Origin: Paraoerskovia sediminicola
GTDB lineage: Bacteria > Actinomycetota > Actinomycetes > Actinomycetales > Cellulomonadaceae
Direction: 5' to 3'
Length of the DNA: 64,000 bases
NCBI RefSeq assembly: GCF_030296575.1
Contig: NZ_AP027729.1
Coordinates: 1,736,001-1,800,000 of the forward strand
The notes beneath the pieces were generated by a model. That model ran no database searches, was not told where the DNA came from, and saw only the letters and a list, made by a program, of their open reading frames with translations. Shown piece by piece: positions 1-64,000 of this stretch (position 1 is its first letter; every line of letters starts with the position of its first letter). The position numbers and the translations under genes are program-made.

Positions 1-2018
1 GGATGCCCCGGCGCCGGGCGCGCTCCGCCGACTCGTCGGCGGACGACCGCGACATCGTGCTGCCCCCGCTCGAGCAGGCCGAGGTCTCGGACGACCTCGA
101 CGGCGCGGACCTCTGGGCGCCGCCTTCGCCCGCGGCGCCGTCGGGCGCCCCGGGCGGGCTGCCGACCCGCGGTCGCCGCGCCGCCGAGCCGCAGGCCCCC
201 GCGGAGCCCGAGGCGCCCGTCGACGCGCCCGAGCCGACCGGGGCACCGGTCGGGGCCGCCGCTCCTGACGGGTCGCCGTCGAAGACCGCGACGGGGCTCC
301 CCGTCCGCGGCGCCCGAGGCGGGTCGGCTCCCGACGCCGCTCCGGCCCCGGCTCGTCCGCCTCTCGCCGACGTCGTGATCCCGGAGGTCCCGGACGTGGG
401 CTCCGGCCCGAGCCCGGACGCCCCCCACACCGATGACACCGACGCGCTCGTGCGCAGCACGATGTTCTCGAGCTTCCGCTCCTGCGAGGAGCTCGACAGC
501 ACCATGTCCATCCCGGTCGACCTCACAGGACAGTTCCCCGCGGCCGCGGAGGAGGAGCCGGCGCCCGCACCGGCACCTTCACCAGCACCGTCGGGGGAGG
601 GCGGCCGGCACGCGTCGTACTTCGACGAGCTCGCCGCGGGGGCCGGCGCCCTCGGCACGGAGCTCCGGGGCGCCGACGTCGAGCACTCGGACGAGCTGAT
701 CTCCCGCTTCGACGAGGCGGCACGTCCGTTGACCGACGGCATCCCGCTGGTCGCACCGTCCGGCACGGCGCCGGTCGCGGACCCGGCGCCGGCTCACCCC
801 GCGGACCCGTCGGCCGCCGAGGCCGCGGACGGCGTCGAGGCACCGGATGGCGACGCACCTGCGGGCTCTGCCCCTGCGGCGTCCGCGCCCTCTGCACCGT
901 TCGCGCCGGCCGCGCCGCCCGCGTCTCCGGGGACCGTGCCACCCGGGTCTCCCGGGGCCGCCGAGGCTGCAGGCGCACCTGTGGACGCCTTCGAGTCGCT
1001 CCCCGCGTTCGAGGACCTGATGCGCGACCTGCCGACCCGACGGTCGCTCCGGGAGTCCTCGACCAAGCGCCGCGGGCTGTTCGGCCGCCGCAGCCGGCCC
1101 GCCACGGGAGCGGTGCCGGACATCGCGACGCACGCTCCGGCGCCCGGTCAGTCCCCGGCCTCCGCGTTCGGGGCACCGGCGTCCGGGACCGCTCAGGAGC
1201 GGTCCGGCGACGACACCCACGGGTCGGGTGCGCCGGAGATCGCGTCGGCGCACGCCGGCGTCGGCCAGGCCGACGCCGGAGCCGCCCCGCAGGCGGACGT
1301 CGAGGAGTTCCCGCTCACGCTGCACGGTCCGGAGACGGCCGAGCAGCCGATCCACGTCGCCGACCCGTTCGACGGCGTCTCGCTCGCGGCCGACGACGGT
1401 CCCGGGTGGGCGCCTGAGTCCTCGCCCGAGGACTCCTGGACCCCGCCGGAGCCGATCCAGGGTGCGACGCCGCTCACGCGGCGTGGAGCCGCCGCCGCGC
1501 GCCGTGAGGCGACCGAGGAGAGTGCTCGGCTCCTCGAGCCCGACCTCGAGCAGCCCATCGACGAGGGCTACATCCGGGACTCCATCGAGACGCGCTCCCA
1601 GTGGCTCGCGTCGGCGGTCCTGTACGAGGAGATGACGTCGCTCCTCGCCTCGGGGAACGACTTCGAGAGCGAGGAGTTCGCGGGTCCCGCGGACGGCGCG
1701 TACCAGCCGACCGTGGAGGCGTCCGGCGCTTCGCTGACTCGCCGCGGCGGCGACGGGCAGGACTCGGGTGCGAGCTCGCCCGCACCCGAGGATGCCTCCG
1801 TGCGGGACGCGGAAGCGCTGCGTGCCCGGTTCTCCGCGTACCAGGCGGGGACGGCGCGCGGCCGGGACGCGACCCAGCGGGGTTCGCGCGCCGGTGGGCC
1901 CACGGGCCGCGACGAGGACGAGGGCCGGGAGCGCCGGCTCGAGCAGGACGACCTGGGGTCGACATGGCAGCCCCCGACCGTGAATGATGTGCACGATCCC
2001 GCAGCGTGGACTCGATGA
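1..2018 (+). CDS. C-terminal part of a conservon sensor kinase (CvnA-like), 5' truncated by window edge
   Basis: The reading frame is open from the window edge to the stop at 2018, so the visible 671 residues are probably only the C-terminal part of a longer protein. It is almost entirely low-complexity Ala/Pro/Gly/Asp sequence with no kinase or membrane domain in view. A basic motif of the form LPxRxxR or LTRRG recurs about five times (near residues 53, 99, 343, 490 and 577), and the end carries RARFSAYQAGTARGR. Such tails are typical of the nitrate/nitrite-sensor-like histidine kinases that head actinobacterial conservons. The three genes that follow (roadblock, DUF742, GTPase) are the remaining conservon members, which supports the assignment. 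The kinase identity is inferred from context. Confidence 0.6.
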   Translation, partial: MPRRRARSADSSADDRDIVLPPLEQAEVSDDLDGADLWAPPSPAAPSGAPGGLPTRGRRAAEPQAPAEPEAPVDAPEPTGAPVGAAAPDGSPSKTATGLPVRGARGGSAPDAAPAPARPPLADVVIPEVPDVGSGPSPDAPHTDDTDALVRSTMFSSFRSCEELDSTMSIPVDLTGQFPAAAEEEPAPAPAPSPAPSGEGGRHASYFDELAAGAGALGTELRGADVEHSDELISRFDEAARPLTDGIPLVAPSGTAPVADPAPAHPADPSAAEAADGVEAPDGDAPAGSAPAASAPSAPFAPAAPPASPGTVPPGSPGAAEAAGAPVDAFESLPAFEDLMRDLPTRRSLRESSTKRRGLFGRRSRPATGAVPDIATHAPAPGQSPASAFGAPASGTAQERSGDDTHGSGAPEIASAHAGVGQADAGAAPQADVEEFPLTLHGPETAEQPIHVADPFDGVSLAADDGPGWAPESSPEDSWTPPEPIQGATPLTRRGAAAARREATEESARLLEPDLEQPIDEGYIRDSIETRSQWLASAVLYEEMTSLLASGNDFESEEFAGPADGAYQPTVEASGASLTRRGGDGQDSGASSPAPEDASVRDAEALRARFSAYQAGTARGRDATQRGSRAGGPTGRDEDEGRERRLEQDDLGSTWQPPTVNDVHDPAAWTR

Positions 2019-2055
2019 GTCCGTGGCGCGCGCAGGATCTCGACGAGGAGGAAGA

Positions 2056-2505
2056 GTGAACGCACCCAGCAACGAGGCCGGCAGCTTCGGATGGCTGCTC
2101 GACAACTTCGTGCGGACGGTGCCGGGGAGCCGGCACACGCTCGTGGTCTCGGCCGACGGGCTCCTCATGGCGATGTCCGACCGCCTCGACCGCACGAGCG
2201 GCGACCAGCTCGCCGCCATCGTGTCGGGGCTGTCCAGCCTGACCCGAGGGGCGGCGCGCCAGATCAACGGCGGCGACGTCCGGCAGGCCATCGTCGAGAT
2301 GGACCAGGGCTACCTGTTCCTGATGAACGTCTCGAACGGCTCGGTGCTCGCGGTCGTCGCGGAGCCCGGCTGCGACATCGGCCTCGTGGGCTACGAGATG
2401 GCGCTCCTGGTCTCGCGCACCGAGGCGACCCTGACACCTCAGCTGATCTCGCAGATGCGCGGCCAGCTTCCTGTGGACGGCGCGACCCGGACGAGCGTGG
2501 GATGA
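2056..2505 (+). CDS. Roadblock/LC7 domain protein (conservon CvnB-like)
   Basis: A 149-residue protein of the roadblock/LC7 fold, used in actinobacterial conservons as a regulatory partner of the small GTPase. The core is visible as LLDNFVRTVPGSRHTLVVSA, then DGLLMAMS and a Gly-rich strand pair ending GLVGYEMALLV. I chose the GTG at 2056 because GAGGAGG lies just upstream; longer in-frame starts overlap the preceding gene and add a non-homologous N-terminus. The next gene begins 11 bp after the stop, consistent with an operon. The family call is firm; the specific signal is unknown. Confidence 0.9.
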   Translation: MNAPSNEAGSFGWLLDNFVRTVPGSRHTLVVSADGLLMAMSDRLDRTSGDQLAAIVSGLSSLTRGAARQINGGDVRQAIVEMDQGYLFLMNVSNGSVLAVVAEPGCDIGLVGYEMALLVSRTEATLTPQLISQMRGQLPVDGATRTSVG

Positions 2506-2515
2506 GGACCCGGCG

Positions 2516-2920
2516 ATGACTCAGCGACACGGACACCACGGCTCGGACCACTACGAGGCGTCCACGGTGCGCCCGTACGCGGTCACGGGCGGTCGGGTGC
2601 GGTCGGCGACCTCCGACCTGCCGCTCGAGGCGCTCGTCGAGGTCATGCCGGGCGCGGTCAGCAGCCAGGGTCTGCCTCCTGAGAAGCGGGCGATCCTGCA
2701 GCACGCCGCGCACAGCTATGTCTCCGTCGCGGAGCTCTCCGCTCTGCTCCGGCTCCCCCTCGGCGTGGTCCGGGTCCTCGTGGCCGACCTGTCCGACGAC
2801 GGTTTCGTCACCGTCCACACATCGACCCCTGTCAACGTGCACACCGGTCACGGTGGCAAGAGCTCGGGTATGTCCCTGAGCGTCCTGGAGAGTGTTCTTG
2901 ATGGCATTTCCACCCTCTGA
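2516..2920 (+). CDS. DUF742 protein (conservon CvnC-like)
   Basis: A 134-residue DUF742 protein. The family hallmark VRPYAVTGGR is present at residues 19-28, followed by a winged-helix-like segment (SVAELSALLRLPLGVVRVLVADL) that may bind nucleic acid or protein. Conservon DUF742 proteins associate with the kinase, roadblock and GTPase members in a membrane-linked, G-protein-like complex; the exact role is poorly known. Its 3' end overlaps the start of the GTPase gene by 20 bp, indicating translational coupling. The C-terminus is a short Gly/Ser stretch. Confidence 0.9.
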   Translation: MTQRHGHHGSDHYEASTVRPYAVTGGRVRSATSDLPLEALVEVMPGAVSSQGLPPEKRAILQHAAHSYVSVAELSALLRLPLGVVRVLVADLSDDGFVTVHTSTPVNVHTGHGGKSSGMSLSVLESVLDGISTL

Positions 2921-3608
2921 CTCCGCGCGCCAGGTCGGCGCGCCGGCCGGAGGCGGTCAGGCCCCCGCGCGCGAGAGCGTGCTCGGCGGGTCCCGCGTGA
3001 CGCGCACGGCCGAGCAGCCGCCGGTCGCCGCAGCACCGCCGCGCAAGGCCCCGACCGTCGTGAAGATCGTCGTCGCGGGCGGGTTCGCCGTCGGCAAGAC
3101 GACGTTCATCGGTTCGATCTCCGACATCGAGCCGCTGAACACCGAGGCCGCGATGACGGAGCACTCGGTCGGCGTCGACGACGCGGGTGGTCAGACCGAC
3201 CGCAAGACGTCGACGACGGTCGCGATGGACTTCGGGCGCATCGAGCTCCCCGGGTCGCTGTGGCTGTACCTGTTCGGCACCCCCGGCCAGGACCGGTTCC
3301 TCTTCATGTGGGACGACCTGGTGCGCGGCGCGATCGGCGCGGTCGTGCTGGTCGACACGGAGCGGCTCGAGCAGTGCTTCCCGGCGATCGACTACTTCGA
3401 GTCTCGCGACATCCCGTTCGTGGTGGGCGTCAACTGCTTCGACGGGGTCGCCAAGCACCGCCTCGAGGATGTCCGGGAGGCGCTGCAGATCCCCGCGCAC
3501 GTCCCGATGCTCTACACGGATGCGCGTTCGCGCGCCGCGACCAAGCAGACCCTGGTCTCGCTGGTGCAGCTCGCGATGCGCCGGCTCCGGGCCGGCGCTC
3601 CGGCCTGA
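2901..3608 (+). CDS. Conservon small GTPase (CvnD-like ATP/GTP-binding protein)
   Basis: A 235-residue GTP-binding protein. The P-loop GGFAVGKTTF, the switch region with TTVAMDFGRI, the G3 motif GTPGQDRF and a divergent G4 motif GVNCFDG in place of NKxD are all visible, which is usual for the conservon GTPase. It is preceded by a disordered, Ala/Gly-rich N-terminal segment of about 50 residues. The ATG at 2901 is favoured over the in-frame GTG at 2892 because GGAG ends ten bases before it. It is the last gene of the four-gene conservon and overlaps the DUF742 gene. Confidence 0.93.
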   Translation: MAFPPSDSARQVGAPAGGGQAPARESVLGGSRVTRTAEQPPVAAAPPRKAPTVVKIVVAGGFAVGKTTFIGSISDIEPLNTEAAMTEHSVGVDDAGGQTDRKTSTTVAMDFGRIELPGSLWLYLFGTPGQDRFLFMWDDLVRGAIGAVVLVDTERLEQCFPAIDYFESRDIPFVVGVNCFDGVAKHRLEDVREALQIPAHVPMLYTDARSRAATKQTLVSLVQLAMRRLRAGAPA

Positions 3609-3701
3609 CGCCGTCGACGCGGCCCGTCGGTCGGGGTTCTCGAGCTTCGTCCGCCGGGGCTGCGGCGATCGGTAGGATGGTCGTCGCGCTCCGGCGCACC
3701 G

Positions 3702-3786
3702 GGAGGGCTGACAGAGCGGCCTAATGTGACGGTCTTGAAAACCGTTGTCGCGCAAGCGACCGGGGGTTCGAATCCCTCGCCCTCCG
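3702..3786 (+). tRNA. tRNA-Ser (anticodon TGA)
   Basis: The acceptor stem GGAGGGC (3702-3708) pairs with GCCCTCC (3779-3785) and is followed by discriminator G. The anticodon loop CTTGAAA at 3734-3740 carries TGA at 3736-3738. There is a long variable arm, as expected for serine tRNA, and the T loop reads TTCGAAT. The CCA end is not encoded. The tRNA reads UCA codons. Confidence 0.97.
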
Positions 3787-3969
3787 CATGTTTGGCGGGA
3801 CCTGCCCGGCTGGTCGTCGGGCGGGAGCCAGGCCGTGTGCCCGGCTGGTTTGTCGGGCTGGAGTTCGGCCGGGTGTCGGACGTCGTCCAGCACCCTGGCG
3901 CGGCCCGCTCGCTTTTGCCTCGGGCGCCCTCGGGCGGGTAGCCTGGCGACGCTCGGGAACCCGGGTGAA

Positions 3970-4061
3970 GGAGACGTCGCATAGTCCGGTCTAGTGCGCC
4001 ACCCTGCTAAGGTGGTAACGGAGCAATCCGTTCGAGGGTTCAAATCCCTCCGTCTCCGCCA
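3970..4061 (+). tRNA. tRNA-Ser (anticodon GCT)
   Basis: The acceptor stem GGAGACG (3970-3976) pairs with CGTCTCC (4051-4057). The anticodon loop contains GCT between CCACC and GGTGG, and a long variable arm is present. The T loop reads TTCAAAT, and CCA is encoded at 4059-4061. The gene reads AGC/AGU codons and is followed by a hairpin with a T run. Confidence 0.97.
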
Positions 4062-4063
4062 GG

Positions 4064-4095
4064 AAGGTCTCGGCTGCAGAAGTCGGGACCTTTTC
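4064..4095 (+). terminator. Intrinsic terminator after tRNA-Ser(GCT)
   Basis: AAGGTC at 4064-4069 pairs with GACCTT at 4087-4092. The 3' arm runs into TTTTCT, giving a short Rho-independent terminator directly after the tRNA. Confidence 0.65.
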
Positions 4096-4303
4096 TGATG
4101 TCCGCAGTCGGCGCGCCGGCTCCGGACGTCGTGGGCCTGCGGCTCGCAGGGCAGCTCAGGGTCACTCAGCCCGCTGTCGGTCCACCTTCCGACCCACGCC
4201 GTACGTCGTGTCACGGATCACGTGGTGCGAGGGCCGGATCGGTTTGGGAACGGCCCGCTGTCGCGGTAGGCTTCTCGACGGCTCGCCAGTGGCGAACCGG
4301 ACT

Positions 4304-4376
4304 GCGCCCGTAGCTCAACGGATAGAGCATCTGACTACGGATCAGAAGGTTGGGGGTTCGAATCCCTTCGGGCGCA
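4304..4376 (+). tRNA. tRNA-Arg (anticodon ACG)
   Basis: The acceptor stem GCGCCCG (4304-4310) pairs with CGGGCGC (4369-4375), with discriminator A at 4376. The anticodon stem-loop CTGACTACGGATCAG exposes ACG, whose A34 would be edited to inosine. The T loop is TTCGAAT. CCA is not encoded. It decodes CGU/CGC/CGA arginine codons. Confidence 0.97.
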
Positions 4377-4390
4377 CGCGATCGACCAGC

Positions 4391-4414
4391 GGCTCCACTC
4401 GTCAGAGTGGGGCC
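4391..4414 (+). terminator. Hairpin terminator after tRNA-Arg
   Basis: GGCTCCACTC pairs with GAGTGGGGCC around a GTCA loop, with one G-U pair, starting 15 bp after the tRNA. The following sequence is only moderately T-rich, so the efficiency is uncertain. Confidence 0.55.
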
Positions 4415-4485
4415 GTTCGTCGTTGCGGGAGCAGTGCCCGACCGCGACGGGTTGCGTGGACGCGACAGCCGCCGCGGCGGACGGG

Positions 4486-4758
4486 TTATCGCTTCGTGAC
4501 CGTCACGTCGACGGTGTCCCCGATGTCCTTGCCCAGGGCTTTGCGGACCTTCGCGCTGAGGGACACCATGTGTCCTCCCGTCCCCGTCACCATCGCCCCG
4601 ACGTTCTCTAGCGCGACGTCATCGATGCTCGCATCGACTCTGACGGTCTTCCCGGTGCCGAAGAACTCTCTGGAGTCGGGGATCTCGACGCAGCTCCACG
4701 TGTCGCCCTTGATCTCGACGCCGATCGTCGCCCGGAAGTCCAGCCGCTCTGCAGTCAT
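4486..4758 (-). CDS. DUF1905 domain protein
   Basis: A 90-residue protein matching the DUF1905 fold, a small beta-barrel family related in shape to AbrB-type barrels. It starts MTAERLDFRATIG, has the conserved segment WSCVEIPDS, and ends in a region with HMVSLSAKVRKALGKDIGDTV followed by DVTVTKR. Biochemical function is unknown for the family. The ATG at 4758 was chosen because homologues begin at this motif, although the frame stays open far upstream. It lies 65 bp downstream of the HigA-like gene on the same strand and converges on the tRNA-Arg gene. Confidence 0.82.
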   Translation of the reverse strand: MTAERLDFRATIGVEIKGDTWSCVEIPDSREFFGTGKTVRVDASIDDVALENVGAMVTGTGGHMVSLSAKVRKALGKDIGDTVDVTVTKR

Positions 4759-4823
4759 GCGCCCAGCGTATGCGGCCCGCCTCGCGATGCGGCGGGGCGG
4801 GCCGCATCGCGAGGCGCTGCGCG

Positions 4824-5120
4824 TCAGACCGGCAGCGGCCGGATCCCTGCGTAGGTGGAGGCGTGCGCCGCGTGCGCGGTGCCCATCTCGAACTCGGTCT
4901 GGAGGTCCATCCACGGCTTCGCGCCGGTGCCGAGCGCGCACCCGATGCGCCACGCGTCGTCGGCGGTGACGGGCTCGCGGCCCTGGGTGATCGCGTTGAT
5001 GTGCCGGGTCGGGATCCCGGTCGCCTCGGCCAGCTCTCCAGGGCTCACACCGAGCGGGCGCATGAACTCGACGACCAGCGCCTCGCCGGGGTGGATGGGG
5101 GTGCGCCTCTCGACGGTCAT
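4824..5120 (-). CDS. HigA-family antitoxin-like XRE regulator, apparently without HigB
   Basis: A 98-residue helix-turn-helix protein of the HigA addiction-module type. IHPGEALVVEFMRPLGVSPG is followed by the HTH segment ELAEATGIPTRHINAITQG and by TADDAWRIGCALGTGAKPW, all typical of HigA. In canonical modules HigA binds the promoter and neutralises the mRNA-cleaving HigB toxin encoded just upstream. I see no HigB-like frame in the 360 bp upstream on this strand, so this may be an orphan antitoxin or a stand-alone regulator. A GACA-AG-TGTC inverted repeat at about 5197-5206 could be its operator. Confidence 0.85.
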   Translation of the reverse strand: MTVERRTPIHPGEALVVEFMRPLGVSPGELAEATGIPTRHINAITQGREPVTADDAWRIGCALGTGAKPWMDLQTEFEMGTAHAAHASTYAGIRPLPV

Positions 5121-5487
5121 GCAGGGGCCTCCGCGATCTCGGGTTGACGGCGTTCTTTGACAAGGGTCCTAACGGTAATACTCGTCCGCCTGTCAGACAA
5201 GTGTCGTCCCTCACAGAGTTGATTCCGAGTTGGTGGCGTGGCCCGCGTGTTTCGCGCGTGATAATTCTCGTCCGCCCAGGAAAACGTCGTGTTGCGGCGC
5301 GGCCTTCGGCCCTCCGCGACGCATAGCGTCCCTCCTGCGACCTCGGGACTTCCGGGGACGCCGACACAAGGGCGGCGCCGCGGGTGGGCGCCCGTCCACG
5401 TGCTGCCGGCGCAGGCGTGACGTCCGTGGCCGACGCTAGAGTCGGCTGGACGCGTGGAGCTGTGACGGACGAGGGAGCGTGCCCAGG
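5121..5487. other. Intergenic region between higA-like gene and urease operon
   Basis: No convincing coding frame is present on either strand. The left half is less GC-rich and should hold the divergent promoters for the HigA-like gene and for ureA. It includes the short inverted repeat GACAAGTGTC near 5197. I could not identify a clear -35/-10 pair for the urease operon. Confidence 0.5.
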
Positions 5488-5790
5488 GTGAACCTGTCGC
5501 CAGCCGACACCGAGAAGCTGCTGCTGTCGGTCGCCGGGATGGTCGCGCGCGACCGCCTCGACCGCGGCGTGCTGCTCAACCATCCCGAGGCGGTCGCCCT
5601 CCTCAGCACGTGGGTCGTCGAGCGCGCTCGCGAGGGCGCGACCGTGCCGGGGCTGATGGACGAGGGTCGTCGGGTGCTCACCCGCGACCAGGTGATGGAG
5701 GGCGTCCCCGAGATGCTGCACGACGTCCAGGTCGAGGCGACGTTCCCCGACGGCCGCAAGCTCGTGACGCTCCACGAGCCGATCTCATGA
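5488..5790 (+). CDS. ureA: Urease subunit gamma
   Basis: A 100-residue UreA, the small structural subunit of the nickel urease that hydrolyses urea to ammonia and carbamate. It opens [20 protein letters not shown] and contains [16 protein letters not shown], both typical of the family. The GTG at 5488 gives the usual 100-residue length and the conserved start, with GGGAG ten bases upstream. The GTG at 5479 is possible but lies almost on the ribosome-binding site. It overlaps ureB in an ATGA junction and heads the operon ureABCFGD. Confidence 0.95.
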
Positions 5791-6131
5791 GCGACGACGT
5801 CGCTCCCGTGGTCCCGGGCGAGGTGCGCGTGCGCCCGGGCACGGTCGAGCTCAACGCCGACCGCGGCCCGGGCGAACGGCTCACGCTCGTCGTGGAGAAC
5901 ACGGGCGACCGCCCCGTGCAGATCGGCTCCCACCTGCACCTGCCCGAGGCCAACGCCGCGCTGGCCTTCGACCGCGCGGCGGCCCGCGGGTTCCGCCTCG
6001 ACGTCCCGTCGGGGACGTCGGTGCGGTTCGAGCCGGGCGTGTCCCGCGAGGTGGCCGCGGTCGCACTCCGCGGCCGACGACGCGTGCCCGGCATCCAGAT
6101 CAAGGACGGGGACGGGACCATCGATGGTTGA
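5787..6131 (+). CDS. ureB: Urease subunit beta
   Basis: A 114-residue UreB, the second structural subunit. Characteristic segments include [38 protein letters not shown] and the [18 protein letters not shown] region. It starts inside the ureA stop codon (ATGA) and its stop overlaps the ureC start by 8 bp, so the three structural genes are translationally coupled. The length and motifs are normal. Confidence 0.96.
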
Positions 6132-7826
6132 GATCGACCGCGCACGCTACGCCGCGCTGTACGGGCCCTCGGTCGGCGACCAGGTGCGCCTGGCCGACAC
6201 CGACCTGTGGATCGAGGTCGAGCACGACCTCACCGTCGGCGGCGAGGAGGCCGTCTTCGGTGGCGGAAAGTCGATCCGGGAGTCGATGGCGCAAGGGTCG
6301 ACGACCCGCGCCGAGGGCGCGCCCGACACGGTGATCACGAACGCGATCGTCCTGGACCACACGGGCGTCTACCGCGCCGACGTCGGCGTCCGGGACGGCC
6401 TGATCTGCGGCATCGGCCGCGCGGGCAACCCCGATGTCGCGGACGGCGTTGACCCGGCCCTGCGCATCGGTCCGTCGACCGACGTGGTCTCGGGGAAGGC
6501 CGCATCCTCACCGCGGGAGGCATCGACTCCCACGTCCACATCATCTCGCCGTCGCAGATCCACGAGGCTCTCGCTGCGGGTCTCACGACGATCGCGGGCG
6601 GCGGCACGGGGCCGAGCGAGGGCACCAAGGCCACGACGGTGACGCCCGGCGCCTGGCACCTCGAGCAGGCTCACCGTTCCCTCGACGCCCTGCCCGTCAA
6701 CGTGCTGCTGCTCGCCAAGGGCAACACGGTCAGCGCGGAGGCGCTGAAGGAGCAGGCGCTCGCAGGCGCCGGCGGCTACAAGGTCCACGAGGACTGGGGC
6801 TCGACGCCGGCCGCGATCGACGCGGCGCTGAGGGCTGCCGATGAGCACGGGCTGCAGGTCGCCCTGCACTCCGACTCGCTCAACGAGGCGGGGTTCGTCG
6901 AGTCCACGATCGCCGCGATCGGCGGCCGCTCGATCCACGCGTTCCACACCGAGGGCGCCGGGGGCGGGCACGCGCCCGACATCATCACGATCGCCGGGCT
7001 GCCCAACGTGATCCCGGGCTCGACGAACCCGACCCTGCCCCACACGGTCAACACCGTCCCCGAGCACCTCGACATGCTCATCGTGTGCCACCACCTCAAC
7101 CCGCGGGTCCCGGAGGACCTGGCGTTCGCCGAGTCCCGCATCCGGGCGACGACCATCGCGGCCGAGGACGTGCTGCATGACATGGGCGCACTGTCGATCA
7201 CGTCGTCCGACGCCCAGGCGATGGGACGGATCGGCGAGGTCATCACCCGCACCTGGCAGGTCGCGCACGTCATGAAGCAGCGCCGCGGTCCGCTCGGTGC
7301 GAGCCGGCCCGCCGACAACGAGCGGGCCGTCCGCTACGTCGCGAAGTACACGATCAACCCGGCCGTCGCGCACGGCATCGACCACGTCGTCGGATCGGTC
7401 GAGGTCGGCAAGATGGCTGACCTGGTGCTGTGGGACCCGGCGTTCTTCGGCGTCCGCCCGTCCGTCGTGATGAAGGGCGGGGCTCTCGTCCTCGGGGCGC
7501 TCGGCGACCCGAACGCCTCGATCCCCACGCCACAGCCCGTGCTCCTGCGCCCGACCCTCTACCACCCGGTCGGCGCCGACGTCTCGGTCAGCTTCGTGGG
7601 TCAGGCCGCGCTCGACGACGGTCTGGCCGGCAGGCTCGGCCTGCGCCGTCGGCTCGTCGCGGTGCGTGACACCCGCGGGGTGGGCAAGGCGCAGATGGTC
7701 CACAACGACGTCCTGCCGCGCATCGAGGTGGACGCCGAGACCTTCGCGATCCGCGTCGACGGCGACCTCGTCGAGCCGGCCCCTGCCGACCGGCTGCCGA
7801 TGGCGCAGCTCTACCAGATGTTCTAG
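6124..7826 (+). CDS. ureC: Urease subunit alpha (catalytic), with one apparent frameshift
   Basis: The catalytic urease subunit, about 567 residues if one base is restored. The first 120 codons read normally ([19 protein letters not shown]), then the frame breaks at the GGGG run 6492-6495. Adding one G restores [18 protein letters not shown] and the frame stays open to 7826. Expected active-site features follow: the HVH nickel ligands, the carbamylated lysine in [10 protein letters not shown], the HTEGAGGGH segment, CHHLNP with the mobile-flap Cys-His pair, and SSDAQAMGR with the nickel-ligand Asp. The rest of the operon is intact and many other genes here show the same lost-base pattern, so I read the break as a sequence error, not a dead gene. 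Confidence 0.9.
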
Positions 7827-7828
7827 GG

Positions 7829-8575
7829 GTGCCGACCTCACCGATGTCACCGTCACCCACCGGCGTCCCGCCCCGGCCTGCCGCTGCACCGCCGGTCCCG
7901 GCCTCGCCCGACCTGGTGCTGGCCCTGCTCGCGGACTCGCGCCTGCCCGTCGGCGGGCACACCCAGTCGGGTGGCCTCGAGCCGGCCATGGCCCACGCGG
8001 GCCTGGTGGCGGACGACGTCCCCGCCTTCGTGCGCGGAAGGCTGGCCACGGTCGTGGCCGTCGAGGCGGGGACGGCGGTGGTCGCGCGGCACGTGACGCT
8101 CACGGCACCTGATCGGCCTGGCCCGTCCCTCGACGACGTCACGGCCGCCTGGGCCGCGCGCACCCCGAGCAGGGCGCTGCGGGACGTGTCGCGCCAGCTC
8201 GGACGCGGGTTCCTGCGTCTCGCACGCACCCTGTGGCCGGGCGACGCACGGCTCGACGCCCTCGGTCGCACGCCGCCCAGACCGGTCGCCCTCGGCGTGG
8301 TCGCGGCCCTCGCCGGGCTCGACGCCGCTCGCCTCGTGCGCCTCTGCGGCCACGACGACGTCGCCACCGTCTGTGCCGCGGTCCTCAAGCTCGACCCGCT
8401 GGACCCGGTCCGCACGACGGCGTGGACCCTCGCCGCCCACGCGGACGTTGAGCGCCTCGTCGGCCGCGTCGCGCACCTGACCGGACCCGACGACATACCG
8501 TCCACCTCGGCGCCCGCCGTCGAGCACCTGTCCCTGCTGCACCACCGAACCCCGAGGAAGCTCTTCCATGCCTGA
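7829..8575 (+). CDS. ureF: Urease accessory protein UreF
   Basis: A 248-residue UreF, a helical chaperone that with UreD and UreG delivers nickel to apo-urease. The signature [18 protein letters not shown] lies near residue 31, and the all-alpha body continues through [15 protein letters not shown] and [20 protein letters not shown] Pro-rich leader of about 25 residues precedes the domain, so translation may begin slightly later than the GTG at 7829. It follows ureC by 2 bp and overlaps ureG by 8 bp. Confidence 0.92.
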
Positions 8576-9356
8576 GACGACCGCCCGCCCGACCCCCGGT
8601 ACCGCTGCCAGCACCGCCGACCCTGAGCCGACCCGATCCCTGCGCCTCGGCGTCGCCGGTCCGGTCGGCACCGGGAAGAGCTCGCTCATCGCGCTGCTGT
8701 GCCGCGAGCTCGACGAGCGCCTGCGCATCGGCGTCATCACGAACGACATCTACACGGACGAGGACGCCCGGTTCCTGCGCTCCGCCGGGGTGCTCGACCC
8801 CGAGCGCATCCGCGCCGTGGAGACGGGCGCCTGCCCGCACACGGCGATCCGCGACGACGTCACCGCGAACCTGCTGGCGGTCGAGGACCTCGAGGCCGAC
8901 TTCGCCCCGCTCGACCTCGTGCTCGTCGAGTCGGGCGGCGACAACCTCACCGCGACCTTCTCCCCGGCGCTCGTGGACGCCCAGATCTTCGTGCTCGACG
9001 TGGCCGGCGGCGGTGACGTGGCGCGCAAGGGCGGCCCGGGCATCGGTCGCGCGGACCTGCTCGTCCTCAACAAGACCGACCTGGCCCCGTACGTCGGGGT
9101 CGACGTGGAGCAGATGGTCGCGGACGCGAACACGGCGCGCGACGGCCGGGACGTCGTCGCGCTCTCGCGCCACGACCGGAGCTCGATCGAGGCCCTGGTC
9201 GCGTGGCTCGACGGTGTGCTCGCCGGGTTCCGTGCGGGCGGCCACGAGCCGGTCGACCCCGGCCCGATGGCGCCGCACTTCCACGCCGACGAGGACGGGA
9301 ACGTCGTCGAGCACTCCCACGCCGACGGTGCGGACGACCACGACCACGCGCACTGA
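8568..9356 (+). CDS. ureG: Urease accessory GTPase UreG with His-rich C-terminal tail
   Basis: A 262-residue SIMIBI GTPase that powers nickel insertion into urease. The P-loop [10 protein letters not shown], the switch segment [14 protein letters not shown], the nickel-binding region [13 protein letters not shown] and the G4 motif NKTDL are all present. The protein ends in a His/Asp-rich extension of about 30 residues ([24 protein letters not shown]) that standard UreG lacks. No ureE is present in this operon, so the tail may replace the UreE nickel store; that role is inferred. It shares one base with the ureD start. Confidence 0.96.
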
Positions 9357-10039
9357 TGACCAGCGTCCGTCTGACGGCGGACTCGCTCGACCTGCGGGAC
9401 GGCGACCTCGCGCTGCGGGTGCTCGGCCGCTCTGCGGGCCGGGCGCGCGTCGGGGTCCTCGCCGGTCGCATGCTGCTCCTGGGCGGTGACGAGGTCGAGC
9501 TGGACGTCGAGGTCGAGGCGGGGTGCCGCCTCGACCTGGTGGAGATCGCCGGGACCGTGGCCCATCACGGTCGCGGCCGGTCGGCGGCGTGGCGCAGCAG
9601 GGTGCGCGTCGGGGCCGACGCCGTCCTGACGTGGGCGGCCGAGCCGTTCGTGGTCAGCGACGGGGCGGACGTCGTCCGGTCGCTCGACGTCGAGATGTCT
9701 GCCGGGTCCCGCGCGGTCGTGCGCGAGGTGCTGGTGCTGGGCCGCAGCGGTCAGGGCGGTGGTGCGCTGCGCTCGCGGACCCGGGTACGGCTCGACGGCG
9801 CGCCTCTGCACGTCGAGGACCTGGACCTCCGGGACGCAGGGCTGCGCGCGTCACCCGCCGTGCTGGGGGCCGCGCGCGTCGTCGACACGCTGTCGTGCTG
9901 GGGGTTCCGCGACGACGGGGACCCGTTGGCCTTGCAGCTCGAGGGCCCGGGCACCGTCGAGCGCTATCTGGGCCGCGACCACCACGAGAGCCCGCTCAGC
10001 CGGCGGTGGGCTCCGCTCTGCGCGGCAGCATCCGCGTGA
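9356..10039 (+). CDS. ureD: Urease accessory protein UreD
   Basis: A 227-residue UreD/UreH, the scaffold that binds urease together with UreF and UreG. Family segments include GVLAGRMLLLGGDEVELDVE and LVEIAGTVAHHGRGRSAAW, then WAAEPFVVSDGADV and an Arg-rich beta-rich body. The ATG at 9356 overlaps the ureG stop (TGATG). It is the last gene of the urease operon. Its 3' end overlaps the convergent nickel permease gene by 44 bp, a tight tail-to-tail arrangement. Confidence 0.88.
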   Translation: MTSVRLTADSLDLRDGDLALRVLGRSAGRARVGVLAGRMLLLGGDEVELDVEVEAGCRLDLVEIAGTVAHHGRGRSAAWRSRVRVGADAVLTWAAEPFVVSDGADVVRSLDVEMSAGSRAVVREVLVLGRSGQGGGALRSRTRVRLDGAPLHVEDLDLRDAGLRASPAVLGAARVVDTLSCWGFRDDGDPLALQLEGPGTVERYLGRDHHESPLSRRWAPLCAAASA

Positions 10040-11065
10040 CGTGGCCGACCACCAGCACCCCGAGGACCGCGAGGACGGCGGCGACGCCCCACCAGGTCGT
10101 GTCGGCGTCGGCGACGGTCGACAGGACCGGCACGTCGACGTGACCGAGGTCCTTCACCAGGTCGGCCAGCAGCACGAGCCCGACGGCGAGGGCCACGGCG
10201 GTCGAGAGCAGGGTGACGGCGAGCGCTGAGCGTCGTCGTGTCGCGGCGTGCGTGTCACCGAGGTGGAACGTGTGCTCGACGAGGGCGCCGTCGAGGGTGT
10301 CGAACAGGGTCATCCCGGCGGCGAAGAGGACGGGGAGCACGGCCAGCGCGGGCCACGGCAGCGTGGCTGCGGCCGTCCCGGTCAGGACGAGGAGCCCGAC
10401 CTCGGTCGCGGTGTCGAAGCCGAGGCCCATGAGCAGGCCGACCCCGAAGAGCTGGCGGGGTCCTCGCACGCGGGCGAGGCGCCCGCGCAGCATCCATGAG
10501 AGCGGGCCACCGGGGGCGCGTCGCCGCCGACCCCTCCGTCATGCTCCTTCGCGGCCCTGCGCATGCGCACCAGCGCGGCGATGCCGAGCCCGGCCACCAG
10601 TGCGAGGGCCGCGACGGCGGCGACCCGGCCGATGGTCGGCAGCATCTGCAGCACCGCCGAGTCCTCGCCCAACGCGATGCGGCCCAGGTGCGGGCTCGCG
10701 ACCACGACGGCGCACATGCCGACGACGACCGACGAGTGACCCAGCGAGAACCAGGTCCCGACCGGGGCCGCGGGGCGGCCTCTCGCGGCCAGGCTGCGCG
10801 CGGACCCGTCGATGACGGCGATGTGGTCGGCGTCGAACGCGTGCCGGGCGCCGAGCGTGTACGCGGTGAGCGCGAGCCCCAGGCCGAGCCCGGCCCCGGC
10901 CGTGCCGGCGTCGCCGATCGCCCAGAACACGAGCGCACCGCCCCAGCCGACGACGTGCAGCACCGCGACGACGACGAGAGCCCTGCGCAGGGCACGGCGC
11001 CGCTCGGCGAGCGGTGCGGGTGACGGGTCGGCGGGCGCAGGGGCGGCAGCTGGCGCTGAGGGCAT
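9996..11065 (-). CDS. NiCoT-family nickel/cobalt permease, with one apparent frameshift
   Basis: A membrane permease of the HoxN/NixA (NiCoT) family, about 356 residues once one C is restored in the run at 10512-10516. The transmembrane-II signature RHAFDADHIAVID is intact and identifies the family; a second conserved motif, LGFDTATEVGLL, lies after the break. Several hydrophobic helices are visible on both sides. It is convergent with the urease operon and most likely supplies nickel for urease. Two 11-bp direct repeats lie 20 bp upstream of the start (11085-11115), probably a control site. Ni rather than Co is inferred from context. Confidence 0.87.
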
Positions 11066-11084
11066 GGGTCAAGCGTGGCACGTC

Positions 11085-11115
11085 CATGTTTCGTGCGGGC
11101 GGGTCATGTTTCGTG
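11085..11115. repeat. Two direct repeats upstream of the nickel permease
   Basis: CATGTTTCGTG occurs at 11085-11095 and again at 11105-11115, a 20-bp period close to two helical turns. The pair sits between the divergent nickel permease (start 11065) and the S33 peptidase (start 11209). The spacing suggests two operators read on the same face of the helix; the bound regulator is unknown. Confidence 0.6.
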
Positions 11116-11208
11116 GAGGGCGACGTGACATCGGTCCTGAACCGGCTGCCGAGGTGGTCTCGGGAACAGCCCGGGACGCGACCGGTCTCGGCGCCGTACG
11201 TTTGGTCT

Positions 11209-12504
11209 GTGACCGCCACCTACACGACGTCCGGCTTCCGTGTCCGCGACCGCTCCGTCCGCGTGCCCGTCGACTGGTCCGACCCGGCGCGCTTCGGGGA
11301 GATCGAGGTCTTCGCCCGCGAGCTGGTCGACCCGGCCCGAGACGGTGAGGACCTGCCGCTGCTGCTGTTCCTCCAGGGCGGTCCGGGCGGCATGGGACCT
11401 CGACCCGGGGCCGGCGGATGGTGGACGACCGCGCTCGAGACCCACCGCGTCGTCCTGCTGGACCAGCGCGGGACGGGACGCTCCTCGCCCGTGGACGAGG
11501 CCGTCGTCCGATCCTTCGGGGACGACGTCGCCCTCGCTGCCGACTACGTCTCCTGCTTCCGTGCCGACGCGATCGTCCGTGACGCCGAGCACCTGAGGAA
11601 CACCGTCTACGGCGGGCGCCCGTGGACGACGCTCGGCCAGTCCTACGGCGGGTTCATCACCCTCACCTACCTGTCGCTCCACCCCGAGGGCCTCACCTCC
11701 TGCCTCACGACCGGCGGCCTGCCGCCGGTCCACGCGTCCGCCGAGGACGTCTACGCCCGGACCTACCCGCGCCAGGTGGCGCGCAACGCGTCCTTCGCGC
11801 GCGACTTCCCCGAGGACGTGGCGACGCTCGGACGCCTCGCCGACGCCGCGTCGTCCGGCACCGTCACGCTGCCCGACGGCGACCGGCTCACGGTCGAGCG
11901 GCTCCAGGTCCTGGGCCAGCCGTTCGGCATGTCCGACGGCGCTCCCGGCCTCCACTGGCTCCTGGACACCGCGTGGGCGTCGGACGGCGCCCCGTCCGAC
12001 GGATTCCTGGCGGCGGTGGGGAGCAGGACGGGGTTCGCGGGCAACCCGCTCTACATGCTGCTGCAGGAGTGCATCTACCACCAGGGTGAGCGCGCGGGCG
12101 GCTGGGCGGCTGCCGAGGAGCACGCGCGGTGGTCGGCATTCGGCGTCGGCGAGCGACCGCTCATGCTCACGGGAGAGGCGACCTACCCGTGGATGTTCGA
12201 GCAGCTGCGCGCTCTGCGCCCGTTCCGGGAGGTCGCCGAGGCGCTCGCCGCCCAGACGTCGTGGCCAGAGCTCTACGACCTCGACCGGCTCGGCGCCAAC
12301 GAGGTGCCGCTCGCATCGATCCAGTACGTCGACGACCCGTACGTCGACCTCGTGCTCGCCACGGACACCGCCGCGAGCGTCGGCGCCGCGACCGTCTGGG
12401 CGACCAACGAGTACCTCCACGACGGGCTCCGGGCCGACGGCGCCCGGATCGTCCCGAAGCTCCTCGACATCGCCGCCGGCCGGTGGGCACCACCGGGAGT
12501 CTGA
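11209..12504 (+). CDS. Alpha/beta-hydrolase, proline iminopeptidase (S33) type
   Basis: A 431-residue alpha/beta-hydrolase. The oxyanion-hole segment FLQGGPGGMGP, then DQRGTGRSSP, the nucleophile elbow GQSYGGFITL and a late conserved TNEYLHDGLRADG carrying the probable catalytic His place it with S33 prolyl aminopeptidases, which release N-terminal proline from peptides. I chose the GTG at 11209 because homologues begin near TSGFRVRDRSVRVPVDW; upstream in-frame starts run into the divergent promoter region. There is no signal peptide, so it is probably cytoplasmic. The next gene encodes a proline symporter, suggesting linked proline use. Confidence 0.88.
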   Translation: MTATYTTSGFRVRDRSVRVPVDWSDPARFGEIEVFARELVDPARDGEDLPLLLFLQGGPGGMGPRPGAGGWWTTALETHRVVLLDQRGTGRSSPVDEAVVRSFGDDVALAADYVSCFRADAIVRDAEHLRNTVYGGRPWTTLGQSYGGFITLTYLSLHPEGLTSCLTTGGLPPVHASAEDVYARTYPRQVARNASFARDFPEDVATLGRLADAASSGTVTLPDGDRLTVERLQVLGQPFGMSDGAPGLHWLLDTAWASDGAPSDGFLAAVGSRTGFAGNPLYMLLQECIYHQGERAGGWAAAEEHARWSAFGVGERPLMLTGEATYPWMFEQLRALRPFREVAEALAAQTSWPELYDLDRLGANEVPLASIQYVDDPYVDLVLATDTAASVGAATVWATNEYLHDGLRADGARIVPKLLDIAAGRWAPPGV

Positions 12505-12863
12505 CGGCCCGGTCTGTTGCCTGCGTCGGGGCTGGGGCCCGTCAGGGGTCGCTTCGACGAGACGATCTGTCCTGACAGGTGGACGATTCGCGGACGACTT
12601 GCGGACGACTTGTGAACGTCCGTTCTGTCCGGCATGCGTAAGACCGCCGGCGACCGGCGCAGGCGCGCTCTGCTGCGGCTAGGAGCAGCCGGATCGGCTG
12701 ATCGGGCCGATCTCCCGCGAGTCGTAGGAAGCTCCCGGGCGACCTCCGCGCGGTCCGAGCGGGGCCACGCCGCTTGACGTCCGGGGGTCCCGCTCTGCCA
12801 GTGTCTGCGGCTTTGGCCGCGCCTCGGCGCGCGCACCTCGACGTATTGGAGTGGAGTAACCGG
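12505..12863. other. Intergenic region before putP
   Basis: I see no coding frame with support. The stretch holds a perfect tandem duplication of GCGGACGACTT at 12590-12611 inside a wider run of GGACGA-type elements. It should also carry the putP promoter. A TTGACG at 12773 could be a -35 element but no good -10 follows it. Confidence 0.4.
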
Positions 12864-14366
12864 ATGAGTGATCAGGCATATCAGACGATCGCGATCGTCA
12901 TATACATGGCAGGCATGCTGTTCATCGGCTACATGGCGTATCGGAGGACGAGCGACCTCGACGACTACATGCTGGGTGGACGCAAGCTCCACCCGGCGGC
13001 GGCGGCCCTCAGCGCAGGGGCCTCCGACATGTCGGCGTGGCTGCTCCTGGGTCTCCCCGGTGCGATCTACGCCGCGGGACTCGTCGAGGCCTGGATCGCG
13101 GTCGGGCTGACGATCGGTGCCTGGCTCAACTGGAAGTTCGTGGCTCCGAGGCTCCGCGCGTACACCGAGGTGTCGCACAACTCGATCACGATCCCGAGCT
13201 TCTTCGAGAACCGCCTGAAGGACACGTCGCACACCATCCGCATCGCGGCCGGCGTCATCGTGCTGGTCTTCTTCACCTTCTACGTCTCCTCCGGCATGGT
13301 CGCGGGCGGCAAGTTCTTCGAGAGCTCGTTCGACCAGAACTACCTGACCGGCATGTTCATCGTCGCCGGTGCGACGCTCGCGTACACCCTCTTCGGCGGG
13401 TTCCTCGGTGCCACGTGGACCGACGTCGCCCAGGGCACCCTGATGCTCCTCGCCCTCATCGCCGTGCCGCTCGTCGCGCTCAGCGACATCGGCGGCTGGA
13501 CCGCGGCCAAGGACGCGATCCTCGCCGAGGACGGCAGCGTCGGGACCACCCACCTGTCGTTCGTGGCAGGTGCGAGCTTCGTCAGCATCCTGTCCGCTGC
13601 AGCGTGGGGACTCGGCTACTTCGGCCAGCCCCACATCATCGTGCGCTTCATGGCGATGCGGACCCCGCAGGACGCCAAGGTCGGCCGTCGCATCGGTATC
13701 TCCTGGATGGTGCTCTCGGCGGTCGGCGCGGTGTTCACCGGCCTGATCGGTGTCGCCTACTTCAACGCGTCGAACGCGACGCTGGACGACCCCGAGACCG
13801 TCTTCCTCGAGCTGTCGCAGATCCTGTTCCACCCGCTGATCGCCGGCCTGATCCTCGCGGCGGTGCTCGCTGCGATCATGTCGACGATCTCGTCGCAGCT
13901 CATCGTCTGCTCGTCGGCACTCGTCGAGGACCTCTACAACATCGTGGGTCGGCCGCTCGAGCCGAAGAAGCAGGTCTGGCTCGGCCGTGCAGGCGTGCTG
14001 ACCGTCGCGGTCGTCGCCATCCTCATCGCGCTCGACCCGGGCGGCTCGATCCTCGACCTGGTCGGCTTCGCCTGGGCCGGGTTCGGTGCGGCGTTCGGCC
14101 CGATCATCATCCTCAGCCTCTACTGGCGTGGGCTCTCCCGCTGGGGCGCGCTGTCCGGGATGGTCGCGGGCGCCGTGGTCGCCTTCGCATGGGGGCAGTC
14201 GAGCCTCGGCGACACGCTGTACGAGATCGTCCCCGGCTTCGCGACCTGCATGATCGTCGCGGTCGTCGTCAGCCTGGCGCTCAAGCCCGACAACGCGGAG
14301 ATCACCGAGGAGTTCGACGCAGCGGTGAAGGCCTCGGGCAAGCAGCCGGTGACCACCGGCGCCTGA
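12864..14366 (+). CDS. putP: Sodium/proline symporter
   Basis: A 500-residue sodium:solute symporter of the SSS family, PutP type. It has about 13 hydrophobic helices, and LGGRKLHPAAAALSAGASDMSAWLLLGLPGA spans the sodium/proline site region in two blocks. WLNWKFVAPRLRAYTE and GLGYFGQPHIIVRFMA are also typical. The ATG at 12864 follows GGAGTGGAG and opens MSDQAYQTIAIVIYMAGM; the longer frame upstream is not conserved. A long perfect hairpin follows the gene. Proline specificity is inferred from family resemblance and from the adjacent prolyl-peptidase-like gene. Confidence 0.92.
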   Translation: MSDQAYQTIAIVIYMAGMLFIGYMAYRRTSDLDDYMLGGRKLHPAAAALSAGASDMSAWLLLGLPGAIYAAGLVEAWIAVGLTIGAWLNWKFVAPRLRAYTEVSHNSITIPSFFENRLKDTSHTIRIAAGVIVLVFFTFYVSSGMVAGGKFFESSFDQNYLTGMFIVAGATLAYTLFGGFLGATWTDVAQGTLMLLALIAVPLVALSDIGGWTAAKDAILAEDGSVGTTHLSFVAGASFVSILSAAAWGLGYFGQPHIIVRFMAMRTPQDAKVGRRIGISWMVLSAVGAVFTGLIGVAYFNASNATLDDPETVFLELSQILFHPLIAGLILAAVLAAIMSTISSQLIVCSSALVEDLYNIVGRPLEPKKQVWLGRAGVLTVAVVAILIALDPGGSILDLVGFAWAGFGAAFGPIIILSLYWRGLSRWGALSGMVAGAVVAFAWGQSSLGDTLYEIVPGFATCMIVAVVVSLALKPDNAEITEEFDAAVKASGKQPVTTGA

Positions 14367-14453
14367 GCATCACGACCCGCGCGCAGCGCGACGGACGAAC
14401 CGAGCTGAGCGAGTAGGCCTCTAGGGCCCACAAGACACCAGCTTCGCCCAGTA

Positions 14454-14487
14454 CGAGCCCGGTACGGCATACGCCGTACCGGGCTCG
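14454..14487. terminator. Intrinsic hairpin terminator after putP
   Basis: CGAGCCCGGTACGGC (14454-14468) and its exact complement GCCGTACCGGGCTCG (14473-14487) flank an ATAC loop. This 15-bp perfect stem lies about 90 bp after the putP stop and before the rRNA leader. Confidence 0.75.
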
Positions 14488-14813
14488 TCGCGTCAGGCGG
14501 GCCTTCCGGCGGCCTCCGAGGCAGCGGTGGTGCACCCAGCGTGCGCGAGTGCCCGCGGGGTCGGGGCTCAGGTCGTCCCGTTCGCGGGTGCTGTGTCCTG
14601 ACGCCGGCCTCAGACGATGTCCGACAGCCCCAGGTGGCTGGTGGTGCACCTGCGTGGGCGCTTGTTCACAGACGACGTGGGCGCCGGGTGTGGGCGCGTG
14701 TTCTGTCGCCTTGGGCAGGTGGTTTGCGGCGTGTTCCGGGCCTTTGTGCGCGTGCGTGGGGTCTGCAGCGCGCGCGCTGGGGGCGGGTGTGGTGGTGGTC
14801 ACCGCGGAAGGGT

Positions 14814-14842
14814 TTGGAGTCGGTCGGGAGGGCGTGTAATGT
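14814..14842 (+). promoter_or_regulatory. Candidate upstream rRNA promoter
   Basis: TTGGAG at 14814-14819 is followed by a 17-bp spacer and TAATGT at 14837-14842. It resembles a housekeeping sigma-factor promoter and lies about 530 bp before the 16S gene. Confidence 0.5.
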
Positions 14843-15017
14843 TCTCGGAGTCAGCCCGACAGGGTGTGACGGACACGGATCCTGGGTTTGGCTCGGGGGA
14901 GTGCCGCTCTTCGTGAGCGTGGTGCCGGTGGCCGTCTGCTTCGGGTTGGAACCCTTGGTGTGGTTCTGGTGGGTGTGTGCGCTGTGCGTGCTGCTTGTCG
15001 GGGCGGGATCGTGGGGC

Positions 15018-15046
15018 TGGACTGCAGGGTGTGGGTCTGGTAGGTT
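15018..15046 (+). promoter_or_regulatory. Candidate proximal rRNA promoter
   Basis: TGGACT at 15018-15023, a 17-bp spacer and TAGGTT at 15041-15046 match the actinobacterial rRNA promoter form TTGACT-N17-TANNNT. It is about 60 bp upstream of the boxA-like leader element. Confidence 0.6.
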
Positions 15047-15108
15047 GGAGAGGTTGCCCCGGGTCTGGTTGGTCACTGGTTGTGGCTGGTTGGGACGGTG
15101 CGCGTCGG

Positions 15109-15135
15109 TTGTTTGAGAACTCAACAGTGTGCTTG
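15109..15135 (+). promoter_or_regulatory. boxA-like rRNA antitermination/processing leader element
   Basis: TTGTTTGAGAACTCAACAG continuing to GTGTGCTTG matches the conserved actinobacterial rRNA leader motif associated with boxA-type antitermination and pre-rRNA processing. A related element, TTGCTTGAGAACTGCACAG, recurs before the 23S gene at 17335. Confidence 0.7.
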
Positions 15136-15369
15136 ATAGTCAATGCCATTTGCTCTGGCTTGTCTGGTGTGTGTCTCGTTGTGGGGCGCCTGCCGGGTGG
15201 TCGGGGTTTTTAATGGTCAAACAGATACAGAAACGTTAGTTTTTGTCTCTTTTGCCAAGGTTTAACTATGGCTGTCGGTCTCGCTCTTTTCCGGGTGGGT
15301 CTGGTGGTTGTTTCGTATGATTGTTGACTGCTTGTGCCTCTTTGGGGTGTGGGTGGTTGATGTTGATCA

Positions 15370-20522
<5,153 letters not shown>

Positions 20523-20544
20523 ACCAACAAACATTGCTATGCAC

Positions 20545-20562
20545 GCGTCCACTGTGCGGTTC
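20545..20562 (+). other. 3' arm of the pre-23S processing stem
   Basis: Complementary to 17343-17360 across the 23S gene (18 positions, one G-U). It lies 22 bp after the estimated 3' end of mature 23S rRNA. Confidence 0.75.
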
Positions 20563-20641
20563 CCGAGAAACGGGCACCACCCCCCACACCACACCCCACA
20601 GGTGCAGTGTGAAAACAGGGGGAACCCGACAACTCGATAAA

Positions 20642-20760
20642 GTTACGGCGGTCACAGCGAAGGGGAAACGCCCGGTCCCATTCCGAACCCGGAAGCTAAG
20701 CCCTTCAGCGCCGATGGTACTGCCCTGGGAACGGGGTGGGAGAGTAGGACGCCGCCGGAC
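20642..20760 (+). rRNA. rrf: 5S ribosomal RNA
   Basis: About 119 nt starting GTTACGGCGGTCACAGCG and ending GACGCCGCCGGAC, whose ends pair to form helix I. The internal segment CCCGGTCCCATTCCGAACC is the conserved loop B/C region. It lies about 120 bp after the 23S gene and is followed at once by a strong terminator. Confidence 0.96.
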
Positions 20761-20769
20761 AACCATTCA

Positions 20770-20803
20770 CCGAAGACCCACCCCACCCGGGGTGGGTCTT
20801 CGG
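20770..20803 (+). terminator. Intrinsic terminator of the rRNA operon
   Basis: CCGAAGACCCACCCC (20770-20784) and GGGGTGGGTCTTCGG (20789-20803) form a perfect 15-bp stem with an ACCC loop, followed by CATTTCT. It ends the rRNA operon 10 bp after 5S. Confidence 0.9.
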
Positions 20804-21048
20804 CATTTCTGCGAGGACCTGCACCCGAGCGTCCGCCCCCGTGTGCACACGCGCCAGGGTGCACGCGCCGACGAGTGCAGGTGTGCCGGCGCGAGGTCGC
20901 GGGCCTTGTCACCTGGTGGTCGCGTGAGGCGGGGCCGCCTCCGCGGTGTTTCGGATCACATCGATTATCGAGTCATAGGTCGGCGCCTGGGGCGTCTCAT
21001 CACCAGAAGGCGCGGAACCCGTCCGCACCGCGAGCTGGGGTGGAGCAC

Positions 21049-21285
21049 ATGGCACGAGCAAAGGCTGTTGACGGAACGAAGGTCGCCGGGTACGGGGCGT
21101 TCTGGGTCGTCCTGCTCCTGATGTGCGTCGCACTGTTCAGCGCGGGGGGCTACATGGGTTCCGTCCTGGGCTCGTCGACGAACGACCAGGTGATGTCGAA
21201 CCCTGGCCACGTGAATGTCGCACACGGCTCGATGGTCACGCCGGCCCCCGCCGAGGACGCGGCGTCCGGTACGGGTACCGACTGA
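21049..21285 (+). CDS. Small single-pass membrane protein, first of a tandem pair
   Basis: A 78-residue protein of unknown function. A charged N-terminus is followed by one hydrophobic segment, FWVVLLLMCVALFSAGGYMG, and a short polar tail with SVLGSSTNDQVMSNPGHVNV. The ATG at 21049 has GGGGTGGAG just upstream. The next gene encodes a clear paralogue with the same core (FW, LLL, ALFS, GG.MGSVLGSSTN.QV..NPG). Predicted topology is a single transmembrane helix. I do not recognise the family. It lies just after the rRNA operon terminator. Confidence 0.7.
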   Translation: MARAKAVDGTKVAGYGAFWVVLLLMCVALFSAGGYMGSVLGSSTNDQVMSNPGHVNVAHGSMVTPAPAEDAASGTGTD

Positions 21286-21407
21286 GCGGTCCGTGGGGCC
21301 AGCTCGACGGCCGACGTCACAGCTGGTCGACCCGTCGTCTCGGGGGCGCGCCACGTACGATGGAGCTACAGCACAGCGTGGTGTCGAACCAGTTCGAACC
21401 CCGAGAA

Positions 21408-21629
21408 ATGACGTGCCACGTGGCTGCTGCAACGACGAACGACCGGACCGCTGGACGCTACGGCGTCTTCTGGGCCACGACCCTCCTCCTCTGCCTGGCG
21501 CTGTTCAGCGTCGGCGGTGCCATGGGCTCGGTGCTCGGGTCGTCGACCAACGTCCAGGTGTCCACGAACCCCGGCTCCGTCGACATCGTCGAGGGCGTCG
21601 TGACGCCGCGGACCGCGCCGGCGAGCTGA
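21408..21629 (+). CDS. Small single-pass membrane protein, second of a tandem pair
   Basis: A 73-residue paralogue of the preceding gene, sharing YG.FW, a hydrophobic helix (LLLCLALFSVGGAMG) and the motif SVLGSSTN followed by QVSTNPGSVDIVEG. Function is unknown. The start is uncertain: ATG 21408, GTG 21420 and ATG 21360 are all in frame, and none has a strong ribosome-binding site. Conservation with the paralogue begins after residue 15, so any of them keeps the core. A long bidirectional terminator follows. Confidence 0.65.
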   Translation: MTCHVAAATTNDRTAGRYGVFWATTLLLCLALFSVGGAMGSVLGSSTNVQVSTNPGSVDIVEGVVTPRTAPAS

Positions 21630-21702
21630 CAGACCGAGCCGGCAGGGAGGCCGGTGACGGTCTGGATGGGTGGCGATCGGCCGGGCCACCTCGGACACCA
21701 AC

Positions 21703-21742
21703 GACGAAGGGGCGTCGGGCACAAGCCCGACGCCCCTTCGTC
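21703..21742. terminator. Bidirectional hairpin terminator
   Basis: GACGAAGGGGCGTCGGGC (21703-21720) and its exact complement (21725-21742) flank an ACAA loop. This 18-bp perfect stem separates the plus-strand small genes from the minus-strand sugar transporter and can end transcription from both sides. Confidence 0.85.
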
Positions 21743-21797
21743 ATGTCCGGCGAGCTACGCCGTCCGACGCCGCCCTACCGTGATTGCTGCCCTACGG

Positions 21798-22700
21798 TCA
21801 GCCCTTCACCGAGCCCGACATCAGCCCACCGACGAAGTACTTGCCGAGGATGATGTAGACGACGAGCGTCGGCAACGAGGCGAACAGGGCGCCTGCCATG
21901 GAGACCCCGTAGTTCTGGAGCATGGCACCGTTCGCGAGGTTGTTGAGCGCGAGGGTGACCGGGCCGTTCTGGCTGCTCGAGAAGAACACGGCGAACAGGA
22001 AGTCGTTCCAGGCCGACGTGAACTGCCAGATCAGGACGACCACGAAGCTCGGTACCGAGATCGGCAGGATCACGGACCAGTAGGTCCGCAGCATGCCGGC
22101 CCCGTCGACGCGCGACGCCTCGACGAGCTCGTGCGGGATCGTCATGTAGTAGTTGCGGAAGATGAGCGTGGTGATCGGGATCCCGTAGATGACGTGGAGC
22201 AGGATCAGCGACGGGACGCCGCTCGGGATGTTCGCGTCGAGGAAGATCTGCAGGAGCGGGATCATCACCGCCTGGTAGGGGATGAACATCCCGAACAGGA
22301 TCAGGGTGAAGACCAGGTTCGCTCCCCGGAAGCTCCATCGGGCCAGGACGAACCCGTTGAGCGACCCGAGGAATGCCGCGATGATCGACGCGGGGATGAC
22401 CATCTGGAAGGTGCGCCACAGGGCCGGCGAGAGCGCCGTCCAGGCGTCCTGCCAGTTCTGCATGGTCCAGGTCTCGGGCAGGTTCCACGCTCGCGTGGGT
22501 GACGCGTCACCGGCGCCCTTGAAGCTCGTGATGAACAGGACGTAGACCGGGACGAGGACGACCATGATGCCGAGGACCAGCGCGACGTAGCGCAGGGTCC
22601 GGGCGAGGCCGAAGCGCTCGCGGCCCTTGTCCTGGCGCAGCCGGACCGGCTGACCGGTCGCGTCCTTCGGGGGTACGGGGGTGCTGACGGTCGTCGACAT
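21798..22700 (-). CDS. Carbohydrate ABC transporter permease (CUT1, MalG-like)
   Basis: A 300-residue inner-membrane permease with six predicted helices. The EAA loop that contacts the ATPase is visible as ELVEASRVDGAGMLRTYWSVILPI. The C-terminus is typical of MalG-type subunits (GKYFVGGLMSGSVKG). The start at 22700 shares a base with the stop of the partner permease, so the two are coupled. No ATPase gene is nearby; CUT1 systems of Actinobacteria commonly share an MsiK-type ATPase encoded elsewhere, which I infer here. Confidence 0.92.
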   Translation of the reverse strand: MSTTVSTPVPPKDATGQPVRLRQDKGRERFGLARTLRYVALVLGIMVVLVPVYVLFITSFKGAGDASPTRAWNLPETWTMQNWQDAWTALSPALWRTFQMVIPASIIAAFLGSLNGFVLARWSFRGANLVFTLILFGMFIPYQAVMIPLLQIFLDANIPSGVPSLILLHVIYGIPITTLIFRNYYMTIPHELVEASRVDGAGMLRTYWSVILPISVPSFVVVLIWQFTSAWNDFLFAVFFSSSQNGPVTLALNNLANGAMLQNYGVSMAGALFASLPTLVVYIILGKYFVGGLMSGSVKG

Positions 22701-23599
22701 CACTTCTCCTGACGGTTCGTCTTGACCAGGTACGGGACGACGACGACCGCCACGATGACGAGGAGGATCGTGCCGATCGCCGCGGCGGTCGCGTAGTCGA
22801 AGCTGGACTTGGCGACGTACATGTCCACCGCGGGGACCTTGGTCTGGTAGTTCGCCGGCTTGGAGATCGACATGATGAGGTCGAACGACTTGAGCGACAT
22901 GTGACCGATGATCACGAGCGCCGAGAGCATGATCGGCGTCAGCTGCGGGAACAGGACGTAGCGGTAGACCTTCCACTCGCTCGCGCCGTCCATGCGGCCG
23001 GCCTCGCGCAGCTCGTCGGGGATCCCACGGAACCCGGCGAGGAACAGGGCCATGACGTAGCCGGAGAGCTGCCAGATCGCCGGGATCGCGATGGCGATGA
23101 TGCCGAAGGTGACGTTGTTCCACCAGTTGTTCTGCAGGAAGTCCAGGCCCATGATCTGGAACAGCCGGTTCAGGCCGCTCGCGTTCTCGCCCTGGTTCGA
23201 GTTCAGCAGCCAGCGCCAGACGACGCCCGAGGCGACGAACGAGACGGCCATCGGGAAGAGGTAGATCGAGCGGAAGATGCCTTCGCCCTTGATGGGCTTG
23301 TCGAGCAGCCATGCCCACACGAAGCCGATCGCGAGCGTGCCGACCAGGAAGACGACCGTGTACAGCAGGAGGTTCATCAGCGAGTGCTGGAAGTCGTCGC
23401 TCGCCAGGAGCGTCGTGTAGTTCTCGAACCAGACGGTGCTGGTCGGTTCGACGCCGGTGGCCTGGGCCGCGGTGTGGTTGTCGGTGATCGAGGTCGTGAA
23501 GTTCGCCGCGATCAGGCCGTAGACGAACACGGCCATGAGGATCAGCGAGGGGGCGAGGAGCAGCAGCGGCGGCCCCAGCCGTCGGAATCGATGCTTCAT
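22700..23599 (-). CDS. Carbohydrate ABC transporter permease (CUT1, MalF-like)
   Basis: A 299-residue permease starting MKHRFRRLGPPLLLLAPSL. It has six predicted helices, and the EAA loop reads ELREAGRMDGASEWKVYRYV. The ATG at 23599 was preferred to the longer open frame because the membrane domain begins there and AGGAAAGG lies upstream on this strand. It sits between the binding protein and the MalG-like subunit. Together they should import a mono- or oligosaccharide. Confidence 0.92.
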   Translation of the reverse strand: MKHRFRRLGPPLLLLAPSLILMAVFVYGLIAANFTTSITDNHTAAQATGVEPTSTVWFENYTTLLASDDFQHSLMNLLLYTVVFLVGTLAIGFVWAWLLDKPIKGEGIFRSIYLFPMAVSFVASGVVWRWLLNSNQGENASGLNRLFQIMGLDFLQNNWWNNVTFGIIAIAIPAIWQLSGYVMALFLAGFRGIPDELREAGRMDGASEWKVYRYVLFPQLTPIMLSALVIIGHMSLKSFDLIMSISKPANYQTKVPAVDMYVAKSSFDYATAAAIGTILLVIVAVVVVPYLVKTNRQEK

Positions 23600-23753
23600 G
23601 GTGCCTTTCCTCCCGGCAGCCGGGGGTTGCGTGCCACGGGTGATGGTCCGCGGGCGATTGCCGCGGGTGTGGCCGGCGCGCGGTGGCCGGACGGTCCGGC
23701 GGGACCCGACCGAGTGCTCTCGACGGGTCCCGCCAGGGGTGATCGGCGGCGGA

Positions 23754-25055
23754 TCAGCCGTTGACAGCTGCTCCGAGGTCGGACTGGTACGTCGCGATGT
23801 CGGAGGCACCGGTCGTGAACTTGCTGGTCGCGTCGGAGATCGCGTTCAGCGTGGCGACCGGCACGGCCGCGCCGTGGGCGAGCGACGACACGATGGTGTC
23901 CTGCCCGAACGACTCGATGGCCGTCTGCTGGTAGTCGCTGAAGTCCGACGTGTCGGCGTCCGTGTTCGCCGGGATCGAGCCCTTGGCCTTGTTGAACGCG
24001 GCCTGGCCCTCGGCGGAGCCGACGGTCTCGAGCCAGTTCTTGGCGCCGCCGGGGTGCGGGGCCCCGACCGGGAGGGTGAAGGAGTCGGCGAGGAAGTCGA
24101 ACATCCCGTCGGTGCCGGGCACCGGGAAGTAGACGTAGTCGGTCCCGGCCTCGGAGCCGGCCTCCTCGAAGGCGGCCTCCGCCCAGTCGCCCATGACGTT
24201 GAACCCGGCCTGGCCGTCGATGACCTGCTGGGTCGCGTCCGGCCAGTCGAGACCGTCACGGTCCGTGTTGGTGTAGCTCATGAGCTTCTCGAAGTCCTCG
24301 AGAGCCTGGGTCACGTCCGCGCCCGCCCAGTCGGTCGTGCCGTCCCACAGGCCGCTGTAGCCGTCGGGGCCGAGGTCCGAGAGGAGGACGGTCTCGAGCA
24401 GGTTGACCTGCGTCCAGGTCGTCGCGACGGAGAGAGCCGTCTTGCCCGAGTCCTTGACCGCGTCGAGCGCGTCGAACCAGTCGCCCATGCTCTCGTACGT
24501 CGCCTCGGGGTCGAGGCCGGCGTCGGAGAGCACGGTCGGGTTGGCCCACACGACGTTCGCGCGGTGGATGTTCGACGGGACGGAGTAGATCTTGTCGTCG
24601 ACCGTCAGGCGCTCGATCAGGTCGGCCGGGAACGCGTCGCGGAGGCCGAACTCGTCGTAGAGGTCGCTGACGTCCTCGATCTGGCCCGCGCTGATGTAGT
24701 CCTGGAGCTCGGCGCCCGCGTGCGCCTGGAACGTGTCCGGCGGGTCGTTGGTCTGCAGCCGGGACTGGAGCAGGTCCTTGGCCGCGGACCCTGCGCCACC
24801 TGCCACCGCACCGTTGACGAACTCGGTGTCCGGGTTCTGCTCGTTGAAGACGCCCACGAGGGCGTCGAGGCCGGCCTTCTCGGAGCCGGAGGCCCACCAG
24901 GTGAAGACCTCGACCTGGCTCGCGTCGCCGCCCGAGCCGCCTGCCTCGCCGGAGCCGGAGTCCGAGCCGGAGTCGTCGCTGCTGCATGCCGCGAGGCTGA
25001 GTCCGAGGACCGCCACCCCCGCGACGGCCGCGGAGAGTCGTGTGTTGATGCGCAT
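23754..25055 (-). CDS. Sugar-binding lipoprotein of the CUT1 ABC transporter
   Basis: A 433-residue extracellular solute-binding protein. A signal peptide ends in the lipobox LAACSS, followed by a Ser/Gly/Asp linker. The mature part begins VEVFTWWASGSEKAGLDAL and contains LQTNDPPDTFQAHAGAELQ and FNVMGDWAEAAFEEAG, resembling glucose/mannose-type binding proteins (GtsA-like). The two permease genes follow in the same direction. A strong promoter with 17-bp spacing lies upstream (25171-25199), divergent from the ROK regulator. Glucose specificity is a guess from resemblance only. Confidence 0.92.
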   Translation of the reverse strand: MRINTRLSAAVAGVAVLGLSLAACSSDDSGSDSGSGEAGGSGGDASQVEVFTWWASGSEKAGLDALVGVFNEQNPDTEFVNGAVAGGAGSAAKDLLQSRLQTNDPPDTFQAHAGAELQDYISAGQIEDVSDLYDEFGLRDAFPADLIERLTVDDKIYSVPSNIHRANVVWANPTVLSDAGLDPEATYESMGDWFDALDAVKDSGKTALSVATTWTQVNLLETVLLSDLGPDGYSGLWDGTTDWAGADVTQALEDFEKLMSYTNTDRDGLDWPDATQQVIDGQAGFNVMGDWAEAAFEEAGSEAGTDYVYFPVPGTDGMFDFLADSFTLPVGAPHPGGAKNWLETVGSAEGQAAFNKAKGSIPANTDADTSDFSDYQQTAIESFGQDTIVSSLAHGAAVPVATLNAISDATSKFTTGASDIATYQSDLGAAVNG

Positions 25056-25170
25056 CGCTGTATCCCTACGCCTTCGTTGCCGTGTGGTGGGAACCGTCGT
25101 GCGCCGGCTGTTTCGCCGCCTGCTGCACGAGCGGCCGGACGCCTCTGCGCGCCCCGATCACCCGAGAGCA

Positions 25171-25199
25171 ATACAACGTCCGTGAAGCCTTGGTGTCAA
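25171..25199 (-). promoter_or_regulatory. Promoter of the CUT1 sugar transporter operon
   Basis: On the minus strand TTGACA (25199-25194), a 17-bp spacer and TTGTAT (25176-25171) form a near-consensus sigma-70-type promoter. It lies about 115 bp before the binding-protein start, in the region shared with the divergent ROK gene. Confidence 0.7.
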
Positions 25200-25318
25200 G
25201 AAGTGAAGACAAGACCCGATGGATCGTGACCATTGCGTTACATCCCGTACTCAACGGTGGGGTGCGCGCGTGGGGAGCGTGCAAGACGTACCACACGCTG
25301 TAGCGGTGAGTTCAACCT

Positions 25319-26514
25319 GTGTATCGTGAGCGCGTGCGTACCGACCGGGTGACACCCGGTTCGCAGACGTCGCTCCGCGAGGCGAACCGGGCGAGGATCG
25401 TAGGCGCCGTGCAGCAGCGAGGCTCACTGACGCAGGTCGAGCTCGCCGGTACCACGGGCCTTTCTCCGGCGACCGTCTCGAACATCGTCAAGGAGCTGAC
25501 GGCGTCCGGCGTCCTCAGTACCGCGCCGTCCACCCGATCGGGTCGGCGAGCCCAGCTCGTCACCCTCGCCCGCAGCCTCGGACTGGTCGCCGGGGTCCAC
25601 TTCGGTGCCCGGTCCATGCGTGTCTCGCTCGCGGACGCGTCCCTGCGGGTCATCGGCGAGGAGCGCATGCCGCTCGCCCCCGACCACCGCGCCGACGCCG
25701 GCATCCGTCGCGCGGTGATGCTGATCGAAGAGATGGCGGCGTCGGTCGAGGCCGCGGCAGGGGAGCTCCTGGCGGTCGGTGTCGGCGTCCCGGCACCGGT
25801 GGACGTCCGCACCGGGACGGTCTCGAGCAACGGGCTCCTGCGCGGGTGGGACGGCGCCGAGGTCGGCACCGAGTTCGCGGCGGCGCTCGGCGTGCCGGTG
25901 ACGGTCGACAACGACGCGAACCTCGGTGCGCTCGCGGAGTCACGACTCGGCGCCGGAGCCGGCCACGACCCCGTCGCCTACGTCCGCGTCTCGCACGGGG
26001 TGGGCGCGGGGATCGTCCTCGGCGGGCGGCTGCTCCACGGGCGCGGGGTGCGGCCGGGGAGCTCGGGCACGTGACCATCGACGAGAACGGACCGATCTGC
26101 CGGTGCGGCAACCGCGGTTGCCTCGAGACCTTCGTCGGGTCGACCGTCCTGCTGGGCATGCTGGCGGGGCACGGGCACATGTCGCTCGCGGACATCATCA
26201 CGCAGGCGGAACAGGGGGACCCGGGCTGCCGGCGCGTCCTCTACGACGCGGGGCAGTACCTGGGTGTGGCCACCGCGAACCTGTGCAACCTGGTCGACCC
26301 GGAGATCGTCGTCGTGGGCGGGCAGCTCGCCGAGGCCGGAGAGATCCTGCTCGGTCCCATGCGCACCGCCCTCGAGCAGCGGACCCTGCCCAGCGCGCAG
26401 GGCCCGCCCGCGGTGGTCCCCGCCGCGCTCGGAGCCTGGGCGGAGTGCCGCGGAGCGCTGTCGGTCGCCCTCGACCTCGCCCGGGCGAACGGTGCACTGG
26501 GGGTGACGGTATGA
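25319..26514 (+). CDS. ROK-family transcriptional regulator, with one apparent frameshift
   Basis: A repressor of the ROK (NagC/XylR) type, about 398 residues after repair. An N-terminal winged helix (LTQVELAGTTGLSPATVSNIVKEL) is followed by the ROK sugar-kinase-like domain with GVGVPAPVD, VDNDANLGALAES and the zinc motif CRCGNRGCLETF. The frame breaks at the GGGG run 26056-26059; one added G joins the two halves through GELGHVTIDENGP. It is divergent from the CUT1 operon and overlaps the next gene by an ATGA junction, so it probably controls both sugar importers. The start could be GTG 25319 or GTG 25334. Confidence 0.9.
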
Positions 26515-27677
26515 CGACGAGGCCGGCGATGAGGTGGAGCATGAGACCGACGACAGGCCCGAGGACGAGGCCGATGACAGGTCCTGTGACAGGACGCGGC
26601 CGCACGGCCCCGGCCGCGCTCGCCGCGCTCGTCATCGCCCTCCCGCTCCTCGGCGGTTGCGCGCAGGACGACGTGGCGGACGGCGAGGGCACCATCGCGC
26701 TGCTGCTGCCCGAGGCGCAGACGGCCCGCTACGAGACGAGCGACCGGCCGACGTTCGAGGAGGTCACCGCGCTGCGGTGCCCGACCTGCACGGTGCTGTA
26801 CGCGAACGCCGACCAGGACGCCGCGACGCAGCAGGAGCAGGCCGAGTCGATGATCTCGCGCGGAGCCGACGTGCTCGTGATCGATGCCGTCGACACCGTC
26901 GCGGCGAAGAGCATCGTCGCGGACGCCGAACGGCACGACGTCCCCGTGATCGCCTACGACCGCTTCATCGACGACGAGCGCGTGGACTACTACGTGTCGT
27001 TCGACAGCGAGCAGATCGGCTACCAGCAAGGCCTGACGCTGCGCACGGCCCTCGCCGCATCGCCGCCCCGGGCCGACGGCGACCCCCACGGGGTGCTCCT
27101 CGTCCACGGGTCCCCGACCGACCCGAACTCCACCCGGCTCAAGTCCGGCGTGCACCGCGCGCTGGACTCGGCCGACGTCGAGATCCTCGCCGAGTACGAC
27201 ACGCCGGACTGGAGCCCCGACAAGGCGCAGAGCTGGGTCGAGGGCCAGCTCACCCAGTTCGCCGGTCGGGTCGACGCGGTCTACGCCGCCAACGACGGGA
27301 CCGCCGGCGGGGCGATCGCCGCGATGAAGGCGGCCGGGATGGACCCCGTCCCGCCCACGACCGGGCAGGACGCCGAGCTCGCCGCAGTGCAGCGGATCGT
27401 CGCCGGGGACCAGCTCATGACGGTGGCCAAGGCGACCGACCAGCAGGCCCGCACCGCCGCGGAGCTCGCCGTTCGCGTGCTGCGGGGCGAGGACGCCCTC
27501 GCCCCCGCACGGATCGGCTCCGTCAAGGCGTTCCTCCTGGCGCCGACGGCCATCGTGGCCGAGGACGTCGAGCGGGTGATCGTCCAGGGGCGCGTCCACA
27601 CGGTCGACGAGATCTGCACGACCCCGTACGCCGAGGCCTGCGCGGCGCTCGGCCTCACCGAGGAGGACCCCTCATGA
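26511..27677 (+). CDS. Sugar-binding lipoprotein of a CUT2 ABC transporter (XylF/RbsB-like)
   Basis: A 388-residue periplasmic-binding-protein-I-type lipoprotein. The lipobox LLGGCAQ follows an unusually long, Thr/Pro/Arg-rich N-terminus with repeated TGP motifs (MRPTTGPRTRPMTGPVTGRGR in shorter blocks), so a later ATG is possible. The mature part shows ISRGADVLVIDAVDT, VPVIAYDRFI and AVYAANDGTAGGAIAAMKAAG, as in xylose- and ribose-binding proteins. It is coupled to the ROK gene upstream and to the ATPase downstream by ATGA overlaps. Confidence 0.88.
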   Translation: MTTRPAMRWSMRPTTGPRTRPMTGPVTGRGRTAPAALAALVIALPLLGGCAQDDVADGEGTIALLLPEAQTARYETSDRPTFEEVTALRCPTCTVLYANADQDAATQQEQAESMISRGADVLVIDAVDTVAAKSIVADAERHDVPVIAYDRFIDDERVDYYVSFDSEQIGYQQGLTLRTALAASPPRADGDPHGVLLVHGSPTDPNSTRLKSGVHRALDSADVEILAEYDTPDWSPDKAQSWVEGQLTQFAGRVDAVYAANDGTAGGAIAAMKAAGMDPVPPTTGQDAELAAVQRIVAGDQLMTVAKATDQQARTAAELAVRVLRGEDALAPARIGSVKAFLLAPTAIVAEDVERVIVQGRVHTVDEICTTPYAEACAALGLTEEDPS

Positions 27678-28458
27678 GCGCGCCCGTGCTCACCCTCGCC
27701 GGGGTGTCGAAGTACTTCGGCGCCGCCCAGGCACTCGTCGACGTCGACCTCGAGGTGCACCCCCACGAGGTCGTCGCCGTCGTCGGTGACAACGGCGCCG
27801 GGAAGTCGACCCTCGCTGGGGTCCTCGCCGGGGTCCACACCCCCGACGAGGGCACGTTGCTGGTCGACGGCGAGCCGGCGCGCTTCGCCTCGCCCGCGGC
27901 CGCACGGCAGAAGGGCATCGCCGCCGTGTTCCAGGAGCTCGCGCTGTGCGACAACCTCGACGTCGTCGAGAACCTCTTCCTCGCGCACGAGCGCACCGGC
28001 GGCCCGTTCCTCGACGAGGTCGCCATGGAGCGCCAGGCGTGGGAGCTGCTCGACCAGCTCGCGGCCCGCGTGCCGAGCGTCCGCGTGCCGGTCTCCGCGC
28101 TCTCCGGGGGCAGCGGCGCACCGTGGCGATCGCCCGCGCCCTGCTCGGCGACCCCCGGGTGGTCGTGCTCGACGAGCCGACGGTCGCCCTCGGGATCCGC
28201 CAGACGGCGCAGGTCCTGACCCTGATCGAGCGGCTGCGTTCCCGGGGTCACTCCGTGGTCCTCGTGAGCCACTCGATCGCCGACGTCCAGGCCGTCGCCG
28301 ACCGGATCGTCGTCCTGCGTCTCGGCCGGGTGACGGGGGTCTACGACGCGGACGCCACGACGTCCGAGGACCTGCTCGCCGCGGTGACCGGCGCCGTCGC
28401 GCCTGAGCGGCGCGGGCGACGTCCGGCACCGGGCACGAACGATCGGAGCGCACGGTGA
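27674..28458 (+). CDS. CUT2 sugar ABC transporter ATPase (single domain), with one apparent frameshift
   Basis: An ATP-binding subunit of about 261 residues. Walker A is GDNGAGKST. The signature LSGGQ is interrupted by the break: the run at 28106-28110 has five G where six are needed, and one added G gives ALSGGQRRTVAIARALL. Walker B is VVVLDEPT and the switch His lies in VLVSHS. Most CUT2 ATPases (RbsA, XylG) are double-domain proteins of about 500 residues; this one has a single nucleotide-binding domain, as in FrcA-type fructose importers. It overlaps both neighbours by 4 bp. Confidence 0.88.
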
Positions 28459-29690
28459 TCGGGGTGGTCGGGGCCACGAGTGGGCGAGGTCCGTCCCGGG
28501 CGGGCGCGGATGCCGGGGCGCTCGCGGCCTACGGCCCGCGGGCCGTCTGGCAGCGCATGCGCGACGGCGAGCTGACGCTCCTGCCGATCGCCGTGTCGCT
28601 CGTGGCGATCTGGGTGGTGCTCGGCATCGCGAACCCGACCTTCTGGACCCCCGAGAACCTCGTGAACCTCTCGCTCCAGAGCGTCTCGACGGGGGTGATC
28701 GCGCTCGGGATCGTGATCGTCCTGCTCGTCGGGCAGATCGACCTGTCCGTCGGCTCGGTGAGCGGGCTGTCCGCGGCGATCGTGGCCGTCGGTTCCGTCT
28801 CGCTGGGCTGGCCGCTCGCGGTCGGGGTCGTCGTCGCGATCGCGATCGGGATGGTCGTCGGGCTCGTCTACGGGATCGCGGTGTCCCGGCTCGGGTTGCC
28901 CAGCTTCGTGCTCACCCTCGCCGGGCTCCTCGTGCTCGCCGGCGTGCAGTGGCGCGTGCTGGGCACGCAGGGCTCCGTGAACCTGCCGTTCGAGTCGTGG
29001 CTCGTGCTGTTCAGCCAGTCGTGGTTCCTGCCGACCGTGGTCGCGTGGACCCTCGCGGCGCTCGTCGTCGCCGGGATCGCGACGTCGAGGCTCCTGCGGC
29101 GGCACCGGCGCCTCGCGGCCGGGCTCCCCGCCGAGTCGATGGCCCGGGTCCTCGTCCGGGTAGGGATCGTCGCCGCGTTCCTCGCGCTCGTCGTCGGATA
29201 CCTGGGCCAGGCCCGCGGCGTCGGGTACAGCGTGGTCCTGTTCGTGGTGCTCGTCGCGGTCGCCGACCTCATGCTGCGCCGGACCCGCTGGGGACGCTAC
29301 GTCCGTGCGGTCGGTGGCAACCGGCGCTCGGCCCTGCTCGCCGGCGTCCCGGTGCGCCGCACGCTGGTGTCGGCGTTCGTCGCCTGCTCGGGTCTCGCCG
29401 CTCTCGGCGGGGTGCTCGCGGCCGGGCGGCTCGCCGCGGCGAACCAGAGCACCGGCGGCGGCGAGATCTTCCTGACCGCCATCGCGGCCGCCGTGATCGG
29501 CGGCACCAGCCTCTTCGGCGGTCGCGGCAGCGCCTGGTCCGCGCTGCTCGGCGTGCTCGTCATCCAGTCCATCGCCAACGGGCTCACGCTGCTCGACCTC
29601 GACTCCGCCGCGCGGTCCATCGTCACCGGCCTGGTACTGGCGCTCGCGGTCTCGATCGACACGCTGGTGCGGGGTCGCGGGTCGTCCTGA
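28455..29690 (+). CDS. CUT2 sugar ABC transporter permease (XylH/FrcC-like)
   Basis: A 411-residue hydrophobic permease with about ten helices. Family segments include LVGQIDLSVGSVSGLSAAI, SRLGLPSFVLTLAGLLVL, YVRAVGGNRRSALLAGV and AAVIGGTSLFGGRGSAWSALLGV, the last being the ATPase-coupling loop region. The start GTG at 28455 overlaps the ATPase stop. It completes a binding protein/ATPase/permease importer for a pentose- or hexose-type sugar; the exact substrate cannot be read from sequence. Confidence 0.92.
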   Translation: MIGVVGATSGRGPSRAGADAGALAAYGPRAVWQRMRDGELTLLPIAVSLVAIWVVLGIANPTFWTPENLVNLSLQSVSTGVIALGIVIVLLVGQIDLSVGSVSGLSAAIVAVGSVSLGWPLAVGVVVAIAIGMVVGLVYGIAVSRLGLPSFVLTLAGLLVLAGVQWRVLGTQGSVNLPFESWLVLFSQSWFLPTVVAWTLAALVVAGIATSRLLRRHRRLAAGLPAESMARVLVRVGIVAAFLALVVGYLGQARGVGYSVVLFVVLVAVADLMLRRTRWGRYVRAVGGNRRSALLAGVPVRRTLVSAFVACSGLAALGGVLAAGRLAAANQSTGGGEIFLTAIAAAVIGGTSLFGGRGSAWSALLGVLVIQSIANGLTLLDLDSAARSIVTGLVLALAVSIDTLVRGRGSS

Positions 29691-29725
29691 CCTGGCGGCG
29701 CTCACCGGTGGCGGCGGCCGGTCGT

Positions 29726-29751
29726 CGGTCAGTGATCGGTCAGTGATCGGT
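29726..29751. repeat. Short tandem repeat between convergent operons
   Basis: CGGTCAGTGAT occurs twice in tandem, followed by a partial third copy CGGTC. It lies in the 117-bp gap between the CUT2 permease and the fused molybdate transporter gene. Confidence 0.6.
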
Positions 29752-29807
29752 CGGGGGCCGCTGGTGTTCGTCGGTGTCGGACGGCGTAGCCCCGCCCGGC
29801 GCGGCCG

Positions 29808-32244
<2,437 letters not shown>

Positions 32245-32255
32245 CGTCCGGCCGG

Positions 32256-33131
32256 TCAGGGCGTGCCGAAGCCGGCCGCGCGCAACGCCTCGCGCCCGTC
32301 GGTCCCGGTCACGACGGCGACGAACTCCCCGGCGAGTGCGAGGTCGTCGGTGCCCGTGACGGCGGCGATCGGGTAATGGTTGACGATCGAGGCGGCCTCG
32401 GGCGTGTCCACGACCTCGACCGAGTCGCCGGCGAGGGCTGCGTCCGTGCCGTAGACGATCCCGGCGTCGGCCTCGCCGGAGGCCACCTTGGCCAGCACGT
32501 CGGTGACGCTCGGCTCCTCGCTCACGCGGTGGATCGTGAGGCCCGCAGAGTCCGCGACGGCGTCGGTGGCGGCGCCGCACGGGACCTCGGGCGCACAGAC
32601 GACCGTGCTGAGGTCCGTGCTCTCGAGGTCGGCGAGCGACGTCACGTCGCCGGGGTTGCCGGGCGGGACGACGACGGTGAGCGAGTTGTTCGCGAAGAGC
32701 TGCGGGTCGTTGGCGTCGCCCGCGTCGACGAGGCGCTGCATGGTGGCCTCGTCCGCGGTCGCGACGACGTCGGTGGGTGCCCCGGCGAGGACCTGGTCGA
32801 CGATCGTCGAGGACCCGGCGAAGGACAGGCGGACGTCGACCCCCTCGTGGGTGGCCTCGAACTCGTCGGCGATCGTCGAGAACACGGAGCGCAGGGAGGC
32901 TGCGGCCGAGACGTCGAGGGTCGCCGTCGTCGTCGGGACGCCGCCCTCGGGCTCCGTGACTCCGGACGCACCCTCGCTCGTGGTGGTCGAGGGGGTCGAG
33001 CACCCCGTGAGCAGGAGCGCGAGAGCCGTCGCGGCGACGGGGCCGGTCCAGCGCCTGCCGGTCCAGGGCCCGCGGATCCGAGGGCTGCCGGCCGTGGGGC
33101 TGCCGGGTGCCGGCGCGCCGCGGCCGGTCAT
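32256..33131 (-). CDS. modA: Molybdate-binding lipoprotein ModA
   Basis: A 291-residue substrate-binding protein. A signal peptide with lipobox LLLTGCS follows a Pro/Gly-rich start. The mature part carries [46 protein letters not shown] and [15 protein letters not shown], the Ser-containing oxyanion-binding segments expected of Mod[10 protein letters not shown] and [11 protein letters not shown] near the end are also typical. The start overlaps the stop of the HTH-TOBE gene (ATGA). It delivers molybdate to the fused ModBC, feeding cofactor synthesis for the nitrate reductase next door. Confidence 0.93.
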
Positions 33132-33550
33132 GCCGGCACCGCCGGGGTCTCCACGATGACGGTCGTCGCCTTGACCACGGCGACGGCGAGGCTCCCGGGG
33201 GCGAGGCCGAGCTCGCGGACCGCCTCCGTGCTCATGAGGGAGACCACGCGATGCCCGCGCGACAGGATCTCGACCTGCGACATCACCGGGTCGGACGTCA
33301 CGGCGGTGACGAGCCCGACGAACCGGTTGCGGGCCGACGTCGGGCCGGAGCCGACCGCCGGCGCGCCGGGCGCGGTGCTGCCGGCGAACGCCGCGAGCTC
33401 GGCGCCGTCGACGACCTTGCGCCCGGCGTCGTCGGTCGATGCATCGAGCTCGCCCGCGGCGAGCCAGCGTCGGACGGTGTCGTCGCTCACGCCGAGGAGA
33501 TCGGCGGCCTCCGAGACCCGGTACGTGGTTCGCGTATGCGGCATGTTCAT
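33128..33550 (-). CDS. HTH-TOBE molybdate-responsive regulator
   Basis: A 140-residue protein with an N-terminal MerR/excisionase-type helix-turn-helix ([26 protein letters not shown]) and a C-terminal TOBE/Mop domain ([12 protein letters not shown], then [19 protein letters not shown]). The TOBE domain binds molybdate oxyanion, so the protein is probably a molybdate sensor controlling modABC. The start ATG at 33550 has no clear Shine-Dalgarno, and GATAAACTG just before it may mean a leaderless transcript. It is coupled to modA by a 4-bp overlap. Confidence 0.87.
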
Positions 33551-33656
33551 CAGTTTATCGCCGCAGATGAGGATTCGCAGGGCTAGTCCAGACCGCACCC
33601 GCAGCATCCCGTGCTCCGAGCGAGCCGGTCGGGGCACAGGCGGATACCGTGACGGG

Positions 33657-34257
33657 GTGAACCGGTCGTTGCGTGTCGTCCCCCGCTGAGCGCGGTCGCC
33701 GGGCCTCCCGCCACGGTTATCACCGTCTCCGACCGGTGCTCTCGCGGCGAGGCCGAGGACCGCTCCGGTCCGCTCCTGGTCGCGGCCCTCCGCGAGGCGG
33801 GCTATGCCGTCTCGTCGACGGTCGTGCCGGACGGCGTCGCGTCCGTGCGCGATGCGCTCACCTCCGCGTTGGGCACGGGCGCGCGCGTCGTGCTGACCAC
33901 CGGAGGGACGGGCGTCGCACCGCGCGACGTGACCCCAGAAGGCACGCGTGAGCTGCTGATCGCCGAGCTGCCCGGGATCGCGGAGGCGATCCGGCTCAAG
34001 GGGCGAAGAAGGTGCCGACCGCCGTGCTGTCGCGAGGCCTCGCGGGGATCGCACGCTGCGGTGCGAGCGATGCGAGCAGGACGGATGTGGCGGGTACCGG
34101 TGCGGCCGGTACGGAGGGCTCCGCCCCCGACGGTCCGGGGACCCGTGCCGTGGTCGTCAACCTGCCCGGGTCCACCGGCGGGGTGCGCGACGGGATCGAC
34201 GTTCTCCTGCCGCTGCTGGGGCACCTCGTGGCGCAGCTCGACGGCGCCGACCACTGA
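33657..34257 (+). CDS. mog: Molybdopterin adenylyltransferase-like protein Mog, with two apparent frameshifts
   Basis: A MogA/MoaB-type protein that adenylates molybdopterin before molybdenum insertion. It shows ATVITVSDRCSRGEAEDRSGP, VVLTTGGTGVAPRDVTPEGT (the molybdopterin-binding loop), VPTAVLSRGLAGIA and VVNLPGSTGGVRDG. Two breaks must be repaired: one C in CCCCC at 33680-33684, which links the GTG start at 33657 to the domain, and one G in GGGG at 34000-34003, giving LKGAKKVPTAV. An insertion of about 30 residues rich in Gly/Ala/Thr interrupts the usual domain before VVVNLPGS. It is divergent from the HTH-TOBE/mod operon and convergent with the second narH. Confidence 0.82.
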
Positions 34258-34293
34258 CGCGGGACCGCCGATGCTCGGCAAGCCCCGCCGAGC

Positions 34294-36086
34294 TCACGAC
34301 CGCGGCGGGAACAGGGCGTGCGGACGGTTCTTCCCTGTCCACCCGAGAAGGTTGAACCGGCCGGGCGAGGTGCCCGGAGCGACCGCGGCGGTCGGTGTCG
34401 AACCGCCGGAGGCGCCGGCACCGCCCATGCCGGGCCCTCCTCGCCGTCGAGCTCGCAGCCGAGCTCCTCCAGCGCGGCCGCAGACTCGCGGTAGGCGGGC
34501 GGGATGATGTGGCGGTCCGCGTAGTCGGCCTTGGTGAGCAGCTTCTGGAGCGCCGTGAGGTCGGGCCCGCTCATGCCGACGGCAGCGGCGATCTCGGGGT
34601 CGACCTTCGAGCGGGCGCCACCGCGGGCGCGGGCCCCTCGGACCCGCGGCGCCGGCTTCTCGGGCTCCGGCGGGGCAGCCGGTGCAGCGGCGCCGGACGC
34701 CGTGGCTTCCGTCGGCGCACCAGGTGCAGCCGGTGCACCGGTGGTCGCCGTGGTCGACTCGGCAGACGAGGCGGCTGGTGCAGCGGCGCCTCCCGACGTC
34801 GGCCGCGCTGCGGGCTTCGCTGCGGGCCTCGGCCCTGCGAACGCCGTCCGCACCGCGACGAGGCGCCGCAGCACTCGGGCCGCGACCGCGCGATCCCCCG
34901 CGGTGAAGAGCTCGGCGAGGTAGGCGACCGGCGCCTCCAGGCGGTCGATCGCGGCCGACAACGTCGCGAAGTCCTCGCCGTCCGCCCCGCTCGCCGCGAC
35001 GACGTCCGCCACCGGGGAGACCGGCGGGACGTACCAGACCATGGGGAGCGTGCGGTACTCGGGGTGGAGCGGCAGGGCGACCTCGAACCGGCTGATCAGC
35101 GCCCAGATCGGTGACATCTGTGCTGCGAGGACCCACTCCTCCGGGATCCCCTGCGCCGCGGCCGCGGCGACGACGTCCGGGGCCTCGGGGTCGAGGAACA
35201 CCGACCGCTGCGCGTCGAGGAGGTCCTTCTCGTCGGCGACCGACGCGGCCTCGGCCACGCGGTCGGCGTCGTAGAGGACCAGGCCGATGTAGCGCAGGTG
35301 GCCGACGCACGTGTCGGAGCACAGGGTCGGTTCGCCCTGCTCGATGCGCCCGACGCAGAGCGTGCACTTCGTGGCCTTGCCGGTCACGGGGTTGAGATAG
35401 ACCTTCTTGTACGGGCAGGCGGGGACGCAGGCGCGGAACCCACGGCATTGCGCGTCGTCGATGAGGACGATCCCGTCCTCCACCCGCTTGTACATCGCGC
35501 CCGACGGGCAGGCCGCCACGCACGCGGGGTTGAGGCAGTGCTCGCAGATGCGGGGCAGGTAGAACCTGAACGCCTGCTCGAACTCCTCGGTCACGTGCTC
35601 GCTCATGTGGGTCAGCACGGGGTCGGCGGCGACGGACTCCGCCGGCTCCGGCTCCGGCCGCTCGGGCTTCGGGCCGTTCGCCCCGGTGCCGGCGGACTCG
35701 ACCGTCGGCCCGTCGACCCGGCTCTGCAGCACGGAGGACCACGGGGCGTCGTAGTCGGTGACCAGGGGCATGCGGGGCTGGGCGAAGAGCCGGGCGAGCT
35801 GCGCCGTCCGACCACCGCCGCGCAGGCGCAGGCCGTGGCTAGCCGCGGCCGCCCGCGAGGAACCGCCCTCGCTGCCCGACCGGACCTCCCAGCCGCCCTG
35901 CCAGCGGTCCTGGTCCTCGAACGCGTACGGGTAGCCACGGCCGGGCCGGGTCTCGACGTCGTTGAACCACATGTACCGCGCGCCCTCGTGGGCGGTGTAC
36001 GCCTGCTTGCAGGCGACCGAGCACGAGTGGCAGCCGATGCACTTGTCGAGGTTCATCACCATCGACATCTGAGCCATCACGCGCAC
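34294..36086 (-). CDS. Second NarH-like nitrate reductase beta subunit, with one apparent frameshift
   Basis: A full-length paralogue of NarH, about 597 residues after repair. It starts at GTG 36086 (MRVMAQMSMVMNLDKCIGC) with GGGAG seven bases upstream. All cluster cysteines are present: CIGCHSCSVACK, CEHCLNPACVAACP, CRGFRACVPACP and CTLC with CSDTC. Residue 217 is Phe where NarH has Trp (218 in the neighbouring copy), at the position that gives the [3Fe-4S] cluster. An Ala/Pro/Thr-rich insertion of about 80 residues (roughly 415-495) replaces a short conserved loop. One missing base at 34430-34434 shifts the C-terminus, whose restored end is FNLLGWTGKNRPHALFPP. It follows narI and has no alpha subunit of its own. 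Confidence 0.87.
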
Positions 36087-36135
36087 GGCGGCACTCCCGT
36101 CCCAGTCATGCGCAGACGGTACCGCTGATCGCCGC

Positions 36136-36884
36136 TCAGACCTTGGGCCGGCTCGACGGGTCCCACCCGGGCGCTCCGCGCGCGAGCTGATCGCCGCGTC
36201 GCGCGACCGGTACACGATGAACGGGCGGAACAGGTAGGGCACCGGCGCGGAGAACGCGTGCACGAGCCGCGTGAACGGCCACAGCATGAACAGGGCGTTC
36301 GCGGCGAGGATGTGCAGCTTGAACGCGAGCGGCACCCCGGCCATGAGGGCCGGCTCGGGCTGGAAGTACCAGAGGCTGCGGAACCACGGCGAGATGGTCT
36401 CGCGGTAGTCGTACCCGTGACCGCTCGCGATGATCTGCGTCTGGATGGTCGCCCACGCGCCCACCAGGATCGACGCCGCGAGGAACACGTACATCGTCTT
36501 GTCCATACGCGTCGTGGCGAGGAACACGGGGCCGGTGGTGCGGCGGCGGTAGATGAGGATCAGCAGCCCGACGACGACCGCGACGGCGCCCAGCGAGCCC
36601 ATCCAGGTCGCGACGAAGTGGTAGGCGGTCTCGCTGACCCCGACGGCCTCGGTCCACGACTTCGGGATCACGAGCCCCACCAGGTGGCCCACGATCACCA
36701 TGAGCAGGCCCAGGTGGAACAGGGGCGAGCCCAGGCGCAGCAGACGCCGCTCGTAGAGCTGGCTGGAGCGCGTCGTCCACCCGAACTTGTCGTAGCGGAA
36801 CCGCCAGAACGTCCCCACGACGAACACGGCGAACGTCACGTACGGCACGACCACCCAGAGCAGGATGTTCAACGTGTTGCTCAT
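36136..36884 (-). CDS. narI: Respiratory nitrate reductase gamma subunit NarI, with one apparent frameshift near its end
   Basis: The membrane cytochrome b subunit that oxidises menaquinol and passes electrons to NarH; about 249 residues. It has five helices. The four haem-ligand histidines lie in PLFHLGLLMVIVGHLVG and KLHILAANALFMLWPFTRLVHAFSAP (two each, in separate helices). The frame as given runs on into the next gene, an apparent NarI-NarH fusion. A single base added in CCCGGG at 36166-36171 restores the normal end ERPGWDPSSRPKV and a TGA at 36136. The second narH has its own start and ribosome-binding site. It overlaps narJ by ATGA. Confidence 0.9.
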
Positions 36885-37641
36885 CGACGGATCTCCTCAG
36901 CCGGGGCGCCGGTGGGCGCGAACGGTGCGAGCGGGCCGGCCTCGTGCGGGCCCAGAGCGGTCAGGCCGACCATCTCGGTCGGGGGCCGGCCGTCACGAGC
37001 TCGACGAACCGGGCGTGGGTGCGCGCGTCGAGCGCGGGGAGCGTCAGGCACACGGCCTCGACGACGTCCGTCCACGGGCTGCGCATCGCGGCGAGCGCGG
37101 ACCGCAGCACCTCGATGCCCTCGCGGTGCGTGCCGAGCAGACCCGCCGCGATGCGTGCCTCGTCGTCGCCAGTCGAGCGGGCCGAGAGCTCGAGGACCGT
37201 CGGCAGGTGGTCGGGCAGCTCGTCGCCGTCGACCTCCCACCCCGCGGCCCGGTACGCCTGGACGAACCGCACGAGCGCCATGCCGCGCTTGCGGGTGTCG
37301 CCGGTCGCGAAGTACGAGAGGTACATCGAGCACTTGCGCTTGAGGTCGAACGTCTGGACGTACAGGGCCTCCAGCTCGTGGGGGTCCGTCGTGGCGAGCA
37401 CGTCGAGGAACCGGGTCAGGCGCTCTGCGACCGGCGCGGGGAGGCCGGGGACGGCGTCCCGCACCACGGGCACCGCCGCGCGGACCTCCGCGTCGGGGTA
37501 GCCGAGGAGCAGGGACGCTGCCATGTGCGTCGTGCGGCGCTGCGCGTCGGTCGCCGCGACCGGCGTGAGCGGCTCGAGCTGCGGAGCCCGGGCCGTCGGC
37601 TTCGGCAGGAACGTGGTCGCGCCCCCGCCCCGCGGGCTCAT
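36881..37641 (-). CDS. narJ: Nitrate reductase assembly chaperone NarJ, with one apparent frameshift
   Basis: A NarJ chaperone, about 253 residues after repair, needed to insert the molybdenum cofactor into NarG before membrane docking. The core is AASLLLGYPDAEVRAAVPVV, LEALYVQTFDLKRKCSMYLSYFATGDTRKRG and ADELPDHLPTVLELSA-like sequence. The frame breaks at 36981-36985 (five C on the coding strand, six needed); after one added base it continues GPPTEMVGLTALGPHEAGPLAP and ends at 36881. The start and stop each overlap a neighbour (narH, narI) by four bases. Confidence 0.9.
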
Positions 37642-39311
37642 CGTGGGGCCGTCCCGTCGGTCACGGGGTTGGACCCACCGGTGTCGGACGGCGGGAACAG
37701 GCCCTCGGGGGAGCCGTTGCCGTCCCAGTTGAGCAGGTTGACGCGGCCGGACGACGAGGGCTGGTCCGCCGTCTGACGGTTCTTGAGCGCGTGGAAGTTC
37801 TCCACCGCCACGGGCGCCGGCGTGCCGGACGACGAGCCGAACGGCCCGGCGCCGCCCATGCCCGGGCCGCCTTCGAAGTCGAGGGAGCAGCTGAGCTCCT
37901 CGAGCTCGCGGGCGATCTCCTGGTGGGCCGTGGGGATCACGTAGCGGTCCTGGTACTTGGCGATCGCGAGCAGCCGGTACATCTCCTCGACCTCCGTGCC
38001 CGTCATGCCGACGGCCTCCGCGATCGATTCGTCGGGCTCCTTGCCGAGGTTGATGTCGCGCATGTACGAGCGCATCGCGGCGAGCCGGCGCAGCGTGCGC
38101 TCGACGGGCACCGTGTCGCCCGCCGTGAACAGCCCGGCGAGGTACTCCAGGGGGATGCGGAGCTTCGAGATCGCCGCGAACAGCGTCCTCGGGTCCTCCG
38201 CGTCGTTGCCCGACGTGCCGACGACGTCGACCACCGGCGACAGCGGCGGGATGTACCAGACCATCGGCATCGTGCGGTACTCGGGGTGGAGCGGCAGCGC
38301 GACCCGGTACTTCTGGATCAGCGACCAGATCGGCGAGGCCTGCGCGGCCTCGATCCAGTCGTCCGGGATCCCCTCGGCGCGCGCGGCCTCGACGACCGCG
38401 GGGTCGTTCGGGTCCAGGAACACCGAGCGCTGGGACTCGAGCAGGTCGTGCTCGTTCTCGACCGCCGCGGCCTCGGAGACCTTGTCCGCGTCGTACAGCA
38501 CGAGGCCGAGGTAGCGCAGGCGGCCGACGCAGGTCTCCGAGCACACGGTCGGCAGGCCCACCTCGATGCGGGGGTAGCACATCGTGCACTTCTCGGCCTT
38601 GCCGGTCTTGTGGTTGAAGTAGACCTTCTTGTACGGGCAGCCGGTGACGCACATGCGCCAGCCGCGGCACTGGTCCTGGTCGACGAGGACGATCCCGTCC
38701 TCGGCCCGCTTGTACATCGCACCCGAGGGGCACGACGCGACGCACGCCGGGTTGAGGCAGTGCTCGCAGATGCGCGGCAGGTAGAACATGAACGTCTGCT
38801 CGAGCTCCTCCGCGACGTGCTCGCTCATGTGCTGGAGGATCGGGTCGTCCTGCATCGTCTCGGTCGAGCCGCCGAGGTCGTCGTCCCAGTTCGCGGACCA
38901 CTCGATGTTCATGTCGTCGCCCGTGAGCAGCGACTTGGGCCGGGCTACAGGCGTGTGCTCGCCCTGCGGCGCCGACAGGAGCATGTCGTACTCGTACGTC
39001 CACGGCTCGTAGTAGTCGTGGATCGACGGCATCTTCGGGTTCGAGAAGATCGTCGCGAGCTTGCGGAACCGCCCGCCGGCGCGGAGCTTGAGCTTGCCGC
39101 GCTTGGTGCGGACCCAACCGCCCTGCCACGTCGACTGGTCCTGGTAGGTGCGCGGGTAGCCGAGGCCCGGCCGCGTCTCGACGTTGTTGAACCACACGTA
39201 CTCGGTGCCCGTGCGGTTCGTCCACGCCTGCTTGCAGGTGACGGAGCACGTGTGGCACCCGATGCACTTGTCGAGGTTCATGACCATCGACATCTGCGCC
39301 ATGACCTTCAT
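37638..39311 (-). CDS. narH: Respiratory nitrate reductase beta subunit NarH
   Basis: A 557-residue iron-sulfur subunit that wires NarI haems to NarG. Four cluster motifs are intact: CIGCHTCSVTCK, CEHCLNPACVASCP, CRGWRMCVTGCP with Trp218 in place of a fourth Cys (the [3Fe-4S] site), and CTMC with CSETC. HPEYRTMPMVWYIPPLSPVVD is the usual structural segment. It starts at ATG 39311 after GAGGAGCG, 58 bp after narG, and overlaps narJ by ATGA. This is the orthodox NarH, unbroken in the sequence, against which the second copy can be judged. Confidence 0.97.
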   Translation of the reverse strand: MKVMAQMSMVMNLDKCIGCHTCSVTCKQAWTNRTGTEYVWFNNVETRPGLGYPRTYQDQSTWQGGWVRTKRGKLKLRAGGRFRKLATIFSNPKMPSIHDYYEPWTYEYDMLLSAPQGEHTPVARPKSLLTGDDMNIEWSANWDDDLGGSTETMQDDPILQHMSEHVAEELEQTFMFYLPRICEHCLNPACVASCPSGAMYKRAEDGIVLVDQDQCRGWRMCVTGCPYKKVYFNHKTGKAEKCTMCYPRIEVGLPTVCSETCVGRLRYLGLVLYDADKVSEAAAVENEHDLLESQRSVFLDPNDPAVVEAARAEGIPDDWIEAAQASPIWSLIQKYRVALPLHPEYRTMPMVWYIPPLSPVVDVVGTSGNDAEDPRTLFAAISKLRIPLEYLAGLFTAGDTVPVERTLRRLAAMRSYMRDINLGKEPDESIAEAVGMTGTEVEEMYRLLAIAKYQDRYVIPTAHQEIARELEELSCSLDFEGGPGMGGAGPFGSSSGTPAPVAVENFHALKNRQTADQPSSSGRVNLLNWDGNGSPEGLFPPSDTGGSNPVTDGTAPR

Positions 39312-39369
39312 CGTGTCGCGCTCCTCGGGTTGGGACGGCGGGTCGGACGGCGGGCGGGCAGGTGCTGCG

Positions 39370-42300
39370 TCACTGGTACCGCACCTCCTGCGAGCGGCGG
39401 CGGATCGTCGTGATCTCGTCCCGCTGGTTCCCGGTGGGACCGAGGTAGTTGAAGGCGAAGGCCAGCTGCGCGTAGCCCCCGACGAGGTGGCTCGGTTTGA
39501 GCAGGATCCGCGTCAGCGAGTTGTGGATCCCACCGCGCCTGCCCGACGTCTCGGCGAGCGGGACGTCCACCGTCCGGTCGGTGGCGTGGTGCATGTAGAC
39601 CGTCCCCTCGGGCATCCGGTGGCTGACGACGGCCCGCGCCACCACGACACCGTTGCGGTTGTAGGCCTCGATCCACTCGTTGTCGCGCACGCCGATCTTC
39701 GTGGCGTCCTGCGGCGACATCCACACGTTGGGGCCGCCGCGCGAGAGCGAGAGCATGAAGAGGTTGTCCTGGTACTCGGAGTGGATCGACCACTTCGAGT
39801 GCGGGGTCAGGTAGCGCACCGCGACCTCGGCGTGGCCGTCGGAGCCCGGGGCCCCGGACGGGGACGTGTCGCCGACGATGCGGTCGCCCGTGAACAGGCG
39901 GTGCATGTCGAGTGGCGGCCGGAACACGGGCAGCTGCTCACCGAGCTCCGTCATCCAGTCGTGGTCGAGGAAGAAGTGCTGGCGGCCGGTGAGCGTGTGC
40001 CACGGCTTGAGCCGCTCGACGTTGATCGCGAACGCCGTGTACCGGCGCCCGCCGTGCTCGGAGCCCGACCACTCGGGGAGGTGATGACGCCGGTCGGCCG
40101 GGACTGCACGTCGGGGAACGTGACGCGCTTGCCGCCCTCGTCGCGCGAGAGGTCGGCGAGCTCGACGCCGGTGCGCTTCTCGAGGTCCTCGAACCCCTGG
40201 GTCGCGAGGCGACCGTTCGTCGTACCGCTGAGCGCGAGGATCATCTCGCAGGCGTGGGTGTCCTTGTCGAGGCGGGGACGACCCTTCGCGGGCCCGGACG
40301 TCACCGTCCCGTTCACCTCGCCGAGCTTGCGGACCTCCTCGTCGGGCATGTACTTCACGCCCTTGGTGGCCATGCCCGCGGTGTCCGTGAGGGGGCCGAG
40401 CGCCGCCATCCGGGCCGCGAACGCCGGGTAGTCGCGCTCGACGACCACCAGCTTCGGCATGGTGACGCCCGGGATCAGCGGCCGGTCCGCGACCCCTTCC
40501 CCGAGTCGGTGATCGTGCCGTGCGGCAGCGCCATCGCGTCGGGGGTGTCGTGCTGCAGCGGGGCCGCGACGAGGTCCTGTCGCACGCCGAGGTGCTCCAC
40601 GGACATCTCGGAGATCTTCTGGGCGAGCAGGTGGAACGTCGCGAAGTCGGTCTTCGTCTGCCACGGCGGGTTGATCGCCGGGTTGAACGAGTGGACGAAC
40701 GGGTGCATGTCGGTCGAGGACAGGTCGTGCTTCTCGTACCAGGTGGCCGCCGGCAGGACGACGTCGGAGAACAGCGTCGTGGACGTCATGCGGAAGTCCA
40801 TCGTGGTGAGCAGGTCGAGCTTGCCCTCCGGGGCGTCCTCGACCCAGTCCATGGTCTGCGGGCGCCGGTCGGGACCGGACTCCGCGGCCTGGACCGAGGC
40901 GTCCGTACCGAGCAGGTGCTTGAGGAAGTACTCGTTGCCCTTGCCGGACGACCCGAGGATGTTCGCGCGCCAGACGGTGATGACGCGCGGGAAGTTCTCG
41001 GGGGCGTCGGGGGCCTCGACCGCGAAGCGGAGGTTGCCGCTGCGCAGCTCGTCCACGACGTGCTGCGCGGGCTCCTTGCCGGCGGTCTTCGCCTCGTCGA
41101 CCAGGTCGAGCGGGTTGCGGTCGAACGTCGGGTAGCTCGGCATCCAGCCGCGCTGGGCGGACTCGACGAGGCAGTCCGCCGTGGTGCGGCCGGCGAACAT
41201 GCCGTTGCCCGTCGGGGCCGCGAGGGTGTCGGCGGGCAGCCCGTCGTAGCGCCACTGGTCGGCGGCGATGTACCAGAAGGCGGTGCCGATCATGTGCCGC
41301 GGGGGCGGCTCCAGTCGAGCCCGTTGGCGTACTGCGCCCACCCGGTCACGGGGCGGCACTTCTCCTGGCCGACGTAGTGCGCCCAACCGCCGCCGTTCAC
41401 GCCCTGGCAGCCGGTCATCGTGGTCAGCGCCAGGAACGCGCGGTAGATCGTGTCCGAGTGGAACCAGTGGTTCGTGCCGGCGCCCATGATGATCATCGAG
41501 CGTCCGTCGGAGTCCTCGGCGTTCTGGGCGAACTCCCGCCCGATCCGCGCCGCCTTCTCGGCGTCGACGCCCGTGAACTGCTCCTGCCACGCGGGCGTGC
41601 CCGGCGCGTCCGCGTCGTCGTAGCCGGTCGGCCAGGTGCCCGGGAGGTCGAGGTCGGCGCGCTCGACGCCGTACTGGGCGAGCAGCAGGTCGAAGACCGT
41701 CGTGACGAGCCTGCCGCCGACCTCGCGGACCGGGACGCCTCGGACGATCGAGCCGGCGCCGCCGGTGTGACCGGCCTGCGAGTGCGCGCCGCCCTCGGGC
41801 TCGAGGTCGAACCGGGGAGCTCGATCGCCGCGGTGCGGGGCCCGCCGTCGGCTGCGCCCGGGACGTCCGCCACCGACAGCGCAGGGTCGACGTCACCGAG
41901 GTCGAGGTTCCAGTGCCCGACGTCCGCGGCGCCGTAGCGGTGGCCGAGCGACCCGTCGGGGACGACCACGGTCCCGTCGGCGTCGAGCAGCACCGTCTTG
42001 AAGTCGGCGTTCGCCAGCCCCTCGTGCTCGGGGAGGTCGGCAGCGGTGACGAACTTGCCGGGGACGTACCGGGGCGACCCTGCGGCGTCCGACCCTCCGT
42101 CCTTGCCGCGCCCCGGGCGGGGCACCAGCGACACGAGGTACGCGGAGTCCGTGAACTTCTTCATGTAGTCGACGAACCGCGGCGTGCGGCGCTCGACGAG
42201 GAACTCCTTGAGGATCGTGTGGCCCATGCCGATCGCGAGGGCGCCGTCGGTGCCCGGGTGCACGGCGAGCCACTCGTCCGCGAACTTCGTGTTGTCGGCG

Positions 42301-43215
42301 TAGTCGGGCGAGACGGTGATGACCTTCTGGCCGCGGTAGCGGGCCTCGGCCATGAAGTGGGCGTCCGGGGTGCGCGTCACGGGGATGTTCGAGCCCCACA
42401 TGATGCAGTACGTGGAGTTCCACCAGTCCGCCGACTCGGGGACGTCGGTCTGGTCGCCGAACACCTGCGGGGATGCGACCGGGAGGTCGGCGTACCAGTC
42501 GTAGAACGACAGCATCGAGCCGCCGAGCATCGTGACGAACCGTGACCCCGCCCCGTGCGAGACCATCGACATGGCCGGGATCGGGGAGAAGCCGGCGATG
42601 CGGTCGGGACCGTACTCCTTGATCGAGTGGACGTGCGCGGCGGCGACGATCTCGGCCGCCTCGTCCCAGCTCGCCCGGACCAGGCCGCCCTTGCCGCGGG
42701 CCCGCTTGTACCGACGGGCGGTCTCCGGGTTCCCGGTGACCTCGGCCCACGCCTTGACCGGGTCACCGCCGACCTTCGCCTTCGCGTCGCGGAACGCCTG
42801 CAGCAGCACCCCCGCACGTAGGGGTAGCGGACCCGGGTGGGCGAGTAGGTGTACCAGCTGAACGCCGCGCCGCGCGGGCAGCCTCGCGGTTCGTACTCGG
42901 GGAGTCCGGGCCGACCGAGGGGTAGTCGGTCTGCTGCGTCTCCCAGGTGATGATCCCGTCCTTGACGTAGACCTTCCAGGAGCAGGACCCCGTGCAGTTC
43001 ACGCCGTGGGTCGACCGCACGACCTTGTCGTGGGACCAGCGGTCGCGGTAGAAGATGTCGCCCTCGCGGCCGCCCTGGAGGAAGAGCTGGCGCAGGTCCG
43101 TCGAGACCGCACCGGGGCGGAGTCGCTTCCCGAGGCCGAGGAGTGCTCCCTCGACCCCGCCCGGGCTCTCGCCGGCCCCGGAGGACCCGGTGCGAGGGAC
43201 TGTCGACTGCGACAT
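39370..43215 (-). CDS. narG: Respiratory nitrate reductase alpha subunit NarG, with six apparent frameshifts
   Basis: The Mo-bis-MGD catalytic subunit, about 1,283 residues after repair. The start ATG 43215 has AGGAGG upstream. The FS0 cluster region [14 protein letters not shown] and [14 protein letters not shown], the Mo-ligand Asp region [22 protein letters not shown] and [14 protein letters not shown] are all present, with [20 protein letters not shown] further on. Frames break at runs 42899-42902, 42809-42813, 41814-41817, 41301-41305, 40493-40496 and 40075-40078. Every one is fixed by adding one G or C, and no other damage is seen. It reduces nitrate to nitrite at the cytoplasmic face. 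No twin-arginine signal is visible in the N-terminus. Confidence 0.9.
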
Positions 43216-43278
43216 GCGACCTCCTGAGGTGCGGCACGGGTTCGCACCCGTCACTCGTCGCAGTATGCCCCGGTCACG

Positions 43279-43290
43279 AGGAATGTTCCT
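43279..43290. promoter_or_regulatory. Inverted repeat upstream of narG
   Basis: AGGAATGTTCCT has the inverted arms AGGAA and TTCCT around a TG centre. It lies 64 bp before the narG start in the 180-bp gap after moaD. A CATACT (minus strand) nearby may be a -10 element. It is a candidate operator only. Confidence 0.4.
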
Positions 43291-43394
43291 GGGCAGTCTC
43301 GCCTGACGGGAATCGCCGTGAAAAATAAGGCGACCCTCACCGAGGTCGTCGCAGCGGCGGTCTGTGAGGACGGAGCCCTCAACGAAGCCGCAGG

Positions 43395-43631
43395 TCAGCC
43401 GCCTGCGAAGGGTGGTAGCACGTCGACGACCGCGTCAGGGCCGAGCGTCGTCGCCCGGTCCGCGCGACGGACGCCGTCCACCAGCAGGGAGCATCGTGGC
43501 AGGACCTCGGTGAGCCCCGGGCGGTCGCGCACCGCGCCGTCGAGGAGCTCGCCGAGGGACGTGGCGTCGCGCTGCTCGGACTCGGTGCCGGCGGCGTCGC
43601 GCGCCCCGGCGAAGTAGCGCACCAGGGCCAC
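43395..43631 (-). CDS. moaD: Molybdopterin synthase small subunit MoaD
   Basis: A 78-residue ubiquitin-like sulfur carrier. It opens [15 protein letters not shown] and ends with the essential PPFAGG, whose C-terminal Gly-Gly is thiocarboxylated and donates sulfur to make molybdopterin. The start GTG at 43631 lies just before the upstream gene's stop (TGA at 43635-43633 on this strand), so the two are overlapping and coupled. No moaE is seen in the window. It sits directly upstream of narG on the same strand. Confidence 0.92.
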
Positions 43632-43632
43632 G

Positions 43633-44028
43633 TCAGTCCTCGTCGGGAGCGTCGTCCGGGACCGTGGTGCCGGACCCGTCGTCGTGCGGGTCGCCGTCGT
43701 TGCCGTCGCCGTCCTCGTCGTCGGCGCGCGAGGCCGGCTGGTCGCCGCCGTCATCCCCGAGCGGGACGACCGGAGCGGCCGACCATCCGAGCGCGAGCTC
43801 GCTCGCGCGGCCGAGCGCCTCGTCCACGGCGTCGAGCGGGTCCTCGCCGCGGGCTGCGGCCGTCGCCGCGGCGTACCCGGCGACGAACGTCGTCAGCGGT
43901 GCCGCGGGCCGCTCCACCTGGTGGGCCGCGTCCCGTGCGAGGTCGAGGATCCCGGCGACGTCGACCACGTCCGGGTCGACGCCGAGGTCCCGCGCGACCG
44001 CGTCTGCCCAGCTCTCGAGATCACTCAC
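43633..44028 (-). CDS. DUF6457 domain protein, molybdenum-cofactor associated
   Basis: A 131-residue protein. Residues 1-90 form a helical domain (LESWADAVARDLGVDPDVVDVAGILDLARDAAHQVERPAAPLTTFVAGYAA in shorter blocks) that I recognise as DUF6457, often found next to or fused with MobA-type proteins of cofactor synthesis. The last 35 residues are very acidic (DDEDGDGNDGDPHDDG) and probably disordered. The function is unknown. Its place between moaC and moaD supports a role in molybdenum cofactor formation. Confidence 0.75.
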   Translation of the reverse strand: MSDLESWADAVARDLGVDPDVVDVAGILDLARDAAHQVERPAAPLTTFVAGYAAATAAARGEDPLDAVDEALGRASELALGWSAAPVVPLGDDGGDQPASRADDEDGDGNDGDPHDDGSGTTVPDDAPDED

Positions 44029-44146
44029 CGTGCGTTCCTCTCGTCGTGCCGACCTGGGGCGCCGGGACGGGCACGTGCCGCCGTCGCCGGGCCGGGTGCT
44101 TCGGTCATCGTCCCACGCGGCCGGGCGCTCGCGCCCGCTGCGCGGG

Positions 44147-44668
44147 TCAGGGCTCGGTGGTCTCCCGGTTCCAGGCGCCCGACTTGCCGCCGGTCTTCGA
44201 CTCGAGCCGGACGCGGCCCAGCTCGACGGACTTGTCGAGCCCCTTGACCATGTCGACCACGGCGAGGCCCGCGACCGCGACCGCGGTCAGCGCCTCCATC
44301 TCGACCCCGGTCCGGTCGGCCGTGCGGACCGTGGCCCGCACGTCGACCCCGTCGTCGGTGACGGTCAGGTCCACGCTCGCGCCGTGGACGCCGATCACGT
44401 GGGCGAGGGGGAGCAGCTCGGCGGTGCGCTTGGCGCCCGCGATGCCCGCGATCCGGGCGACGGCCAGGACGTCGCCCTTGGGGACTGCGCCGTCGCGGAG
44501 CGCGGCGACCACCGCAGGGCCGCAGACGACGGTCCCCGATGCCGTCGCGCTCCGGACCGTCGGCTGCTTCTCGGTGACGTCCACCATGCGGGCGTGCCCG
44601 GCGTCGTCGAGGTGGGTGAGGCGGGCGGCTGGGTCGGGTTCACGGGTCACGGCACCACTCTCACGCAC
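44147..44668 (-). CDS. moaC: Cyclic pyranopterin monophosphate synthase MoaC
   Basis: A 173-residue MoaC, which converts the MoaA product to cyclic pyranopterin monophosphate. Conserved segments are LTHLDDAGHARMVDVTEKQPT, ARIAGIAGAKRTAELLPLAH, GVEMEALTAVAVAGL and the catalytic-loop MVKGLDKSVEL. Either GTG 44668 or GTG 44650 could be the start; the domain begins 20 residues in either way. moaA is not in the window. It is 54 bp from moeA in the same direction. Confidence 0.95.
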   Translation of the reverse strand: MRESGAVTREPDPAARLTHLDDAGHARMVDVTEKQPTVRSATASGTVVCGPAVVAALRDGAVPKGDVLAVARIAGIAGAKRTAELLPLAHVIGVHGASVDLTVTDDGVDVRATVRTADRTGVEMEALTAVAVAGLAVVDMVKGLDKSVELGRVRLESKTGGKSGAWNRETTEP

Positions 44669-44722
44669 CGGGCGCCCCGACGTCCACGTGACGACGGCCG
44701 GTCGCCTGCCGGCTGGTCCCGG

Positions 44723-45997
44723 TCAGCCGCCGAGGAGGAGCACCCGCACCGTGTCGCCCGGGCAGACCTCGTCGACGTCGGGGTCGATCAGGGCGAGGGC
44801 GTCTGCGGTGACGAGAGCGGAGACCCGGTGCGCTCCGGAGCCTCGCCCGTCCCGCCGCCCGGCGGGGCGGACGGCGCCGCCGGGCTCGTGGACGACCGGC
44901 ACCACCTGGAGGCGGCCGGGCGGGGACGACCATCCGCTCCCTGCCACCCGCTCCACGGTCGGGGGTGCGACGTCCGGCTCCCCGCGGAGCCGCCGGAGCG
45001 CCGGGCGGACGAACATCTCGAACGACACGAACGCTGCGACCGGGTTCCCGGGCACGGCCACGACGGGGACCTCGCGCCAGGACGCCAGCACCTGCGGTTT
45101 GCCGGGCTGCATGCCGACGGCGGCGACCGTGGCTCCCGTGGCCTCGTCGGCGGTCGTCAGCAGGTGTCGGACGACGTCCATCGCCCCCGCGCTCACCCCG
45201 CCCGAGGTGATGATCAGGTCGGCAGGGGTGGCGCCGGCCGCGGCGTCGAGCACCGCACGCAGCGCGTCGACCGTGTCGGGCACGGCACCCCGGCGGACGA
45301 CCTCCGCCCCGGCATTGCGGGCGCTCGCCGCCAGCAGGTAGGAGTTCGAGTCCGGGATCCGGCCCGGGCCGGGCGCGCCGTCGGCCGCGAGCTCGCTGCC
45401 CGTCGAGATCACGACGACCCGTGGCCGTCGGTGGACCGGCAGGGACGCGAGGCCGACCGACGCCGCGACCGAGGCCACCCGCGACGTGACGAGGGTGCCC
45501 GCCGGGGCGAGGGTGTCGCCGACCGTCAGGTCCTCGGCCCGGTGCCGCACGTGCCCGCGGCCCGGTGAGCGGACGGTGACCGACGTGTCCGCGCCGTCGA
45601 GCGGACCGTGCTCGAACCGGCCCGTGTCGGTCCGCTCGACGGGTACGACGGCGTCGGCCCCGTCGGGCACCGGGGCGCCGGTCATGATGCGGACCGCGGT
45701 GCCGGGAGTCACGACCGGCGCGGCCGAGCTCGGGTCCGTCCTGCCGGCACTCACGTCCCCGACGAGCCGCAGCACGCACGGGTCCTCGGGCGTCGCGTCG
45801 GCCACGTCCGCGGTGCGCACGGCGTAGCCGTCCATCGCCGCGTTGTCGAACGGCGGTACGTCGGCCCGGGCGACGAGCGGGCCCCCGAGGACCATGCCGA
45901 CGGAGTCCTCGAGGGGGACGTCGACGACGGGGGTGGGGCCGACCGCTGCCAGGACGCTCGCGCGGTGCTCGTCGACGGAACGGCTCACGGGCTGCAT
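44723..45997 (-). CDS. moeA: Molybdopterin molybdotransferase MoeA
   Basis: A 424-residue MoeA, which inserts molybdenum into adenylated molybdopterin. Signature regions are PPFDNAAMDGYAVR, GTAVRIMTGAPVPDGADAVVPVE, the GDTLAPAG segment, VVVISTGSEL, LIITSGGVSAGAMD and PGNPVAAFVSFEMFVRP. The C-terminal domain IV follows with a divergent Arg-rich stretch. It is 85 bp after narK and upstream of moaC, all on the minus strand. The partner Mog lies on the other side of the nar genes. Confidence 0.95.
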   Translation of the reverse strand: MQPVSRSVDEHRASVLAAVGPTPVVDVPLEDSVGMVLGGPLVARADVPPFDNAAMDGYAVRTADVADATPEDPCVLRLVGDVSAGRTDPSSAAPVVTPGTAVRIMTGAPVPDGADAVVPVERTDTGRFEHGPLDGADTSVTVRSPGRGHVRHRAEDLTVGDTLAPAGTLVTSRVASVAASVGLASLPVHRRPRVVVISTGSELAADGAPGPGRIPDSNSYLLAASARNAGAEVVRRGAVPDTVDALRAVLDAAAGATPADLIITSGGVSAGAMDVVRHLLTTADEATGATVAAVGMQPGKPQVLASWREVPVVAVPGNPVAAFVSFEMFVRPALRRLRGEPDVAPPTVERVAGSGWSSPPGRLQVVPVVHEPGGAVRPAGRRDGRGSGAHRVSALVTADALALIDPDVDEVCPGDTVRVLLLGG

Positions 45998-46082
45998 GGC
46001 GCCAAACCTATCGGCGTGAAGCCCGTGAGCAGGGAGCGTCTCAGCGGCTCGTGCACGGATCCGCGTCGACCGGTGGCGGAGG

Positions 46083-47341
46083 TCAGGCCTCCGCGCGACC
46101 TCGCAGCGCGCGCTTGCGGACCGGGCCTGCCGTGAACAGCACGGTGAGGACGAGCGCGACGGTCAGTCCGGCGAAGCCGATGCCGTAGGTCCCGTCCGCG
46201 GTGTACACGGCGCCCATGATGAGCGGCGGGACGAACCCGCCGAGCCCGCCGATCGCCCCGACGACGCCCGTCACGCCGCCGACGGTCCCCTTGGGGGCGA
46301 GCGCGGAGACGAGGGCGAAGGTCGACCCGGTGGAGGCCCCGAGGAAGAAGGCGATGCCGAGGAAGGCGATCGTGCCGAGGGGGACCAGCGGGGGCTCGAA
46401 GATGAGGACCGCCGCGAGGACCGTGGCGCCCGAGAAGCAGATGAGCGAGACGTTGACCCCGCCGATCTTGTCGGAGAGGGTGCCTCCCACCGGGCGCATG
46501 ATCACGGCGACGATGACGAATCCGGCGGTGCGGGACGCGGCATCCGCGGGTTCGAGCCCGTACTCGTTGACGAGCAGCGTCGGCAGGTAGACCGAGAAGG
46601 CGACGAAGCCGCCGAACCCGATCGCGTACAGCCAGGAGAGCTGGAGCGTGACCGGGAGCTTGAAGGTCTCCCAGAAACGCTTGAGCATGCCCACCTCGGA
46701 GGGTGCGGGGCGCATCGGGGAGTCGTAGAGCGCGATGATCGAGACGACGCCGAAGACCGCGAGGATGATCGCGACGATGAGGAACGGCGCGGAGCGCCCC
46801 ACGCGTCGGCGATCGGCACCGTGGTGAACGAGGCGATCGCCGTCCCGCCCATGCCGGCGCCGAAGAGACCGAGGGCCCGCCCGCGCTTGGACGGCTCGAA
46901 CCAGGCGTTGTTGAACGGGATCCCGATCGCGAACGTCGTGCCGCCGAGGCCCAGGAAGAACCCGCCGATCAGCAGCTGCACGTAGCTGTCGGCGACGTAC
47001 CCGATGAAGAGCACGGGGATGATCGTCAGGAACGTGATGAGCGGGAACATGAGCCGCGCGCCGTAGCGGTCGGTCAGGGCGCCGACCGGGATGCGGCCCA
47101 GCGACCCGACGATGACCGGTACCGCGACGATGACGGACTGCTGGAAGCTGTCGAGGTCCAGCCCCTCGGCGAACGCGCCGCCGAGGGGACCGATCAGGGC
47201 CCACGCCCAGAAGTTCAGCGCGAACCCGACGGTCGACAGGATCAGCTGTGGGTACGGGGACTTGATGCCGTGATGCTCGATCTCGGTCTCGTCCGCCGTC
47301 GGGGGCCCGCCCGGAGGTGTCGTCGTACCGCTCGTGCTCAT
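46083..47341 (-). CDS. narK: Nitrate/nitrite transporter NarK (MFS, NNP family), with one apparent frameshift
   Basis: A 12-helix major-facilitator transporter of about 419 residues that brings in nitrate or exports nitrite. The nitrate-signature Gly-rich helices appear as LGLFGAGMGGTAIASF and GGVTGVVGAIGGLGGFVPP. PVGALTDRYGARLMFP is the MFS loop motif. The frame breaks at the run 46797-46800; one added base gives DAWGRSAPFLIVAII. The ATG at 47341 follows GAGGGGA with good spacing. Two palindromes containing GTGCA/TGCAC lie 58-105 bp upstream. It heads the possible narK-moe-moa-nar transcription unit. Confidence 0.9.
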
Positions 47342-47398
47342 GGCAGTCCCCTCATGCGATCGTCGTCGGCGCATCTACTGCGCTGACAGTAGCGCCGG

Positions 47399-47445
47399 AG
47401 GCCGTGCACGGCCTGGGCAAGTATTGCACGGGGGGATGCGTGCAA
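47399..47445. promoter_or_regulatory. Two palindromic candidate operators upstream of narK
   Basis: AGGCCGTGCACGGCCT (47399-47414) is a perfect 16-bp palindrome. TTGCACG-N8-CGTGCAA (47424-47445) is a perfect inverted repeat with an 8-bp gap. Both contain the CGTGCA element and lie between narK and the DUF4235 gene, where narK control sites are expected. Confidence 0.6.
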
Positions 47446-47452
47446 AAGGCGG

Positions 47453-47755
47453 TCAGTCGACGATGTCGGCCGGGGGCCTCGTGCCCGAGATGCGCTTGGT
47501 CAGGTGCCCGGCCTGCTGCGCGGCGACCCGGCGGGCCAGCACCATGACCGAACCGCTGACCGCGGCGAAGGCGACGGCCTGGAGGATGCTCACCTCGGGG
47601 TCGTCGGTGTTCGTCGGGGCGTCGTTCCCGGTCGCCTTCTTCCAGACCATCCCGACGGCCTTCTGCGCCACCCAGCCCGCTGCGAGCGTCAGGGCGAGGG
47701 TGGCGACCTTCGTCGGCAGGTCCACGTCGTCGTCGTACTTCTTCTTCTTGGCCAC
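47453..47755 (-). CDS. DUF4235 small membrane protein
   Basis: A 100-residue protein starting at GTG 47755 (MAKKKKYDDDVDLPTKVATLA) after CAGGAGGACCCC. It has two hydrophobic segments, LALTLAAGWVAQKAVGMVW and ILQAVAFAAVSGSVMVLARRVA, separated by a polar loop with NTDDPE, and matches the DUF4235 pattern of actinobacterial membrane proteins. Function is unknown. It is upstream of narK on the same strand, but the palindromes between them suggest separate control. Confidence 0.85.
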   Translation of the reverse strand: MAKKKKYDDDVDLPTKVATLALTLAAGWVAQKAVGMVWKKATGNDAPTNTDDPEVSILQAVAFAAVSGSVMVLARRVAAQQAGHLTKRISGTRPPADIVD

Positions 47756-47844
47756 GGGGTCCTCCTGGGGGCTCGGGTCTGTCGGTCATACGGTTCTCCG
47801 GACCACCGTAGTGCGCCGGGAGCACCCACGCCCGGGGCGTAGAG

Positions 47845-47960
47845 TTCCGGGTGAACGACAGGGGAGCACCCACCGCCGCCCGGCGGGTCCCGGTGCTGAG
47901 AGTGCGGCCAGCCGCAGACCCTCGAACCTGATCCGGTTAGTACCGGTGGAGGAAGTCGGG
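47845..47960 (+). ncRNA. TPP riboswitch (THI element)
   Basis: The conserved core appears in order: ACAGGGGAGC, then GGTGCTGAGAGTGCGG and finally ACCCTCGAACCTGATCCGG with GTTAGTACCGG. These are the pyrimidine-sensor (CUGAGA) and pyrophosphate-sensor halves of the thiamine pyrophosphate aptamer. It lies about 75 bp before the thiamine-binding protein gene. In Actinobacteria it usually acts by hiding the ribosome-binding site when TPP is abundant. Confidence 0.95.
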
Positions 47961-48033
47961 AATCTCGTACCCCGTGGACGACGGCCTCGGCCCCTGTCCG
48001 CGGGTCCCCCTCCTGAACGTCCTGGGAGGACAC

Positions 48034-49152
48034 ATGAAGCACCAGCAGATGCACCAGCAGCCGAGCCTGCACGCACGCGGCCGGGCTGCGCTCGCGGGCG
48101 TCGTGGCGCTCGGCCTGATCGCGACCGTGGCGTCGTGCTCGGACGCCGGCTCGACCGAGGACGCCGCGTCGTCCGACACGTCTGCCGAGGCGACGGACGG
48201 CGCGGGCGGCGGGGGCACCGTCACCCTCGTCACGCACGACTCGTTCGGGCTCTCGGACGGGATCCTCGACGACTTCACCGAGCAGACCGGATACGCGGTC
48301 GAGACCGTCGCCCCCGGGGACGGCGGGACGCTCGTCAACCAGCTGGTGCTCACGAAGGACAGCCCGCTCGGCGACGCCGTGTTCGGCGTCGACAACAGCT
48401 ACGCCTCGCGAGCCGTCGACGAGGGCGTGTTCGAGCCGTACCGCTCGGACGCGACCCCCGACGACGCGCCGGAGTCCCCCGACGACGCGCTCACCCCGAT
48501 CGACCAGGGCGACGTGTGCATCAACGCGGACCTCACCTGGTTCGAGGAGAACGACGTGGACGTCCCCGCGACGCTCGACGACCTGACCGACCCCGAGTAC
48601 GCGGACCTCCTCGTGGTGACGAACCCGGCCACGTCGTCCCCCGGCCTGGCGTTCCTGGCCGCGACGGTGGGTGCCGAGGCGGAGGGCTGGGAGGACTACT
48701 GGGCCGGGCTGCGCGACAACGGCGTGAAGGTCGTCGACGGCTGGGAGGACGCGTACTACGTCGACTTCACCGGCGCCGGCGGCGAGGGGGACCGCCCCCT
48801 CGTGCTCTCGTACGCGACCTCCCCGGCGTTCACCGTGACCGAGGACGGCTCGGAGACCACCACGGCGGCGCTGCTCGACACGTGCTTCCGCCAGGTCGAG
48901 TACGCGGGCGTGCTCGCCGGGGCCGAGAACCCCGAGGGCGCGAAAGCGCTCGTGGACTTCCTGCTCTCGGACGAGGTCCAGTCGGACATCCCCGGCTCGA
49001 TGTACATGTACCCGGTGACCGACGTCGAGCTCCCCGCCGAGTGGGAGCAGTTCGCGCCCCTGGCCGAGGACCCGTTCGACGTCGACCCGGCGGAGATCGC
49101 GGAGCGCCGCAGCGAGTGGATCGACGCGTGGACCGCGACCGTGATCGGCTGA
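48034..49152 (+). CDS. thiB: Thiamine-binding lipoprotein ThiB/TbpA
   Basis: A 372-residue periplasmic-type binding protein for thiamine. The signal peptide ends with lipobox VASCSD. The mature domain shows VTLVTHDSFGLSDGIL, LTKDSPLGDAVFGVDNSYASRAVDEGVF and VVDGWEDAYYVDFTGAGG, then PLVLSYATSPAF, as in TbpA. The ATG at 48034 is preceded by GGGAGGA. The upstream TPP riboswitch and the following thiP-thiQ genes confirm the substrate. It is the first gene of a three-gene importer. Confidence 0.95.
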   Translation: MKHQQMHQQPSLHARGRAALAGVVALGLIATVASCSDAGSTEDAASSDTSAEATDGAGGGGTVTLVTHDSFGLSDGILDDFTEQTGYAVETVAPGDGGTLVNQLVLTKDSPLGDAVFGVDNSYASRAVDEGVFEPYRSDATPDDAPESPDDALTPIDQGDVCINADLTWFEENDVDVPATLDDLTDPEYADLLVVTNPATSSPGLAFLAATVGAEAEGWEDYWAGLRDNGVKVVDGWEDAYYVDFTGAGGEGDRPLVLSYATSPAFTVTEDGSETTTAALLDTCFRQVEYAGVLAGAENPEGAKALVDFLLSDEVQSDIPGSMYMYPVTDVELPAEWEQFAPLAEDPFDVDPAEIAERRSEWIDAWTATVIG

Positions 49153-49159
49153 GACCACG

Positions 49160-50914
49160 ATGGCGGTAACGCCCGTACCGGGTCGGCCCGCGCCCCGGCA
49201 GGCGGCGCAGGCCGACCCGGTAGGGGCGCCCCGAGGGCGCCTGCGACCGGGGTCGGTCGCGCGCGGCGCGGCGTGGACGCTGGCCGCGGCGGTACCCCTG
49301 GCGTTCCTCGCGGTCTTCTTCGCGTGGCCTGTCGCCGCCCTGGTCGGGCGCGGGTTCTGGCTCGACGGGGCGCTGGACCTCGGCGGCTTCGCCGAGGTCT
49401 TCGCCGAGACGCGCACCTGGCGGATCATCGGGATCACGCTCGCCCAGGCCGCAGCCGGAACGGTGCTGTCGGTGCTGCTCGGTGTCCCGGGCGCGTATGT
49501 GCTGTACAGGTGCACGTTCCGCGGACGTACGTTCGCCCGGGGCCTCGTCACCGTCCCGTTCGTGCTCCCCACGGTCGTCGTCGGCGTCGCCTTCCGTGCC
49601 GTCCTCGCGCCGGGCGGCCCGCTCGGGTTCCTCGGCCTCGACCAGACGTTCGCCGCGATCGTCATGGCCCTCGTGTTCTTCAACTACTCCGTGGTCGTCC
49701 GCACGGTCGGCGGGCTCTGGGAGCGCCTCGACCCGCGTGCGGAGCAGGCGGCGCGCGCCCTCGGTGCGTCGCCCGCGCGAGCGTTCCGCACCGTCACGCT
49801 GCCGGCGCTCGCACCCGCGATCGCCTCGGCGGCCTCGATCGTCTTCCTGTTCTGCGCCGCCGCGTTCGGGATCGTCCTCGTGCTCGGCCCCACCGGCTAC
49901 GGCACCGTCGAGACCGAGATCTACGTCCAGACCACTCAGTTCCTCGACCTGCGCGCGGCCGCGGTGCTCTCGGTGGTCCAGCTCGTGGTGGTCTCCGGGG
50001 CGCTCCTCGCCGCGAACCGCACCCGCGCCCGCCGCGAGCAGGCCCTCGCGCTGATGCCCGAGGCGAGCGCCGGCCGCCCGCTCCGGGCGCGCCGCGACGC
50101 CGCGTCCCTCGCCGTGACGGTCGCCGTCGTCCTCGGTCTCCTGGCGCTGCCCATCGGGACCCTCGTCGCGCGGTCCCTGCGGGCCTCGGACGGCGCCTGG
50201 ACCCTCGACAACTATCGGAACCTGGCCACGACCGGCGGTCGCAACGCGCTGTCCGTGACGGTGTGGGAGGCCGCCGCGATCTCGCTGCGGACGGCGGCGG
50301 TCGCCGCAGTCGTCGCGGTGACGGTCGGGGTGCTCGTGGCGCTCGTCGTCTCGCGCCGGCCCCGCGCCCGGTCGGGGCGCCGGGCGCTCGCGCTGCTCGA
50401 CTCCGTCTTCATGCTGCCGCTCGGCGTCTCGGCCGTGACGGTCGGGTTCGGGTTCCTCATCACCCTCGACCGGCCCCTCGGCCTCGACGTCGACCTGCGG
50501 ACCTCGGGCCTGCTCGTGCCGCTCGCGCAGGCGGTCGTCGCGGTGCCGCTCGTGGTGCGGGTGATCCTGCCCGTGCTGCGCGCGATCGACCCGCGCCTGC
50601 GCGAGGCCGCGGGCACGCTCGGCGCCCCGCCCGGTCGGGTGCTCGCGACCGTCGACCTGCCCGTGATGCTTCGCCCGCTCGGGCTCGCGATCGGGTTCGC
50701 CTTCGCGACGTCGCTCGGGGAGTTCGGGGCGACGTCGTTCCTCGCGCGGCCCGAGAGCGCGACGCTGCCGGTCGTGATCTATCGCCTCATCGGCAAGCCG
50801 GGACCGGAGAACTACGGGATGGCGCTCGCGGCCAGCGTGGTGCTCGCGCTCGTCACGGCGACCGTCATGATGCTGGCCGAGCGTCTGCGCGGCCAGGGAG
50901 CGGGGGAGCTGTGA
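49160..50914 (+). CDS. thiP: Thiamine ABC transporter permease ThiP
   Basis: A 584-residue permease made of two fused membrane halves, about 12 helices, like other ThiP/iron-type permeases. Each half has an EAA loop: AEQAARALGASPARAFRTVTLPAL and LREAAGTLGAPPGRVLATVDLP. LGEFGATSFLARPESATLPVVIYRLIGKPG near the end is typical. It begins 7 bp after thiB and overlaps thiQ by four bases. It is controlled with thiB by the TPP riboswitch. Confidence 0.94.
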   Translation: MAVTPVPGRPAPRQAAQADPVGAPRGRLRPGSVARGAAWTLAAAVPLAFLAVFFAWPVAALVGRGFWLDGALDLGGFAEVFAETRTWRIIGITLAQAAAGTVLSVLLGVPGAYVLYRCTFRGRTFARGLVTVPFVLPTVVVGVAFRAVLAPGGPLGFLGLDQTFAAIVMALVFFNYSVVVRTVGGLWERLDPRAEQAARALGASPARAFRTVTLPALAPAIASAASIVFLFCAAAFGIVLVLGPTGYGTVETEIYVQTTQFLDLRAAAVLSVVQLVVVSGALLAANRTRARREQALALMPEASAGRPLRARRDAASLAVTVAVVLGLLALPIGTLVARSLRASDGAWTLDNYRNLATTGGRNALSVTVWEAAAISLRTAAVAAVVAVTVGVLVALVVSRRPRARSGRRALALLDSVFMLPLGVSAVTVGFGFLITLDRPLGLDVDLRTSGLLVPLAQAVVAVPLVVRVILPVLRAIDPRLREAAGTLGAPPGRVLATVDLPVMLRPLGLAIGFAFATSLGEFGATSFLARPESATLPVVIYRLIGKPGPENYGMALAASVVLALVTATVMMLAERLRGQGAGEL

Positions 50915-52035
50915 GCGGGCAGGGCACGAGGGACGGGGCCGGTCTCGAGGTGCGCGACGCCGTCGTGCGCTACGCGCCCTCAGGACGCAAGGGCTCCCGC
51001 GCGGCCGAGCCGACCACCGCCGTCGACGGAGTGAACCTGACGGTCGCGCCGGGCGAGGTCGTCGCCCTCCTCGGCCCGAGCGGGTGCGGCAAGTCGTCCC
51101 TGCTGCGCGCCGTGGCGGGGCTCGAGCCGCTCGCTGCGGGGTCGGTCGCGTGGGCCGGGCGCCCCCTCGCGGGCGTGCCCGTGCACCGACGAGGGTTCGG
51201 CCTGATGTTCCAGGAGGGGCAGCTCTTTGCGCACCGCGACGTCGCGGGCAACGTCGGGTACGGCCTCGAGCGAGGCGATGCAGCGGTCCCCGCCTCCGCT
51301 CGCGCCGAGCGCGTCGCCGAGCTGCTGGGGCTCGTGGGGCTCGAGGGGTACGCGCGGCGCGGGGTCACGACGCTGTCGGGCGGGGAGCGGCAGCGGGTGG
51401 CGCTCGCCCGCTCGCTCGCCCCGCGGCCGGGCCTCCTGCTGCTCGACGAGCCCCTCTCGGCGCTCGACCGCTCCCTGCGCGAGCGTCTCGCGGCCGACCT
51501 GCGCGAGGTCCTGGTCTCCACCGGGACCACGGGCGTGTTCGTCACCCACGACCAGGACGAGGCGTTCACCGTCGCCGACCGCGTGGCCGTGATGGACGCC
51601 GGCCGGCTGCTGCAGGTCGCCACGCCCGAGGACCTCTGGGCGCGTCCGGCCAGCCGCACGGTGGCCGAGTTCCTCGGGTATCAGGCGTTCGTCCCGGCGG
51701 ACGGCCCGGACCCGCTCGGCGTCGGCTCGGGCGACGGCGACGGCGGCAACGACCGCGGCCTCGCCGGGACCGGCGGCACCGCGGGCGCCGTGCTCGCCGT
51801 CGGCCCCGCCGGGCTCCTCGTGTCGGACGACGGCACCGGACCGGGCGGGGTGCCGGGCGAGGTCGTCACCTCCAGGCTGCGCCGGGGTCGCGTCGAGGTG
51901 ACCGTGCTGGCCGACCTCGGCGAGGGGCGTCGTCGGCTCACCGCCCTGCTCGCCGACCCGGGTACCGACGCCCCCGACGACGGCGCGACCGTGCGGCTGC
52001 GGCTCGACCCGCGAGGCTGCGCGCCGGTCGGGTGA
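50911..52035 (+). CDS. thiQ: Thiamine ABC transporter ATPase ThiQ
   Basis: A 374-residue ATPase. Walker A GPSGCGKSS, LSGGERQRVALARSL, Walker B LLLLDEPLSALD and FVTHDQDEAFTVADR are intact. A C-terminal extension of about 120 residues, Gly/Asp-rich and then with a TOBE-like barrel (VPGEVVTSRLRRGRVEVTVL), goes beyond the usual short ThiQ of about 230 residues and resembles the iron/spermidine-type ATPases. The GTG at 50911 overlaps the thiP stop. It ends the thiBPQ operon. Confidence 0.92.
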   Translation: MSGQGTRDGAGLEVRDAVVRYAPSGRKGSRAAEPTTAVDGVNLTVAPGEVVALLGPSGCGKSSLLRAVAGLEPLAAGSVAWAGRPLAGVPVHRRGFGLMFQEGQLFAHRDVAGNVGYGLERGDAAVPASARAERVAELLGLVGLEGYARRGVTTLSGGERQRVALARSLAPRPGLLLLDEPLSALDRSLRERLAADLREVLVSTGTTGVFVTHDQDEAFTVADRVAVMDAGRLLQVATPEDLWARPASRTVAEFLGYQAFVPADGPDPLGVGSGDGDGGNDRGLAGTGGTAGAVLAVGPAGLLVSDDGTGPGGVPGEVVTSRLRRGRVEVTVLADLGEGRRRLTALLADPGTDAPDDGATVRLRLDPRGCAPVG

Positions 52036-52062
52036 CGGTGCACGCTGCCGCGACCGGCGGCG

Positions 52063-53253
52063 TCAGCCGTCCAGGTGCTTCTGCCAGAGCGCCACGACCC
52101 CGACCGGCGCGAACCCGAGCGCGACGTTGATGTCGAGCATCGGGCCGTTCTCCTGCGCGTTCCAGGTGTGGATGCGGCGGGTGCCCGGCCGGTGCTCGGC
52201 GAGCGCGTCGAGGTTCGCGGTCTTGACCAGCATCCCGAGGTTGCGGCCCCGGTGCTCGACGAGGACCAGCGTGTCCTCCTGGAACGCGAACTCCGGCTCG
52301 TCCAGCGGATAGGTCAGCACCGTGAAGGCGGCGAGCGTCCCGGTCGCGACGTGCTCGGCGGCGCTGATCAGGAACCCGAAGCCGCGCCGGCGCCACCCCG
52401 CGAGCCGGTCCGCGAACCGCGCCTCGTCCCACGGGTCCTCGGTGATCTCGAGGCCGCCCGCAGGGGCGTCGGTGCTCATCCGCGTCTGGAGGTGGGCCAG
52501 GCCCGCGAGCGACTCGCGCGGGACGTCGTCGTGCCAGGTGCGGACGACGTACCCGTCGCCGGCGCGGGCTGCGGCGACGTGGGCGAGCGCCCGGTGAGCG
52601 CCCCGATCGCTGCCGTCGGGGCGCATCTGGAGCGCCGAGTACCGCTCCACCTGCTCCAGGGCGTAGCCGTGGTCGAGAGCGATCCTCGCCTCGAGGTCGT
52701 CGACCGGCACCCGCCCGCTGCCCGTCGGTGCCTGGATCGCGCCGGGCCCGACCGGGGGCTCGGGCGCGTGCTCCGAGTACGCAAGGACGGTGCGGCGTCC
52801 GGCGGCGTCGGCGATCTGCTCGACCCGGACCAGCAGCGCCTCGGCGAGGTCGCGCCGGTCCTGCGGTGCCAGGTCGGGGTGCACGACGACGCCCGCCTCG
52901 ACGAGATGCGTGTTCCCGGCGAGCGGGAGCTCGACGCCGGCGAAGCCGAGGACGTCGCCCGGCGCCCGGTCCGACGACGCGGGGTCGGCGCCGGCGGGCA
53001 GGGCGAGGAGCAGGACGCGGCGGACGTACTGCTGGTGCGACCACTTCTCGTGGACGTCGGTGGGGCGGAACGAGAGGTCGGTCCAGCCCCAGAGGCGCTG
53101 CTCGACGACGCGCTCGACCGCGCACCGGCCCTCGTACCCCCAGGAGCCGTGCCCGCCGGGCGTCTCGGGGTGCGGGGCTTCGACGATCGTCCAGCGCTCG
53201 GCTGGGGCGACCGGGTCGGCCTGCCCGTGCGAGGCGTGCGCTGTCGAGGTCAT
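52063..53253 (-). CDS. Double-GNAT acetyltransferase-like protein
   Basis: A 396-residue protein with two GNAT-like halves. The N-terminal half holds GVVVHPDLAPQDRRDLAEALL and the C-terminal half holds LVLVEHRGRNLGMLVKTANLDAL, both like the acetyl-CoA-binding motif A (the second fits RGxxLG/M best). It ends with the substrate-side motif WNAQENGPMLDINVALGFAPVG, common in actinobacterial GNAT proteins of unknown substrate. The first half is weaker and may be structural. It is a lone gene between convergent thiQ and the aldo/keto reductase gene. Confidence 0.85.
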   Translation of the reverse strand: MTSTAHASHGQADPVAPAERWTIVEAPHPETPGGHGSWGYEGRCAVERVVEQRLWGWTDLSFRPTDVHEKWSHQQYVRRVLLLALPAGADPASSDRAPGDVLGFAGVELPLAGNTHLVEAGVVVHPDLAPQDRRDLAEALLVRVEQIADAAGRRTVLAYSEHAPEPPVGPGAIQAPTGSGRVPVDDLEARIALDHGYALEQVERYSALQMRPDGSDRGAHRALAHVAAARAGDGYVVRTWHDDVPRESLAGLAHLQTRMSTDAPAGGLEITEDPWDEARFADRLAGWRRRGFGFLISAAEHVATGTLAAFTVLTYPLDEPEFAFQEDTLVLVEHRGRNLGMLVKTANLDALAEHRPGTRRIHTWNAQENGPMLDINVALGFAPVGVVALWQKHLDG

Positions 53254-53358
53254 GCCGTCATCGTGCGCTCAGGAGCCCGCCGGCGCCACACTTTTCCCGG
53301 GTGGAGCGTCGCCCGCTCTCCCGGGGCGCGCGGGTGGTCGAGCGCCTGCCCGGAGCGC

Positions 53359-54264
53359 TCAGGCGTCGGGGAGCGCCGCCGTCAGCCGCTCGATCTCGTC
53401 GGCCGTGAGCTCGAGGTCGGCGGCGCCCGCCGAGTCCTGGACGCTCTGCGGCCGCGACGCCCCCGGGATCGGGACGACGACGGGCGCGAGCGCGAGCTCC
53501 CACGCGAGGCACACCTGGAACGGGCTCACGTCGCGCTCCGCCGCGATGTCCTGGAACGGCGCGTACACCTCGCCGAGGTCGCCGGAGCGCAGCAGGCGGA
53601 TGCCGCCGAGCGGGCTCCACGGCAGGAACGCGATGCCCATCTCGGCGCACAGCTCGAGCTCGGGCATCGACGAGCGGAACCGCGGCGAGAACTGGTTCTG
53701 CACGGACACGAGACGCCCGCCCAGCACCTCGTTCGCCTCGCGGATCTGGTCCGGGTCCGCGTTCGAGACCCCGGCCATCGCGACGACCCCCTCGTCGAGG
53801 AGCTCGGCGACCGCACCGACCGAGTCGGCGTAGGGCACCTCGGGGTCGGGACGGTGGAACTGGTACAGGCCGATCGCCTCGACGCCGAGCCGCCGGGCCG
53901 AGGCCCGCGCGGCGGCCTTCAGGTGGTCGGGGCGCCCGTCCTGGGTCCACGACCCGTCGCCCGGGCGCAGGTGCCCGCCCTTGGTCGCCACCAGGACGTC
54001 GGACGACGGCCCCGACCACGAGCGGACGGCGCGCGCGATCAGCTCCTCGTTGTGGCCGACCTCGTCGGCGTCGCGGTGGTAGGCGTCGGCGGTGTCGATC
54101 AGCGTGACGCCGGCGTCGAGGGCTGCGTGGATCGTCGCGACCGCCTGGTCGTCCTCGGGGCGTCCCTCGATCGACATGGGCATGCCGCCGAGGCCGATCG
54201 CCGAGACCTGACGGTCACCGATGGTGCGTGTCTTCACGAGGGTCTCCGATACGTCGTCCGGCAC
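53359..54264 (-). CDS. Aldo/keto reductase
   Basis: A 301-residue NADPH-dependent oxidoreductase of the AKR superfamily. The catalytic tetrad is visible as Asp and Tyr in DTADAY, Lys in ATKGG and His in YQFHRPDP. The cofactor end has VPIPGASRPQSVQDS. The substrate is unknown; such enzymes reduce sugar or lipid aldehydes. The start is GTG 54264 (a later GTG at 54237 also fits). It lies 63 bp downstream of pgi on the same strand. Confidence 0.93.
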   Translation of the reverse strand: MPDDVSETLVKTRTIGDRQVSAIGLGGMPMSIEGRPEDDQAVATIHAALDAGVTLIDTADAYHRDADEVGHNEELIARAVRSWSGPSSDVLVATKGGHLRPGDGSWTQDGRPDHLKAAARASARRLGVEAIGLYQFHRPDPEVPYADSVGAVAELLDEGVVAMAGVSNADPDQIREANEVLGGRLVSVQNQFSPRFRSSMPELELCAEMGIAFLPWSPLGGIRLLRSGDLGEVYAPFQDIAAERDVSPFQVCLAWELALAPVVVPIPGASRPQSVQDSAGAADLELTADEIERLTAALPDA

Positions 54265-54327
54265 GGGTGTTGATGCGGTCCGGCGGGGCGACGGGGGACG
54301 CCGCCCCGCCGGGGGAGGGCTGGTGCG

Positions 54328-56010
54328 TCAGCCGCGCTGCGCGCGGTAGTACTCGATGAGCGCCTTCGTCGACGAGTCCTGGGAACCCAGCACCTCGTCG
54401 TCCCCGGCCACGGCCGGCGCGATCTCGACGGCGAGCTTCTTGCCGAGCTCGACGCCCCACTGGTCGAAGCTGTCGATGCCCCAGACGATACCCTGGACGA
54501 ACGTGATGTGCTCGTACAGCGCGATGAGCTGGCCCACGACCGACGGGGTCAGGGCCGGAGCCATGATCGACGTCGTCGGGCGGTTCCCGGAGAACACGCG
54601 GGCCGGGACGATCGCCTCGTCGGTGCCCTCGGCGCGGACCTCGTCCGCCGTCTTGCCGAAGGCGAGCGCCTTCGTCTGGGCGAAGAAGTTCGCGAGGAAC
54701 AGGCCGTGCACGTCGGTGTCACCGTCGGTCAGCGGGTTCGCGGGGTTCGCGACGGCGATGAAGTCGGCCGGGATCACGCGGGTGCCCTGGTGGATCAGCT
54801 GGTAGAAGGCGTGCTGGCCGTTGGTGCCGGGCTCGCCCCAGAAGATCTCGCCGGTGTGCGAGGTGACCGGCGTGCCGTCCCAGCGCACCGACTTGCCGTT
54901 CGACTCCATGGTCAGCTGCTGCAGGTACGCCGGGAAGCGGTGCAGGTACTGGGCGTACGGCAGGACGGCGTGGGAGTGCGCGTCGAGGAAGTTCACGTAC
55001 CAGACGTTGAGCAGGCCCATGAGGACGGGCACGTTCCGCTCGAACGGCGTCGTGCGCACGTGCTCGTCGATCGCGTTGAACCCGCCGAGGAACTGGGCGA
55101 ACCGCTTGGGACCGATCGCGATCGCGACCGACAGGCCGATCGCCGAGTCGACCGAGTAGCGGCCGCCCACCCAGTCCCAGAACCCGAACGCGTTGGCGGG
55201 GTCGATGCCGAAGTCCGCGACCTTGTCGAGGGCCGTCGACACCGCGACGAAGTGCTTGGAGACCGCGCTCTTGCGGGCCTTGTCGGTGTCCTTGATGACG
55301 CCGTCCGCCAGCAGGGACTCCCAGAGCCACTCGCGGGCGAGGCGGGCGTTGGTCAGGGTCTCGAGCGTGCCGAACGTCTTCGACGCGACGATGAACAGGG
55401 TCGTCGTGGCGTCGAGGTCCTTGACCGTCTCGGCGATGTCGGTCGGGTCGATGTTGCTGACGAACCGGACCTCGAGCCCCTCCTTGACGTACGGCTGGAG
55501 GGACTCGTAGACCATGACCGGCCCGAGGTCGGAGCCGCCGATCCCGATGTTGACGACCGTCTCGACGGGCTTGCCGGTGACGCCGGTCCAGGTGCCCTTG
55601 CGGACGTCCTTCGCGAACGCGAACATCTTCTGCCGGACCGCGTCCACGTCGGTGTCGACGTCCTGGCCGTCGACGACCAGCGGCGGCTGCGCGCCCGCCG
55701 GGCGGCGCAGGGCGGTGTGCAGGACGGCGCGGTCCTCGGTGACGTTGATGTGCTCGCCCGAGAACATCGCCTCGAGGCGCTCACCCAGGTTCACGTCGTC
55801 GGCGAGGCGGCGCAGGATCGCGAGGGTCTCGTCGGTGACGAGGTTCTTGGACAGGTCGACGTGCAGGTCGGCGGCGTCGAACGTCATGCGCTCCGCACGG
55901 CCCGGGTCGGCGTCGAACCAGCCGCGCAGGTCACCGTTGAAGCTCGTGTGGTGGGCCGTCAGGTCGGCCCATGCCGGGGTCGTCGTCGCGTCGATCGGTG
56001 CAGTGCTCAC
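54328..56010 (-). CDS. pgi: Glucose-6-phosphate isomerase
   Basis: A 560-residue Pgi that interconverts glucose 6-phosphate and fructose 6-phosphate. Motifs in order: [58 protein letters not shown], the catalytic [19 protein letters not shown] and [12 protein letters not shown]. The frame stays open upstream, but GTG 56010 ([17 protein letters not shown]) gives the usual length and start. It is intact, with no frameshift. Confidence 0.97.
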
Positions 56011-56160
56011 GCCGGGTACCGTGCCTTCGTTCTCGGGAGAGGGACGGCGTCGTCGTCGGCCGCCAGGGTCAACCGTAGAACGTGCGGGCGACGAGCGCTG
56101 CGCGCGACCGGATGGCGACCGTCCGCCGTCCGGCGGCACGTGGCGCCGGTGGGACGGCCA

Positions 56161-56205
56161 GGCCGTCCACGCGCCCGACCCGGGGGATCGGGCGCGCAGA
56201 CGGCC
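56161..56205 (-). terminator. Hairpin terminator after the xylanase gene
   Basis: Nested arms GGCCGTC/GACGGCC and GCGCCCGA/TCGGGCGC form a long interrupted stem with a 9-nt loop, 30 bp after the xylanase stop. No T run follows, as is common in high-GC actinobacterial terminators. Confidence 0.55.
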
Positions 56206-56234
56206 TGCTCTGTGCCTCGCGTCGTGGTGCGGCG

Positions 56235-59200
56235 TCAGTCGGTCAGGGTGAACTCGACCGTGGTCGTGTTCCCCGCCACGTCGAGCACCACGAGCATGTT
56301 CTCCCCCTCGACCGCACCGAACTTCCCTGGGGCCACGAAGTTCAGGTCCGGCCACCGGTTGTCGGTCAGGTCCTTGACCTTCCCGTTCAGCGTCAGCCGG
56401 TCGATCTTCCCCGCGTCGTAGAGCTTGAACGAGACCTTCGAGTAGACCCCGTCGGACCCGACGGTGAAGTGCGCGCCGGGCTTGACGGTGACGGTCGGGG
56501 CCGTGCAGTCGAGGTCGTCGATCGTCACGACGGTCTGCACCCGACCCTGGAAGATCGACTCCCAGCCCTCGCCCGGGGTCAGAGTCACGCCCTCCTCGGG
56601 CCACGCGCGCACGACGTACGTGCCCGGGTCTACCTCACCGGCCCTGACGTACCCGCGGGCCTTGCCGTCGACCCAGTCCTTGATCACGTAGCGGGCGACC
56701 CCGTCGACCTCGACGCCGGTGATCGAACCCGGCGTCTCGCAGGTCGGCTGCACGACGTCGACCGCGGGGACGACGGCCGCGGGCTCGGTGGCCTCGACGA
56801 ACGTCCCCACGCCCCAGCGCGCCGTCGACTGGTAGCCGCGACCCGTCGGGTCGGCCCAGGTCCGGACCGATCCGCGCACCCCGCCCGCCGCGTCGTTGAC
56901 CTGCGCGTCGAGCCCGACGAGGTCCCCGACCTCGGGTGCGTACCCGAGGTCGATCGACGCCTCGACGACGTAGCCGCCGTCGACGACCTGCGTCGCCGAC
57001 GTGAGCCGGTCGGCGACCGACGCCTCGCCGCCGAACGACAGGGCGTTCGTCGCACTGATCCGGTACTGGCCGTCGTCGGCCGTGTACGGGCCGTTCTTCT
57101 CGTTGGTCGGGTCGACGAAGAGCTCGACCGAGTCCTGCTCCCAGGGGTTGCTCGCCGTGTCGTCGAGCTCCGGGTCGGTGACCTCCGCCAGGGCGTAGAG
57201 CGTGCTGCCCTGCCACAGGTAGCGCACCGAGGCGCTCGCGCCCGGGGTCCCCTCGACCTGCAGGTCGGTGGTCACCGCCGTGGCGGAGTCCCAGGCCTCG
57301 TCGACGGCACCGTCGATCGTCGGGGCGTCCGCGGCCTCGACGACGTCGGTCGTCGCGACCGCCCCGATCAGGGTGACGACACCGAAGCGCTCGCCGTCCT
57401 CCTGGCCGTGGCTGAGGTCGTTCCACGACACCTGGGTCCCGGTGGACCCGTCGGTGAGACGGACGTCGGCATCCACGGTCGCGCCGTCCACCAGGCCCGC
57501 GTCCGGGAGGTGGGCGACGACGTCGAACCCGCTCCCGCCGTCCGACACCACGGCCGCACCGGAACCCGAGACGCTGCCGTCCCGTGCCACGGTGAGCGAG
57601 GCGTCCCCCCAGAAGAGGTCGACGGTGTCGGCGGCCCCGTCGGGCGTCGCGTCCTCGACGTGGACGAACGCCGTGAGGTGGTCGGGCGACCACCGGAGCT
57701 GCCAGCCCGAGCCGGCCTCGCCGACGGGTAGGTCGGGCAGCTGGTCCCACGCGGTGTCGGACGACGCGTCCCCGTCGAGGGCCACGTCGCCGGCCGGGGC
57801 GGTGGCGGACCGGGTGAGCACGGGGAGCTGCGCCGGGTCGACGACCCCCAGAACGCCGGCTTCGCCTGCAGGGCCCCGTCGAAGAGCAGCGGGAAGCCCT
57901 CGGACCGCCAGCTGCGGGCGTCGGTCGGGCCCCACACGGTCACGGAGAACAGGTCCTGCGCGTGTGACCGCAGCATGTCGAACAGGTCGCGGTAGTAGTA
58001 CCCCTGGGACACCGCCCGCTCCTGCGGCAGCGACGTCCAGGACTCGCCCCCGGTGTTCGCGGCGACGTCGAGCTCGGTGACGGCCTGGACGAGGTCGACA
58101 CCCTTCGCGTCGGCGAGCGCGTCGACCGCCTCGATCGACGCCTCGATCTGGTTGATCGGCTGCAGCAACGACACGTGCAGCTGGTGGCCCACGCCGTCGA
58201 CGGGGACGCCCTCGTCGAGGAGGTCACCGACGAGGTCCAGGTAGGCGGCGCGCTTGGCGGGCTGCTCGGTGTTGTAGTCGTTGATGAAGAGGGCGACGCC
58301 GTCACCGAACGCCTCGTGGGCGTACTCGAAGGCCAGGCGGATGTACTCCGGGCCGAGGATCCGGTACCACTCGCTGCGGCGCAGACCGTCGTCCTCGCCC
58401 TCGGAGATGACCTCGTTGACGACGTCGATCGCCCTGATCGGGTTGTCCTCGCCGTACGCGCCGTACTGCGCGAAGTGCTCGGCGAAGGTGTCGATGTGCG
58501 TCTTCATGCGGTCACGCAGGAGCTGTCGGTCCTCGTCCGACGTGGTCAGCGGCTCGCCGGTCGTCGGGTCCTCGAACATCCAGTCGGCGGTCTGGCTGTG
58601 CCACACGAGGACGTGACCGTAGACGCGCAGGCCGTCGTCCTTGGCGAACTGCATCAGCACGTCCGCGTCGTCGAACGTGAACGTGCCCTCCGTGGGCTGG
58701 ATCTCCTCCGGCTTCATGTCGTTCTCGGGCGTGATCTGGTCGAAGTGCTTGAGCACGAGCTCGGACGACGGCCCGGTGGTCTCGCGTCCGTCGATCGCCA
58801 CGCCGAAGGGCACGTCGAGCGCGTCCTTCAGGTCGGGGACATCGGTCTCGATGCCGGCGCTCGACGTGGTGACGAGGACGTCGTCGACAACGATCGGGCG
58901 GAGGTCGGCCGACTGGTAGGGCATCTCGACGTACAGCGTCGCGGACTCGAACGGGCCGGGCTGGTAGGTGCCGGTGATCTGGACCCAGTCGTCGGCGGTC
59001 GCGCCCGCAGCGGTGGCGACGTTGTCGAAGCTGTCGCCGCCGTCGGCGGCGGTGCGCTGCACGCTGAGCCCGATGTCGGCCGTGCCGTCCTCGTCGGGGC
59101 CGAGCTTCACCCAGGCGGAGACCTGATAGGTCGAGCCCGGTTCGATCAGCGAGGTGACGTCGTGGGCGAGCCCGTGCCACTCCTCGGTGCGGTTGGTGAC

Positions 59201-59908
59201 CAGGGCGGCGGTCCCGCTGTCGTGGCCGGGGGTCGTGGTGTCGGCGACGACGCCGTCACCGCGGGCGCTCCAGCCGCCGAGGCCGTCCTCGAAGTCGGTC
59301 GCGAGGACCGCCTCGGTCTGTCCTGTGCCCCCTGCCGTGCCGGTGACGCCGAGGTCGTCGACGAGGAAGTCGGGCTCCGCCGCGCTGTCGCCGGACCCGG
59401 TCGTCGCGGCCTCCAGGTAGAGGACCGCCCCGGTGAGCGCGTCGGGCATGACGTAGGTCCCGGTCAGGGTCGCCCAGCCGTCGGCGTCGACCGCGACCGA
59501 GGCGACCTGCGTGTAGGCGTCGTCGGTGCCGTCGCGCGACTCCTGGACCGTGGCGGCGACAGTCGTCGCGGCGGTGCCTGCAGGTACCTTGACCTGCGCG
59601 TCGAGGGTGTAGGTCTCGCCCGCGACGAACGTGCTGACGACGTCGGTCGCGGCGCCCTGCCAGCTCGCCGTCCGACCCGTCACGGCGAGGCTCGACGAGC
59701 CCGACGCGGCCTCGGTCGTCGTCAGCGCGAGGTCGGCGTCGCCGCGTGCCGTCCAGGGCTCGTAGGTGCTCTCGAAGTCGTTGTCGATGATGGTGTCGTC
59801 GGCCGCTGCGGCCGCTACGGCACCGATCGTGGCGCCCGCGGCGGCCCCGGTCAGCGTCAGTGCGCCGACCGCGAGTCCCGCGACCGTCGCTCTCCAGCTC
59901 TGTCTCAT
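56235..59908 (-). CDS. Secreted multidomain GH10 endo-beta-1,4-xylanase with CBMs, one apparent frameshift
   Basis: About 1,224 residues after repair. A Sec signal peptide ([21 protein letters not shown]) is followed by two CBM22/CBM4_9-like modules (about 40-170 and 185-325), each with a DFE..L..W-type start. The GH10 catalytic domain covers about 340-690: acid/base Glu499 in DVVNEVISE, nucleophile Glu612 in VTELDVA, and [13 protein letters not shown]. Two CBM9-like modules follow, then a C-terminal cell-surface-type beta domain. The frame breaks at 57845-57849 (coding strand GGGGG, six needed), restoring [12 protein letters not shown]. The ATG at 59908 has GGGAG upstream. LacI-type operators lie 58-95 bp before the start. 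Confidence 0.92.
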
Positions 59909-59965
59909 CGTCGCTCCCTTGCGAGTGAGGTGGCCGAGGCTCCTGTGCCCCGGTCCTTCCGAAGA

Positions 59966-60003
59966 CGAAATCGTTTTCGGAAGACCCATGTAAAACGATT
60001 TCG
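59966..60003. promoter_or_regulatory. Two LacI-type operators upstream of the xylanase gene
   Basis: CGAAATCGTTTTCG (59966-59979) has perfect 5-bp arms CGAAA/TTTCG. GTAAAACGATTTCG (59990-60003) matches the reverse-complement consensus CGAAAACGATTTCG at 12 of 14 positions, with a 24-bp centre spacing. The first site is nested in a wider CTTCCGAA/TTCGGAAG inverted repeat. Matching sites occur next to the lacI gene. Confidence 0.75.
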
Positions 60004-60130
60004 ACCGAACCTGCAAGCCCCGGCCCGGCCGATCGGGTCCGCGAGCGGGCGTTCGCCGCCGCCGACCCGCCACCGACCCACGGATCACGCCGTCGGCGTG
60101 GGACCTCGCGCGGGCGTACCGTTCTCGTTC

Positions 60131-61293
60131 GTGGAACACGACTCGCCTGCGGGCCGCGACGGCGAGACCTCACGACTCGAGGTGCGTACCACGCTCCGAC
60201 GGCTCAGGGAAGGGCGCATCGGCCGTGGCGCCCGTGCGATGGACCTCCTCTGGTCCCGGCACCCACGGTGGTCGATGGCGTTCAAGGCGGCGTTCGCAGC
60301 CTCGCTCGCGTGGTTCGTCGCGCTCCTGCTCCCCGCGCCGATCTCGGACTTCGCGTACTACGCCCCGCTCGGGGCGGTCGTGGCGATGAACCGCACGGTG
60401 GTGCGGTCCGCGCTCGCCGCGGTCCAGGCGGCGGGCGCCGTGGTCGCCGGAGCCGCGATCGCGCGGCTCGCCGACCTCGCGCTCGCACCCGGGGCGATCT
60501 CGATCGCCGTGGTCGTCGGCATCGCGTTCCTCGTGGCGGGCTGGCGCGGCTGGGGAGTGCTCGGGGACTGGGTCGTGACCTCGTCGCTGATCGTCCTGAT
60601 CATCGGGAACACCGACAAGCTCGGGTTCGTGGGCGCGTACGCGGGGCTCGTCGCGCTCGGCGCCGCGATCGGGGCGCTCGTCAACACGCTCCTCCCGCCG
60701 CTGCTGATCGTCCCCTCCTCGATCGAGCTCGACCGGCTGCGGGACCGACTGGCCGACCAGCTCGAGACGGTGGTCGACGGTCTCGATCGCAGCGAGCCAC
60801 CGGCGGTGGACGAGTGGGACGCTCGCCGCCGCGAGATCCGACCCGTCCTCGAGCGGGCGTCGGCCGCGGCCGAGGAGAGCAAGGAAGCGGCGCGGGCGAA
60901 CATCCGCGCCCTGCGCCGCTCGACAGAGCTGCAGCTCCTGATCGCCCGGGCCGAGGCCCTGCGCGTCGCCGGCGAGACGGTCGAGGACATCAGCCGACTG
61001 GTGATGCGCTGGGAGGCGGTCGGCAACGACAACCTCGCCTTCGGGCCGAGCGTCCGGCCGGGTGTCGCGGAGGCGCTCACGGTCTACGCGAAGGCGTTGC
61101 GCGCCGAGGCCGGGAGCTCCCCGAGGTCCACGCCGCGGCGGACGAGCTGCGCACGGTCATCCGCGCTGCCCGGGACGAGGCAGAACACGACTATTTCGTG
61201 GCGGGCACCGTGGTCCTCGCGATCCACCGCGGCGCCGAGGCCCTCGCGACGCTGGAGAGCTCGGTGAGCGAGGCGAGCGAGGCCTGCAGCTAG
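60131..61293 (+). CDS. FUSC/aromatic-acid-exporter-like membrane protein, with one apparent frameshift
   Basis: About 387 residues. The N-terminal half has about five hydrophobic helices (AFKAAFAASLAWFVALLLPAP, then AYYAPLGAVVAMNRTVVRSA), typical of the FUSC / aromatic acid exporter (ArAE-like) fold. The C-terminal half is a charged helical cytoplasmic region (RLRDRLADQLETVVDGL, EESKEAARANIRALRRS). The frame is lost at GGG 61112-61114; one added G gives EAGELPEVHAAADELRTV and continues to 61293. The start is uncertain (GTG 60131 chosen). The transported compound is unknown. It converges on lacI with a 10-bp gap. Confidence 0.8.
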
Positions 61294-61303
61294 ACGGTCC
61301 GCG

Positions 61304-62335
61304 CTAGAGGGACGGTGCCGGCGGGGCCGGCGGGGCCGGCGGTGCCGTAGATGCGCGGACCACCAGCGACGTCGGCAGTCGCAGGTGCGCGTCGCGCTCG
61401 ACCCCTGCGAGCAGGTCCAGCAGCATGCGCAGCGCCTCGGCGCCCATCTGGTGCATCGGCTGCTGGACCGTCGTCAGGGGCGGGTCGACGAGCGCCGACT
61501 CGGGGACGTTGTCGAAGCCGACGATGCTGAGGTCCTCGGGCACGCGCAGCCCCAGCTCCCGGGCGACCTCGACGGCGCGGATCGCGGAGAGGTCGTTCGC
61601 GGCGAACAGCGCCGTGGGGCGGTCGGCGAGGGTCATGAGCTCGTGCAGCGGGCCGTCGGCCGTGGGTGCGTGGTAGGCGCCGACCCGCGTCAGGTCTGGG
61701 TCGAAGGGGATCCCGGCGCTCTCGAGCGCGGCGCGGTAGCCCTCCTCGCGCAGGCGCGCGGACTCGAGGTCGGGACGCCCGCCGAGGTAGGCGATGCGGC
61801 GGTGGCCCAGACCGGCCAGGTGCGTGGTCGCGTCGAAGGCCCCGGTCGCGCTGTCGGCGTCGACCGTCGGCAGGCCCTGCGGGCCGGTGTGCGGGTCGAT
61901 CGCGACGACGGGGACGTGGGTGTCCGCGCCGACGATCGTCGGCGTGACCATGATCGCGCCGTCGATGAGCGTCCCGCTCAGCCGGGCCAGCGACCGGTGC
62001 TCCCAGCCCACGGCCCGGTCCGAGGGCGTGCTCGGCGAGTAGGCGAGGAGCTCGTAGTCCGTCTCGGCGACCGCGTCCGAGATCCCCTTGAGGAGCTCCG
62101 TGCTGAACGGTTCGAAGCCTGGGACGAGGACGCCGATCACGTTCGTCCGGCTGCCGCGCAGGCTCCGTGCCACGAGGGACGTCTCGTACCCGAGCTCCGC
62201 GACGACGGCCTTGACCTTCGCGGACGTCGCGGCGGAGACCCCGTAGCGCTCGTTGATGACCTTCGAGACGGTCGCCACGGAGACGCCGGCGGTCCGGGCG
62301 ACGTCGCCGATGGTCACTCTCGCGGAGGTCTGCAC
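61304..62335 (-). CDS. LacI-family transcriptional regulator
   Basis: A 343-residue repressor. The N-terminal helix-turn-helix reads TIGDVARTAGVSVATVSKVIN, followed by the hinge LGYETSLVARSLRGS and a sugar-binding domain with NVIGVLVPGFEPF, LGHRRIAYLGG and TALFAANDLSAIRAVEVARELGLRVPEDLSIVGFDN in shorter blocks. It ends in a Pro/Ala repeat tail. The GTG at 62335 is chosen because the DNA-binding domain starts seven residues later. It is divergent from the sugar-binding protein gene. The operators at 62376-62424 and at 59966-60003 make it the likely repressor of both xylanase and transporter. Confidence 0.93.
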   Translation of the reverse strand: MQTSARVTIGDVARTAGVSVATVSKVINERYGVSAATSAKVKAVVAELGYETSLVARSLRGSRTNVIGVLVPGFEPFSTELLKGISDAVAETDYELLAYSPSTPSDRAVGWEHRSLARLSGTLIDGAIMVTPTIVGADTHVPVVAIDPHTGPQGLPTVDADSATGAFDATTHLAGLGHRRIAYLGGRPDLESARLREEGYRAALESAGIPFDPDLTRVGAYHAPTADGPLHELMTLADRPTALFAANDLSAIRAVEVARELGLRVPEDLSIVGFDNVPESALVDPPLTTVQQPMHQMGAEALRMLLDLLAGVERDAHLRLPTSLVVRASTAPPAPPAPPAPSL

Positions 62336-62375
62336 GGGACGACTGTACCGGGGCGCGTCTCGGTGGCGCGCAGCC

Positions 62376-62424
62376 GGATAACGATTTCGAGTCCGTGTCG
62401 AAAACGTTATCGATAACGATTGAC
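62376..62424. promoter_or_regulatory. LacI-type operator cluster between lacI and the sugar transporter
   Basis: Three matches to CGAAAACGATTTCG: GGATAACGATTTCG (62376-62389, 12/14), CGAAAACGTTATCG (62399-62412, one mismatch to the palindromic form CGAAANCGNTTTCG) and CGATAACGATTGAC (62411-62424, weaker). They lie between the divergent lacI and binding-protein starts, as expected for auto- and operon repression. Confidence 0.75.
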
Positions 62425-62493
62425 GAACCGTCGGTCGCGGATGCACACTTCCTGGGTCCGTACCCGTCAACGACGACCCGAGGGGCCCTCACC

Positions 62494-63801
62494 ATGCGCA
62501 ACACGCGGATCGCGACTGCGATCGCACTCGGCACAGCACTCACCCTGACCGCCACCGCCTGCGGCGGCGGAGACAGCTCCGACGACGCAGGATCCAGCGC
62601 CGGGTCCGACGGCGACGTCACGATCAGCTGGTGGCACAACTCCAACACCGGCGAAGGCAAGGACTACTACGACCAGGTGGCGGCCGACTTCGAGGCCGAC
62701 AACCCCGGCGTGACCGTCGAGGTGAGCGCCATGCAGCACGAGGACATGCTCACCAAGCTCGATGCCTCGTTCCAGAGCGGCGACACGCCCGACATCTACA
62801 TGGAGCGCGGCGGCGGCGAGCTCGCCGCGCACGTCGAGGCCGGCCTGACCAAGGACATCTCCGACCTCGCCTCCGACACGATCGACACCGTCGGCGGCAG
62901 CATCGCCGGCTGGCAGGTCGACGGGCAGACCTACGGGCTGCCGTTCAGCGTCGGGGTCGTCGGCTTCTGGTACAACAAGGCGATGTTCGCCGAGGCGGGC
63001 ATCGACACCCCGCCGACCACGCAGGCCGAGTTCGACGACGCCGTCGCCAAGCTCAAGGACGCCGGGATCGAGCCGATCTCGGTCGGTGCCGGCGACAAGT
63101 GGCCCGCCGCGCACTACTGGTACTACTACGGCCTGCGCGAGTGCTCCAAGGACGTGCTCGACGCGACAGTGACGAGCCTCGACTTCTCGGACGACTGCTG
63201 GCTCCGCGCGGGGGACGACCTCGAGGCGCTCGTGGGCACCGAGCCGTTCAACGCCGGGTTCCTGTCGACGCCCGCGCAGTCCGGACCCACCTCGGCGTCG
63301 GGCCTCCTCGCGACCGGCAAGGTCGCCATGGAGCTCGCCGGGCACTGGGAGCCCGGCGTCATGCAGGGGCTGACCGAGAACGGTGAGGGTCTGGGCGACG
63401 ACACCGGCTGGTTCGCGTTCCCGGCGGTCGACGGCGGTGAGGGTGAGCCCACGGCCGCCCTCGGTGGCGGCGACGCGTGGGCCGCGTCCGCCGACGCACC
63501 CGACGAGGCCGTCGACTTCATGCAGTACCTGCTCTCGGACGAGGTCCAGAAGGGCTTCGCCGAGCTCGACATGGGTCTGCCGACCAACCCGAGCGCGTCG
63601 CAGTACGTCGCGGACCCGGCCCTGGCCGAGCTCCTCGGGGTGCGCGACGCGGCCCCGTACGTCCAGCTCTACTTCGACACCGCCTTCGGGGCGTCGGTCG
63701 GCGGCGCGATGAACGACGAGATCGCGCTCATGTTCGCGGGGCAGGCCGGCCCGCAGGACATCGTCGACGCGACCCAGGCGGCCGCCGACGCGGAGATGTG
63801 A
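62494..63801 (+). CDS. Sugar-binding lipoprotein of a CUT1 ABC transporter
   Basis: A 435-residue extracellular solute-binding protein. The signal peptide ends in lipobox TATACGGG. The mature protein begins VTISWWHNSNTGEGKDYYDQVAADFE and has DTPDIYMERGGGELAAHVEAGL, YGLPFSVGVVGFWYNKAMFAEAGI and KVAMELAGHWEPGVM, typical of xylo- or cello-oligosaccharide-type CUT1 binding proteins. The ATG at 62494 was chosen for the signal peptide. It is preceded by LacI operators and followed by an overlapping permease gene. The xylo-oligosaccharide substrate is inferred from the shared operators with the xylanase. Confidence 0.92.
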   Translation: MRNTRIATAIALGTALTLTATACGGGDSSDDAGSSAGSDGDVTISWWHNSNTGEGKDYYDQVAADFEADNPGVTVEVSAMQHEDMLTKLDASFQSGDTPDIYMERGGGELAAHVEAGLTKDISDLASDTIDTVGGSIAGWQVDGQTYGLPFSVGVVGFWYNKAMFAEAGIDTPPTTQAEFDDAVAKLKDAGIEPISVGAGDKWPAAHYWYYYGLRECSKDVLDATVTSLDFSDDCWLRAGDDLEALVGTEPFNAGFLSTPAQSGPTSASGLLATGKVAMELAGHWEPGVMQGLTENGEGLGDDTGWFAFPAVDGGEGEPTAALGGGDAWAASADAPDEAVDFMQYLLSDEVQKGFAELDMGLPTNPSASQYVADPALAELLGVRDAAPYVQLYFDTAFGASVGGAMNDEIALMFAGQAGPQDIVDATQAAADAEM

Positions 63802-64000
63802 TCGGCGTGGCAGACGACTTCACCGCCGGCCCCGCCGTCGGCACGACTGCCCGCACGGGCAGCGCGCAGTCGCCTGCCGCGCCCGACCCCGCCCCGGCCG
63901 CCGGTCGTGCTTCGGCACGGCCGGCGACCGGCGGGCAGGTCGCGAGCAGCGGGCAGGCCGGTCCCGTCCCGGCGCGCGGCACGCGCAGCACCTCCAGGTG
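63798..64000 (+). CDS. Start of the next transporter gene (probable CUT1 permease), cut by window end
   Basis: A frame opens at GTG 63798 overlapping the binding-protein stop (GTGA) and stays open to the window end, 67 codons. It begins MIGVADDFTAGPAVG and is Ala/Pro/Gly-rich without a membrane helix yet. A long disordered cytoplasmic leader is common in actinobacterial MalF-type permeases. The call rests mainly on position in the operon. Confidence 0.55.
   Translation, partial: MIGVADDFTAGPAVGTTARTGSAQSPAAPDPAPAAGRASARPATGGQVASSGQAGPVPARGTRSTSR

Follow-up and report, generated by a model that had tools for sequence, protein, structure and literature searches.

A second NarH-like gene, here called narH2, lies directly after narI in Paraoerskovia sediminicola and keeps all the cluster cysteines of NarH. 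Judged by alignment, its product is rebuilt in the very region through which NarH reportedly connects to NarG, and in one congener it occurs beside narI with no narG found. NarH2 is a diverged paralogue of NarH that is apparently restricted to the genus. The reading that we favour, if tentatively, is that NarH2 docks on NarI and relays menaquinol electrons to an acceptor other than NarG.

A second NarH gene follows narI

The window (the whole 64,000-nt stretch that was analysed) carries the following features, all on the minus strand.

34294..36086, minus: narH2, second NarH-like beta subunit; GTG start at 36086, stop at 34294 via a second frame
36086-34437, minus: intact frame of narH2, 550 aa, followed by a frame break near 34434
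35646..35750, minus: remodelled linker, the counterpart of NarH residues 101-148 in an alignment that is gappy here
35415..35447, minus: CRGFRACVPAC with Phe217 (Phe codon TTC at 35438-35436)
34611..34844, minus: Ala/Pro/Thr-rich low-complexity segment, about residues 415-492
36136..36884, minus: narI, gamma subunit, dihaem cytochrome b; usual C-terminus in another frame, break near 36150
36961..37641, minus: narJ; apparent frame change close to the 3' end (by inspection)
37638..39311, minus: narH, ordinary beta subunit, 557 aa
39370..43254, minus: narG, in seven pieces and three frames in this assembly

narH2 adjoins the 3' end of narI on the minus strand and starts with GTG. The window NarH2 and the neighbouring NarH share 59% identity across 466 codons; with this identity and the same gene in two further species, the likeness of NarH2 to NarH is far above chance. 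NarH2 of Paraoerskovia marina is 65% identical to that of the window. The best PDB match of NarH2 was 1Q16 chain B, that is NarH (E 6e-124), and a recognisable Fer4_11 core was present. All three NarH2 proteins fell below the cut-off of the narH equivalog model TIGR01660 (524.05 bits), with 512.5 bits for the window copy (truncated at the frame break), 485.3 for P. marina and 518.9 for the congener G001, two of them missing it narrowly, by 5 and 12 bits; the window's ordinary NarH scored 780.9. For PF14711, NarH2 gave 50-54 bits versus 104 for NarH. AlphaFold models of NarH2 and NarH, built on 35-row alignments, had mean pLDDT values of 59.3 and 58.3, too poor for use. An assembly duplication of narH was considered and rejected, because the copies share about 59% of their residues and orthologues of narH2 occur in two further species.

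An earlier note on this DNA had described a complete extra beta subunit without a second narG or narI. The second NarH-like gene does follow narI, and the genome has a single narI (one PF02665 match) and a single narG (in pieces), but narH2 is not complete in one frame. Its 550-codon part has no stop codon; the NarH frame ends near 34434, and position 34294 can be reached only by changing frame, the C-terminal tail ...RFNLLGWTGKNRPHALFPPRS lying in the other frame and ending at the stop at 34294. Upstream, a single open frame (36884-33996) runs from narI straight into narH2 with no stop between them in narI's own frame, and the usual NarI ending, ...GWDPSSRPKV-stop, is present in a different frame, matching ...GWDPTGRPDV of Cellulomonas sp. 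PhB143.

Such breaks are not confined to narI and narH2. Among the 40 kin proteins matched to the window, 12 spanned more than one frame; two of these were NarH/NarH2 cross-matches, and the other ten mapped to six places, namely narG, narK, mog, the mod genes and two others (named by inspection). Repeating this count in the kin regions fetched gave 0 of 31 in G001, 0 of 39 in G003 and 3 of 45 in P. marina (G002), all three being NarH/NarH2 cross-matches. Completeness of the window genome is 87.6%, versus 98-99% for its three congeners. Because frames also break at six other places of the window and not in the kin genes, we infer that the frame breaks, including those of narI and narH2, are assembly indels. 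Gene calls of this indel-rich genome need care. The breaks are spread over window positions 25319-47278, with six junctions in narG alone, and the kin genes are intact. Separately, thirteen copies of a 6-base unit (30206-30284) lie inside a modC-like gene and add a Thr-Gly run.

Cluster ligands, Phe217 and the insert

In NarH, 15 cysteines ligate three [4Fe-4S] clusters and one [3Fe-4S] cluster, an assignment that draws in part on passages of PMC5338063. The 15 cysteines that are near-invariant among 84 ordinary NarH were all present in each of the three NarH2, bearing out the earlier claim that every cluster cysteine of the neighbouring NarH is kept. The residue differences claimed were also there to be read: NarH2 has CRGFRACVPAC (Phe217) where the neighbouring NarH has CRGWRMCVTGC (Trp218), including PAC for TGC. 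A base-calling error is an unlikely source of Phe217, because TGG to TTC requires two base changes. It was not conserved across relatives, a point that the note had proposed to check: Trp occupies the site in 84 of 84 ordinary NarH and in the NarH2 of P. marina and G001, and Phe occurs in the window only. Trp at this site of NarH leaves the fourth cluster as [3Fe-4S], and Phe is likewise not a cluster ligand. Changing the matching cysteine of DmsB to Trp, Phe, Tyr or Ser yields a [3Fe-4S] cluster each time, so Phe need not alter the cluster type.

The Ala/Pro/Thr-rich insertion of the earlier note is present at about residues 415-492, but its length is not conserved. The stretch between fixed landmarks is 82 residues in the window NarH2 versus 12 in NarH, a net gain of 70; the net gain is about 32 in G001 (hand count on the alignment) and 9 in P. 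marina, which makes the insert a spacer of low complexity whose length differs among NarH2. Phe217 and the insert were both tried as defining traits of the paralogue and set aside, because the other two NarH2 have Trp and shorter inserts.

Near-invariant positions are lost in the linker to NarG

As a reference we used the 202 alignment columns that are at least 97% conserved in the 84 ordinary NarH, a biased sample made up of the best 80 of 199 loci similar to NarH2 plus the window, with a few partial sequences (e.g. L035). Ordinary NarH keep at least 188 of these columns, the lowest value coming from a partial one, and NarH2 keeps 166 in the window, 164 in G001 and 159 in P. marina. Twenty-five columns were lost in all three NarH2, and these were clustered: 12 of the 16 conserved columns within residues 101-150 were lost versus 13 of 186 elsewhere (Fisher p 1e-9, for a region picked after the losses were seen). 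The remaining common losses comprised four at 25-33, three at 234-247 and six from 385 to 457, with none in residues 51-100, 151-225 or 251-375. A sentence in section 3.3 of PMC5338063 describes, for E. coli NarH, a linker that joins the two cluster subdomains and makes an extended connection with NarG; the role of the linker is taken here from that sentence, with residues placed by alignment. On this placement, it is the described connection to NarG that has been rebuilt in NarH2. Some likely contacts persist, since the C-terminal tail RFNLLGW (RVNLLNW in NarH) is retained.

These losses bear on the possibility that NarG has NarH2 as an alternative partner. An alternative NarG-NarH2 complex was one of three options in the earlier note; with NarI it would make a NarG-NarH2-NarI enzyme with shifted cluster potential. 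In both the window and P. marina, narH2 comes right behind narGHJI, which would suit such a role, as would the retained cluster core and tail. However, the common losses are concentrated in the NarG linker, Phe stands at the cluster site in only one of the three NarH2, and G001 has narI and narH2 with no narG found. We therefore disfavour this option and consider it unlikely.

Distribution and phylogeny

Six NarH2 peptide patterns were scanned over 84,980 species genomes; 199 relatives were confirmed and the best 80 kept. Among these best 80 of 199, a second NarH directly after narI was seen once, in P. marina DSM 21750 (L012), so that the order narGHJI-narH2, which the earlier note suggested looking for in related genomes, does recur. 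Two NarH genes lay far apart at three other loci, L045 (on opposite strands), L071 and L077. In the latter two, from Streptoalloteichus, some 7 kb separates two ordinary NarH genes of the same strand, perhaps members of tandem nar operons.

Within the genus, narH2 was present in three of the four genomes examined. The window species and P. marina have narGHJI and narH2, G001 has narI and narH2 only, and G003 has narGHJI with no second NarH match within the 37.9-kb region examined. The motif CVPACPYxK occurred in three of 221 family genomes, which are the three NarH2 carriers, and in two of 396 order genomes sampled (the window and P. marina; G001 was outside the sample), in a search that would overlook any NarH2 without the motif. 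The search for distant NarH2 relied on motif and family matches, and that for low-scoring second NarH proteins of other genera on the motif alone. In another family member, G110, the sole NarH C-terminal match listed was very weak (E 5.6e-6) and could be a diverged or broken NarH.

The three NarH2 formed one clade (support 100/100) with long branches. Forcing NarH2 together with the NarH of the genus was not rejected (p-AU 0.323). The duplication that gave rise to NarH2 may be older than the genus or may have arisen within it.

In G001, narI and narH2 occur with no narG found

The window and P. marina encode NarH2 alongside a NarG; G001 does not. The G001 locus reads moaC, an acidic ORF, moaD, narI and narH2, with mog, a helix-turn-helix gene and mod genes next (moa, mog and mod names by inspection), and narI starts 7 bp past the moaD stop. 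In P. marina and G003, narG comes next after moaD, so narG, narH and narJ are exactly what the G001 locus misses. Completeness of the G001 genome is 98%, and the contig with this locus is 402 kb long, its end being about 17 kb away. In tblastn over the 28.9-kb locus, no narG, narH or narJ was found, only the narH/narH2 cross-match and weak matches (E at least 0.001), and the genome-wide family search found no narG and no ordinary narH. The latter search returned one NarI, one NarH C-terminal family match (at narH2, of the low-scoring NarH2 kind) and two Molybdopterin-family proteins, neither of them NarG: one best matches NasC (646.6 bits, below the NasC model cut-off of 1100) and the other is NuoG-like by inspection. 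The narH2 genes of G001 and P. marina contain no stop codons, and narI of G001 is intact as well. All this comes from one genome, G001, which may have lost narGHJ recently.

NarI of G001 (L087:7691-8383) is without the tail after YRSR, including the GW motif. This loss is suggestive only, because GW is found at the NarI tail in just 48 of the 73 ordinary NarI examined. The acidic ORF between moaC and moaD in G001 encodes 154 aa (L087:6981-7445), and a shorter counterpart of 109 aa precedes moaD in G003.

Selective constraint

Pairwise dN/dS, computed by the Nei-Gojobori method with our own script on these GC-rich genes, was 0.32-0.49 for narH2 versus 0.15-0.21 for narH. Controls, computed inside genes, gave 0.22-0.29 for nuoG and 0.19-0.30 for nasC. 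narH2 is constrained, yet less so than narH, nuoG and nasC. For narI the values were 0.18-0.23 among the window species, P. marina and G003 and 0.51-0.66 against G001. On the G001 branch, where values are three-point differences and only contrasts are meaningful, dN/dS was about 0.42 for narH2 and about 1 for narI, with 0.23-0.36 for nuoG and 0.26-0.35 for nasC.

To locate the changes in G001 NarI we took columns where the other three genomes agree. By falling conservation, 2 of 45, 6 of 26, 22 of 59 and 19 of 31 columns were changed, i.e. 2 of 45 near-invariant columns versus 47 of 116 others (p 2e-6). A freely drifting gene would not spare the near-invariant columns, and the fast change points to remodelling with function kept; this reading is not final, since part of the G001 branch may predate the loss of narG. 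On these figures narI and narH2 of G001 are both under constraint, if less so than housekeeping genes.

We weighed against this the possibility that narH2, and in G001 the narI-narH2 pair, are operon leftovers heading for decay. The absence of narH2 from one of the four genus genomes, the branch dN/dS of G001 narI, the faster evolution of narH2 than of nuoG and nasC and the frame break in the window copy would all fit. On the other hand, narH2 is stop-free in P. marina and G001 and over 550 codons in the window, no cysteine has been lost, its dN/dS is well below 1, the near-invariant columns of G001 NarI are spared, and frame breaks also strike six other places of the window. We regard decay as quite unlikely. 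The earlier note had argued against simple decay from the retained ligands, and the cysteines and dN/dS of narH2 agree with it; as refuting evidence it had named a gene missing from close relatives combined with a dN/dS close to 1, and of these the first was found in one of the four genomes and the second was not found.

Possible role of NarH2

The path of electrons from menaquinol through the NarI haems to the iron-sulfur clusters is established for NarH. In the reading that we favour, NarI would oxidise menaquinol, and the electrons would pass through its two haems into the four-cluster chain of NarH2, whose ferredoxin core ligands are kept, and from there to an acceptor other than NarG. They would have to go elsewhere because NarH2 is without the NarG-connecting residues and no NarG was found in G001. 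NarGH and NarH2 would share one NarI in P. marina and the window species, and in G001 NarI would serve NarH2 alone. That NarI and NarH2 touch, that electrons flow in this direction and that another acceptor exists is what we infer here from sequence comparison. Against such a relay, the branch dN/dS of about 1 for G001 narI by itself fits relaxed constraint, and narH2 is under weaker constraint than nuoG and nasC.

A stronger form, which we hold to be doubtful though worth stating, is that NarI and NarH2 constitute a freestanding menaquinol dehydrogenase, cut loose from its own molybdenum catalytic subunit and feeding a different cytoplasmic acceptor. If this is true, the four genomes would show its different states, with no NarH2 in G003, a shared NarI in the window species and P. 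marina, and an independent pair in G001. No acceptor of NarH2 was found among the other Molybdopterin-family proteins of G001, which have counterparts in G003, a genome without narH2. NasC-type and NuoG-type proteins occur in all four genus genomes; NasC was considered as an obvious acceptor and dropped, being present in G003.

NarH2 might instead be an assembly or regulatory factor of the nitrate reductase complex. Its place beside narJI and its kept cluster ligands would be compatible with this, but G001 has no NarG or ordinary NarH found to assemble, and G003 has narGHJI without narH2; we think this very improbable. Of the three options in the earlier note, a homologous electron-transfer protein comes closest.

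If the relay to another acceptor is real, these congeners make up a natural series: the half of nitrate reductase that delivers electrons was duplicated and then kept without the enzyme. Such a series would allow a direct test of which other acceptors NarI and a NarH are able to reduce.

Comparison with known systems

Respiratory molybdoenzymes are regarded as modular, and a beta-gamma pair without an alpha subunit is, to our knowledge, unusual. In the open-access PMC literature we found no description of a NarI-NarH pair without NarG or of an orphan second NarH. NarH2 resembles NarH (1Q16 chain B; TIGR01660) in its ferredoxin core, its 15 conserved cysteines and its location by narI. It differs from NarH in falling under the TIGR01660 cut-off, in the loss of near-invariant linker positions and in being kept in G001 with no NarG found. 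With the type II and DmsB-like iron-sulfur subunits of the DMSO reductase family it has the Fer4_11 core in common, but the window NarH2 is far under their cut-offs (248 of 480.7 bits for TIGR03478 and 104.6 of 214.1 for DmsB). Streptoalloteichus (L071, L077), like the window genome, has two narH genes in one genome. A second NarH in one genome is also found with second narGHJI operons: Bacillus azotoformans has narG2H2J2I2, with the second NarH within a full second operon, according to a passage of PMC3475470. Unlike that case, only narH is doubled here, and narI-narH2 can stand alone.
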